Source: Aphrocallistes beatrix (lineage: Eukaryota; Porifera; Hexactinellida; Sceptrulophora; Aphrocallistidae). From it: a stretch of DNA of 64,000 nt. The stretch is taken from positions 1,835,986-1,899,985 of the forward strand of contig OY725488.1 of NCBI GenBank assembly GCA_963281255.1, given 5' to 3'. This document shows, one piece after another, positions 1 to 64,000 of this stretch. The notes under the pieces are model-generated. The model worked only from the letters and a program-made list of their open reading frames with translations. It made no database searches and had not been told where the DNA came from. How positions within the stretch are numbered: the stretch's first letter is position 1; the number at the start of each line of letters is the position of its first letter. The position numbers and the translations under genes are program-made.

Positions 1-172
1 GGAAGGAAATTCAAATCCCGTATGAGATTTGATAAGAATTGTTGTACATTGATATTTGACCACCTAAAGTTAAAACATTTTTCTGGGGGGTTCTCCCCCG
101 GACCGCCCATTACCATCGCTCGCTCCGCTCGCTTTTAGCCCCCCCTGAGTCTAAACCCTGTATCCGCCCCTG
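1..172. mobile_element. right end of a hAT-like non-autonomous element
   Basis: The sequence ends in CTGTATCCGCCCCTG at 158-172, the complement of a typical hAT terminus (CAGGGGCGGATAC). The GC-rich part at 80-145, with runs of G and C, is typical of hAT MITE interiors. The other end lies outside the window, so the target duplication cannot be checked. Confidence 0.5.
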
Positions 173-174
173 TA

Positions 175-576
175 TATATATATATATATAACGGTCACCT
201 GTCTATAGCGGTCACAAATGAACAGTCCCGTCCGAAATTCCATAATATTGAACTTGCGTATAGCGTTCACCGGCTCAACGTGGCCACCAGTTTATAGTCC
301 CTTACTGACCCTAAAACTGTGTATAACGGCCACTACCTGTCTATAACAACCATCAACTTTTTCACATTTTTATGTGTTTAATACAGGAACTGTTACGAAT
401 GATTGCCATGTTTCTTGTAATTACTTTAAATAATGGATTTCTACAAACTTGATATTTATTGCACTACGTTGATACCTTTAGGAATAGAGACAATGACCTG
501 TATATAACGGTCACCTGTGTATAACGGCCAATTTTGTCCAGTTCCTTGGGTGGCCATTATATACAGGTTCCACTGT
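175..576 (-). mobile_element. pogo/Tigger-like MITE, copy 1
   Basis: It ends at 576 with CAGGTTCCACTG, followed by TA. On the minus strand it starts CAGTGGAACCTGTATATAA, the style of pogo/Tigger termini. The interior repeats a short TATAACGGTCAC-type motif. It matches the truncated copy at 1063-1285. There is no coding capacity. Confidence 0.5.
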
Positions 577-587
577 ATATATATATA

Positions 588-1052
588 CAAGCTCGCTTCG
601 CTGCGCAGCTGGCGGACACTCCATTCGGTAGCCTGGAGTCACATTGGTTCATTATAAGGGATATTGCATCTCTAAATATGTCTGATCTACTGTTATAATC
701 GATTTCACTCGAAAAATCACCAAATTTTTCAATTTTAAAATTTTTGATGCATAATGATGACGTCATAACAAGTGATGAGTCATCATTTTTGATGATAGTT
801 GCATCATTTGTGAGGTATGTTAGTATACATATTCTATTAAAATTTCAGCCTTCTATCTCCTATAATGGCTGAGTTATACTCGAATTACTGTGTTGCTTAA
901 CTTTTAAAAATGTGACAATGACGTCATAATTCCATGATTAGTCTCCATTTTGCTCTGAGCTCAGAACATACTGGAGCCATAGCCAAAAGACTTCCACATG
1001 CCAAAAATCAGCTTTCTGGGCCTAGCAGTTTCTTCAATCAATTCGTTACAGA
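588..1052 (-). repeat. family A repeat, near-complete core, reverse orientation
   Basis: Family A is the commonest repeat of the window. In forward orientation its core runs from AATTGATTGAAGAAACTGCC, through GGCATGTGGGAGTC and two TGACGTCA-type palindromes, to a GC-rich hairpin and CGCGCTTGT. Many copies are bordered by CCTTACTATTAAAACTCGAT on one or both sides, with TA-rich microsatellite next to it. It is non-coding and no superfamily is assigned. This copy is bordered by the two pogo-like MITEs. Confidence 0.85.
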
Positions 1053-1062
1053 TATATATATA

Positions 1063-1285
1063 CAGTGGAACCTGTATATAACGGCCACCCAAGGGACTGG
1101 ACAAAATTGGCCGTTATACACAGGTGACCGTTATATACAGGTGATTGTCTAAATCCCCAAAAGCTATCAACGTAGTGAAATGAATATCAAGTTTTTAGAA
1201 ATCTATTACTTGAAGTAATGTAATGAAACTTGTTTATCGTTCGTAACAGGTCATGTCATAAACACATAAAAGGGTGAAAAAGGTG
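1063..1285 (+). mobile_element. pogo/Tigger-like MITE, copy 2, truncated
   Basis: It begins CAGTGGAACCTGTATATAAC and matches the reverse complement of 576 back to about 355 with scattered differences. It ends in a TTTA-type simple repeat at 1286-1320. Confidence 0.55.
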
Positions 1286-1335
1286 TTTATTATTTTATTT
1301 ATTTATTTATTTATTTATATATATATGTATATGTA

Positions 1336-1455
1336 ACAAATTGATTGAAGAAACTGCCAGGTGTAGAAAGCTGATTTTTGGCATGTGGGAGTCTTTTGGC
1401 TATGGCTCCTGTAAGTTCTGAGCTCAGAGCAAAATGTCGACTCATCATGGAATAA
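1336..1455 (+). repeat. family A 5' fragment
   Basis: Forward family A from the AATTGATTGAAG start to the TCATCATGGAAT segment, where LINE copy 1 begins. An inverted matching fragment lies on the other side of the LINE at 3233-3405. Confidence 0.8.
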
Positions 1456-1456
1456 A

Positions 1457-3232
1457 GAGGATGGCATTGGATGATCGTCGAGTGCGATTGGATGTCCTTA
1501 ACCCGTATATGCTGGATGATGTAGTCCGGAGCAAGAGAATGGATGGCTTTGTAAGTTATAAGGAGAATTTTGAATAGTGGATGCGATGTTTAACAGGCAG
1601 CCAGTGGAGGTTGATAAGAAGAGGAGATGACGAGAAGGCACGGGAGACATTGTAAATAAGTTTAGCTGCACTGTTCTGGACTCGCTTGAGTCGAGCTAAG
1701 AGGGATGAAGGGCAACCATACAAGAGGCTGTTGCAGTGATCAAGACGAGATGTGATAAGAGAATTAACGAGAGTTTCACAGACATCCCTAGATATACTTT
1801 CTAATACGCCGGATGTTATACGTAGATGTAGTTGAAGCAGGAGGCGACTTTGCTGACATGAGTAGACATTGAGAGAGTGTTGTCGAGCCAAGTTCCAAGA
1901 TTCCGTACTTCTTTGGAAGAAGAGATTCAGAGATGCTATCAGTTTGAACCTTAGATAGTTGTTAACGAGTCCCTATTATAAGGAACTCAGTCTTGGTGTC
2001 ATTGATGAGCAACTTGTTGGTGAGGAGTCAGGAGCGGATCGCAGAAATGCAAGATTGTATAGCGGAGAGAGCAGAATCTCCAGAAGAGTTGGAACCGGAT
2101 TTAAAAGAAAGATAGACCTGAGTATTGTCGGCATAGCAGTGCATGTCGGGGAGGTGGGACCTAATAAGGTTGAAAAGAGGACTGGTATAGAGACTAAAGA
2201 GAAGCTGGCCAAGACAAGAACCCTGTGGAACTCTCATTGGAGCAATCAGAACCCTTTATCAAGACGAGTTCAGTCCTACTAGTGTGGTAAGATTCGAACC
2301 AAGATATAGAAGCGTCACAAATGCCGAAATTAGATTGGAGACAATTGAGTAAGATGGTATTGGCGACAGTGTCGAAGACTGAACTAAGTTTAAGAATAAC
2401 CAGAAGGGATACGTGTTGGCGATTCATGTTGAAGAGGATGTCGTTTGTGACTTTCAGGAGCGCAGTATCCGTACTGTGATGCTTCTGATAAGCAGGCGGC
2501 ATCCCGGGGAAGAGATGTAGTGTAAGATGATTCACGACCTGGATGGAAGCGGCCCTCTCAGCTATCTTAGAAATGAAGGAAAGATTGCTAAGTGGACGAT
2601 AGTTAGAGAAGATGGGATCGAGATTTGGTCTTTTAAGTTTGGGCAAGATGATGGCTCGCTCCCAGTGAGAAGGAAAATGACCAGTGGAAAGGGAACCATT
2701 TACGATTTTCGTAAGGATGGGTGCTAGGATGGGTAGAGATGATTCGACCAGGGTTGTTGGGATAGGATCGAGGATGTAAGATTTATTAGGAGCGGAGGAA
2801 ACAAGGGAAACAAAGGTTCGAGGAGGGAAGAAAACTGTTCATGGAAGTTAGAAATAGAAATAGGATGGTTCCTTGAGTAGGGAGGCCGATGTATTAGGAT
2901 AATACGAAGGGAGGTTTGAGAAGAAGAGATAGTCCAATCCGAGAACTCAAAAGATGATACCTCACCATATGCATTGCACTTCAGCGTGAAGGAATCACGA
3001 CAGAGTAGTGCAGTGCCCCCACCCTGACGATGTGCTGACTTACGCGATCAAGGAGTTGGTAGCCGGATGGAATGGATTCAACTCTCACCGCCACATCCCT
3101 TGACGTGAACCAAGTCTCAATGACGGCAACAACGTCAGGATGGTGGTCAGATACATAGTCAAGAAAACGAGAGGATTTAGTCCTCAGATTCCGAGTGTTG
3201 AGAAGATGGAAGATATAAGATGAGGAGATATA
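1457..3232 (-). pseudogene. CR1/L2-like non-LTR retrotransposon (EN-RT polyprotein), copy 1
   Basis: Minus-strand remains of a single LINE polyprotein. An endonuclease start at about 3225-3060 reads LLNTRNLRTKSSRFLDYVSD and HHPDVVAVIETWF, the usual N-terminal EN motif. Reverse transcriptase follows at 2646-1976: a FSNYRPLSNLSFISKIAE block, then a YADNTQVYL block equivalent to the catalytic Y-A-D-D box with D replaced by N. The C-terminal block at 1891-1556 has SRLDHCNSLLYG and LHWLPVKHRI. These motifs are typical of the CR1/L2/Jockey group; the exact clade is not resolved. Several frameshifts and stops separate the pieces, and the 3' UTR and tail seen in copies 2 and 3 are missing, so it is dead. 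A closely related copy lies at 46857-48893. Confidence 0.85.
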
Positions 3233-3426
3233 GTCGAAAACCTGAAATTTTTAATGATAAAAAGGTGACAATGACGTCATAATTCAATGATGAGTTGACA
3301 TTTTCGTCTGAGCTCAGAACTTAGTGGAGCCATAGCCAAAAAACTCCCACATGCCAAAAATCAGCTTTCTGTGCCAGTTTCTTCGATCAATTCGTTACAG
3401 ATATAGATAATCGAGTTTTAATAGTA
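3233..3426 (-). repeat. family A fragment with terminal repeat
   Basis: Reverse family A core segment at 3233-3405, followed by AATCGAGTTTTAATAGTAAG, the complement of the family A terminal repeat. It is inverted relative to 1336-1455. Confidence 0.8.
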
Positions 3427-3446
3427 AGGATATAATTACAAATTTT

Positions 3447-4345
3447 ATGGAGAACTTTGAATATATGTATTTGAAAATGGCGAATTTAATCATGAAATAT
3501 GTGTCCAAATGTGTGCTATTAAGCTAAACAATCAATACAATTGTTGTTAATAATGTGTACATAAAAATTGGAGCACTTTTCATACTTATTTTGGAAGTTC
3601 TGGCCTTGGACCTCCCAGATTCCGTTAATAATATGGTCCATAAAGAGATATATCTCTATCTCTGTAGATATATGCCCAAATTCTTAGTTCTCAATCCCTA
3701 ATATACTTTGTATAACGGTATATATATGATTAATTGATAATAATTGCACCACATCCTATGGAATGTTAAGTTTTAGATTTTCATAATATGATGACGTAGC
3801 ATTTTTAAAAAAGTCAAAATTTGGTTTGTGATAGAGGGTTGAAAATTCGAGAGTTGTTCCATATCATTAGGCGATGAACGTAGGACCACTCGATTTTCGA
3901 TATCTTATAACTTAGTGATATTATGGCTGATTGACCAAAAAAAAACAGTCATTTTTCGGTTTTTATTGGTACTTCTTTTCCAGACCCATATCAAATTTAC
4001 AATTTTTGTCATTTTAACTTTCTTTTTAACCTATGAGGTGGGAAATATGATAGACTATCTGTGATTCGATTTTTGAAGCATTTGTTTCCTTTGCATGTCC
4101 TAAAAAATATATTTTGTGCCCGGGGGTCTACTATTAGGATGTGCTAGCGAAAGATGAAAGAAACTGACTTTGAGACACTATATCTCAAAAACTAGAAATG
4201 ATAATCATAAGTGGTTTGGCGCGCAAGGTATTTACGAATTAAGTAAAACTTGTCCCACATTCTCCCATCCCGTCTATGATTTTGTAAAATCCCCATCCCA
4301 GCTCTGTAGCACTATAAGTGAATCATACTACCCTTTATTCATACA
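3447..4345 (+). repeat. family B repeat, copy at 3.4 kb
   Basis: Family B is a long non-coding repeat recognised by phrases such as GGCCTTGGACCTCCCA, GCGATGAACGTAGGACC, TCGATATCTTATAACTTAG and TTTGAGACACTATATCTC. The same blocks recur in the same order at about 16.4-18.0, 21.2-25.7, 48.9-49.4 and (reversed) 50.2-51.3 kb. No ORF is conserved between copies. The true ends are not clear. Confidence 0.75.
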
Positions 4346-4500
4346 TGCTTAGTATGAGTCAATATTGAGGAAATTATCCTGAAGAGAAGTTGAAGAAAAT
4401 GCTTGGGAAACAAGTGGTGGGATCAATGTTGTAGGAGTTGGTAAATAACTATGCTGTAAATGTAGGTGTATCTGAGGGGCTGTGTTTGTGCAACTATTCC

Positions 4501-4713
4501 ATACTTACCAACTGTCCCGTTTTTGGCGGGACGTCCCGCTTTTTTCACTCTTCTATTGAGCTATTTTTGCGAGTGTCCCGCTTTTACATGAAATTTCCCC
4601 ATTATGTCCCGCTTTTTTAATTATATGTATAGTACATTTCTATTGCGTCCCGCCATGTCCCGCCAAATTCAACGCTGAGTCCCGCTTTTATCATGGCTCA
4701 GGTTGGCATGTAT
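4501..4713. mobile_element. hAT-like MITE rich in TCCCGC motifs
   Basis: Ends ATACTTACCAACTG and (complement) ATACATGCCAACCTG form short inverted repeats. The interior repeats GTCCCGC six or more times. ACTATTC occurs on both sides (4493-4499 and 4714-4720), a 7-bp or imperfect 8-bp target duplication. It sits inside the broken Myb/SANT-like gene. Confidence 0.6.
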
Positions 4714-5077
4714 ACTATTCATCCCAGCTATTTGTCCTAACAAGTCTACCTATCATCTTATCCATCTTGCCATCGAGTCTTCTCAGATGACTAATCTTCT
4801 CTTGTTCTGTTTTTAGGATTTTTGTCAAAGTTGTGTTAGGTATTAGGTATTAGGTATTTATCAAAAACTTTCGCTTTCTAAGCGGTTTTATCACTTCCAC
4901 AACTGACATATCAGAGTTGTTAAATGGGGAGATTTGGGATGAACTAGAAATATCAATTGCCTCAGGGACTCCTTCTAGCAGCTCCCTTCCCTTAATATAT
5001 TTCAATTTGACCTTAAGCTCTGTAAGTTCGGCTTCGCCGCCAGTTCTATGAGCTGAAGTGATTTATTATAGACAAGC

Positions 5078-5990
5078 GCGCTTCGCTTGCTTGCGGTGCG
5101 CGGCTGGCGAACACAAATTGTCCGCCAGAGGCCCCTCGGGCGCCTAGGCCAACATTGATTAATTATATGGTAGATAACATATCTAAATACATTTGAAATA
5201 CAAATATTTATTCTCATTTAGAAAATAATCAACCTCTGCCACTTTATCTCACTAATCTCCATCATATATAATGGCAGTGATTCGGGTTAAGTAACATCAA
5301 GTAAGGTTAATATTTATAATTTGGGGGTTAGTAATTGAGTTGAGGATCTCAAATATGAGTAATTAGAGTGTGAAGATTAGGAATTAGAAATCAAAAATAA
5401 AGTTTTATTTCTTACTGTTTGAGTACATATTCTTTATTATTATTTAACATACAAATTGTACTAAAACGAGTATATTCATGAAGAGGGTTACTTCTAAATG
5501 ATATGAGATACAGCTAATCGGATTCCAGATTCGAATAATGCGCATTCAAATTAGTCACAGTTGAATTTTCTAATTAATCATTCATTCCTAACTTTTTGTA
5601 ATTATCAATCAGTGCCACCTTATGCCACATACACCCATTTTAACCACTACACATGATGGCAATGAATTACCTATGGTGGCTCAGGCTGATAAGTTTGTTC
5701 ATTATGTTTAGTAATTTATTAGATATGTTCAACTATAACTAATTCGAATGTGTAGGTTTCTAATCTGAGATTAGATTTTTAGTATCTCTTTGAATTTGAA
5801 CATATTGCCCTTCATGAAATAACCAATTTAGTATTATTTGTATGGGGAAGAATCAAATGTTCAAATACTTTTGTCCGGTTGGTGTAGATCCACTTTAAAA
5901 CTATGTTTCTGTGGTGGTCGAATACTTCTGTCCGGGTACAGTATATATATATACACACACACATTGATCGAGTTTTAATAGTAAGGATAA
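5078..5990 (-). repeat. family A copy split by a Tc1-type MITE
   Basis: The 3' part (CGCGCTTCGCTTGCTTGCG and hairpin) is at 5078-5190 and the terminal ATCGAGTTTTAATAGTAAGG at 5967-5986. The middle is replaced by family D (5190-5941). Confidence 0.65.
5190..5941 (-). mobile_element. Tc1-type MITE (family D), 5' truncated, with family D2 nested
   Basis: Matches the complete family D element at 30504-30979. The right terminus GTCGAATACTTCTGTCCGGG ends at 5941 before TA. The other end is cut at the family A border. At 5440-5891 it is interrupted by family D2, which matches 14591-14983 in opposite orientation and ends in TTTTGTCCGGTTGGTG. Confidence 0.65.
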
Positions 5991-6869
5991 TTGGTTTAAG
6001 CTTAGCTTAGCTAGGACATTGGATCACTTCTTGGAGATATTTTTTTGTTCCGCAAGGTTTTGTGTGTGTGTAAAATTTCTTTAGCAATATCAGACTTTTC
6101 TTCATAAGAAAGAGATGAACTTAGGTGTAACAAAACAGCTTGGGCTTATTTCCAAGAATAGTTCGACTAGATGCGAAATCTCATCAGGTGAAAAATTATT
6201 TGCACGAATTTTACGACATCATGTAAATATATGTTTGCTCACAGCTAAGTTCTAGCTAATACATCTCGCAAATGCTCGACTTTCCGGCCAATATGTTGTT
6301 GACAATGTTGAGTTTTGTAAGATCATATGTACCTTTCCCATACTAAATTGTGTCGCGTGCTACCTAAGAGTTGCAGACAATACATTTTTTACACTAAAAT
6401 CAATAATTTTATTTACTATTTCACTCAGGGTATATGAATGACAAAATTTTGCAATCTTTTATTTCGGTCCCCTGTACTGAATACATAATTAATATTGTAT
6501 GAAAAGCTCTAAAGCCTACTCTATAAGGCCTCACAGTAACTAATGGATATTTGACCATGGATGCACAAGTCGAGGTAGCTATCACAAACATCATATTGAT
6601 TGAATATAGGTTGAACTGAATGCAGATAATGATTGTGGTCGATTTTGGTTCTATATTCATTTAATTCAAACTGGTTTGATATAATTCCCTCCCTATTGTT
6701 ATATTTTATATAAAATTAATTACAAATTGTGAATAACTAGTATAAAGATTTGATTTTATAATATTTAGATAAACTAGTAAACAACATCACGCACTGCAAT
6801 ACAAAGTCACAAAACATCAAAATCTAATGGCTAAGCTATCGATATCTATTAAACGTCACTAAAAGTCCG
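5991..6869. other. stretch with coding remnants and a small inverted repeat
   Basis: About 5991-6225 belongs to the Myb/SANT-like pseudogene. 6505-6578 matches 15053-15123 in opposite orientation (TAAGGCCTCACAGTAACT block), also related to 10090-10130. I see nothing further in 6226-6500 and 6580-6869. Confidence 0.4.
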
Positions 6870-7045
6870 AACGTCTGCTGAACTTCTATTGAACCTCTAC
6901 TGAACTCTGAACCTCTACTGAATTCTGAACCTCTACAGGACTCTGAACCTCTACTGGACCTCTGAACCTCTACTGAACTTCTGAACCTCTACTGGACTTC
7001 TGAACCTCTACTGGACTCCTGAACTTCTGCTGGACTTATCATTGA
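6870..7045. repeat. minisatellite, unit about 19-20 bp
   Basis: Degenerate tandem repeat of TGAACCTCTACTGGACTTC, about nine units. Confidence 0.8.
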
Positions 7046-7139
7046 TAGACTAAAATGCGTATTATTGGAGTTTTTTCAATTTTCGCTTCTCCATGCCTCT
7101 AGAAATAAACATCGAATTATAATTTTTTACTGTATTTGC

Positions 7140-9478
7140 TAAAAAACGTTACTATCAACAAATAGAATTTTGCGAAGGATATGACAATCACTCACAACAC
7201 AAAACGAGCATTCTTTATCCATGAATCATAGACATCGGCATCCAAAATATAATTCATTGATATATCGACCAAGATATTTCTGGATGGCCCTTCTATTAAC
7301 AATGCCACATCAGTTCGTTATCGTTTTCGGTGCTAACAAAATCTTGCAAGCTGTAACGATATATTCTAGGACTAACTTCGAAGGATACTTCAAACCTCCA
7401 CGATCGGAGAGATCTAATAGCTTGAACTGAGATAAGGGTGGTTCATCAATAAGCAAATCTTTATCGATAGTTAATAAAAACCGACATGTCCTACAATCTT
7501 GACTCAGGTATTGGTGTGTTGAATAACCAGCTATAAAAGCTAAAGATTGAAGGACCTGAATATTGCATTCAACGGCAGAGAGATCTGATAATGCATCATA
7601 AATGGATCAAGGTCAACTTCGCGATTAGAATCTACACCACCCTCAGATGAAAAAGATTCAATAAATTCTTGCAATGAAGAAGTGCTAGAAACAGCCTAGC
7701 TAGAAAACAAGTGTAAAATATTAGAAATTTTTAAACGGCGTCTGTCTGTAAGAAAGACGATAAGAGATAAGACAAGCCCCAATTCTCAGATAGATAATTT
7801 GTAATTTGAGGTAGCACGAGGCATGCATGCTAAAACACTTTTTATGCTTGAAAATTTTTGACGCTCGATACAGGAAGATAGCATGATTTTAAGGTCAAAC
7901 GTGGAGCTAGTTTCGCCGTACTATTTCTTTCAGAGTTATAAAGGATACGGATATCATAAAAGATGCACACAATAAGTTCAAGGGGTAAGCGCATCGGTCA
8001 ATGGCAATACAATCTAAATCAGGATATAAAAAGGTTTTACAATCAGATTTTTTATTTCACCAATTATTACAAATAGTTTTCAGGATGCACGAAATCAAAA
8101 GTTAGAAAAAGACTTCTCTTTATATCACAAGGATGGGGTCGGGTCTCCAGTTTACAAATGGGTGAAAACAATTTGAAAAGTTTCACATTAAGTGGAAAGT
8201 TGTCGGTAGAGATGATATGAACGAATAACCCGCAATGTTAAAAATCTTTAATACAAGAGCGGATAATATCAAATATCTTTTCAACTGATACAAAAGCGCA
8301 AGGCAATAGATGGGCAATACAAGACCATTTCTTGTAAAGTCTAGACACCATGATAGCGAATACAGTTTTGGTAAGATCATCTGGATCGAGATTAGAACCA
8401 AACACTTAGCCTCCTTTGTAAGAGATGTCTGATTTGACATGTATTTCATCCATTTGGATAATAACATGCTTCTGCTCAGGAGAAAATGATTGGGGAGCTT
8501 GCTTAAGAAATGAAAGTAAATAGTTTTCAAGCCCAAAAGACGAAAACAATTTCTAAAGTATTTAAATTTGTGGGAGATAAAGAAGACATGCTCTGAAGAT
8601 ACTTGTAGCAAGCATGCGAAATCAGATGCGCTTTGAGGGCCAATATTTGTGTCAGTATGTTATATCTCCGCCTGTTTTTCGGTACAAGCCTATTTTGAAA
8701 CTGACATAGAATGAATTGGAGCCTAGAAACTTCGAGACAATCATGCAATTCGTCATTTGACTTGGAATAATGGATGTGTGAATGTGTAGTATATGGCTTT
8801 CTGCGGATGCGTTGGGAAAATATTTTAACCCTTACGATAGGCTTTTATGGACAAATAAAATTCTACCAATAGGTAGTCATCAAAAGAATTTTACAATTTT
8901 CTAGATTAGGACGTATAAAAATTAAAGTACGTTCATCTGTGTACCAAAGTGACCAAGTTTTAGGAATAGATAGAGAGGGTAACTTATCTTGTAAATCCAG
9001 GAAGCTTTTAATAACCCCCACCTTCATTATCTTCATTTTCTGACCTCAGACTGAGCGTCAATGCTTGATTGAACAGTTCATCATCCTTAGAGTCACGAGA
9101 CAGACGACTACGTTTGTTTGCGGAGTGTGATTAATAATATGCTGGACATCCTGGCAGGATATATGACACCGTACCTTCTTTCAGCTTCAGTTTGCTTCGC
9201 GGAATTTCCTGATAACTCCCGTCTCCATTCGATACTCTGTGCATATATTCAACATCTTCATCTCTACAGTGCTTCACGAAAATGTTTACTACCTTGAGCT
9301 TATCAATATCATCCCTATGGAGAGCTCTGATACAAGCATGCCTAAGTTGATCTGGTGTTTGTGGCAATTTGAATGCAGGAATACGCTCATCTTTATCATA
9401 GTTACTTCTACAACCAGGGTCAGAGCAATTGCTGGGCATGATAGAATTTGTAGCTAACAAAAAAAATGGAAAACTCAT
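7140..9478 (-). pseudogene. P-element-type (THAP9-like) transposase
   Basis: Minus strand. The N-terminus at 9478-9131 is a degenerate THAP zinc module: MPSNCSDPGCRSNYDKDERI supplies the first Cys pair, and NIFVKHCRDEDVEYM matches the second C-x2-H segment but has Phe in place of the Cys. A linker at about 9000-8880 reads SFLDLQDKLPSLSIPKTWS. The catalytic region at about 8465-8400 reads IIQMDEIHVKSDISYKGG, a hallmark of P/THAP9 transposases including a catalytic Asp. It is followed by MVSRLYKKWSCIAHLLP, then STDNFPLNVKLFKLFSP and LFLTFDFVHPENY. The C-terminal part at 7560-7150 has FIAGYSTHQYLSQDC and GGLKYPSKLVLEYIV. Frameshifts and in-frame stops (after YKGG and after IKDF) break it, so it is not functional. 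No P-type terminal repeats were identified. The family call is firm. Confidence 0.8.
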
Positions 9479-10533
9479 TGGTTACAACTAAAAATGCAAG
9501 ATAAGAATCGGTAGATGCATCGAGAATATAGATGCCAAATAAAAAGTATATTATGGGTATATACAGTGTGTCAGGAAATTATTGACACTAAGCTTTAACT
9601 TTTATGTAGTATCAAACTTGTACTTAGAAAGAGTATTATAATTTCAGGATAACTTCATGTATGTATTTTCTTTCTATATATACATTGTTTTGAGTCACAC
9701 TATCATATCATGTGATTACCCAGCATCTTTTCTAGAATGCAAACTCATTCTTTGTATCAGTTTTTGTCAAAATCCCAATCATTATTTGCTATGGTATAGT
9801 AATGTTTTCTTCTATACCGCTTAATTTAGTTATAGAAATATCTCAGTATGTACATATCTGCAATTCTTGAGGTTTTGTTCAAAGGATTCGGAAAGATATA
9901 GGCTCTGATAGTCAGAATTAGGGGTGTGATTGACGCTCGCAGAGAATAACAACGTAAAAAGTTGAATTTCGCCAATAAAATTCACAATTCTTAACTTAAC
10001 TTGTTTAAAGTAATGGAATAACTAATAATTAGTGCTATTTGTGGGGATTGACCACAAATACAATTATATTTTCTCAAATCATAGCCTATTGTATATAAGG
10101 CCTCACAGTAACTTGCGGATTTGGGACTAGTGATGCGGTAGAAGATGGTTGAACTAATACATGAGCGGCCTTAAATCATTAACAAAGCAAAATAGAGCTT
10201 AGAATGTATTACCAGCATATTTAAATATGGTATCAAAGTACGCATATCCGTTGTTAAAATTTAGATTAGTCACCATATGGTTGCGCAATATATTATATTT
10301 GTGACAAATTTGGTGATTTTCAGAGGTCGTTTAGGGCACTTCTAAATGTTTTTATTATAAATTTTTTCGCATAGAACTGAGATGTGAATGAGAATTTTTT
10401 CATGGAATGTTGCCACACTCCAGTGTTCCTATGGAGACCTGTTTTGATCAGTTGGAGTTATATCTTGAAAACCGCGATAGCCAGATATTCAAATGTAATT
10501 CCATTTGATTGCGAATATAATACTTCCTATTAA

Positions 10534-10666
10534 GCGATAATATAATTTCGACGTCTAAATTCAATGGTTAACGAGTTATTAGACAATTTATCATATTGGC
10601 CACATTTGGTAATTTGTCGAATATCTCGTAAACCATTAAATTTAGACGTCGAAATTATATTATTGC
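10534..10666. repeat. small fold-back MITE
   Basis: GCGATAATATAATTTCGACG at the left pairs with its near-complement at the right. Arms of about 50 bp surround a short centre. Confidence 0.6.
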
Positions 10667-10673
10667 ATATTAA

Positions 10674-11680
10674 CCCCACCATACACGATGCAACTTTGTT
10701 GCATGCAAATGTTGCATAAAACAAAGTTGCATCATGTATGTTAAAATTTCATGTAACAAAGGTTGCATGCAACAATGTTGCATCGTGTATGGTAGTATTT
10801 TGCATGCAACAAATGTTGCATGAAACAAAGTTGCATCGTGTATGTCGAGTATTGTATGCAACAATGTTGTATACAACAATGCTGCATACAACCTGTTGCA
10901 TGGAAATAGAACATGTTCTATTTTCATGCAACATTCTGCATCAAAATTATATTAATTATTACGATAACGATAAGCATAATCACCAAAAATACGATCAAGC
11001 CATTAAAATAGACAATAGAAAGTCATCTTTATTGAATACGTCATTCAACAATCAATACACACTTACAAATTAATAAATTATCACAGGATTGTGCAAAATA
11101 GTAATGCTTTTTGAGACAGATGTAGAATCGTGGTACCGTTTAATACATATAAATAGCTGAATATAAATAAATATACGTATGTCTACATTAATCGTTGAAA
11201 TTAATTCTGTTAATAAAGGTAATATTTTTTATAACTATGGCAAAACCTTTTTATTGGAGCATTGATAAACTAGGAACCCTGATAGATATGTACCAAGAGA
11301 GAATTTATCTTTATAATACAAAACATAAAGATTACTTCAACAGAGATATTAGGATTAAGCCCTTCAGTGAAATCGCCAAAGAACATGGGACTACAGGCAA
11401 TTAGTTAAAAAATTATTCGTTTTTTCCAAGTATTTTACTGTAAATGAAGCACAAAATTCAGGCAACAATATTGCATGCAACTATGCTCCACGAAAAATTG
11501 TTGCAAGCAACTTGTTGCATCGTGTGAATTAAAATGTTGCATGCAACAATGCTCCTCGAAAAATTGTTGCATGCAACATTGTTGCAAGCAACATGTTGCA
11601 TCGTGTGAATTGAAAGGTTGCATGGAACTTTGTTGCGTGCAACATTTCAATGTAACAAAGTTGCATCGTGTATGGTGGGC
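10674..11680 (+). mobile_element. Harbinger-like element with TGCAACA palindrome clusters
   Basis: The ends CCACCATACACGATGCAAC and GTTGCATCGTGTATGGTGG are perfect inverted repeats. Both sides are filled with clustered, partly palindromic TTGCATGCAACAATGTTGCA-type repeats (10680-10945 and 11458-11670). The centre carries a short MADF-type ORF, a typical PIF/Harbinger accessory protein. No DDE transposase is present and the 3-bp target duplication is not clear, so the assignment is inference. Confidence 0.5.
11237..11404 (+). CDS. MADF / Myb-SANT-like N-terminal fragment
   Basis: A short ORF reads MAKPFYWSIDKLGTLIDMYQ then LYNTKHKDYFNRDIR and EIAKEHGTT. The order W, LI-x-M/L-Y, LYN-x-K, Y-x-N, R, EIA is that of the first two helices of MADF or Myb/SANT-like DNA-binding domains. 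An upstream in-frame Met at 11195 adds a hydrophobic stretch that is unlikely to belong. The ORF stops at about 56 residues, before the third helix, so it is a first exon or a truncated copy; no clear donor is visible. It lies between the TGCAACA clusters of a Harbinger-like element, which fits such a protein. It is unrelated by position to the broken Myb/SANT-like gene at 4.3-6.2 kb. Confidence 0.5.
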   Translation: MAKPFYWSIDKLGTLIDMYQERIYLYNTKHKDYFNRDIRIKPFSEIAKEHGTTGN

Positions 11681-12446
11681 TTTAGAAAGTAGTATATATT
11701 TGCTATCAAATGGAATTACACTTGAATGTCTAGCTATCGTGGTTTTCAAGATATAACCCCAACTGATCAAAACATGTTTCCATAGCAACACTTGAATGTA
11801 GCAACATTGCATGAAAAAATTCCAAATTTTTCGTATTAACTCATGTTCTATGCGTAAAATTTTAGAATAAAAACACTTAATAGTGCCCTTAAACGACCTC
11901 TGAAAATCACCAAATTTGACACAAATATAATCTATTGCGCAATTATATGGTGACTAATCAAAAATTTAACGACGGATATGGGTACTTATAAACACCATAT
12001 TTATATATGCTGGTAATACATTCCTAAGCTCTATTGTGCTTTGTTAATGATTTAAGGCCGCTCATGTATTAGTTCAACCATCTTCTACCGCATCCCTAGT
12101 CAAGTTACTCTGAGGCCTTACATACAGTAGGCTATGCTCAAATTCAATTTTTTTCTCGAGAAATTTGATTTTTGTAGGGTAATCATTGACCATAGCATTC
12201 TATATACTAAGGCAATGGCACTCACCCAAAAATTAGTACCATGGATTGGTTAAATACTTCAAAACCAATAATTTTGATATTGTAGATACTTCAATTTTCC
12301 ATCAATTTAGGCATTCACCCACCCTGACAAACTAACTAATATATCAGAACAATTGAAATGAGATAGATTATTTGGTTTTTAATGCACATAATCGAATTAT
12401 TTAATACTTAATACATACAAAATATCAAAAGAATAGTTAATCACAA

Positions 12447-12640
12447 TATTGAGACTTGAGGGACAGACTTGACTTAGCTTGAGAGAGAGACTTGACTTAG
12501 CTTGAGAGACAGACTTGACTTAGCTTGAGGGACAGACTTGACTTAGCTTGAGGGACAGACTTGACTTAGCTTGAGGGACAGACTTGACTTAGCTTGAGGG
12601 ACAGATTTGACTTGACTTGAGACCTGAGACTTGAGGCATC
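12447..12640. repeat. minisatellite, 23-bp unit
   Basis: About eight head-to-tail copies of ACTTAGCTTGAGGGACAG plus GACTTG. The centre units are nearly identical, suggesting recent expansion. Confidence 0.9.
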
Positions 12641-12935
12641 ATAAGGGAACAATCACACCCCGGCCTTTCAATAGGATATAGTCACACATTCCAGACTTCT
12701 ACAGTCTGTGAAGTCGACTAAATAAACAAAGAATATATTAAATTAGTTCTTGAATTTAACCAGTTTACTATTCTCTAGTTTCAATGCTAGTGCATTATAC
12801 GAGTATATAGGTCTTAACTTTATTAGTGTACAATCTTCTAGTTCCATAGTAGCACATTCCAAATTAATAATATTAGTACGGAAAGAGCCAGAATAAATCT
12901 TTTAATTTCTGCTGAGGGTGCAGATACATCGTCGT

Positions 12936-13340
12936 CATAGGCGTAACTCCATGGGTGGCAGGCAGGGTTGCCGTGGGAATGGGAATCCCCATACCCATGG
13001 GATGGGAATGATTTTTCCCCCGTGGGGATCCCCACATATTCCTATGGGGATTCCAACAGAGTCCTATTGGAATCCTCATGGGGATTCCCACAGGGTCCTA
13101 TGGGAATTCCTACAGCGTTCCTATAGGGATCCATGGGGATTCTCATAGGGTCCTATTGGAATCCTCATGGGAATGGGAATTGAAATTTAATCCCCACGGC
13201 AACCCTGGTGGCAGGGTTAGCGTGCCACCTAGACCTAAATGTTATGTTGACTTGGGGTGGCATGCCACATTAGTTTGATAAATGTTTGCAAATCTCGCCA
13301 CCCCAGCAAACCGTGAAAAAAAAAAATAGTTACGCCTATG
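12936..13340. mobile_element. hAT MITE with 8-bp target duplication
   Basis: The ends CATAGGCGTAACT and AGTTACGCCTATG are perfect inverted repeats. ATCGTCGT is duplicated exactly at 12928-12935 and 13341-13348, the 8-bp hallmark of hAT. A second hAT MITE is nested inside. Confidence 0.85.
12963..13207. mobile_element. nested hAT MITE carrying a GGGGATTCC minisatellite
   Basis: The ends CAGGGTTGCCGTGGG and CCCACGGCAACCCTG are exact inverted repeats. GTGGCAGG is duplicated at 12955-12962 and 13208-13215. The interior is a degenerate tandem array around CCTATGGGAATCC / TGGGGATTCC. Confidence 0.9.
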
Positions 13341-13513
13341 ATCGTCGTTAAACGACTATTCTTCCCTACCCAATTCACATTGAACATTTTCTAAACACCA
13401 TTAACGAATTTCAAGAACTCAACAGTTAGTTCTGGTCTACACTGTTCTTATCCATGATATAAGCTATCAGTCCAGCTGAAGTTGACTAATGAAAATCTTA
13501 AGAGCCCAAATTA

Positions 13514-13575
13514 CATTTCACCTTTCCAACCTGACAACCGGCAGGCTTGTCAGGTTGGAAAGGCGAAGTGAAATG
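13514..13575. repeat. strong hairpin
   Basis: CATTTCACCTTTCCAACCTG pairs with its near-complement around a 9-bp GC-rich loop. A short palindromic element or its remnant. Confidence 0.8.
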
Positions 13576-13806
13576 TCCCGATGTTAATTTGGAGTACGTT
13601 TAGATAAATTGCACTTATCCGAATTTTAAAAAAAGGTACTTATGCCCATGTTTTTGTAGTAACGAGGATTGCATTTACTAAATTTGGGGAAGGCAACACT
13701 TTTTCTTAGTCTTTTAAATTCAGTCAATTGTTTCTACCCAACTTGAGTATGTACATATATGCATGATTCTAGAATAATTAACTACATTACTTAAGAAATC
13801 ACTCAC

Positions 13807-14059
13807 CCGGGATTTTGTTGATCTGGTAGTATTCACACGTCTTGGAATGGCTCAATGCCATTTTCACGAAGAGCACCATCTTTGGGAAATTGAAAAACTT
13901 CATGAAGTGTTCCACTCCTCTGTAATTGGAAGTCGAGTCAGGCGCGAGACAAGAAATCTCGTCCAAATAATGATTTATGCAATTAGTGTTGTCAAGTGAG
14001 GTATTATAAATGAGTAATATAAATAATATGCAGCAAAACAATACATTATTGTAATACAC
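13807..14059 (-). CDS. candidate first coding exon of a small secreted protein
   Basis: A minus-strand ORF begins MYYNNVLFCCILFILLIYNT, a good signal peptide (short polar start, then a hydrophobic core), followed by a Cys-containing region (TNCINHYLDEISCLAPDS) and SKTCEYYQINKIP. The exon ends CCCGG followed by GTGAGT, a perfect donor, leaving phase 1. The stop two codons later would then be intronic. It encodes about 84 residues with three Cys after the signal peptide. I do not recognise the family. It lies inside the 9564-14588 inverted-repeat structure, and a hydrophobic-tail exon follows at 12.8-13.5 kb. It could be a host gene trapped between repeats or a captured gene. Alternatively it is a chance ORF, though signal peptide plus donor makes that less likely. 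Confidence 0.45.
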
Positions 14060-14590
14060 TAGTGTTGTATGTGAAGTAAATATAAATATTGTAGTTACAT
14101 AATATTTTCAAAATGAATATTTAAACAACCATGAACTCACAATATGAGATAATTATATAGTTGATAATAACAGTTATTTAATTAGCGGTTTTAGGATTAA
14201 AGTATTTAACCAATCCATGGTACCAATTTTTGGGTCAGTGCCATTGCCTTAGTATATAGAATGCTATGCATTGACGCACCCCTAATTCTGACTTTCAGAG
14301 CCTACATCTTCCGAATCCTTTGAACAAATCCTCAAGAATTGCACAACTACAAGATATGCACATACTTAGATATTTCTATAACTAATTAAGCGGTATAGAT
14401 GAAAACATTGCTATACCATAGCAAACTGTGGTTGGAATTTCGACAAAAACTAAGTCAAAAAATGACAATGTATATATAGTAAGAAAATACATAAATGAAG
14501 TTATCCTGAAATTAGTATACTCCTTCCAAGTACTAGTTTGATACTACATTAAGTTAAGGCTTAGTGTCAATAATTTCCGGACACACTGTA

Positions 14591-14983
14591 CACCAATTGG
14601 ACCAAGTATTTCAACACTTGATTCTTTGAAATCTACACATTCGAATTAGTTATTATAGTTTAACATAACTAATAAATTACTCAACTCAATGAACAATCTT
14701 ATCAGCCTGAGCCTCCATAGGTAATTCATTGCCATCATGTATAGTGGTCAAAATGGGTGTATTTTGCATAAGGTGACACTGATTGATAATTACAAAAAGT
14801 TAGGAATGAATGATTAATTAGAAAAATTTACATGTGACTAATTTGAATGCGTATTGTTCGAATCTGGAATCCGATTAGCTGTATCCCATACCATTTTGAA
14901 GTAACCCTCTTCATGAATACACCCATTTTAATATTATTTGTATGCGAAGAATCAAGTGTTGAAGTACTTTTGTCCGGTTGGTG
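14591..14983. mobile_element. Tc1-type MITE (family D2), complete
   Basis: The ends CACCAATTGGACCAAGTATT and ACTTTTGTCCGGTTGGTG are inverted repeats flanked by TA (14589-14590, 14984-14985). The nested copy at 5440-5891 is the same family in the other orientation. Confidence 0.75.
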
Positions 14984-15052
14984 TACATATCAAGCCATGT
15001 TTAAAAATTTATTATTATGGAAAAATATTGTGGTTATTTAATATACTAGTAT

Positions 15053-15500
15053 TACCTCGACTTGTACATCCTTGGTCAAATATCCATTAGTTACTGTGAG
15101 GGCTTATATAGAGTAGGCTAACTAAAATGTCGTAGAGTAGTAATATGGTACTAATATGTTAAGAAACACCTTGTATACGTATACTAGTTTCAAAATAGTT
15201 TCTTATGTCGAGTTTGTTTGTTCTTTTATAGCATTGTGTCAGTGAAAATCAAAATCTTAGAAGTTAAATGCATGGCCTACTACATAAAAGGCCTAACAAT
15301 AACTTGCGGATTTGGATTAGGGATGTGTTAGATCACCGCTTAATATATGTAGCTTAATATAGGTAATCTATTGACTATCAAAAAGGATTAATTTGAATGC
15401 TTAGTTTTTGCGGTTTTCAAGATATCTCCCAACTAACTAAAAGGCGTTTCCATAGTAATGCTGGAATATACCTGCATATCATGAAAAAATCGAAACTTTT
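15053..15500. repeat. diverged fragments of the 10-12 kb element
   Basis: 15053-15123 matches 6505-6578 inverted. 15286-15500 contains diverged copies of the AACTTGCGGATTTGG and GGTTTTCAAGATAT blocks of the 10083-12140 element. I see nothing in 15500-16360 except a GC-rich patch at 15560-15660 of unknown nature. Confidence 0.45.
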
Positions 15501-16359
15501 CACTTTTGTCGATGGTATTTTTAATTATAGTTATACTTCAGAACTCTCAATTATATATGTATAGGGACGAGTAGGGCGACAGCCCGCAGTGCCACTCAAT
15601 GGGGGGGGCGCTCTCAATGCCCTTTTGTCGGTGCGAACCCGGGAAAGCTAAGGGACGCTTAAGCCCAATCAGGTTTGGTTATTATAGCTAATACAAAAGT
15701 ATGTCTGTGAGCATCCACTCATACAATGTACTAGCTTAGCTCCTGTTTTTACGTGTTATAACTTAGCAATTGATAACTCTATAAGTCAATCGCTCACCAT
15801 TCGTAGTTTGATAAACTAAAGTTTATTTAATATTGTACTGTAGTGTATTGCGCGTAAATATTTTTTCGTAGTGAAAATATGTTATCTAAAATCTAGACAT
15901 TTTGTTTCTTGGTTGATTATGAGCTCCTAACTATTCTATGTTGCTCTACTAAACAAAATTTATCATTTAGAATGCATTTATTATTAATAAAGGTATATGT
16001 AAAGAAGAATGTCTGTCTATTATCTAAAACTTTGTCCATCCAGTTTTCGAGATACAATCCCTTTGTCGGCTGTGGATCCCCACCTTAATTATTTTGTCCA
16101 CCTTATTTTCCAAAGTATTTTTTCTAGCAAAAATTATTTCGCTCCTGGAGATTTGGCATCTGTTCTTCTCCCCTGAAAGAGATAAAGTTTTCGAATGCAT
16201 CATTTTTATGAGAATAATTTATTTTATCTAAATTTCGAATATTAAATGGAAGGAGCAATTTTCATAAAATAAAGAATAATTTGAAAATTAAGTTTAAAAT
16301 TCCAAATACTATACTCAATTAATATTCAAGGTCAATAAACTCCTTTGAAATTGATCTAA

Positions 16360-18035
16360 AAGGGAGTTCCTTTCTTTAAGACTCGGGCAATGGTAGGATT
16401 AATAGCAGATACTATTTAGCGATAGTTCCATCAGAAATAAAATTCTGATCATTTTTGGTACAATTGCAGTATCTTACACCCCCCCACTTTTTGTACGATG
16501 GGCAAAATCGCTATATGCACTGTTATAGAACTCGTCGAAAGAAGCTTATAGAGCAAAATATTTCAAAAATCGGTCCACAAACAAAAAAGTTACGACAAAT
16601 TTCCTATCTAAGCCAAATCCTATAGGGAAAATTGTATTAGTCACTCCAGTCAAATTGCATTGGTTTATGCATTGCAAACTACCATAGTAATGCGCATACT
16701 AGATGTTGAGGTTAATCGCACTTCTTCAATTACGTATTCCTCTATATTGTTTATACTAGATGCGTTTTTTACCTCAACATCTAGTATGCGCATTAATATG
16801 GTAGTTTGCAATGCATAAACCAATGCAATTTGACTGGAGTGACTAATACAATTTTCCCTATAAGATTTGGCTTAGATAGGAAATTTGTCGTAACTTTTTT
16901 CTTTGTGGACCGATTTTTGAAATATTTTGCTCTATAAGCTTCTTTCGACGAGTTCTATAACGGTGCATATAGCGATTTTGCCCATCGTACAAAAAGTGGG
17001 GGGGGGGTGTAAGATACTGCAATTGTACCCATTTTTTTGAAAAATTTGTTCAAATCCTAACATTAGTTTGTGAGTTATGGCCTATTATATTTAAAGTTTA
17101 GGCATAAAACCCTCTTTTAAGGTCCTAAAAGATGCCAATGTCATATCTTAAAAACTATTGAAGATATAAAATCCAAAAAATCATAAGTGAAACGACATAT
17201 ACATTAAATATTTATGTTCCTCAAACATCCCTTTGTAAAAAGAAAATATTATTATTATTATTATTATTAATTATTATTATTATTATTATTAAATACCCCA
17301 ATTTATGGGACAAAAAGAAATGTCTCTATCTCTAATAGAGACATTATATCCTAAATTCTTAGTTCACAGTTGCTAATTTACTTTTCATAACGATATATAT
17401 ACTATATGATTCATTGGTAATAATTGTTCTACATACTATGGAATATTAAGTTACAAATATATTTTCATGTTTTGACGTAACATTTTTGAAATACTAAATT
17501 GGAAAATACAAGTCGTAAACTCTTCTAACTTCCTAGTATACTTTTTAGAAGCTCTTTATTCATTATAGACTTTTACTTTGTAGTAGTACTGATATGAATT
17601 ATTATTCACATTAGCTGAAAATAGTGGGAATTAGGGGGCCTCAAGTAAATTTGTAGATTTTCAGAGTAATTTCGATATTTTATCCCAATTTGGTTCTAAT
17701 ACATTCAAATCATTATTTAAATGCAAATATATGCTTGTGAATGGTTTTATTTTTCCTAAATGATTCATTTTACATTGTTTTTAAAATTTGATTTTGAAAT
17801 CCCTATATCTCAGGACTTTTTAATTCACCTTTTTAATTGAAATTTAAAATTGACCGTCTCTAAATTGAAAAAAGTCAAAATTGTTTTGAGATAGAGGGTT
17901 GAAAATTTCGATTACTGTTCCATATCATTATGCAATGGACGTCGGATCACTTTTTTGGTTTTTGATATCTCATAACTTAGTAATTTTATTGCTGATTTAC
18001 CAAAAATAAACGGATTTTTTTCGGAGGAATTATAA
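16360..18035 (+). repeat. family B repeat with fold-back insertion
   Basis: Family B blocks flank the palindrome at 16457-17029. They include the TAGCGATAGTTCCATCAG, ATGCCAATGTCATATCTTAA and GGTTGAAAATTTCG segments. A (TTA)n microsatellite lies at 17250-17291. Confidence 0.7.
16457..17029. mobile_element. near-perfect long palindrome (fold-back element)
   Basis: The left arm 16457-16712 and right arm 16771-17029 are inverted copies with only a few differences around a 58-bp loop. The arms start GGTACAATTGCAGTATCTTA and carry a C/G homopolymer run. There is no ORF. High arm identity suggests recent origin or arm-to-arm gene conversion. Confidence 0.9.
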
Positions 18036-18039
18036 AAAC

Positions 18040-18226
18040 GATGACAATGACGTCATAATTCCATGATGAGTGGACATTTTAGTCTAAGCTCAGAACTTAT
18101 TGGAGCCATAGCCAATAGACTCCCACATACCAAAAATCAGCTTTCTTTCCTGGCAGTTTCTTCAAACAATTTGTTATAGATATACAAATATATAGAGATT
18201 AATCGAGTTTTAAAAGTAAGGATATA
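18040..18226 (-). repeat. family A fragment with terminal repeat
   Basis: Reverse family A core (TGACGTCATAATTCCATGAT ...) to AATCGAGTTTTAAAAGTAAG. Confidence 0.8.
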
Positions 18227-18227
18227 T

Positions 18228-18668
18228 ATGTTACAGGGTATCTGTAAAATCAGGGTAATTGTAATTACCCTGATTTTTTTAGGGTAATTGTAATTACCCT
18301 GGTTCAATCAGGCTAATTGTAATTACCCTGACTTTTTCAGGGTAATTGTAATTACAGTATAACCTCCATAAGTGGGGGAGCATGGGACGGGATAAAACTG
18401 GTTTATCCCCCATTCCCCGGTTAAAATTCAATTATAATTTTCTAGATGAGAACATCTAACAGCCTATTTGAAACTTGTAGAATTTCAGAAAATACATAGT
18501 ACATAGTACATATAACACACCCATTAATGTACCAGTTGAGTTTTCAGGATAATTACAATTACCCTGAAAAAAGTCAGGGTAATTACAATTACCCTGATTG
18601 AACCAGGGTAATTACAATTACCCTAAAAAAATCAGGGTAATTACAATTACCCTGATTTTATATAACAT
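18228..18668. mobile_element. element whose ends are arrays of a 20-bp palindrome
   Basis: The self-complementary motif AGGGTAATTGTAATTACCCT, written AGGGTAATTACAATTACCCT on the other side, occurs four times near each end (about 18251-18355 and 18546-18655), about 29 bp apart. The two arrays are inverted copies of each other. The centre includes CAGTATAACCTCCATAAGTG, resembling a pogo-type terminus, but has no coding capacity. Confidence 0.8.
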
Positions 18669-18680
18669 ATATATATATAT

Positions 18681-18756
18681 ACGTCTGTCCTACTGTTATT
18701 ATCGATATCGCAAGAAAAATTATCAAATTCGTCAATTTGTTAAATTTCAATGCTTA

Positions 18757-18760
<4 letters not shown>
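18681..18760 (-). repeat. family A short fragment
   Basis: Reverse copy of the ACGTCTGTCCTACTGTTAT segment. Confidence 0.65.

Positions 18761-18763
<3 letters not shown>

Positions 18764-18832
<69 letters not shown>
18764..18832. repeat. (TA)n(GA)n microsatellite
   Basis: Pure TA run followed by a pure GA run. Confidence 0.95.
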
Positions 18833-18834
<2 letters not shown>

Positions 18835-18852
18835 TATGTACTATATATATAT

Positions 18853-19570
18853 AGGGTGTCCCAAAAGTTCTGCAACAACCAATTTACTTTGTTAATTTGA
18901 CTATGATCACTTGATTGTATTCCAAATTAGCCTCCATAAATGAAATCTAGCACCCTTCTAGCATAGAAATGAGCTCAACCCATTGCACAAAAAACATTTA
19001 TTATAAAATTATAAATAATTACATACCAATTACTCCAAAATTTGGAGCTCAAAAGTGTCAAGTTTGAAGATCACTATTTTTCTGATGAAATATTACATTA
19101 ATCACTTCTATATTCTGTAATTGATTCATAATACTAAAATAACATTATTACTTTCGATTTATGTAACGGAAATCTTTTATAAGAACGCGAGTATTTTAAC
19201 CCACGCTTGCCACAGGAATGTGTTGCGTCATTTCCGGTTTAAGCCATTTTCAATGGGGAAGCCATACAAGTTTGGGGTTACTACTATAAATAGAAAAATC
19301 CCAAATGCTTTCAAAGGTTAAGTATAAACGTCAAATGTACCATGGATATGAGTTTTTTTATTGAGATAAAAAATATTCTTTACTAGACAACGATATATAT
19401 GATCCAGCATTACTAATAAATTGAGAAAAGCAGGCTATTGGGAATGCAAAATAATTAAGTTAATCCTCCCTATTTTTTGATTAAAAAGAGGTATCGGATA
19501 TTCGATCTACGTATTTATCTATGTATTAATGCATCAGCAACATTTGTTGCAGAACTTTTGAGACACCCTG
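18853..19570. mobile_element. mariner-like non-autonomous element
   Basis: The ends GGGTGTCCCAAAAGTTCTGC and GCAGAACTTTTGAGACACCC are inverted repeats flanked by TA (18852-18853, 19571-19572), as in mariner-type elements. No transposase is recognisable inside. Confidence 0.65.
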
Positions 19571-19582
19571 TATATACACAAC

Positions 19583-20820
19583 AAACATTAATCGAGTTTT
19601 AATAGTAAGGATTATGTTCCTCAAATACTGTTTGGCCCTTGAGGATTATTTAATGCTGATATTTGGATGAAAGGTCGATGAAATTCCTTCAAAATAGAGC
19701 TTTCTATAATAGTCGGGGAATGATGGGGTTAATAGTAGATATTTAGCGATAATTGCATGAAAAAAACTTTTATTCGGATCCTACAAGTGGTTCGTGAGTT
19801 AAAATAGTAATGTTCGGGCATAAAACCCTTCTGGGCCCGAAAATATTCCGAATTCATATCTATTGAAGATGAAAATCCATTAAAATCTGAAGGAAACCGC
19901 CCTCGAAGACTGCTTCTATTTGGTTTGCAGCCTAAGTTCAAAAGAGAAGTATAAGATGTCAAGCGTGGGCACATAGTCGATAATCTTAATAGTTATACCC
20001 CTGCACTCCGTGTAAAGTTAAACAAACCGTCGCATCAAGTGCTTCAAAAATTGAAACATAGATTGTCAATAATATTAGGTACCAGAGGAGACCAGAACTA
20101 AAATTAAAATGTCAAAAATTGTCAATTTTATAGATGATTGAACAAAGATGGGATAAATCGGCGAAAAATTGCCGGGTTTTTCTCTAAATAAAGTATTTAA
20201 TTCTAATATATATAAATTCATGAATATTCTAGTCCTTCCTATATCGCTGAATGAGGTAGAACAACTGTGGAAAATTTTAGCATTCTACTCTACCTAATTT
20301 TGACATTTTTATTTTGAAATTTAAAAGTTTCGAGATATGTAGATTTTAAGTTCAAGTATTAAAAACAATATAAATGAGTCATTCGTCCTAATTTACGCCT
20401 GGGATTTATCTATTTATAGTAACTCCTCCAAACTTATATGGCTTCCCTGTTTAAAATAGCTTAAAAAGCAAATGACGCAACCCATTCCTGGGATAACTTA
20501 GAGTTTAAGAGTAAATGAAAGCATTTAGAGGCATTATTCACATATAAACCAATGATTTTAACTGTAGAATGCCCACTGGGAACAGTGTCCCCGATATCGC
20601 GGATGTCTCCCAGCCATTTTTTATGCAAGTGAAGCAATATAAATGCTGGGCATTCTACAGTTAACATATTGGAGCAAAAATTTTGGAAAAATATCAAACC
20701 CCCTGAAAGTCCTTACATTATCGCAAATATTTTAGGAAATTGTGAACAATAATTCATGTTACTACTAATACAAAGGAAAATAAAACTGTTTATCCTTTTT
20801 ATTAAAACTCGATCAATATT
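19583..20820. repeat. family B fragments between family A terminal repeats
   Basis: Family A terminal repeats at 19583-19608 and 20793-20818 point outward from this segment. Between them are family B blocks in both orientations, and a hairpin at 20560-20665 built on ACTGTAGAATGCCCA. Confidence 0.5.
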
Positions 20821-20879
20821 TATTTGTTGTGTATATATCGTATATATATATATACAGTAAGTCCTTTCTAGTAGTCTTC

Positions 20880-21152
20880 TAGGTCATAGAAAGCTGAAAT
20901 TTTAAGAGAATGTGTATACTAATCTTCTTCACATGTAATACTAATATCTCAAATAATGACTTATCACTCTGTTATGACGTCATCATTACGCATAAAAAAT
21001 TGACAAATTTGGTTATTTTTCGAGTGATATCGATTATAACAATAAAACACATGTATTTAGAGATGCTATCCACCTTATAATTAATCAATGTGAACCTAGG
21101 CGCCTGACACAAAGTGTCCGCTAGCCGCGGATCAAGCAAGCGAAGCACGCTT
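20880..21152 (+). repeat. family A fragment, 3' half
   Basis: Forward copy from the AAGCTGAAATTTTAAGAG segment to AGCGAAGCACGCTTGT. Confidence 0.8.
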
Positions 21153-23066
21153 GTAATGAATAAGAGCTTTTAAAAAGTATACTAGGGAGTTAGAACATGA
21201 GTTTACGACTTTTACCAAGTTATGATTTTTGAAAAATGCTGCGTCATCACACGACTAAATTTGAATTTAACGTTATTAAAAGTATGTTTGCATTAGAGAA
21301 CTAAGAATTTAGGCTTACGGTATATTTCCAGAGATGGAGAGATATCTCTTTTAAATCCTAAATGGGAGTTTCAACCGAATCTGGAAGGTCCAACCAAGGC
21401 CATAACTTCCAAAATAATCATGAAAAGTGTTCAAAGTTTTATATATACATTAGGAACAATACTTGTACTTATTGTTTACCATAATATCATTACTTGGACA
21501 CATATCTCTTTATTAGTTTCACCATTTTCTTTATTCCATGATCCCCACTGAATTTCTATTACGCTAAACTGAATGATAACTCCAGAAATGTTTTTTATAA
21601 AGAGATGTCTGAGGAGCTTATATATTATCATATGCATCCTTCTATTTAAGATTTCAATTGATATAATATCTTCAATAGTTTAAGATATGACTTTCGCTTC
21701 TTTCGGGCCCTATTGAGGTTATATGTTCGAACATTATTAATAAATAGTCATAACTTACGAAGCCATTGTCGGATCTGAACGCCATTTTTAAATGATGAAA
21801 ATATTATTTCTGATGCATTTATCGCTAAATCTCTGCTTTAACCTAAGACTACCGAATTATACCACAGTGGTACAACTTTATGGCTTCTTTCCCATTGAAA
21901 ATGGCTGGAGACATCCGCGATATCGCGACTTTTCGATAATCTAGGGTTAAAGTAGCCCTTCCCGACTATTTTAGAAAGGAACTCTCTTTGAGATCTATTT
22001 TGAAGTGATTTTAATGGCTTTTCATCTAAATTCTTGTATTTTAGAATCTTTAACTGGGAGAAAACAATGTTTGAGTTACATATCATAACAAACATATCAA
22101 TTAAGCGAAAAAATGATAAATCTCAAAATCCTTCAATTATTTCAATTTCTAGTCGTGCTGAACTTTGGTGGGTTAACCCATATAATCAAAATAGTTACAG
22201 TCTAATGAATACGATTAGATAGTAACCAATCAGTAATACGATGAAATCAACGATAAAAAATGTTTTTACGAGTTTTTCGAGTGCGGAACCCTTAATTGAA
22301 TATGCATTTACTGTAATTTAAAGATTTCTTAAAAAATACCTTTTCAAAAATAATATTTTCGACTTATTTGGACTTTATTGTAATACAAATTCTATAGAAA
22401 ACGTTAAAAAAATAGAATATGGCGAATCTAATCAAGAAATATGTGGCCAAGTGAGGCTAATAGGAAAAACAATCAATGCAGTTGTGTATTATGTAAATGA
22501 ATTTTAATTTTTCATATACTTTGGATGTTGTGACCTTGAACCAGTTATATTATTTCAAAAAACCACCCATTTAGGGCCTAAAAATGGATATCTCTCAATC
22601 TCTGTTAATATACACCCAATTTCTTAGTTCTTAGTTGTGAATATACTTTTTATAATGATATAATAATGTGCATTAATAATAATTCCTCTGCATACTATGG
22701 AATGTTCAATTATTTTTAAAAAAATCTACTTCCATATGATGACGTAGCACTTTTCAAAAATCCTAATTTGAAACTAAAAGTCATATACTCTTCTAACTTC
22801 CTAATATACCTTTAGAAGCTCTTTATTCACTATAAACTGACATAATTTACTTATTAGGAGTAGTGATGTGAATTATTATTCACAATTAGCTGAAAATATT
22901 CGGGACTGGAGGCATCAAGGAAATTTGGGGATTTTCAGCGTACTTTAATATTTTACCCCAAATTTGATTCGAATATATTCTAATTATTAGCATAAATCCG
23001 AATATATGCCTGTGAATGCATTTATTTTTCTTTAATGATTCATTTTACATAGTTTTTAATATTTAA

Positions 23067-24268
23067 GGTTGGCCTTTCCTATAAAAGCTAACTTTTGACT
23101 TTTTCAAACGATTCATTTAATTTTTTCAGTGCAGATTTGAATCGCAGAGTTATCTGCAAAATGTATTAATAATTGAAAAAATTCAACAGATAAAAAAAAT
23201 TTTTAAAAAAATTGGTCATTTACAAGGAAGAAATCGGGTACAATATGCATAAAACCATTTAGAAAATTTTCAAATTATTTCATTAATTAATTAATGCGTG
23301 ATCTATCTAATGAACAGACATTTTTTTGAAATTTTGAAAATTGGTAAAAATTCACACTAAAACACCCGAGGAATTTATTTTTTAGTAATTTTGACACTAT
23401 TTTTTTCATAATTCTCTTTTTGTTCGTAAAATCAAAAATCTGTCTGTTCATTATGTTCTACTCTTCGAGTTCTATTTAAAACCGTTGAGTTTTCGTTTAT
23501 ATGTTGAATTTGAAAAAAGTTATCACACTTATCACAAAAAGGCTCTGATAAAAGGATTTAGAAAATATTAATATATATCATTCAATTTCCATTAGTTTTA
23601 ATTGCTTTGTAATATTAGATAACATTCAAATATATGTATTCAACAACTTATAGCAGTACTTGACTTCAAAATATGGTATTTCAAATATTTTCACCTTCAA
23701 AAGTGTGAAAAACTGGTCATTCATCCTTGGCGACCCAAAAATAACCCCATCCGATAGTATCCGCCGGAATCTCAGATCTATAACTTCATTCAAACATGCC
23801 AGATTATCATTTGAATTCTGAATTCGTATCCAGCATTGAATTTCAAGCAATTTGATATATATATTGACCATATTAGGAGATTTTTTGGTTGTCCGTGCCT
23901 AGCAACGGCCAGGAATTTTTTTACATTCCTGGCCGTTGCTAGGAAACCGCAGCCAAAGAATTCTCCAAATGTGGTATAATATATTTATTAAATTGCTGGA
24001 AATTTAGTGCTGAGCACGAATTCAGCATCAAAATGATGATCCGGCATGGTTAAAAGAAGTTATAGATATGTGACATTTCGCTTCAAAAATGTGTCCTTTT
24101 TTGGCTGACACCAGGTGGTCCAAGTGGCTCTAAGTGGCGAAATATTGGCATTGAATTTCTAAAAATCGAAATTAATGTTTAGAACCCCTTTAGGGATCTG
24201 AAAATGATTAAAAGGGACTTTTGGCAAATATTTGATAAAAAACAAAATGTCCCTAGGAAAGACCAACC
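23067..24268 (+). mobile_element. TTAA-flanked DNA transposon (family C), copy 1
   Basis: A 1.2-kb element bounded by GGTTGGCCTTTCCTA and TAGGAAAGACCAACC, with TTAA exactly duplicated at 23063-23066 and 24269-24272. The centre has a hairpin TAGCAACGGCCAGGAAT. It is non-coding. TTAA targets are known for piggyBac and Kolobok; the GG start argues against piggyBac. Confidence 0.9.
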
Positions 24269-24448
24269 TTAATTAATATATATATCCCTAATTTGACGTG
24301 GGTCAAAGATATAAATATAAATGACCCCACTTTCATTTTCAATTTCAGTTCACTTTCAATTCAACATTCCAATGCAAACTAGTTAAACTTAAAATCCCTA
24401 TATCAAAATCCCTATATCTAGGGACTCTAACATTTCAAAATTGAGTCC

Positions 24449-25052
24449 CAGTGGTGGCGACAAGGTATGGCGCGGTAGGGCGACTGCCCCACCAGCCAAA
24501 CATCTCGCCCCACCTGAGGTGGGGCGAGATTTATTTATTTTTAATTTAATTTTAAATTTTTAGTCAAAAATTTTGATATTATGTTTGTATACACCGGTAC
24601 GATGCTGTTATGTCCCTGATTAATTGCTACAGCTACTCACATGACATAAATGTCGGGATGTAATTGCGAAACTGACTGTATGTTCATCTCCTTGAAAATA
24701 CTGCGCAATATTTCATGTCTTGCATGTTCATGCAGACGAACATGCATGATGAACATGCAATCAGTTCCGCATGTCGCATATGCCACGAGGTATCTTTATC
24801 CGTACACGGCGCTTACTGTTTTCTATGCACATACCATTGTAATTTGCATTCTAAGTAACTTGTAAGGATAGCTTATAAAATTTATGTGGGTATGAGCGTA
24901 TGACTAAAATTTATATAAAAAATGTTGAATAATTACGGGAATTTCAAGTGTCTCAGCGATTTTGATAAACAAAGGGAAATTGATTCGCTCCATCGGAAAT
25001 CGGCCCGCCCACGCTTCGCCCCACCAGGGTTTTGAGGCTGGCGCCGCCCCTG
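24449..25052. mobile_element. hAT-like MITE
   Basis: The ends CAGTGGTGGCGACAAGG and GGCTGGCGCCGCCCCTG are imperfect inverted repeats of hAT style. AAATTGA occurs near both sides. A perfect palindrome ATCTCGCCCCACC/GGTGGGGCGAGAT lies at 24501-24529. Confidence 0.55.
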
Positions 25053-25701
25053 AAATTGACCATCTTTAAATAAAGAACTCAAAATTGGTTTGAGTTAGAG
25101 GGTTAAAAATTTAATAGTTGTCCCATATCATAATGCGATGAACGTAGGACAAATCTATTTTCGATATCGTATAACATAATGATTTTATTGTTCATTTCCC
25201 AAAAAATCGGACGTTATTGGGTTTTTCTTCAGATCCCTATACAATTTACAATTTTTGTCATTTTAACTTTCTTTCGTTCCAGTGAGGTTGCTAATATGAT
25301 AGAGTATATATCTTTAAATTTTGGAAGGATTTGTTTCTATGGTATGTTCTAAATTTTACTTTGAGTCGATGGGGGTCAACCATTAAATGTGCTAGAAATA
25401 AAACGGAAAACCCAACTTTGAGACTCTGTATCTCAAAAACTGCCTATGAGAATCAAAAGCGGTTTGGAATTCGTAAGTATTTTTAAAAGAAGATACATGC
25501 CCACGCTTAACTTTATATATAGCTCTCTTTTTATAATATGCTAGAAGCCAAATCGACTTGTTTTTCGCCGGCGGTGTCCTTAAGAGCATGCACTCATGCA
25601 GTTGCATCAAATTGGTATCCAATTGATATCGTCAATTTGAATTTGTGTTTGAGGCCGTTTTGATGAAAACGTGATAAGCGAGAGAGAACTTAGCAGAAAC
25701 A

Positions 25702-26135
25702 TACCTACCAACCCCTCTTGAAAATTCCCCTGGATGTTATCATAATTTTTATTTTAATGACTAAATTAGCATGAGTCAATAGACAGGTTAAATTTCGAAT
25801 TTCGCGATCTAGGAAAATCCTTAAATATCGAGGGAATTTCCTGGATTTTAAATAAAGGTCGAATATATGTAGTTAAAAATTTCGAAAAGGACAAGTAAAC
25901 TATATTAAGGAAAGGTACATCCTATACAATGTTATCCTACGCGTTCGAAATTCGTGAGTCCAGGAAATTTTCCAGGATCCCTGAAGACTTGGTAAATAAT
26001 GAGGAACATAAAATTACAATAAATTCCATAAACTATATTCCATTAATGGAAATTATTATAGGCTAGTTGAAAGCTCAAAATCCCTGGATCCCTGGATAAT
26101 CCAGGGATCCCTGTAGGGTTGATAAGTAGTATGAG
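25702..26135. mobile_element. possible MITE with CCAGGGATCCCTGG palindromes
   Basis: Short inverted ends (TACCAACCCCT / AGGGTTGATA) and repeated GGATCCCTGGAT-type palindromes at both sides. Classification is unknown. Confidence 0.35.
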
Positions 26136-26229
26136 AAAGTAAGAGGCAAGCATAGCCAAATTGGGTTAGATGGAGCAAGTAGTATCTGTTAGTAGAGAGC
26201 GGAGAATCCAGGACACTTTAGCGTAATGG

Positions 26230-27153
26230 ATATTCAAGATCTAGTGAAGGGGCATCACGCATTTTAGCGCGAGAAGTCCTATGTGATGTTCTTGTAGATT
26301 TCCACAGTGAGATCAAACATGGTGCACGCGATAGGATGTTTGTCTACTTGCTGGAACACAAGTATCACATCACTCTTGCATTTGTTATTCTCTTAATTCG
26401 CCTCTGTCCTACTTGCCAATCCATAAAGGGAAATAAAACACCTCTCAAGAAAATTCACAACTATATCATTCCTAATTCTGCTGGTTGTCGGAGACAGGCT
26501 GACTTGGTAGGCATACGTAAGTGTGGGGATGATATATACAAGTATATACTCACCTACTAGGATTGTTTAGTAAGTTTGTTGTTCTTAGGGAACTGAAGAC
26601 AAAATCAACAAAGGAGGTAACCGAGCATTTAGTATCCATTTCCAGTGAGTATGATCCACCACATGTTTTGCAGACGGACATCGGGTGCGAATTCAAAACG
26701 AGATGTTCACTACCCTACGCGAACTCTGGACGAGAACACGCATCATACACAGGAGACCACAAGAACCAAGGAATTAGGGCAGCCTGGAACCTGCTAGTGG
26801 AGACTATAAGAGGCAGCTGTTCGCTCACTTGAAATTTCTCGACCTGTGCTTAGCAGTGGACAACATGATACCAGTTCAACATTTCTTACTGCTCTGTTCC
26901 AGATACTGATTCGAATCAAGCGTATAGCGAGCCTGCTCACACCTCAGTAGATGAAGCAGAACCAGACTCCGGTCCACCATCTCCTATCCTGGAAACTCTT
27001 CCAATTGAGGATGATTCTTATGACTTAACTGTAAATCCCCTTTTTGGTTCAGAGCACACACTCAACACATGTCTAACAAATCTTCCACCACCCACCCACA
27101 GCCAAGTGGAAGGTGTGATCTTAGCGATACCTCCGCAAAAATCCTTCGAATAG
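26230..27153 (+). pseudogene. integrase core of a KRBA2/SCAND3-like transposon-derived protein
   Basis: Plus strand, broken by several frameshifts. EIKHGARDRMFVYLLEHKY then RLCPTCQSIKG is the zinc-binding and linker part that precedes the integrase core. Next come GCRRQADLVGIRKCGDDIYK (QVDL-like first catalytic Asp), FSKFVVLRELKTKSTKEV and HVLQTDIGCEF, where the second catalytic Asp of the usual QSDNG box is kept but N became I. NQGIRAAWNLLVETI is the decayed region of the Glu-containing helix. A later open stretch at about 26929-27150 is acidic and Pro-rich (EAEPDSGPPSPILE). These are features of the retroelement-type integrase in vertebrate KRBA2/SCAND3 relatives and their invertebrate mobile homologues. 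A matching C-terminal part lies at 41856-42696, so the family is present at least twice. This copy is inactive. Confidence 0.65.
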
Positions 27154-27660
27154 ACTTGGAGCATATTTTAAAAATAGATATATGCTAAATGTTTGGCGTG
27201 GGTACATACTACCCCCAAAAAGATACTGACGGATGCAAAACCGTTTTAGGTTTGCATTTCTAGTTTTTGAGTGACAGTATCTCGAATTCGGTTTTATCGT
27301 TTTCACTAGCCCATCCTAATGATCAATTCTGTAAATTTCGGAACATACATAGTACTATAAGAACAAATGCTTCCAAAATTGATTCATAGATAGTTTACCA
27401 TATTTCCTACCCCATAGAACCAAAACAAAGTTAAAATGACAAACGTTTTAAATTCTACATTGGTTGGAAAAGGATAGCATAAAACCCGGAAAAACGCCCT
27501 TTTGTCTGTAAATCAACGATAAAATCACTAGATCAAATGATATCGAGAATCGAGTGGACCTACGTTTATTGCATAAAGGAAAAGAACAACTTTTGAAATT
27601 TTAATCTCCCGAGATATAGGGATTTTAATTTTAAATATTAAAAATGTGTAAAATGATTCA
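27154..27660 (-). repeat. family B fragment, reversed
   Basis: Contains the reversed TTTGAGAYACTATATCTC, GATAGTTTACCATATTTCC and GAATCGAGTGGACCTACG blocks. Confidence 0.65.
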
Positions 27661-27840
27661 GCCGTCCGGTTTTTTTAATTTCCTCTGCAGCCCTGCCCAA
27701 CTGGTATTATTAACCAACAGGTCCAGTGTTCTTACTTCCCTAAGGGACCGTATCATCAGCATTTCAGCATGGTAAAGGTAGATGCGTATAGGGCGAAGGA
27801 GGAGTAGTACTTTTGCACCCAAGATTCTTCTTCGAAATGC

Positions 27841-27914
27841 CACAATAGCTCAACAACGTGTAGTAACAAACATGAGATTTTATCTTTTTTACTACACGTA
27901 GTTAAGCTATTGTG
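27841..27914. repeat. hairpin
   Basis: CACAATAGCTCAACAACGTG pairs with CACGTAGTTAAGCTATTGTG; arms are about 25 bp. Confidence 0.75.
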
Positions 27915-28804
27915 ACATTTCAAAGGACATTGTTTTTGTAACAGACACAACGGTTGGTAGTAAAATCTGACTTGCCACTGCAACTTAAACGGGTAAATTA
28001 TCCCACTTCGAGCCAAGCGACTGTCCGCACGGACAGTTGTCTGTCGGGAACGTCCGTTGGATATAAGAGCATGCTAGTACCCACAGCGAAATACATCTAA
28101 ATATATGAATGCTTTGTGCCTACCTGAAAATCTGAACTACTGGGTTTCACATTTCTTACGGTTTCAATAAGACTAATAGGACCAATTGGAGTCCTCTCGA
28201 CGATAGGAATCGGTATCCTCTCATTATCTTCACAGTGCACGGGTGTAAATGTGTTACGAAATTTTTGAAAAAATTGCCATTACAAACGGTGCATATTTTT
28301 ATTATATAGGGTATTTCTACTAACAGAATCCACAATCTTTTCGATTCCCTGACATCAAAAAAAATTTTGATGCAATTTTAAGTACCTGGGGTTGGTTAAT
28401 TTCTGTACAATTTTCGATATCTGATTTCTCATCATCTACTCATTTTAGATGTAATTAAAGTGCTAAATATGTATAGAAGCCATGCATAAACTGTCTATGA
28501 ATAGTGTATTTACTGAATATAATGGTTTGATTTCACGAAATCTTTTATTTTTGACCAAAATCGCCGTTCCGCATCCCACTATCCCCGGACATTATTCACA
28601 AAAAATTTCTTCACTCTAAAATGGCAGATATCATTGTTTACTCGTATTATATGGAAGTTTGTTTCGAAATAAATATATATAATGTCCGTATATTGCTATT
28701 TTCAAATGTTATATATGCTAAATTGTATATTTTTCTTAGTTTCCCTTTTAATGTTTAGATAGTTGTTAACTGAATTACTGCTATTATTGGAATTAAATAT
28801 TCTA

Positions 28805-30440
28805 CTGTATTTCTCACTCGATTATCCGAGCTAGCCAATCAATTATCCGAGATGGCCAATCAATTATCCGAGATGGCCAATCAATTATCCGAGATAGTCG
28901 ATCAATTATCCGAATATTTATGTACCAATCAGTTCGCCTGATTCTGCACACAATGAAAGGGTATTGTATGTATTTACATAATTGATTAAATATAAAATGC
29001 GAAATGGAGAATTATTTTGGAATCAAATCGTTGTTAACTTAATTTCATATGGCAAGTAACACATCAAATATTTCTGAATCTACTCCTGTCAGAAGAGGAG
29101 GTAAAGCAATCAGTGATGAAATCCGCTCAAGGTTGATCAAAGCTCATGAAACAGGACTTAGTTATGGGCAAATATCCGAACTCTATGATGTTAAAAAGGA
29201 TACTGTATATCGCATTTGCAGTTTTAGGCAGTATACAACCAAACCGCGAGGTGGTTCAAAGGGGAGAAAGATAAACCAAGAAACATTAGGTTATCTTATA
29301 AATTTAATTGAATCCCGAGCGGATATACCGCTTCATGAAATGAAAGATGCACTAATACAAGAAAAGGGACTCACTGTTATCAGTAGCAACGATTGCACGA
29401 TGTCTCGAAGGTTCCCTTATTACTCTTAAGAAAATGGAATTAGTTCCAATGAATAGAAATTCGGAGGAAAATAAAATTGCAAGACGCCAGCATGCATCAT
29501 GGCTGCAAACTCAATATGAATTGGGAGCACAATTTTGTTACATTGATGAGTGTGGATTCGGGTTATACACTGCTAGGTCACATGGACGTTCTGTCAGGGG
29601 ATTACCAGCCAGAAGAATTGTTCCGAATCAAAGAACTCCGCATATTACCATGCTATGTGCTATTAGCCCTAATGCTGGACTAATCCATAAAATGATGATA
29701 ACTGGAGGAGCGAAGCAGGAGAATTTTGACCAATTTATCAATGAATTATTTCACTTAGAGTTCGGTCAAGCGGTTAATCCAATTGAAGGAGTAAATAAAT
29801 GCTACTTGATATTCGACAATGCACCCTGTCATCGAGGTATTGAAGCGAGGTTAGCCGAAAACATACCGGAAAACTTTGAATTGATCCGTTTACCACCTTA
29901 CAGCTGTGAACTTAATCCGATCGAATTTTCGTTCAATAGTCTCAAAGCATATTTGAAGCGTGCTATCAGTATACATGGACCAATTATTCCAAACCATGGT
30001 CAATCACTTGCTACAGCAAGAAGACAATTTCTTTTGCAACTGGCTCCTAGTGCACTCAGTCGAATTACTGCCACCTCCACCCTCAATTCGTTTTTTCATG
30101 TCCTAACGATAACTGCTCCCCAAGCCATTAGGCTCGAAGACCTCTAAATTTGATTTAATAACCAGCCAGAGCTATCAAACTCGATTATTTAACCCATTCT
30201 TCTTAAATAAATCATTGTTAAAATATTTATCTGAATACATATAATTGTGAAAAATAAAATCTACACTAAATTAACTGGATCAAATTTTATCGGATAATCA
30301 ATTGACTATCTCGGATGATTGATTGACTATCTCAGATAATTGATTGGCTAGCTCGGATAATTGATTGACTATCTCGGATAATTGATTGACTATCTCGGAT
30401 AATTGATTGACTATCACGGATAATCGAGTGAGAAATACAG
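28805..30440 (+). mobile_element. DD35E Tc1/mariner-superfamily transposon, nearly intact
   Basis: The ends CTGTATTTCTCACTCGATTA and TAATCGAGTGAGAAATACAG are inverted repeats flanked by TA (28803-28804, 30441-30442). Inside each end lies a tandem array of a 21-bp unit containing AATCAATTATCCGAGAT: four to five on the left (28821-28918) and six to seven on the right (30291-30425), in inverted orientation. One transposase gene lies between them. Confidence 0.9.
29049..30147 (+). pseudogene. DD35E (ITm) transposase with a single frameshift
   Basis: Two ORFs overlap the same gene: 29049-29429 and 29434-30147. The first has an HTH region (SDEIRSRLIKAHETGLSYGQ, then ISELYDVKKDTVYRI) followed by a basic linker KPRGGSKGRK. 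The second carries the DDE_3 catalytic core: Asp38 in YIDECGF, Asp128 in IFDNAPCH and Glu164 in ELNPIEF, counting from its Met. That leaves 35 residues between the second Asp and the Glu, hence DD35E. The frame changes near 29405-29430, where LEGSLITLKKMELVP continues in the second frame; one base lost or gained explains it. The combined length of about 365 residues is normal for IS630/Tc1/mariner transposases. All three catalytic residues are kept. It is inserted in the RAG1-like element. Confidence 0.85.
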
Positions 30441-30503
30441 TAGTATCATTTTGCGGTTATATTTGTACTAAATATATCTAACATATGCGTATGTAAACAT
30501 ATA

Positions 30504-30979
30504 CACTACCCGGACAAAAGTATTCGACCACCACGAAAACCTCCATACAAATAGTATTAAAGTGGATCTATTCAAAATGGAATATGTAATCAAACAGAAG
30601 AGATATTCTATTTTTGATTTCAGATTCGTAAACTACACATCCGAATTACTAATTTTTGAAACTTTCAATACAAATACTAATTCTCATGCAGAAAATTATC
30701 AACCTCTGCCGCTTTGTGTCACTAATCGCCATCATATATAATGGATGTGACTCTGGATAAGTAGCATCAAGTATCAAAGTAGATATTTATAATTTTGGGA
30801 GTTAGTAATTGAGTTGAGGATCTCAATTATGAGTAATTAGAATGTGTAGATTAGGAATTAGAAATCAAAAATAGAGTATTTCTAACAGTTTGAGTACACA
30901 TTCCGTTATGACCAGATCCACTTTAATACTATTTGTATGGACGTTTATGTGGTGGCCGAATACTTTTGTCCGGGCACTG
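30504..30979. mobile_element. Tc1-type MITE (family D), complete
   Basis: TIRs of about 65 bp begin CACTACCCGGACAAAAGTAT and (complement) CAGTGCCCGGACAAAAGTAT, flanked by TA at 30502-30503 and 30980-30981. Non-coding. Other copies are at 5190-5941 and 59805-60167. Confidence 0.85.
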
Positions 30980-31032
30980 TATATGCTGTATAATAGCGCA
31001 TATCTCTGCTTAAGATACAAATTTTATGCTTA

Positions 31033-33173
31033 CTAATCGTCATCAGAATTATCTGTGTCCCAATTGTGAGGTTGAATCCTATCATCCTCCTCGGTGTTAA
31101 TATTATCCATCAACTCTACCTCATCGTGAGGTGTTAGTGTTTTCTGAACCACTTGATTCTTTTTGTGATTCACGAATAGCATCGTCCCAATTAAGATTGT
31201 AGTTATAGGTCACCATACAGTCGATCAGACGTTGAGAATATAATGCTTGGTTAGTTTCTCTTGTCTTGAATCTCAAATTCCACATCTTCTGCAGACGAGA
31301 ATGAAGCATTTCACCACTTTGTTCTGAACTGATCGCAGCTCCAGCATTAGGAATAGACTCATAATAGAGAAAATATTCTTGATAGTGATCAGATAGCACA
31401 TGGGATTTTAAAGACCACGGCAAAGAAGTGGATGTCCAAGCATCCCTGAAGTCACGAATACTTTCGACCCAGCCTAATTCACGGGTTTTTCCAAGACATT
31501 TATCTTTAACGGTCTTCAATGCTCTTAGTGCATCTGAATACAAATTAGCATGAACTTCAAAAGGTATTTCCCCCATTGCCACTGCATCTAGAAGGCGTGA
31601 ACATGAATTTCCTTCCAGTGCCCCTGTCCAGTAATCAGATCTGTATACCTTAGCCTTTAGCAATGCTTTACAGTGACGTTTATAAAGTTGGCGACTCTCT
31701 TTAGTCACGGCTGTTTCCGATGGTCTTGCAGCAAAATAGAGTTTATTCGTAAGACCGATCAGGATGTGGAGTGGAGCTAGTGCTAGTACCTCCATTGGAG
31801 AATCCTTCCACCGAATAATGGGATGATTGACAACATTATTGGATTTTAAAGCTAGGTCAGATATAACCCCATCATAAGATCTAGGCTTGGCTGGTTTTCC
31901 AGTACAGGGGTCTCCTTTTCGCCAGAAGCAATATGGACAAGGGTGTTTGCTCTGTGCCTGTTGAATTCCAACAAGCAGTGCTGCAACCTTAAAATCACAA
32001 GCTATTTGCTTTGGAATTCCAATATCAAATAGTGAAAAAATAGATGGATAATTAAACATTTCTCTCAGATTGTTGTGAGTTTCAGGAGCTTGTCCAATTG
32101 CGATCACACAATTTGTTAGTACGTACGCTGTTTGGATTTGGCAGGTAGTGACTCTTGGTGATCACTGAAACAATATTTACTGACATTTTTAGGAACTGTT
32201 GACCGCCATCGAGTTGGAACTTAAGCCTTGTAATGGATTCAAATTGATTATTTGTGACGATATTAAGTAATTTATGAATGTCAATACAGAATCCAAATGG
32301 GGTAGGTACAGGTTTAGCAGATTTGTCTGTACTCTGCTCTATATTGAGCATGACTGGAGCAAAAATCTCGCCGAAGATGATCCACTTTAATCCCAAGCAG
32401 CCTTTACGCCTCCTGCTGGAAAGATGACGCCATCTCTACGAAGTATCCTAGCCATTTCCCAATACGCATTCTTTCCTAAACCTAGGTGTCCAAGTCGTTG
32501 TAGATCTCGTACAGTTGAATAGCTGAGAGTTTTAGTGTCATGGTTACGAACTTCATAACCTACTGAAGTAAGTGCAAGCTGTCTATTACTGTCAAGAGGG
32601 GTGTTTCAAAACTTTATTGCATGCATTTTTATCATGACTATCCATGAATTGCCCACACTTACTACACAGAGACTTGATAGGATTTTGTTCAAGTGGTCGT
32701 CCTGCACTAGATAAATTAGATTGCAATTTTGTTAATCTATTATTGACCAATGATGAGGCTATTTGGCATACTTGGCATCTCATTTCGGCACTACATACGA
32801 TTGTTTGCCTTGTGTCGCGGACGAACCTATCAATCATTGGTTGAAATTCAATAGAGATACGTAATTTGGAACACTTTTCTTGAGTTATCTCGTCAGAATC
32901 AAGTCGGACAAGCCTTCTTTTACAGTTGTTACACAGTGTCTTAGGCTTCGAAAGATTGGTTAACTCGAGCGAAAAATCTATGTTATAAAACTTCTTTGCC
33001 CTCTGGACTACAAGGGTAGAAAGTGACTGCCTCTTTGTTGTTGCAACAGCACAAGAAATGCGTCCGTAACAAAAGCGACAAACGCAATAAAGTTTATCTA
33101 AGTGATAGTCATCCCATATATCCGCTACTTCACTAACGAAAAGATTTAATATAGTCATGGAAATCAACCGCAA
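31033..33173 (-). pseudogene. RAG1-like transposase, split by frameshifts
   Basis: Minus strand, read through four frames. Piece 1 (33173-32592, 193 aa) has a zinc module: C32-x2-C35 (YCVCRFC), FYNIDF at 62-67 and C81-x2-C84 (PKTLCNNC), matching in order the conserved N-terminal Cys motif of RAG1 and of the mollusc N-RAG-TP. Two more Cys clusters follow (CSAEMRCQVC and LCSKCGQF). Piece 2 (about 32592-32395) reads SYSTVRDLQRLGHLG and YWEMARILRRDGVIFPAGG. Piece 3 (32396-32082) has KFQLDGGQQFLKMS with the likely first catalytic Asp. Piece 4 (32107-31121, 328 aa) has Asp38, C57-x2-C60, LHILIG at 114-118, GNSCSRLLD at 166-174, H236-x4-H241 and Glu262. Known RAG1 has D708, C727-C730, H937-H942 and E962, so the spacing is almost the same. 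A shifted acidic tail (DEVELMDNINTEEDD) ends at 31033. It is a pseudogene here; catalytic residues persist. Chapaev-type transposases are the main alternative. Confidence 0.7.
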
Positions 33174-34199
33174 ACCAAAATGAATGGTAAAATACTATTT
33201 ATTCTCGTCAGAAATTACAAAGGTTACGTATATTGTCGTAAAAATTAAATTCTTCGTAATTGTATTATTCCTACACATCATTTCCAAAAATGGCATCACT
33301 CAAGTTATTCCTGAAAGCCTTATCTATGAGATTATACTATCTCTACAAATATTACATGTCATACTTGTTGTATGTTTTCATTATTTTATTTGAATCAAAA
33401 TGATTCAAGGTGGAGCTGTGATGATAATCATATTAGTGAAAAGGTATAAACATTGTATTTTCTATTCCATCAGAATTTGGGGCACAGAAAAGATCTATCA
33501 ATTTCTAAACATAAATGGTATTTATTAAAGATGTGACCAATAAAAACCATCTAGTTATTAACTAAATTGCTAGAAATATATGTACAATAATACGCTGAAC
33601 GGCGATTTTGGTCAAAATAAAAGATTTCGTGAAATCAAACCATTATATTCAGTAAATTAACTATTCATAGACAGTTTATGCATGGCTTCTATACATATTT
33701 AGCACTTTAATTACATCTAAAATGAGTAGATGATGAGAAATCAGATATCGAAAATTGTAAAGAAATTAACCAACCCCAGGTACTTAAAATTGCATCAAAA
33801 AATTTTTTTGATGTCAGGGAATCTAAAAGAATGTGGATTCTGTTAGTAGAAATACCCTATATAATAAAAATATGCACCGTTTGTAATGGCAATTTTTTCA
33901 AAAATTTCGTAACACATTTACACCCGTGAGTGGTATGTTTGTGTCGTTTACTGCTTGACTCGATCATTAACTTGCCTTTCCTCTGTAAATTGTTAAAGCA
34001 ACCTAACGGGTTTTCTCTCAACCATATCAAACTTACAAAAAGAATCTTAGATGGAGAAGTACTGCTCCTCCTTGGCTCCACACGCATCTACCATTACTAT
34101 GCTGGACTGCTGCCAATACGGTTCCATAGGGAAGTAATAACACTGGACCTGTTGGTTAATAATATCAGTTGGGTTTAAGATATTTTTAAGATCACAGCC

Positions 34200-34470
34200 A
34201 GCAGAGAAAGCTGACTTTAGGCATGTGTGTGTCTTTTGACAATGGCTCCACTAAGTTCTGTCCTCAGACGAAAATGTCGGCTCATCATGGAATCATGACG
34301 TCTTTGTCACTTTTTTATAATTAGAAATTTCAGTTTTTCGACTATAACTCGGCGCTTTGACACAAGGTGTCCACCAGATGCCTCTGGTGGACACCTTGTG
34401 TCAGGCAGCTGCGCATCCGAAACAAGTGAAGCGCGCTTGTAATAATAATAATAATAATAATAACAATAAT
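34200..34470 (+). repeat. family A copy with internal deletion and (AAT)n tail
   Basis: The 5' part and the GC-rich hairpin end are joined, with the middle deleted. Hairpin CCAGATGCCTCTGG is flanked by GACACAAGGTGTC. Tail (AAT)n at 34441-34472. I see nothing in 34480-34890. Confidence 0.75.
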
Positions 34471-34892
34471 AAATTCTGGGTCGCTGAGAAGATTCAAAAT
34501 GCCCCGCGCAGCACGGGTCGATGTGCCCCATCATTTAAATGAAAAGATAATTTTGGATATTAAAGAAATTTTGAATGTTTACAACAGAATGCTACTTTAA
34601 CAAATAGTGACCACGTAATTAAATTTTCTCAATTTGGCTATAAAATGTAATATCCCGGTATCCCAAGAAGGTTAAAACTATGCTTGACTTCGTGAGGGCC
34701 TCGCATGAGAATTATCGCAAATACCAAATCTGCGAACGGTGATATCAAAGGAGACACGAGTTCGGCTAATTGCGATGAAAACTGTGAATAATTGACATAT
34801 TTTCTCGCGAAACACAAACGTGGCACGAAACATTTTTAGCAAATAGTCAAAACCACGAACGGCTCCTGTTAATGATATCTACGATAAATATG

Positions 34893-35435
34893 TTGATACC
34901 TATTAATCATTACTATTAAAACTCGATTATTGTATATATATATCTGTACGAATTGATTGAAGAAACTGCCGGGCGCAGAAGGCTGATTTTTGGCATGTGG
35001 GAGTTTTTTGGCTATGGCTCCAGTAAGTTCTGAGTTCAGAGAAAAAAGTCGACTCATCATGGAATTATGACGTCATTGTCACATTTTTAAAAGTTAAGCA
35101 ACACAGTTATTCGGGCATAACTCAGCCATTATAGGAGATAGAAGGCTGAAATTTTAATAGAATCTGTATACTAACATAGCTCACATATGATGCGACTTTC
35201 ATCAAAAAATGATGACTCATCACTTTGTTATGACGTCATCATTACGCATCAAAATTTTAAAATTGACAAATTTGGTGATTTTTCGAGTGATTTCGATTTT
35301 AAAACTAAGATGGACATATTTACAGATGATATCCCCCTTATAATTAACCAATGTCACCTCCAGGCGACCGATGGGAGCCTCCGGCGGACACAAAGTGTCC
35401 GCCAGCCGCGGAGCGCAAGCAAGCGAAGCGCGCTT
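34893..35435 (+). repeat. family A, complete forward copy
   Basis: Starts with terminal repeat TTACTATTAAAACTCGATTA and ends GAAGCGCGCTTGT. I see no feature in 35436-35840. Confidence 0.85.
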
Positions 35436-35844
35436 GTTACTGTTAATTTAGATTGGAAGTGGTTTTGTATTTACATCCAATTCATGCTTCCTTCTGACTT
35501 TTGTTAGCTATTTCGCCCTATCTGGACATGACCCCTTTAACCTATGGGCCCTGGGCAGTGCCCCGCTGCCCCTCCCACTCGTAAGCACTGACTTCAGTTT
35601 ACTTTTGAGTACTATAAAGGTCTTCATATCTAAATTTCCTGATTATGCGCTAAAAACTTATTAATCATCGAATAATGCAATGAAACAAATTCAAATACGA
35701 ATTTACAGCAGCAAACAAGATCATTGCATATCATATATCAATAAATTACAGTAGATTTTTCCGTGCGGGAAATAGGGAGTCTAATATATATACGGGTTCC
35801 CGGGACAGCAACACTAACATATACATGTAATATATATTATATAT

Positions 35845-36456
35845 ATTTCTCTGTAACTAATTGATTTAAGAAGCTGCCAGGGACAGAAAGCTTTTTTTGG
35901 CATATGGGAGTTTTTTTGGCTAAGGCTCCACTAAGTTCAGACGAAAATATCGACTCATCATGGAATTATGACATAATTGTCACCTTTTTGATAATTAGAA
36001 AATCCAGTTTTTGACTATAACTCAGTTATTTTAGGTGATAGAAGGCTGAATTTTAATAGAATGTATAGATGAATATTCATCCATGATACAACTATCGTCA
36101 AAAAATGATAACTGATCACTGTTATGACGTCATAATTATTCATCAAAAGTTGAAAATTTAAAATCGAGTGATATCGATTATTGCAGCAATACAGACGCAT
36201 TTAGAGATGTTATCTACATTATAATTCATCAATGTGAGCCTAAGCGTCCAAAGGACGCCTCTGGAGGACACTTTGTGTCCGCCAACCGCCAGCGCAAGCA
36301 AGTGAAGCCCGCTTGTATTGATTATAACATCAAGAAAAATGTATTGAGATTTTGTCTACCTTATAATTAATCATTGTGACCCTAGGCACCCAAAGTAGCC
36401 TATGGGGTGGACACAAAGTGCCCGCCACCCGCGCAGCGCAAGCAAGTGATGCGCGT
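35845..36456 (+). repeat. family A copy plus a second 3' fragment
   Basis: A full core at 35845-36316 is followed by another 3' end at 36326-36456 ending GCGTTTGT, then (AAT)n, where LINE copy 3 starts. Confidence 0.8.
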
Positions 36457-36945
36457 TTGTAATAATAATAAAATATACATTCATATAGCGCAGATTCCTA
36501 ATAAAATGTGTGCTGTACAATTAAATAATGATGGGTATGTATATGTATGAAAGCATGTATGTCCATGTATATGTATATACGTATGTAGTATGTTAGTATT
36601 GTATGTATATGCGTTGAAATTAATTTAAGACGTTTATATTAGTGTTTAATTAATAAGTGACTGTGGGGTGTGTGATACGGAAAAAGGTTTTAAGTAGTTT
36701 TAAAGAAGGGGAATTTACCTTGAGAACAAAGAAGTTGGCGAGTTCCTGAGGAAGAGTAGCCTTATTAGCATGTAGTAGGCCCTGTTGCTTGCGTAAGTCG
36801 AGCAGTGAGTTAGCATTACGGAAGAGTGAGCGATGGTCATGAAAGAACTGATTGATCCAATCAGATTGGAAACTGCGACGTTCCCTATTCATCAGGTGAG
36901 TCATAAGATTCCTCTGTTACTTGAATTCAGCCAGACGGTCAGAGC

Positions 36946-39900
36946 CAGTGGCGTAGCTAGGGGGGGCAGGGGGGCGGGCCGCCCCGGGCGGCGCTTAATA
37001 GGGGGCGGCACTTGACCTTGTGTTTCATAAAATATAGATATTGGTAACTGAATTTTTCCAAGGTATTTTGAATTTGAACATGCTTTCTCAGCTAATACGA
37101 GTAAGAATAGTATTTTAACTTAATTTCAAATATGAAATTCTAATGGTTTTGTCTATTCATGAATCCTTAATTGAGTAAGTAATATATATATTCTTCCTAA
37201 ATTAGTTTGATATTTACTATGCAACATATTGCGGTAATAGTGATTCAATTGATTATTGTTTATTAATGAAGCCATTAGTTACCAATTACAATACTCAGTT
37301 CTACAATATGAAGTACAGTAGTATATACGTAGTACGTAAGACCTTTAAATTGATGCATTACTACACAGTCTACACTGTGTTATTTCTAAGTCGAACAATA
37401 TATAGTATATTAGCGAGTTTTATTGTGTCTTTACCCAAAGAAATACTATGAATAGTAATAAAAGGCAGAAGCTCAGCGGTGCAGCTTACAGAAAACAAAA
37501 AAAACAGCGAGATGCAGAGATCAAACTCTCCGCTGGGACAATGAGCCAATTTTTGATCCATTCAGAAGTTGTACCCTTAACTCCAGCTCCTGATCTAGAA
37601 CCTTCAATAACTTCTACATTCGATGAGACAGTGCTCTCACAGATTAATAGGAGGGATACTTCCGAAGATGGAGGCTCGGAATCTGAGTTCGATTCAGAGT
37701 CTAACCCAACAATTGAATCTTATTCAGAAATTGATTGTGTTCAACAGAGTGCTGATATAGAACCTGAACTATTCACTGATGCTGGAGTCTGGAATATTCC
37801 ATTATCCGATGCAATTCGAGTTGAAATCGTGTTACGTCGACCATATAGTCTTCAAAACAAGAATGGGCCATTTAAATCTAGAAAAGTATGGTGCAAACCC
37901 AAAGGGAGAAGTGAGAACTCTCAGCAAGGATTGGTTTTACGGCAAGCTTGAAAACAGGGAGAGAGTATCCAGATCATGGATGTTGTACTCCCCCTCTAAC
38001 GGATGTCTCTACTGTTTCTGCTGTTCTCGTTTACTCGGTTAACGAATCATGCTCAAAGTGACTTTGTAATCAAAGGGTTCCAAACCTAGTGGAAACTAAA
38101 TCCAAAAGTGGTTGAACATGAAAGAAGCGTCGAACACTACATAGCATTTGACGAGTGGAAAGAAATGGCGATGCGATTAGACAATGGTCAAACTTTGGAC
38201 AAGAGCCTGCAAATGGAATTAGATGCTGAAATAAAGAAATGGGTCAATATTATATATCGCATTGTAGATGTGATTCTGTATTTAGTCAAACAAAATTTAT
38301 CGCTTCGTGGTCACAGAGAATCCCTGGATGAAGATGGGAATCATGGAAACTTCCTTGAACTAATAAAGCTCCTTTCTAAGTACGACCTGTGTTACGAGAA
38401 CATGTTACACACATACGTTTAGCTACGACGAAAATGCCACTCTCGTATTTGAGTCCGATGATTCAAAATGAATTTATTGCATTGCTCGCTAGTCAGGTGA
38501 GGCAGAAAATTGTTAAAGATATCAAAGATGCTAAGTATTATGCCATAATGTTTGATAGTACACCTGATTTGTCTCACACGGACCAAATGAGCCAAATCAT
38601 CCGCTATGTTGAAATAAGGGCTTAACTGTACAAGTGGTGGAATCTTTCATCGATTTTATTCCCACACAAAGGAAAACCGCCAAAGAAATTACTCAAACTA
38701 TCCTTAAAAAACTTAGCGATGATGGATTGCCAATTGAAGAGAACCATGGGCAAGGGTATGACAATGCGGCCACCATGGCTGGAATCCACATGGGTGTGCA
38801 ACAACAGAGTCGAAATATGAACCCGAAAGCTGAATTTGTGGCATGTGCGAATCATAGTTTGAATCTAGCTGGTGTTCATGCAGCAGGGGTTTCAGTTCGC
38901 TCGATCACTTTCTTTGGAACAGTAGAAATAATATACTCCTTCTTTTCTTCATCTACTCATCGATGGGATATAATGAATGCACACATACCGAAGGTTCTAA
39001 AACGAATAGTAGAAACTCGTTGGAGTGCCAGGAATGATTCAGTAAAGGTAATTTACTCCCATTTCGACAATGTTATTGAAGCTTTGGAACAATTGACTGG
39101 AATAGAAGAGAACTCTTATACAAGGGGAGACGCGCACTTAATCACTACAAGTCTAACCACATTTCCATTTTTATGTTACCTTGGATTATGGGGCAAAATA
39201 CTACCTGAAGTGGATGATGTTCAGAAATATCTTCAGAAAAAGGGACTTAGTTTGGATCAAACTATTACTAAGATTCATGCACTTCGACGATTTCTTGACG
39301 AGGAAGGAGAGCGACAAGTTGACGATGCCATTTTTTATGCATTCACCAAATGCAAAGAAATGGATATATCCATAACAAGACGCATAAGGAAGAGAAAAAG
39401 TATGTATGGCGAGAAAACTGGAGGTGAAGAAAATACTTTACAGGAAGAGCTTCGAAAGGATATGCTACAAGTTGTTGGCAAGTTGTGGGAGGAAATTAAT
39501 CGCCGCTTTGACCAGATGCATATGATCAATCAGAGATTTGGATTCACTCAATTTAGCATTCTGATGAATCCTGAACGTACTGAACTCATTGAACAGAAAA
39601 TTGATGCACTAGTTGCTATTTACGATGAACTAGATGGTGCAGAGTTGAAGACAGAAGTGGGTAGATTTAGGTGGTATATAAAAAGTTATAATGAGAATAA
39701 CCAGGTTATAGGGGGAGAGAACCTTACAGCTCTAGGAGTTTTGCAGTGGATGGTCAAATGGGGTTTTACAGAGTCACTTCCAATCTTTCCATCGTTATAC
39801 GAATATTTCTCACCATGTGTGTCAGTATTGCCAGCTGTGAAAGGAGTTTTTCTAAATTGAAACTCATAAAAACATACCTCAGATCGACAATGAATCAAGC

Positions 39901-40193
39901 GCGACTCACAAACTTGGCGTGCTTGTCAATAGAAAGGGACATAACTGAAGGGTTGAATTTTGATGAAGTAATAAAAGATTTCGCTTCAATGAAAGTTAGA
40001 AAGAAGAGTTTCTGAAAATATGAACGATATTTACTTACACTGATTCTAGTTATGTATTACAACAATATTAGTAAATGAATAAACAATAAAAAAATTAAGT
40101 TAATACACTAGCCATGTGGAGGTAGAAATATGTGTTGAGGGGCGGCATGAAATACATCCGCCCCGGGCGGCATAGGTGTAAGCTACTCCTCTG
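36946..40193 (+). mobile_element. hAT transposon, 3.2 kb, with 8-bp target duplication
   Basis: The termini CAGTGGCGTAGCTAGG and (complement) CAGAGGAGTAGCTTAC are flanked by exact GTCAGAGC at 36938-36945 and 40194-40201. Subterminal GGCCGCCCCGGGCGGC-type GC-rich motifs are near both ends. LINE copy 2 shows the uninterrupted sequence at the same place (about 48290). Confidence 0.95.
37448..40012 (+). pseudogene. hAT transposase (ZMYM/TTF-type), five frameshifts
   Basis: The N-terminal ORF 37448-37951 starts MNSNKRQKLSGAAYRKQKK and includes an acidic/Ser stretch. Then the TTF-like zinc module appears in another frame: SRSWMLYSPSNGCLYCFCC (about 37965-38035). A DUF4371-like region follows (SVEHYIAFDEWKEMAMRL ... 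NLSLRGHRESL ... GNFLELIKLLSKYD), then SPMIQNEFIALLASQV and AKYYAIMFDSTPDLSHTDQM with the first catalytic Asp. ORF 38634-39860 holds GQGYDNAATMAGIHMGVQQQ, ANHSLNLAGVHA and TRWSAR. The C-terminal dimerisation motif VSIASCERSFSKLKLIKTYL lies at 39820-39890 and the protein ends at 40012. Frames change about five times and one TAG interrupts, so the protein cannot be made. All domains are present and in order, so the element decayed after inserting whole. It was a full cut-and-paste transposase of the ZMYM1-like hAT group. Confidence 0.85.
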
Positions 40194-40891
40194 GTCAGAG
40201 CCATTAGACTGTCGCCACTTCCGTTCAGCCATCCTTCTCGCTCGCTTGGCTTGCTTGAGTTGGCTGATTCGCATGCTGGATAATAATTAGAAAACGCAGG
40301 ATCTCGGAGAATTGAATGTACTCAGGCGGGATGTCAACATGAATGTTGAAGTCTCCGGTTATTATTAAAGGCTCATGGTTTCACGGAGAGGTTTCACGGA
40401 GAGATAAAAACGGTTCAAGGAAGGTAGAAATAGAGACAGGAAAGGCTTCTTGAGTATGGAGGCCTCTATATTAAGATGGAGATGACCACTTGGGGAATAT
40501 TTATTCTGATTTGTTAACGTAACACAATTGTAAGGTATTATCTCAGGAAATGTAAATGCACACTCCCTTTTCGTCTGTGAGGGGATTATATTTCCCATAA
40601 TTTATCTATAATCCGACCTAAAATACCTCCTACTTGATAGATTGGATTCTTTATAAATCTTGGTCTGAAATACAAGAACATTCAGTACTTATTTACTATA
40701 AAGAGTGTACATAATCGGCAATCTATCGAAAACATAATATATAAATACACAAGCATACATAAGAAAAGTTTACATATTCCCCAACAGTGTGAATTCGGAG
40801 GTTCCAATACTTTAATCTGGGAATTTAAATAATCCCTCTGTATTTTAATATAATTTTGTATTTCTGAGAATAAATTTGAAATTTTCTTTAG

Positions 40892-40964
40892 GAAAAATCA
40901 TATATTCCATCATGCGTTACTGGATTACTATTTTGTAAAGATGAAACATGGATACATTGCAATG
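40892..40964 (+). CDS. candidate 73-bp host exon, Cys-containing
   Basis: Preceded by AAATTTTCTTTAG and followed by GTGAGT, consensus splice sites with a pyrimidine-rich tract. In the frame starting at the first base it reads EKSYIPSCVTGLLFC then KDETWIHCN with a phase-1 end; a second frame is also open. Three closely spaced Cys suggest an extracellular module, but 24 residues are too few to name a family. No neighbouring exon was found; flanks at 40600-40890 and 40965-41087 show nothing else. Confidence 0.35.
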
Positions 40965-41087
40965 GTGAGTAATTCTGTCTATGCATCTATAACAGGGGGT
41001 GTAGACTCTGGATGAGGAATGGTCGAGCTTATGGTCTTTGACCCAAGATTGATAGGATCATTTTGAACAAACCTCGATTGATCCTTA

Positions 41088-41720
41088 CTATTAAAACTCG
41101 ACTAATGTGTATTTATATATATAAAGCGCGCTTCGCATGCTTGCGCTGGGTGGCTGGCAGACACTTTGTGTCCGCTCGAGGCGCACTGCGAGCGCCTGAG
41201 GTTACATTAGTTAATCATAAGGGATAAAACATCTCTAAATACGTCTGTCCTACTGTTATAATCGATATCGCACGAAAAATCACCCAATTTGTCAATTTTT
41301 AAAATTTTGATGCGTAATGATGACGTCATAACAGAGTGATCAGTCATCATTTTTAGATGATAGTTGTATCATGTGTGAGATATATTAATATACATATTCT
41401 ATTTAAATTTCATCCTTCTATCGCCTAAAATGGCTGAGTTATAGTCGAAAAACAGAAATTTCTAATTGTAAAATGGTGACGATGGCGTCATAATTCCATG
41501 AAGAGTCAACATTTTCGTCTGAACTCAGAACTTAGTGGAACCATAGAAAAAAGACTCCCGCATGCCAAAAATTAGCTTTCTGCCCCTGGCAGTTTCTTCA
41601 ATCAATTCGTTACAGATATATATATATATCCGGACTATTAAAACTCGATTAATGTTTGGTTGTTTGTTTGTGTATATAATATACAAGCGCGCTTCGCTTG
41701 CTTGCGCTGCGCTGCTGGCA
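41088..41720 (-). repeat. two family A copies, reversed
   Basis: 41088-41625 is a near-complete reverse copy beginning with CCTTACTATTAAAACTCGAC. 41632-41720 restarts with ACTATTAAAACTCGATTAAT and the GC-rich end. Confidence 0.8.
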
Positions 41721-41855
41721 AACACATATATTAGGATAGAAGTAATGAACTGAAATCTTAATATACTTGTAAAACGCATACATGCATAGAAGGTGCAATA
41801 TTAAATTAACAGAAGTAATCAAACTATAATAATGAGTCTATGTACCCATTGACAA

Positions 41856-42696
41856 TTACTTATTAGGACAGTTTAGGCTACTGTGACACCTGCTATTGCA
41901 CTGTAGCCTAGCTTTATAGCATTGGCATCTATTGGTCTGGCATTTCTTAGAACTTTGACAGTTGCATTTAGTGAAGCCTTGACCTCCTGTTGCAGATTCT
42001 GCAATAACTGCAGATCTTGATGAAACGGACTGCTCCTGGTTAACATGATCCAAGGTTAACAATTTCTGTGGGCAAAGATCAAACTGATTGCGGGAATATA
42101 AACCTTTTAGGATTCCAGATTTCACTGCAATCTTGTACTGATCACTCTCATCCCTGTACAGAATGACGCCTAGAATGTTCCTGGGGTCTCCTCTTCCACG
42201 ATCTACAGAGGGAATTGGAACAACTACATTATCTCCAGGGCTTCCAGGTTTGCATAGGATGTGGCTGCGGTTTACCATCCTCTCTGCTTGTGATATTTGC
42301 CCGGCACTGGCCTCTATACTCCTCTTCTTGATCTCCTTCTTGTGCTCCTCCACAACTGCAACTTCATCAGTTACTAGGTGAGGAGAGTCAAGGAGATGCA
42401 GGGATGGAAGCTCAGGAGAGGCTGGTGGCTGAGATGATGGCAGGTCATCAGATGGCTCAGAGGAGGCAGGCTGGTTGGTGGTCAGTAGAAGGCCAAGGGG
42501 AGGCTGGTAGCTGAGACGATGCAGGTGCAGTTACTAAAGTAATCAGATCATCTTCAGATTGCATTCTCTCAATGATCTCTTGTGGTAAAGAAGAGGATGT
42601 TAATCCAATACGTTCATCACACCCAAACAAAGCAGAGTAAGGGGAGCATTTAATCCCTGCATGATAGGCTGTGTTCTTCTGAAATTGAACAAACTT
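41856..42696 (-). pseudogene. C-terminal part of a KRBA2/SCAND3-like integrase protein
   Basis: Minus strand. It starts QFQKNTAYHAGIKCSPYSAL then GLTSSSLPQEIIERM, the stretch after the integrase core, and shifts frame once in a Pro/Ser-rich linker near 42500. The main ORF (42353-41856, 165 aa) contains GDNVVVPIPSVDRGRGDPRN, GVILYRDESDQYKIAVKSG and YSRNQFDLCPQKLL, a chromo-like module. It ends in a Cys-rich tail (CNCQSSKKCQTNRCQCYKAR, then LQCNSRCHSSLNC) with CxC pairs, likely zinc-binding. The N-terminal and integrase parts are absent; family A borders it at 42697. The better-preserved reading frame compared with 26.2-27.2 kb suggests it is younger or was under selection longer. Confidence 0.7.
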
Positions 42697-42830
42697 AAGT
42701 GATAAAAGGCTGAAATTTTGATAGTATTTGTATATTAATTTATCTCACATGATACAACTATATCATAAAAAAATGATGACATCACTTTGTTATGACGTCA
42801 TCATCACGCATCAAAAATTTAAAAATGTTG
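42697..42830 (+). repeat. family A internal fragment
   Basis: Forward copy of the AAGGCTGAAATTTTGATAG to TGACGTCATCATCACGCATC segment. Confidence 0.75.
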
Positions 42831-42879
42831 ATCGACAGACCGGTAATGCAGCTCTAGGAAGCGACTCGAATGAACATGA

Positions 42880-43480
42880 AATGTGAATATCGGAATATAT
42901 CGGGAAATACTCATTTTAGGGCATTCCTGGTGTGAAAATTTGGAGTCTAAATATTAAAATACTCTATAATAGCCGTTGAGAGCTCACTTTTAGTTCAAAA
43001 TAAGAATTTTTAAAAGGTGTAAATTATGTGTATATGTATGCATATGCTAGTAACTCATAAAATGTTCTCATTATTTTAAAATGTGAAAATCGGATTCCAC
43101 ATAATAAAATACTCTAGATTAGCCGTTGAGAACTCGCTTTTAACTCAAAATGAAATGTTTCCATAGGTGTGAAAATATGTATTTAAACTTATGTAGTAAC
43201 TCATACCATTCGCATATTATCACTTTTAAAGTGAGAAATCGAAATCAACATATTAAAATATCCTATATTAGCCGTTGAGGACTCGCCTTTAGCTAAATAA
43301 GAATTTTTCAAATGGTGTGAAAATATGTATATACCCATTTTAATAACACTTAAAATATTCATATTATTACTATTAAAGCACGAAAATCGGATCTTACTAG
43401 GTGAAATACCCAACAATAGTCGTTGAGATCTTACTTATATCTTTAAACAAAGTTTTGCAGTGGTGAGGTTAAAATATGAA
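42880..43480. repeat. tandem satellite, unit about 149 bp
   Basis: AGCCGTTGAGAGCTC-type landmarks recur at 42971, 43121, 43270 and 43418, giving a period of 148-150 bp. Four diverged units share AAATACTCTATAATAGCCGT and GGTGTGAAAATATGTATA. Confidence 0.8.
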
Positions 43481-43583
43481 TATATACTTATAAAAATCGG
43501 AAGTGATGGAATTTTGCGAAAAAATGTTGAGTGCACATCTACACCATAAAGAGATCGTGCGAAATTTGGTAAAAATCGGACTG

Positions 43584-43614
<31 letters not shown>

Positions 43615-43820
43615 CATACATACATACATACATACATACATACATACATACATACATACATACATACATACATACATACATACATACATACATACATACA
43701 TACATACATACATACATACATACATACATACATACATACATACATACATACATACATACATACATACATACATACATACATACATACATACATACATACA
43801 TACATACATACATACATACA
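43584..43820. repeat. (CATA)n microsatellite
   Basis: About 59 uninterrupted tetranucleotide units. A hairpin (TTTTTTTCTGGTATTTTCTG and complement) follows at 43821-43875. Confidence 0.98.
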
Positions 43821-43875
43821 CTTTTTTTCTGGTATTTTCTGGTAATATTAGCTACCAGAAAATACCAGAAAAAAA

Positions 43876-44228
43876 GTCAAAAATTGTCAATTTTATAGGT
43901 AGGTAATCTATGTTTCAATTTTTGAGTCATTTGAAATGATGGTTTGATCAAAACTTTATACGGAGTGCGGATTGCTTAACTATTAAGGTATGCTAGCGCA
44001 AAACGGAAAAACCAGACTTTGAGACGTTGTATCTCTGAAAAACTAGACATCGTAATCAATAGGGGTTATCATTGGTTAATTTATCTCCCAAATGAATACA
44101 TGCCCACATAATATATGCCTACATGCCATAAGGGAGTTCATGCAGTTTATTATCAGATATTTAGCGACAAATGTATCAGAAATAAAATTCTGATCATCGA
44201 CCATTACTTCATAGTTTTCGCTTAACCT
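43876..44228 (+). repeat. family B fragment
   Basis: Contains CTTTGAGACGTTGTATCTC and TTTAGCGACAAATGTATCAG blocks. Confidence 0.6.
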
Positions 44229-44790
44229 TACTATTAAAACTCGATTAATGTATATTTATTTATTTATATATAAAGAACTGGCGGGCACAGAAAGCTAATT
44301 TTTGGCATGTGGGAGTCTTTTGGCTATGGCTCCAGTAAGTTCTGAGTTCAGAGCAAAATGTTGACTCATCATGGAATTATGACGTCATTGTCACATTTTT
44401 AAAAGTTAAGCAATACAGTTATTCGAGCATAACTCAGCCATTATAGGAGATAGAAGGCTGAAATTTTAATAGAATCTGTATACTAACATACCTCACTAAT
44501 GATGCAACTATCATCAAAAAATGATGACTCATCACTTTGCTATGGCGTCATCATTACTCATCAAAATTTTAAAAATTGACGAATTTGGTGATTTTTCGTG
44601 CGATATAGATTATAACAGTAGGACAGATGTATTCAGAGATGTTATCTCCCTATTATTAACCAATGTGACCCCAGGCGACCGAAGGCAGCCTCCGGCGGAC
44701 ACAAAGTGTCTGCCAGTCGCGCAGCGCAAGCAAGCGAAGCGCGCTTGTATACATATATACACAAACATTAATCGAGTTTCAATAGTTAAG
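44229..44790 (+). repeat. family A, complete with both terminal repeats
   Basis: Bounded by CCTTACTATTAAAACTCGAT and ATCGAGTTTCAATAGTTAAGG-type inverted repeats. The best example of the full unit (about 560 bp). Confidence 0.9.
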
Positions 44791-44794
44791 GATA

Positions 44795-45306
44795 TATATA
44801 TGTATATATATATCTGTACGAATTGATTGAAGAAACTGCCAGGCACAGACAGCTGATTTTTGGCATGTGGGAGTCTTTTGGCTATGGCTCCTGTAAGTTC
44901 TGAGCTCAGAGCAAAATGGCGACTAATCATGGAATTATGACGTCATTGTCACATTTTTAAAAGTTAAGCAACACAGTTATTCGAGCATAACTCAGCTATT
45001 ATAGGAGATAGAAGGCTGAAATTTTGATAGCATCTGTATACTAACATATCTCACATATGATGCAACTATCATCGAAAAATGATGACTCATCACTTTGTTA
45101 TGACGTCATCATTACTCATCAAAAATTCTAAAAATTGATAAATTTAGTGCTTTTTCGTGCGATATAGATTATAATGTAGGACAGACGTATTTAGAGATGT
45201 TATCTCCCTTATAAATAACCAATGTGATCCCAGGCGACCGAAGGGATCCTCCGGCGGACACAAAGTGTCCGCCAGCCGCGCAGCGCAAGCAAGCGAAGCG
45301 CGCTTG
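44795..45306 (+). repeat. family A forward copy
   Basis: Directly follows the previous copy, head to tail, and ends GAAGCGCGCTTGT. Confidence 0.85.
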
Positions 45307-45396
45307 TTATAGGTAAAGTTCGGCCATAATACTTCTCTATGGTCCCGAAAGTGGCCGATGTCATTTCTTAAAAACTATTTAAGATGCATAAATTAT

Positions 45397-45628
<232 letters not shown>

Positions 45629-45629
45629 G

Positions 45630-46123
45630 ATCTCTGTAACGAATTGATTGAAGAAACTGCCGGGCGCAGAAGGCTGATTTTTGGCATGTGGGAGTCTTTT
45701 GGCTATGGCTCCACTAAGTTCTGAGTTCAGAGCAAAATGTCTACTCATCATGGAATTATGACGTCATTGTCACATTTTTAAAAGTTAAGCAACACAGTTA
45801 TTCGGGCATAACTCAGCCATTATAGGAGATAGAAGGCTGAAATTTTAATAGAATCTGTATACTAACATACCTCACATATGATTTTCATCAAAAAGTGATG
45901 ACTCATCACTTTGTTATGACGTCATCATTACGCATCAAAAATTTTTAAATTGACAAATTTGGTGATTTTTCGAGTGATATCGATTAGCACAGTAGAACAG
46001 ACATATTTAGAGATGTTATCTCCCTTATAATTAACCGATGTGACTCCAGGCGACCGAAGGGAGCCTCCGGCTGACACGAAGTGTCCGCCAGTCGCGCAGC
46101 GCAAGCAAGCGCGAAGCGCGCTT

Positions 46124-46170
<47 letters not shown>
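45630..46170 (+). repeat. family A forward copy with (AAT)n tail
   Basis: Core to 46124, then (AAT)n to 46170. Confidence 0.9.
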
Positions 46171-46806
46171 CCTTACTATTAAAACTCGATTAATGTATAT
46201 ATATATATTTATTTATATATATATACATATATCTGTAACGAATTGATTGAAGAAACTGCCTGACACAGAAAGCTAATTTTTGTCATGTGGGAGTCTTTTG
46301 GTGATGGCCCCACTAAGTTCTGAGCTCAGAGCAAAATGTCGACTCATCATGGAATTATGACGTCATTGTCACATTTTAAAAAGTTAAGCAATACAGTTAT
46401 TCGAGCATAACTCAGCCATTATAGGAGATAGAAGGCTGAAATTTTAATAGAATCTGTATACTAACATACCTTACATATGATGCACCTATTATCAAAAAAT
46501 GATATGACTCGTCACTTTTTATGACTTCATCATTACTCATCAAAATTTTTAAAATTGACAAATTTTGTGATTTTTCGTGCGATATCGTTTATACTAGTAG
46601 GACAAACGTATTTAGAGATGTTACTTCCTTTATAATTAATCAATGTGCCCACAGGGCGCCTCCAGCGGACACAAAGTGCCCGCCAGCCGCGGAGCGCCAG
46701 CAAGCGGAGCGTGCTTGTAATAATAATTAATAATCATAATCATAATCATAATCATAATCATGATCATAATCATAATGATAATGATAATGATGATAATAAT
46801 AATAAC

Positions 46807-46856
<50 letters not shown>
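46171..46856 (+). repeat. family A forward copy with long simple-repeat tail
   Basis: Begins with CCTTACTATTAAAACTCGAT. Core to 46716, then CATAAT/AAT repeats to 46856, adjoining the 3' end of LINE copy 2. Confidence 0.85.
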
Positions 46857-48893
46857 TACATTTATATCCCGCAAATTCCATATTAATGTTTTCAAGTTCG
46901 CTGTACAATAATAATAGATCTATGTAGTATATGCATGAACGTATGTATATGTATGTACTCTTGTATTGTAATATATGTGTATGCATTGAAATTAATTTAA
47001 GATGTGTATATTAAGTGTTTATTTAAGTAGTTATGGGGTGTGCGATGCAGAAGTGGTGAGTTTTTAGTAGTTTTATGAAGATAGGGAGTGAAGGGACATT
47101 CCCGAGAAGAGAAGATTCTACTCAACAGGCGGAGCTAAAGTGAAAGCACGATCGCCCATGGTTTTGGAGGATTTGATAATAGGATGTTCAAGGAGGATGG
47201 CATTGGATGATCGTCGAGTGCGATTGGATGTCTTAACCTGTATGAACTGGATGATGTAGTCCGGAGCAAGAGAATGGATGGCTTTGTAAGTTATAAGGAG
47301 AATTTTGAATAGAGGATGCGATGTTTCTGAGGCAGCCAGTATAGGTTGATAAGAAGAGAGGACGAGAAGGCACGGGAGACATTGTAGATAAGTTTGGCTA
47401 CACTGTTCTGGACTCGCTGGAATCGAGCTAAGAGGGATGAGGGGCAACCATACAAGAGACTATTACAATAATCAAGACGAGATGTGATAAGAGAATTAAC
47501 GAGAGTTTCACAGACATCCCTAGATATACTTTCTAATACGCCGGATGTTATACGTAGATGTAGTTGAAGCAGGAGGCAACTTTGCTGACATGAGTAGAAA
47601 TTGAGAGGGTGTTGTCAAGTTCCATGATTCCCTACTTTTTTGAAGAAGAGATTCTCGACTCACCAACAGAGATGCAATCAGTTTGAACCTTAGATAGTTG
47701 TTGACGAGTCCCTATTATAAGGAACTCAGTCTTGGTGTCATTGATAAGCACCTTGTTGGTGAGGAATCAGGAGCGGATCGCAGAAATGCAAGATTGTATG
47801 GAGGAGAAAGCAGAATCTTCAGAAGAGATGAATCGGGTATAAAAGTAAGATAGACCTGTGTATCGTCAGCATAGCAATGCATGTCAAGGAGGTGGTACCT
47901 AATAAGGTCGAAAAGAGGACTGGTATAGAGGCTAAAGAGAAGCGGCCCAAGACAAGAACCCTAAGGAACTCCGTGTTGGACAGGGACTTTGGAAGAATTA
48001 GAACACTTAATAGAGACGAATTGAGTCCTACCAGAGAGGTAAGATTCAAACCAAGACAGAAAAGCATCACAAATGCCGAAATGAGACTGGAGACGATTGA
48101 GTAAGATGGCCTTATCAGCATGAGGTGGTAGAGCCTGTTGTTGGCGTAAGCCGAGAGTGAGTTAGCCTTACGGATGAGTGCTGGTCATGACGGGACTGAC
48201 TGATCCAATCAGAATAGAAACTGCAACGTTCTCTGTTCATCAAGTCAGTCACAAGATTCCTCTGATGCTTGAATGCAGACACATGGTCAGGGTCATTAGA
48301 CTGGCGCCTCTTCCGTTCAGCTTTCCTTCTCGCTCGCTTGGCCTGCTTGTTTCTGTTGGTGAACCAAGGGACACGGGGATGTGTGACGATGGTTTTGGTT
48401 CGCGGCGGAGCATGCTGATCAGGTGGGTTAGCACAGAGATCAGAAGAAGTGAGATCAGCAAGAAAGATTTGGAGGTTGATGGATTTGGAACGATAGCTAA
48501 CCTCCTTTGAGAAGAAGGATAAGGTTTAGAATGCGAGAGGCTAAAAGAGATGGAGAAATGGTCGGCGGAAGATGGATAGGAGCGGAATCGGAGTGGATGA
48601 TGTTGTTAGCTGAACGGGATATTATCAGATCGAGAATGTGACCCTTCTCATAAGTTGGCTGATTCACATGCTGGATTAAGGATAGAGAACGCAGGAGGAG
48701 AACTATTTAGACTCAGACGGGATGCCAACATGGATATTGAAGTCTTCAGTTATTATTAGGAGCTCTTTGCATAAGAGGATGGGTTCAAGGAAAGATGAAA
48801 ACTGTTCAAGGAAGGTTTTGAAATAGAAACAGGATGGTTCCTTGTGTAGGGAGGCTGATATATTAGGATAGTACGAAGGGAGATTTCAGAAGA
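46857..48893 (-). pseudogene. CR1/L2-like LINE copy 2 (EN-RT with 3' UTR)
   Basis: Minus strand, the fullest copy. An endonuclease segment near 48750-48715 reads ITEDFNIHVG, the GDFN-type catalytic motif, followed by GHILDLIISRS (about 48630). The linker reads HPRVPWFTNRNKQAKRARRK and LVTDLMNRERCSFYSDWI. RT blocks lie at 48121-47819 and earlier frames. The C-terminal domain at 47447-47118 has ILLITYKAIHSLAPDYI. A 3' UTR of about 250 bp runs to 46857 and ends in an ATT/TTA-rich tail on the coding strand. Many frameshifts make it inactive. Copies 1 and 3 match closely, so this LINE family was recently multicopy. The 3' tail abuts family A. Confidence 0.85.
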
Positions 48894-49430
48894 AGAGTTG
48901 TTCCATATAATTATGCGATGAACGTAGGACCACTCGATTTTCGATATCTTATAACTTAGTGATATTTTTGTTGATTTACCAAAAAACAGACGTATTTGGT
49001 TTTTTTTGTACTTTCTTTTCAGATCCATATATAATGTACAATTTTTGACATTTTAACTTTCTATTGATCCTATGAGGTGGGAAATATGATAGACTATCTC
49101 TGATTCGATTTTGGAAGCATTTGTTTTCTTTGCATGTCCTAAAAAGTATTTTGAGTGGCCAGGGTTCTACCATTTTGATGTGCTAGCGAAAAACGAAAAA
49201 AAAAACAGACTTTGAGACACTATATCTCAAAAACTAGAAAAGAGAATCAAAGGCGGTTTGGAATGCATAAGTAATTCTAGAAAGAGATACGTGCCCACGC
49301 TTAACATATCTTATAGCTCTACTTTCATCGTATGCTGTAAGCAAAATCATATGGTTTTTCGCGAGCGTTATCCTTAATTACTTATCATATATAGTATAGT
49401 ATTTTCAAAGAATAAGCCATATTGTTCATA
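48894..49430 (+). repeat. family B fragment
   Basis: Contains GCGATGAACGTAGGACCACT and TTTGAGACACTATATCTC blocks. Confidence 0.7.
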
Positions 49431-49440
49431 TGAATTCTTC

Positions 49441-49705
49441 TGTATGATGGCCCAGGCTAACCCATCAGCCGCCCATCCCTACCTATCAGCAGTCCACATG
49501 TATCCCACTAGCAACCCAAGCTTATCCATCAGTCGCCCAGGCTTACCCTTCAACTGTCCAAGTCTACCCAAGAGCAGCCCAGGTCACTTTAGCCCCCCCC
49601 AGGTCTACCTTCAACCCACCCAGATGAATCCACCTGCAGCCCGGCTTACCTAAGAGCCGCTCCAGGCCTATCCATCAACCGCCCCTGCTCTACCCACTAG
49701 CCGTA
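49441..49705 (+). CDS. Pro/Ala-rich repeat exon (QAYPSAA-like heptads), possible 3' end of a gene
   Basis: About eleven tandem 21-bp units with consensus CAGGCTTACCCATCAGCAGC encode Q-A-Y-P-S-(A/V)-(A/V) repeats in one frame (QANPSAA, then QAYPSVAQAYPSTV after a shift). The open frame 49447-49653 ends QMNPPAARLT. Single-base indels make units change frame, and further units lie beyond the stop. A possible acceptor is ATGATGGCCCAG at about 49448. 49706-50160 looks like a 3' untranslated or intergenic stretch with AATAAA at about 49969 and ATTAATAAA near 50125. It could be a host low-complexity exon or a non-coding minisatellite; the repeat itself is certain. Confidence 0.35.
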
Positions 49706-50164
49706 GCGTACTAATACTTTACTCCCAACTCGTACCACATACCAACTCGTACTAAGTCAACATAAAGTAACGTTTTTAAAGCAGGCTACTCACTCATCTA
49801 AAATTAAGCGTCATGTCGACTGATTAAAGTTACATTTTTCTGATCTCAAATTAAAAAGAAGAAGGCCAGAGTTGATTCATGCTAGTTATGAAAAATTGTT
49901 GCCACATTAAGGTCATCAATGCAGGTAAAAATTGTTTGAGGTCGTAATACCCACGAAAGAGTTGGAAATAAAATATTGGCGAAGACAAAGAGATCAAGAG
50001 CAGAATACGAGGATATATTGAGATGAGAGCGGTTTATCTCGAACGTCTATTGACTGTTATTTTAGCATAATAGTTTGTTACAAATGAAGCAAAATATTGT
50101 TGTCCTGAATGATATTGAAAATTAATAAATTTGAATTCAATACATTGTTATATTTATAGGTAGA

Positions 50165-51344
50165 TAATATCAGGAAATGGAAGTCTTAAGGTTACCGCAC
50201 TCGAAAAACCTTATGATTTGGCTTACAACATACGATGAAAGTAGAGCTATAAGAGATGTTAAGCGTAGGCAGGGATCTCCGTCAAGAAATACTCGCACAT
50301 TCCAAACCGTTTCTGATTTCTGATTTCTAGTTTTTGAGATACAGTGTCTCAAAGCAGTTTTTTTGTTTAACGCTAGCACATCTTAATGGTAGAAATCCGG
50401 CAACTCAAGGAATTGTTTAGAACAAACCAAGGAAACAAATGCTTCCAAATTCGAATCATAGATAGTCATATTTGCAACCTCATAGGACCAAAAGAAAGTT
50501 AAAATGACAAAAATTGTAAATTTTATCGGCATCCAAAAAAAAGGGCCAAAAAACGGCGAAAAATTTCTGTTTTTTAGGGAAATCAGGAATAAAATCACCA
50601 AGTTATAAGATATCGAAAATAAAGTGGTCCTACGTTCATCGCCTAATGATGGAACAACTCTTTAAATTTTCAAACCTCTATCTCAAACCAATTTTGACTT
50701 AAAATTCTGTAAAGACGGTCAATTTTGAAATTTTAAAGTCCCGAGATATAGAGATTTTAAGTTTAGATGTTAAGAAGAATGTAAAATGAGTTATTAAAAA
50801 TGAACAAAAGCATTCACAGACATTTATTCGCATTTATACTGCTGATTTAGGTATGTTCAAACCAAATTTTTACATAAAATAGCAAGAGTACCCTGAAAAT
50901 CCACAAATTTCCTTGAGGCCCCTAACCCCGAATATTTTGAGATAATTGTCAATAACAATTCATATTCCTAGCACTACGAAGTATAATTCATCAGTTTAGA
51001 ATGAATAGAGAGCTTCAAAAAGGATATTGGGAAGTTAGAGCGTAAGTCTACGACTTTTAGTTTCCAAGTTAGGATTTTCGAAAAATGCTACGTCATCATA
51101 TGACAAAAATCTAAAACTTACATTCCATAGGATGTAGTGCAATTATTATCAAAGAATAATATATGTACCCTCATAAAAAGTACATTAGGAAGTGAGAACT
51201 AAGAATTTGGGCTTATATTTACAGAGATAGAGAGATATCTCTTTTTTTTTACCCTAAACGGGGTTTTTGACCGAATATGGGAGGTCCAAGGCCAGAACTT
51301 TCAAAATAATTATCAAAAGTTCACCATTTTTTCTGTACACTTTA
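50165..51344 (-). repeat. family B, long reversed copy
   Basis: Reversed family B blocks in order, including TTTGAGACACTGTATCTC and the GACCTCCCATATTCGG segment. It ends at the family C insertion site TTAA. Confidence 0.75.
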
Positions 51345-52006
51345 TTAAGGTTGGCCTTTCCTATAATTGCTAACTTTTGACTTTTTCAACCGATTCATTT
51401 AATTTTTCAGTGCAGATTTGAATCGCAGAGTTATCTGCAAAACTGCATTAATAATTGAAATAATTCAACAGATTAAAAAATTTTTTTAAAATTTGGTCAT
51501 TTTACAAGGAAGAATTCAGGACACAATATGCTTACAATCCTTTAGAAACTTTTCAAATTCATTCATATCGATGATTTAACTAGTGAACAGACATATTTTT
51601 GAAATTTTGAAAATTGTTAAAAATTCACACCAAAACACCCGAAGAATTTTATTTTTAGTAATTTTGACATTATTTTTTTCATAATTCTCTTTGTATTTGG
51701 ATTATCAAAAATCTGTCTGTTCATTATGTTCTACTCTTCGAGATCTATCAGAAATCGTTGAGTTTTCGCCCCTATGTTTGAATTTACAAAAAGTTATCAC
51801 CTTTATAGTAATTGCTGAAAAAAAAGTCTCAGAAAATAGGATTTAGAAAGTATTTATACGTATACAGGGTGGGCCATAAGTAACCATCATATTTTAAAAT
51901 GTCATATCTCCGTCATTTTTTATCCATTTCACATGATTGACCGTTAATTTGAAAGCTATGAGGATGCTATTTTGTATTTTACTAACCCCAATAGCACTAG
52001 GAAGTT

Positions 52007-52673
52007 ATGCCTTTCCTCACAGACCCAGAGAGGGCGAGTATCATCAAATTGTATTATGAAAGCCAGGGCTCTCTCATCACAACTCAAAGAAAGTTTAGGC
52101 GTTTCTAGAACAGCAGAAAGGCCCCACACCACCATACTATTATAATATCATTAAGAAGCTTGAGGAGAACATCACTGTACATGATTTATCCAGAAAAGGT
52201 GCACCAGTCACTGCCAGGACCCCTCAAACATCCGAAAGATGAAGGACAAACTAGCTGATTCTCCCCACTGTTCCTCAAGAAGGTTGTCAAGAGAGCTCCA
52301 ATTGTCCTGGACAATGGTCAGAAGGATCCTTCATGAAGATCTCAACCTCTTCTCCTACAAAATACAGATCTTACAGAAGCAAAATGACCTTCAAAAGGAG
52401 AAAAGGCTCATTTCAAGGATTTTGGAGTTTTTTTTGGCCTACTTACAGTCCTGACCTAAACCCCTGCGATTTCTACCTTTGGGGTACCTGAAGGGCAGGG
52501 TGTACACTAACCCTGTTCCTAAGACTATTCGTGACCTAAAGAAGAACATAAGAAGAGAAATTAGGAAGATCAAGCCTGATACTTTGAAGAAAGTTTCAGA
52601 GAATGTACTCACGAGGCTCCAAAAGGTACTCTCCACAAAAGGCAGCTGGATCGAGCACATCATCAATGGTTAA
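52007..52673 (+). pseudogene. mariner-family transposase lacking the catalytic centre
   Basis: From Met at 52007, MPFLTDPERASIIKLYYESQ gives the first HTH. After a frameshift come SSRRLSRELQLSWTMVRRIL and FSYKIQILQKQND, the second HTH and linker. At about 52430 the reading jumps from LEFF to PTYSPDLNPCDFYLWG, the last catalytic block, followed by RVYTNPVPKTIRDLKK and the end SWIEHIING at 52673. The part with the first two catalytic Asp residues (roughly 130 aa by comparison with normal mariner lengths) is deleted, so this is a deletion derivative needing a helper. The C-terminal block is of the kind seen in insect and other invertebrate mariners. Confidence 0.8.
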
Positions 52674-52785
52674 GTTCTGCAATAAAAGAAAACAAAATAG
52701 CATCCTTTGTACTTTGTGATAATTTTTACCAAACTGATTTATCTCTTTTTGTTTACAAATTGGAGCAATTCAAAGTATGATAGTT

Positions 52786-54246
52786 CATGGACTTCTAAAC
52801 TACCTGGACAGTCCACTCTATTTTGACTCTATACCAAGTTAGGCCAGTTTGTATCCTTACTATTAAAACTCGATTAATCTCTCTCTCTATATATATACAT
52901 ATATAAAGCTGATTTTTGGCATGTCGGAGTCTTTTGGCTATGGCTCCACTAGGTTCTGAGTTCAGACCAAAAAGTCGACTCATCATGGAATTATGACGTC
53001 ATTGTCACATTTTAAAAGTTAAGCAACACAGTTATTCGAGTATAACTCAGTCATTATAGGAGATAGAAGGCTGAAATTTTAATAGAATATGCATACTAAC
53101 ATACCTCACATATGATACAACTATCTTTAAAAAATGATGACTCATCACTTTGTTATAACGTCATCATTACGCATCAAAAATTTTTTAATTGACAAATTTT
53201 GTGATTTCTCGAGTGATGATTTTAACACTAAGATAGACATATGTAGAGATGTTATCTCACATATAATTAAACAATGTGACCCCAGGCGACAGAAGGGAGC
53301 CTCTGGTGGACACTTTGTGTCCACCAGCCGCGCAGCGCAAGCAAGCGAGCGTGCTTGTATATTGATATCTCGAAAACTATTAATTATATTGGTATTAAAT
53401 ATATTAATGTTGAATAGCAAGTCGTTTATGGGGATTTCATTGGTCACATCGGCATACTTGAAATATTCATGTTTTTTAGTTTTGCGGTTTTCACACAATT
53501 CCATATATGGTAATATCATTGACACCCTTTCCTAGGTTGTGTTTAGGCGGAATAACTACAAGCAACATAGTTTTACCATATAGGTCATACTACATATACA
53601 CCATATAACTGCTACACTTATAATGAATAGTTTTCGAGATATCAATATACAAACGCGCTTCGCTTGGTTGCGCTGCGCGACTGGTGACCGAAGGGAGCCT
53701 GCGGTGGACACTTTGTGTCCGCCGCAGGCTCCCTTCGGTCGTCTGGGATCACATTGTTTAATTAATAGAGAGATAACATCTCTATATATGTCTATCTTAG
53801 TGTTAAAATCTATATCACTCGAGAAATCACAAAATTTGTCAATTTAAAATTTTTTGATGCGTAATGATGACGTTATAACAAAGTGATGAGTCATCATTTT
53901 TTAAAGATAGTTGCATCATATGTGAGGTATGTTAGTATGCATATTTTATTAAAATTTCAGCCTTCTATCTCCTATAATGACTGAGTTATACTCGAATAAC
54001 TGTGTTGCTTAACTTTTAAAGATGTGACAATGACGTCATAATTCCATGATGAGTCGACATTTTGGTCTGAACTCAGAACCTAGTGGAGCCATAGACAAAA
54101 GACTCCGACATGCCAAAAATCAACTTTATATATGTATATATATAGAGAGAGAGATTAATCGAGTTTTAATGGTAAGGATACAAACTGGCCTAACTTGGTA
54201 TAGAGTCAAAATAGAGTGGACTGTCCAGGTAGTTTAGAAGTCCATG
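52786..54246. mobile_element. fold-back element with about 600-bp inverted arms and 7-bp target duplication
   Basis: The left arm 52786-53381 and right arm 53626-54246 are inverted copies around a 244-bp unique loop. GATAGTT is directly repeated at 52779-52785 and 54247-54253; removing element and one repeat restores the mariner 3' TIR. The arms begin CATGGACTTCTAAACTACC and each contains a family A copy (forward in the left, reverse in the right) starting 71 bp in. Confidence 0.9.
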
Positions 54247-54864
54247 GATAGTTACTTATGGCCCACCCTGTATGTCCCTCAATTTCCATTAGTTTTAACT
54301 GCTTTGGAATATTAAATAACATGCAAGTATCCTTATTCGACAACTTATAGCAGTACTTAACTTCAAAATATGGTATATCCAAATTTTTCTCCATCAAAAG
54401 TGTAAAAAACTGGTCATTGCTAACTGGACACACATAAATGACCATATTCGATGGTGTCCGCCGGAATCCGAGCTCAATAACTTCTTTGAACCATGTCTGA
54501 TAATCATTTTAATACTAAATTCGTGCTCAGCACTAAATTTCCAGCAATTTGATATATATATTGACCATATTTGGAGAATCTTTTGGATGTCCGTGCATAG
54601 CAACGGCCAGGAATTTTTTCACATTCCTGGCCGTTGCTGGGAATCCGCAGCCAAAGAATTTCTCCAATTATGTCCAATATATATATCATATTGCTGGAAA
54701 TCTAGTGCTGAGCACGAATTTAGCATTAAAATGATGATCTAACATGGTTTAAAGATGTTATGGATATGATACTTTCCGTTTTAAAAATGTGTCCTTTTTT
54801 GGGCGACACCAGGTGGTAAAAGTGGCTCTAAGTGGCGAAATATTAGCATTGAAATTCTAAGGAA

Positions 54865-55534
54865 TCTATATATTTTCGTATATATCCTTTTATTTAGGAA
54901 TATAATAGATTATATATCTTCAATAGTTTTTAAGATATGACATCGGCATCTTTCGGGACTATAGAGAGATATTATGCCCGAACTTCAACTATAATAAGCG
55001 ATATCTCACGAACAAATGATCGGATCCGAGCAAATTATTTTTTGAAACGATCAAAATTTTAATTCTGATCCAGTGATCGCTAAATATCTGATATCAAACA
55101 GGCCATTTCCCGAGCATTTAATAAATGAACTCCCTTATAGAGCTTTTTTGTTTGGTTTTATTTGGCCATTCTTATAAATCCTTGTGCTATATAATCTCCA
55201 AAGGTGCCAAAACAATGTTAAGGTCCATATCATTGAAAAATTATCAAATAAGTTTAAAACTAATTGGTGAATGCGTCAAAAACCTCCAATAAAATTTCAA
55301 TTTTTAGTAACGCTGAACTTTAGGGGGTTAACTCATAAAAATCAAAATAAATACCGTCCAACTAGTACTATCAGACGGTAGACCGCTCAGTAATACAATG
55401 GAATTAACAATAAAAAATTTTTTTTACGCCAGGCAAAGTTTTTCGAGGGCGGTATCCTTAAAGACATTAAATAGTTTATATGCTAAGCAGATAGATTTTA
55501 AGAATTTAAATTCCCATCCTCTACTTCATCCATG
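54865..55534 (-). repeat. family B fragment
   Basis: Shares AAGATATGACATCGGCATC, AGCGATATCTCACGAAC and TTTTTCGAGGGCGG-type blocks with 21.6-22.3 kb. Confidence 0.6.
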
Positions 55535-55716
55535 GTAAAATTGACAAATTTGGTGATTTTTCGAGTGATATCGATTAGCACAGTAGAACAGACATATTTA
55601 GAGATGTTATCTCCCTTATAATTAACCAATGTGACTCCAGGCGACCGAAGGGAGCCTCCGGCGGACACAAAGTGTCCGCCAGTCGCGCAGCGCAAGCAAG
55701 CGCAAAGCGCGCTTGT
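55535..55716 (+). repeat. family A 3' fragment
   Basis: From AATTTGGTGATTTTTCGAG to CAAAGCGCGCTTGT. The next 80 bp contain short degenerate TGATCAAAATTCTACATT repeats. Confidence 0.8.
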
Positions 55717-55803
55717 TTATATCAATTTGTATTGAAATTCCACATTTCTAATCAAAGTTCAACATTTGTTTTCTGATCAAAATTCTACATTTTTACTGAT
55801 TAA

Positions 55804-56993
55804 GGTTGGCCTTTCCTATGGGCATTTTGTTTTTTATCAAAAATTTGCCAAAAGTCCTTTTAACTATTTTAGGATAACTAAAGGGGTTCTAAACAATAAT
55901 TTCGATTTTTAGAATTTCAATGCTGATATTTCGCCACTTAGAGCCACTTGTACCACCTGGTGTCGCCTATAAAAGGACACATTTTGTCTCATATCCATAA
56001 CTTCTTTGAACCATGTCAGATCATCATTTTAATGCTAAATTCGTGCTCAGCACTAAATTTCCAGCAATTTGATATATATATTGGACATATTTGGAGAAAT
56101 TCCTTAGCTGCGGGTTCCTAACAACGGCCAGGAATGTGAAACATTTTCTGGTCGTTGCTATGCACGGACATCCAAAAACTTCTCCAAATATGGTCAATAT
56201 ATATATCAAATTGCTGGAAATTTAGTGCTGAGCACGAATTTAGTATTAAAATGATGATCTGACATGGTTCGAAGATGTTATTGATCTCGAATTCCGGTGG
56301 ACACTATCGAATGTGGTTATTTTTCGGTGGCCAGTCAGCAATGACCATTTTTTCCCACTTTTGATGGAGAAAAATTTGATATACCATATTTTGAAGTTAA
56401 GTAGTCCTATAAGTTGTCGAATAAGGATATTTGTATGTTATTTAATATTCCAAAACAGTTAAAACTAATGGAAATTGAGGGACATATTTAAATATTTTAT
56501 AAATCCTATTTTCTGAGACTTTTTTTTCAGCAATTATAAAGGTGATAACTTTTTGTAAATTCAACATAGGGACGAAAACTTAACGGTTTCTGATAGATCT
56601 CGAAGAGTAGAACATAATGAACAGACAGAATTTTGATAATACAAATAAAAAGAGAATTAAGAAAAAATAGTGTCAAAATTACTAAAAATAAAATTCCTCG
56701 GGTGTTTTTGTGTGAATTTTTAACAATTTTCAAAATTTCAAAAATCTGTCTGTTCATTAGTTAGATCATCGATTTATGAATGAATTTGAAAAGTTTCTAA
56801 TGGATTGTAAGCATATTGTTTCCGATTTCTTACTTGTAAAATGACCAATTTTTTTAAAAAAAATTTTTATCTCTTTAATTATTTCAATTATTAATGCAGG
56901 TTTGCAGATAACTCTGCGATTCAAATCTGCACTGAAAAAATTAAATGAATCGGTTGAAAAAGTCAAAAGTTAGCTATTATAGGAAAGCCAACC
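55804..56993 (-). mobile_element. TTAA element (family C), copy 3
   Basis: Bounded by GGTTGGCCTTTCCTATG and ATAGGAAAGCCAACC with exact TTAA at 55800-55803 and 56994-56997. 1190 bp, opposite orientation to copies 1 and 2, with the central AACGGCCAGGAATGTG hairpin. Confidence 0.9.
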
Positions 56994-57100
56994 TTAAATG
57001 ATACAGTCTATATAAAACAGTAACAGCTAGACTTTTTATACAATTAGAAAATCTGTAGAAAAATTTATATTAAATAATAAAACAAACTAGCCTTCTAAAA

Positions 57101-57479
57101 CAGTAGCGGCTCGACCTGGGGGCTTGTTCCTTCCAAATAACATTACTTTCTCAGGCCCGGCGGAAGCAACTTTTTATTGGTCCGGCCAAAAGCAAATTTG
57201 CATATGAAAATAAGCCATAATGGCATAAAATTGGTCCGACCAAAGCCGGACCAGTTTCGCCGGCCCTGTTTCTACTCTGTGTCTTGATTTTCCGCTTCAA
57301 AATGAATTGAATAATATTAATTGATCAAAATATTGTTCCATAGAAGGTTTGAATGCTGTTGATCGATATTTTAGCGTCTAATATTTGAAACCTTCTGCGG
57401 GAGAAGCCTCCAAGACCCCCGTATTAGTTCACTTCGCTGCTCAGGAGCCTTTCAATCAAAAATCCTTGCTACGCCTCTG
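57101..57479. mobile_element. hAT-like MITE with a second GC-rich MITE nested
   Basis: The outer ends CAGTAGCGGCTCGACC and (complement) CAGAGGCGTAGCAAGG are of hAT style but diverged, and no duplication is visible. The nested element 57152-57268 has ends CAGGCCCGGCGGAAGC and GTTTCGCCGGCCCTG with TTTCT on both sides. I see nothing in 57480-57740. Confidence 0.5.
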
Positions 57480-57746
57480 CATTCACGTTGGTCTACTAAT
57501 TCTTGGACAGCCGAATTTAAGTTGCCTCCCTAATTTTATATGGTCTCCATTCACCTAAATTTTGCATCACGATTGCGGAATGTATCCACTTTTCATTATA
57601 GATTCCAAATTTTCAAATGAACGCTACTCTAGGTTTTTTTATATAAAAATGATATGTTCGTAGCATTACCCTCGGGAGCACATATAAAGTGGCAGGGGGA
57701 TGGGCTCACCAGCCCCCGCTTCCTACATCCATGTATAGAACTTTAA

Positions 57747-59154
57747 GGTTGGTGTTTCCTTGCAGAACTAACTCAAAAAGTTTTCATTATTTTCTCCTGA
57801 AATTTTTGTGGAAACCTTTCTCGTTGAGTTGTCTGCAAAAATACACTATTCGGGAGCTCAAGAAGCAAGAAAATATTATTTTTTTCCAAAATCACCTAAT
57901 TTATAGAGGACATTCCATGAAACTTCAATGCCTTATGCATCTTTTACTCAATTATTCTTGCACGAAATGTCTGAATAAAGAAAATAATAAGAACAGAATT
58001 TTCAATTTTAACCTAATTATTTTTTTCTTTCCCATTTTGTTGCTACAATATTTAGAAGCAGAATTTCGTAAGGAAAAATATTTTAACGTTTTTCTAAAGT
58101 AGAATATCGAAAATCTGTCTCAATCATTTTGTTCTGCGTAACGAGATCTTTCCTAAACCGTCAAGCTTTTTAATCTACGACCTTCGTAACAAAAGATTCT
58201 TCCTTTATAAAATTGATTTTTTTCAGTGCTAATAACAGGCTACAAAGCAATTTTCTTCGGAAAGGCTTGATTTCCATTTGTTTTTAAAGTATCCAAGTTT
58301 TAAATAACATCTAAACATCCTAAATCAACAACTTAAATATAGTAGTACTTAACTTCAAAATATGGCATATCAAATATTTTCACATCATTACACCAAAAAG
58401 TGTGAAAAGTTGTCAGTTATGACTGGGGAACCCAAAATAATCACGTCCGATAGTATCCGCTGAAATCCCATGTCTATAACTTTATTTGACTATGCCAGGT
58501 CGTTATTTTAATACTGAATTCATGCCCAGCACTAAATTTCCAGGAATTTGATAACAGTCGACTCCGCTTAATAGGGCCACATCGGTCAGAGGACATTTTG
58601 CCCCGATTAAGCGGAGGACCCTATTAACCGAAAATATTTTGTATTAGCTTCTATGTGTGAGAGCTATTCCGGTCCTGCCAAAAGTGACCCGATTAAGCGG
58701 CTGACCCGATTAAACAGTGGCCCTATTAAGCGGAGTCGACTGTATATATTGATCATATTTGGAAAAAATTTTGGTTGCCTTTTCCTAGCAACGGTCAGGA
58801 ATGTGAAAAAATTCCTGGGCGTTGGTATGCACGGTCAAACAAAAATGTTTCCAAATATTGTCAATATATATATCAAATTGCTGGAAATCTAGTGCTGAGC
58901 ATCAATTCAGCATTAAAAAGATGACCTGACACTGTTAAAAGAAGATATAGCTGTCGGACGTTTCGCATTTAAAATGTGTCGTTTTTAGAGCGACACCTTG
59001 TGATACAAGTGGCTCAAAGTGGCGAACTATTGGGGCTGGAATTATAAAAATCGGAATTATTGTTTACAAACCCTATAAGGATCTAAAAAATGATAAAAAA
59101 GCAATTTATGCACATTTTTAGCAAAAAACAAGTGTCCCATGGGAAACACCAACC
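57747..59154 (+). mobile_element. TTAA element (family C), copy 4, diverged
   Basis: The ends GGTTGGTGTTTCCTTG and GGGAAACACCAACC are flanked by exact TTAA (57743-57746, 59155-59158). More diverged than the other copies but with the same layout. It holds a pogo-like MITE at 58555-58742. Confidence 0.85.
58555..58742. mobile_element. pogo/Tigger-like MITE inside family C
   Basis: The ends CAGTCGACTCCGCTTAATAG and CTATTAAGCGGAGTCGACTG are perfect inverted repeats inserted in a TATATA stretch. Related family C copies show TTTGATATATATATTGA uninterrupted at this place, consistent with a TA duplication. Confidence 0.85.
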
Positions 59155-59405
59155 TTAATATACTTTATAAATGATGCTACGACAATATTCCCTATTCTGC
59201 AGGGTTGACAATTTAAGGTTGGTCATGTAAACATTATTTTGATGGTAGTTCTTATTGTTGAGTAATTAGCTATGGATATATGATATATGATATTTCGATT
59301 TGGGATCATCGAATTCAATTTTGGAATAGAGCATCATTGGTTTAAACCTAGATTAGTACCCCTTTACTCTAGATTCGATGAAGATAAATTCATGATCTTT
59401 TTTAG

Positions 59406-59590
59406 GTACAAGACCATCTAAACCGTTGCTTGAACCAACTGTCAGTTTCTTATATACAAGTTTCCATACAGTTGAAATATCTTGGAATGAAAATAGAATT
59501 AATCAACCCTTATTTGAAGATCCAGAATGTCAAAGTTATACAACTTTTATTCTAAGAGTAAAAAGCTTGAATTCAATCCTTTATTATATG
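59406..59590 (+). CDS. candidate internal host exon, fibronectin type III-like
   Basis: A 185-bp open segment between a strong acceptor (ATGATCTTTTTTAG) and a consensus donor (ATG followed by GTAAGT). In the only fully open frame it reads TRPSKPLLEPTVSFLYTS, TVEISWNENRINQPLFED and PECQSYTTFILRVKSL. The P-x-x-P start, the V-x-I-x-W core of strand B and the YTTFILRV strand resemble the first half of an FN3 domain, common in animal adhesion and receptor proteins. The exon starts within a codon (two bases) and ends on a codon boundary. Codon content looks unlike neighbouring repeats and no other copy is seen in the window. Neighbouring exons are not visible; repeat-filled introns are expected. 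The FN3 assignment is tentative; exon status is better supported. Confidence 0.5.
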
Positions 59591-59804
59591 GTAAGTAAAT
59601 GCAAGCATAGCGTATGCTATGAACACTTATTTTCTAAATTCAAATATATTGTGGTTAAATAATGATATAAATTTAGGGCTGAAACGGGTATACTTAAAAT
59701 TCTATTAGTCATTCAAAATGAAACGATCGCATATTCGTTCGTATTCAAACGAATATTTATTATTTTTCAAATTCTTCGAAACAACGAGGATTACCTATCT
59801 ACCT

Positions 59805-60167
59805 ATCTATTCGTAAACTACACATTCTAATTACTCATAATTGATAGCCTCAACTTAATTACTAACTCCCAGGTTAATAAATATCAACATTTGATACTTT
59901 ATGCTACTTGTCCCAAGTCACAGCCATTATATATGATGGCGATTAGTGACACAAAGTGGCAGATGTTGATAATTTTCTACATAAGAATAATTAATTGTGT
60001 TGAGACTCTCAATTATGAGTAATTAGATTGTGTAAATTACGAACTTGAACCAAAAGATGAGTATTTTCTCCTTTTTCAGTACATATTGTTCCCCTTTTGA
60101 ATCTATCCAATTTAATACTATTCGTACGGAGGTTTTCGTGGTGGTTGAATACTTTTTCCGGGTAGTG
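59805..60167 (-). mobile_element. Tc1-type MITE (family D), truncated
   Basis: Matches 30504-30979 in part. The right end GAATACTTTTTCCGGGTAGTG precedes TA; the left end is missing. A short family B fragment follows at 60290-60425. Confidence 0.7.
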
Positions 60168-60427
60168 TATAGTTATAAGCAAGAACCTTTTTAAGAACAA
60201 ATTTGTTTAAAAAATGGTTGTAACATCGCAAATTTTAGAAATCCTCCGAACCAAACTAAATTGGGTCCAAAGCCAGACCAGAAGATAACAAAATAATTAG
60301 TTAGATTAGTAATAATTAATTTTTTTATCGTTGATTTCATTTTATTACTGAGTGGTCTACCATCTAATCGTAATAGTTAAACTGTTGCTTTTTTGATTTT
60401 TATGAGTTTACCTCTAAAGTTAAGCTC

Positions 60428-60842
60428 TGTTGCATGATATCTTGAGTTATAATATTTTGTGAAATCGTAGGATTCTAAGATTTTGTTTCGCATACTCAAA
60501 TATCTTGTGGTTCAATCGGTTTCATCGTATCTTGATAATCACCGCTACCAATTTATGGCACAAGTTACGTACAATTTGGATTCACGCGACACAATTTACT
60601 ACGGTAGAACCCCATATGGACCATAAATGGAATAATAATTGATCCAAGGTCCATATAGGGTTCTAACATAGAAAATTGTGTCGCGTGTCAACAAATTGTG
60701 TCATGTGCCATAATTTGGTGGCAGTGGTTATCAAGTTACGATGAAACCCATTGAACCACAAGGTCATTAGAGTATGAGAAAAAAATCTCAGAATGCTACG
60801 ATATCTCAAAATATTACAATCTTAAGATATCGCGCAACAGGT
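60428..60842. mobile_element. palindromic MITE
   Basis: Nearly the whole 415 bp folds on itself. The arms begin GTTGCATGATATCTTGAG and GTTGCGCGATATCTTAAG (complement), and an inner pair ACGCGACACAATTT surrounds CCATATGGACC. Diverged arms suggest greater age than the 16.5-kb palindrome. Confidence 0.75.
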
Positions 60843-60921
60843 CTATGAAAAATCAAAAATTATTAGACGGTTTTTGAAGCATTTATCAGTTGACTTTTTA
60901 TTTATTTGATATTGCTTTTTT

Positions 60922-61210
60922 CTCTAAATACGTATGTCTTACTATCATTATCAATATCACTCGAAAATCACCAAATTTGCACTTTTGACTTTTTAATACG
61001 TATTGATGACGTTATAATAGGATGATGAGTGATTCATTTTTTGATGATTGTTATATCATATGTAAAGAATATCAATATAAACAGTATATTAAAATTTAAG
61101 CCTTCTATCAGCTACAATCGCTGAGTAATAGTCGAAAAACTGAAATTTCAAATTATAAAAAAGGTGACAATGACGTCATAATTCCATGATGTGTCTACAT
61201 TTTTGCATGA
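60922..61210 (-). repeat. family A reverse fragment
   Basis: Diverged reverse copy lacking the GC-rich end. 61210-61420 holds only AT-rich sequence with weak TTTTGATCA repeats. Confidence 0.75.
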
Positions 61211-61424
61211 AGTGAAACCATATGGACTAAATATTTTGATGAACGTTCATGTGGTATTTTGATAAACTATACGCTATTTAGGATTTTGATCAAAGATTTA
61301 TCGATGTGTGATTTTGATCAGCATATGACTGAATGTCATGCTTGTGATTTAAAACAGCAAATATACATTTGTCACTTTCAATCTAATATAATATGACTAT
61401 TCCTTTTATTACTTATTCGCTTGC

Positions 61425-61920
61425 AAGTGCTGCGCGGCTGGCGTGCACAAATTGTCCGCCAGAGGCGCCCAAAGGGCGCCTAGGCTCACAATGATTAATT
61501 ATAAGGTAGTTAACATCTCTGAACAAGTCTGTCCAACTGTTAGAATCGATTTCACTCGAAAAATCACAAACTTTGTCAATTTGTCAATTTTTGATGCGTA
61601 ATGATGACGTCATAACAGAGTGATGAGTAGTCATTTTTTGATGAAAGTTGTATCATATATGAGGTATATCAATATACACATTTGTTTAAAATTTAAGCCT
61701 TCTATCTCCTGCAATGACTGAGTTATAGTCGAAAAACTGAAATTTCTAATTATAAAAAAGATGACAATGACGTCATAATTCCATGGTGAGTCGACATTTT
61801 CGTCTGAGGTCAGAAGTGGAGCCATAGCCAAATGACTACCACATGCAAAAAATCATCTTTCTGTGCCTGGTAGTTTCTTCAATCAATTCTTTACATCATT
61901 ACAATTAAAACTCGATTAAT
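61425..61920 (-). repeat. family A reverse copy
   Basis: Near-complete reverse copy ending at the terminal repeat ATTAAAACTCGATTAATG. Confidence 0.85.
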
Positions 61921-61944
61921 GTTTGTGTATGTGTGTATATACGT

Positions 61945-62450
61945 GTATATATATATATGTAATGAATTGTTTGAAGAAACTGCGAGGCACAGAAAGCTTA
62001 TTTTTGGCATGTGGGAGTCTTTTGGCTATGGCTCCACTAAGTTCTGAGCTAAGACGAAAATGTCGACTCATCATCGAATTATGACGTCATTGTCACCTTT
62101 TTTATAATTAGAAATGTCAGTTTTTCGACTATAACTCACTCATTGCAGGTGATAGAAGGCTGAAATTTTAATCGAATGTGTATATTGATTTACCTCATAT
62201 ATGATACAACTTTCATCAAAAATGAAGACTCATCACTCTGTTATGACGTCATCATTACACATCAAAATTTTTAAAATTGACAAATTTGGTGATTTTTCGT
62301 GCGATATCGATTATAACAGAAGGACAGACGTATTTAGAGATGTTATCTCCCATATAATTAATCAATGTAACCCTACGTTCCCGTAGGGCGCCTCTGGCGG
62401 ACACAAAGTGTCCGCCATCCGCGCAGCGCAAGCAAGCGATGCGCGCTTGT
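61945..62450 (+). repeat. family A forward copy
   Basis: Forward copy adjoining the previous one, so the two are inverted around a shared terminal repeat. It ends GATGCGCGCTTGT. 62460-62680 shows nothing but a few TTTGATCAAAATCC repeats. A short reverse fragment is at 62684-62733. Confidence 0.85.
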
Positions 62451-62740
62451 ATATATAAGAACCAGAGTGAAAAGGGGCATTATAGGCTTTAGGTCTTATT
62501 CTTACTTAGCTGTTTCACGTATTAATCCTACCCCATATTAGGCCTTATTCCGGCGATGCCACATATGTAAATCAAATATTATTTGATCAAAATCCCACAT
62601 CGATAATGCTTTGATCAAAATCCGACATAGTCATCGATCAAAATATACAGTCTCGAACCATAACAAAAAACTATAACACGCTTAAAATCTGCTTTTTGTG
62701 CCTGGCAGTTTATTCAATCAATTCGTTATATACTATACTA

Positions 62741-64000
62741 CTGGCGTTCAATAAGTAGTCGTTATTGCGATATATCTTGTTTGTTTGATTTGATTTAGAA
62801 TTGGGTTAGTATATCTAATGTAACCTTACCGATGCTCTTTCAAATGATACTTTACTTTTTCAATTCTGAGATTTGGTTTTAATACTGTGGCTATTATTAG
62901 TTTGGCATTTTTATATACTTTATTATGACTTCCGAGAGTGCAGATTTCAAAATTGAGCGGCGAGCCTATGTAAAAATTCGTACGCTTATCCAATTTTCTC
63001 GAACCGACATCCACAAGGATTTGATGGATGTTTATGATATGACTCTTCCATATTCCACGATAGTCGACTGGGCCCGACGTTTTCGCGAGGGAAGAGAGTC
63101 GATCGAAGATAAGCCAAGAGCAGGGTGGCCGATTTCCGGCGCCAGTGACAAATGTGTCCTCGAGGTTTAGGAATTACTTGAAGAAGACCCTCATATTTCA
63201 TTGGTGGAGATAGCTAATGCAGTAGGGGTCTCAACGGGAACCGCTCATACCATTGTGCGTGGCAATTTGCAATTTAGGAAAATCTGCGCTCGGTGGGTCC
63301 CGCATGCACTAACACAGGCCCAGAAAGTCAAGAGGGTTCAATGTGCTCAAAGTTGCTTTCTGACTTCGATAGAACCGACTCCAGGAGACTATTCGAGATC
63401 GTGACTGGTGTTGAGACTTGGGTGCGTTATATAGCGAGCCTTTGTCAAAGGAAGCTAACAAAGTATGGGTAGCTAAAGGCCAGGACCCACCAATGATCCC
63501 CCGACATGACTTCCGGAACCCCAAGGTTATGTACTGTATATTTTTTGATTCTTATGGTCCAGTCTGCCAGATTTGTGTCCCCAAGAATACCACTATCACT
63601 GGATCATCTACATGAATGAGTGCCTGTCTGAGGTAGAGAAATTATACCACAATCGACGGGCAAGGACTGGGACACGTGGACTGAGATTATTGCATGATAA
63701 TGCCCGACCCCACAAGACCAAGCTAGTAAGGGAAAAGTTAGATCGTATGAGAGTCGTAGAGCTAGATCATCCTCCCTACTCACCAGACCTCGCTCCATGC
63801 GACTTTTGGCTCTTCCCTAAGCTAAAGAAACACCTGTCAGGGAGGGAATTCGAAAGTCGGGCTCACCTCGGATCGCCGATTTTTCAGTGTATGAAAGGTA
63901 TACCGCGAGAAGACTTCAAAAAAGTTTTTGGGATTGGATTAAGAGGCTAAAACTAGTTATACAGCATCAAGGAGAGTATTTCGAGAAATTGCAGCATTGA
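62741..64000 (+). mobile_element. mariner (DD34D) transposon, 3' end outside the window
   Basis: Starts after TA (62739-62740) with CTGGCGTTCAATAAGTAGTC. The transposase occupies the rest of the window. Confidence 0.75.
62925..63950 (+). pseudogene. mariner transposase (SETMAR-type), frameshifted, catalytic Asp lost
   Basis: Plus strand, start Met at 62925. The HTH module AYVKIRTLIQFSRTDIHKDL and WARRFREGRESIEDKPRAG is followed by an in-frame TAG and then EELLEEDPHISLVEIANAV and ICARWVPHALTQAQK. The first catalytic block reads IVTGVETWVRYI, where mariners have Asp in the G-D-E-T box; here it is Val. The core continues SKEANKVWVAKGQDPPMIPR, VMYCIFFDSYGPV and LRLLHDNARPHKTKL with the second Asp, then HPPYSPDLAPCDFWLF with the third: 34 residues between them, so DD34D. 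The end reads SPIFQCMKGIPREDFKKV. At least three frame changes and the lost Asp make it inactive. Confidence 0.85.

Follow-up and report, generated by a model that had tools for sequence, protein, structure and literature searches.

A decayed, probably Chapaev-type DNA transposon in a glass sponge genome and its distant relation to RAG1

We describe a decayed DNA transposon lying within a 64,000-nucleotide stretch of the Aphrocallistes beatrix genome (the window). On published marks it is very probably a copy of a canonical Chapaev element, and we assign it so because the testable Chapaev marks were found in its family (the Chapa domain suggestively so) while the 5-bp duplications of RAGL elements and, in the element scanned, their RAG2-like gene were not found. 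Chapaev belongs to the CMC/CMCT clade, alongside Transib and RAG1. The preliminary description had read the transposase as a RAG1-type recombinase relative from its catalytic and zinc spacing. A transposon, and relatedness to RAG1, were borne out, the latter mostly through a second family of the same genome (the bridge family); a RAG1-type identity drawn from spacing was not. The ends, the 4-bp duplications, the conserved motifs, and the open and near-identical copies laid out below were observed directly.

The element occupies positions 28238-33928 on the minus strand and measures 5691 bp, including two nested insertions, with CACGGGTGTAA at both ends. Comparison of copies gave sharp borders, which read CACGGGTGTAA or CACAGGTGTAA across copies and follow the consensus CACRGGTGTAA, apart from a changed right end in L014. 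The terminal inverted repeats (28238-28551 on the left and 33614-33928 on the right) form two arms of about 315 bp that are 97 and 98% complementary; in the L009/L011 subfamily the repeats are about 860 bp long, as cross-matches between copies showed. A 4-bp target site duplication, AGTG, flanks the element at 28234-28237 and 33929-33932. Duplications of this length were found at six of the nine loci with both ends in view: besides the window copy, these are L010 (AACT), L011 (AAGT), L017 (ATCC), L009 (GGGG, adjoining a G run) and L014 (GATC, if one changed terminal base is allowed). All six stop at 4 bp, with no fifth matching base. At the other three loci (L013, L015 and the composite L012, which has unlike ends) no duplication was found.

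The two nested insertions are a Tc1/IS630-like transposon on the plus strand (28805-30440), with ORFs at 29043-29429 and 29356-30147 (DDE_3, E 6.1e-20), and a MITE-like inverted-repeat element (30504-30979). Both have TA on either side and are missing from the sister copy L002, which in turn has some 160 bp near 32598 with no counterpart in the window. Searching genome G000 (100.5 Mb, 28 contigs) at E values up to 0.001 gave 121 matches, several with open frames; this number is a lower bound and takes in fragments and distant families. Copies within one subfamily are about 95-99% identical, which suggests from sequence divergence that the family has been active fairly recently. Elsewhere in the window, a perfect (TACA)59 microsatellite occupies 43585-43820, and a 415-aa plus-strand ORF at 38613-39860 resembles, by eye, a hAT-type transposase or a domesticated relative.

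The single transposase gene of the element is broken into four minus-strand pieces: a cysteine-rich, Chapa-like N-terminal region (32592-33194), a fragment in a further frame (32387-32605), a fragment in another frame carrying the probable first Asp in the stretch FQLDGGQQF (32082-32435), and the catalytic core (31121-32161; 346 aa from stop to stop). The preliminary description had judged the first Asp likely to lie in that upstream stretch, and the stretch is indeed found there, in its separate frame. The core holds the second Asp, C-x2-C, LH, GN, H-x4-H and SE-x3-E motifs. Numbered on the 346-aa ORF, with preliminary residue numbers in brackets, the second Asp is Asp56 (38), followed by Cys75 and Cys78 at +19 and +22; LH-x3-G starts at residue 131 (113, given there as 114 and thus one off), GN-x3-RLL at 184 (166), and the H-x4-H pair falls on 254 and 259 (236 and 241). 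RAG1 residues D600, D708, C727, C730, H937, H942 and E962 were checked on the mouse RAG1 sequence from the PDB. The Glu proposed as the partner of E962, 21 residues past the last His, is present as Glu280 (262), but the alignment through the bridge family selects another residue, the second Glu of SSEQSGE. This is Glu284 (266), 25 residues past the last His and four beyond the proposed one. Direct alignment of the window's family with RAG1 is ambiguous around E962.

Next, conservation was examined in 15 translated copies, which are not independent because many are close kin. D-x18-C-x2-C, LH-x3-G and GN-x3-RLL are each kept in 15/15. H-x4-H is kept in 13/15, with Asp replacing one His in L010 and in L014, and SE-x3-E also in 13/15, being missing from the ORFs of L003 and L004. 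The strict first-Asp pattern was matched by 10 of the 15; the exceptions are L016, L004, L002, L003 and the window copy, and L004 reads FQLDGG at the site though outside the strict pattern. Relatives whose frames stay open over 761-795 residues occur in this genome and were read directly. These retain D-x18-C-x2-C, LH-x3-G and GN and, mostly, H-x4-H. Codon differences between subfamilies fall mostly at third positions (for example, 0.362, 0.248 and 0.605 for L005/L007), a pattern expected where the protein's function has been maintained. In one relative, L009:1740-5087, the transposase N-terminus is swapped for dozens of in-frame tandem 8-residue repeats (TQLVVERA/P) within a 1116-residue ORF. 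Further divergent families of this genome (L018-L024, L030, L034 and L035) show the pattern of Asp and C-x2-C, as well as H-x4-H in those that cover it. In a 14-row alignment made of seven rows from the window's family and seven from divergent families, the latter retain the Asp, C-x2-C and His, and GN is missing in four rows.

We then compared the family with published marks, quoted here from passages of the papers cited. A Chapaev element is described as generally making duplications of 3-4 bp; it is bounded by CAC..GTG, and its transposase bears the motifs C(2)C, LH and H(4)H (PMC4079192). In the window's family the inverted repeats run from 5'-CAC to GTG-3' (the right end of L014 being changed), 4-bp duplications were found at the six of nine loci given above, and the motif C(2)C occurs in 15/15 copies, LH in 15/15 and H(4)H in 13/15. 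The N-terminal region, whose C-x2-C pairs follow the same order as in RAG1, is suggestive of a Chapa-like domain. Transib, TransibSU, Chapaev and Chapaev3 are placed in one superfamily, and the Chapa zinc domain is common to Chapaev and RAG1, as set out in a 2015 account (PMC4411706). Where the window's family differs from canonical Chapaev is in the long inverted repeats (about 860 bp) of the L009/L011 subfamily, in the RING finger, which Pfam searches of L005, L007 and L011 did not return up to E 10, and in matching no named family.

The Chapaev3 subgroup shares the same motifs, and a Chapa domain is reported there too (PMC4411706). Its duplications, in the text of PMC4079192, are 3-bp TWA, between A and T, whereas those of the window's family are 4 bp and of mixed sequence; moreover, a separate family of the same genome fits that subgroup better, so that membership of the window's family in Chapaev3 is extremely unlikely. 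The better-fitting family (L039 and L040, on G000 contigs 17 and 15) encodes a 608-aa transposase that has H-x4-H and a cysteine-rich N-terminus. L039 is flanked on either side by TTA, lying between A and T, as described for Chapaev3 in a passage of PMC4079192; the left end of L040 is out of view.

The element might instead belong to another CMCT lineage, such as CACTA/EnSpm or Mirage, or to an undescribed sister lineage of Chapaev. CACTA/EnSpm elements bear CACTA ends, whereas the ends here read CACRGGTG. Their duplication is given as 3 bp, against 4 bp in the window's family, and for CMCT lineages at large the ends are described as mostly CA..TG and the duplications as 2-5 bp long, which speaks for this alternative (PMC12730594). 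C(2)C and H(3-4)H are likewise listed there for EnSpm/CACTA, Mirage, Chapaev, Transib, Plavaka, ESTA, Lanisha and RAG1. The Chapa-like N-terminus weighs against such a lineage, the Chapa domain having been stated in 2015 to be absent from transposons outside the Transib/Chapaev group (in the part of PMC4411706 that treats it), as do the 4-bp duplications, which agree with Chapaev (PMC4079192). We regard this alternative as unlikely. Families with TTAA or 8-bp duplications (Kolobok, P and hAT) are disfavoured by the CAC ends and 4-bp duplications.

Standard searches placed the proteins in no named family. The window ORF and family proteins had no match above curated cut-offs in Pfam or NCBIfam and none among PDB sequences; the sub-cut-off matches were weak (PF24623, E 0.021; zf-AD, 0.74 and 8.8; CLAMP, 0.064; two NCBIfam models, 0.16 and 0.84). 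Pfam RAG1 (PF12940) did not appear in hit lists extending to E 5 and to E 10. Relatives were not confirmed in viral contigs (A1, L019 and L039 proteins) or in further genome contigs (A1), and AlphaFold run on the window ORF alone gave a mean pLDDT of 36.7 and no usable fold.

How, then, does the family stand to RAG1? The equal Asp-to-Cys gap is no measure of closeness, since this gap varies among relatives: it is 19 in the window's family, whereas the L018/L021 family has 17 and the bridge family 15. Nor is the spacing of C(2)C and H(3-4)H specific to a RAG1-type recombinase, as it is common to many lineages. Direct comparison gave weak similarity. With hhalign, the window's family and three wider sets yielded nothing significant against full-length mouse RAG1 (best E 0.024); for the window's family alone, the N-terminal region ranked first (score 24.1, E 0.07) and the core was out of register. 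The 14-row profile aligned the core from D708 to the E962 region with a score of 24.6, which 3/300 shuffles equalled. A 12-row N-terminal profile scored 27.0, matching RAG1 100-185; this score was reached by 0/300 full shuffles, 6/300 that kept cysteines and 5/300 that kept C/H/W/P.

The bridge family was found through Pfam RAG1, which hit 19 places in the genome, all weak and below cut-off in that search and none at the places of the 121-match search. Its members are L048:1521-4944, L049 and L045-L047 (G000 contigs 2, 15, 10 and 17), with open frames up to 734 residues. The L047 protein exceeds the Pfam RAG1 cut-off (27.3 versus 25), and L046 falls below it (18.6). In both copies with both ends seen (2/2), the ends start with the exact RSS heptamer CACAGTG and the duplications are 5 bp (CAAAT at L048, GAAAA at L049). 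The bridge family is a RAG/Transib-type element. Its 6-row profile scored 53.2 against the mouse RAG1 core, as high as in 0/300 shuffles (maximum 27.3), and the 14-row profile matched the bridge profile at 55.6, a score seen in 0 of the 145 column shuffles that returned an answer (150 run; maximum 22.5). Because the bridge family matches both, the window's family is, as judged from these profiles, related to RAG1, at a greater distance than the bridge family.

These comparisons also bear on the preliminary description's proposal that the window's family is itself a transposon of RAG1 type (RAGL or Transib). With RAGL elements (TransibSU, ProtoRAG) and RAG1 it shares catalytic and zinc residues, its D-x18-C-x2-C and H-x4-H matching RAG1, as well as the N-terminal cysteine order; with Transib it shares the catalytic and zinc motifs, the profile bridge and the CAC ends. 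The D-D-E and ZnC2/ZnH2 mark of RAGL and RAG1 is thus present as a motif, one common to the whole CMCT clade. The duplications of RAG, RAGL and Transib are 5 bp, and RAGL elements carry a RAG2L gene, in the account given in part of PMC7204232, whereas those of the window's family are 4 bp, and scanning a single full element (L011, 3951 bp) turned up no RAG2-like ORF. In that element the transposase is the sole large ORF; the other ORF of at least 80 aa is 98 aa long and lies inside the transposase region. Profile PF03089 gave 0 matches in the genome, but its controls gave 0 as well, which makes that count uninformative. Canonical Transib, moreover, is reported to be without the Chapa domain (PMC4411706, in part). 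The bridge family fits RAG1 far better (53.2 versus 24.6), and it, not the window's family, has 5-bp duplications and CACAGTG ends. A RAG1-type identity is therefore very unlikely, and we retain the Chapaev assignment.

By analogy with known families, the Chapaev-like transposase would bind the inverted ends of its own element, possibly with the cysteine-rich N-terminus, and would excise the element with a three-acid RNase H-type active site that a putative Cys2-His2 zinc site may brace. Insertion would have involved a 4-bp staggered cut.

As for the host, COX1 on contig C28 has 14 TGA and 0 TGG codons for Trp, 42 ATA against 14 ATT and 14 ATC codons, and 16 AGA codons. The AGA codons presumably stand mostly at Ser positions, judged against known COX1 sequences. 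In glass sponge mitochondria AGR specifies Ser, AUA is favoured for Ile, and UGG is rarely if ever used, according to a passage of PMC2267718. On this codon usage the host is probably a hexactinellid sponge.

Cumulatively, the C-x2-C/H-x4-H spacing is a mark of the clade and cannot by itself flag an ancestor of RAG1. The more useful lead is the bridge family, whose ends start with CACAGTG and which can be aligned with RAG1 as well as with the Chapaev-like family. A glass sponge genome would provide, from an early animal, Chapaev, Chapaev3 and Transib-type elements with which to root RAG1. We tentatively suggest, at somewhat less than even confidence, that three branches of the RAG1 superfamily with open frames coexist in this one early-branching animal genome: a Chapaev family whose N-terminal cysteine region resembles that of RAG1, a Chapaev3 family, and a family of Transib/RAG-like elements with CACAGTG ends and 5-bp duplications. 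If this is true, both halves of RAG1, together with RSS-like ends, would have been present near the root of the animals.
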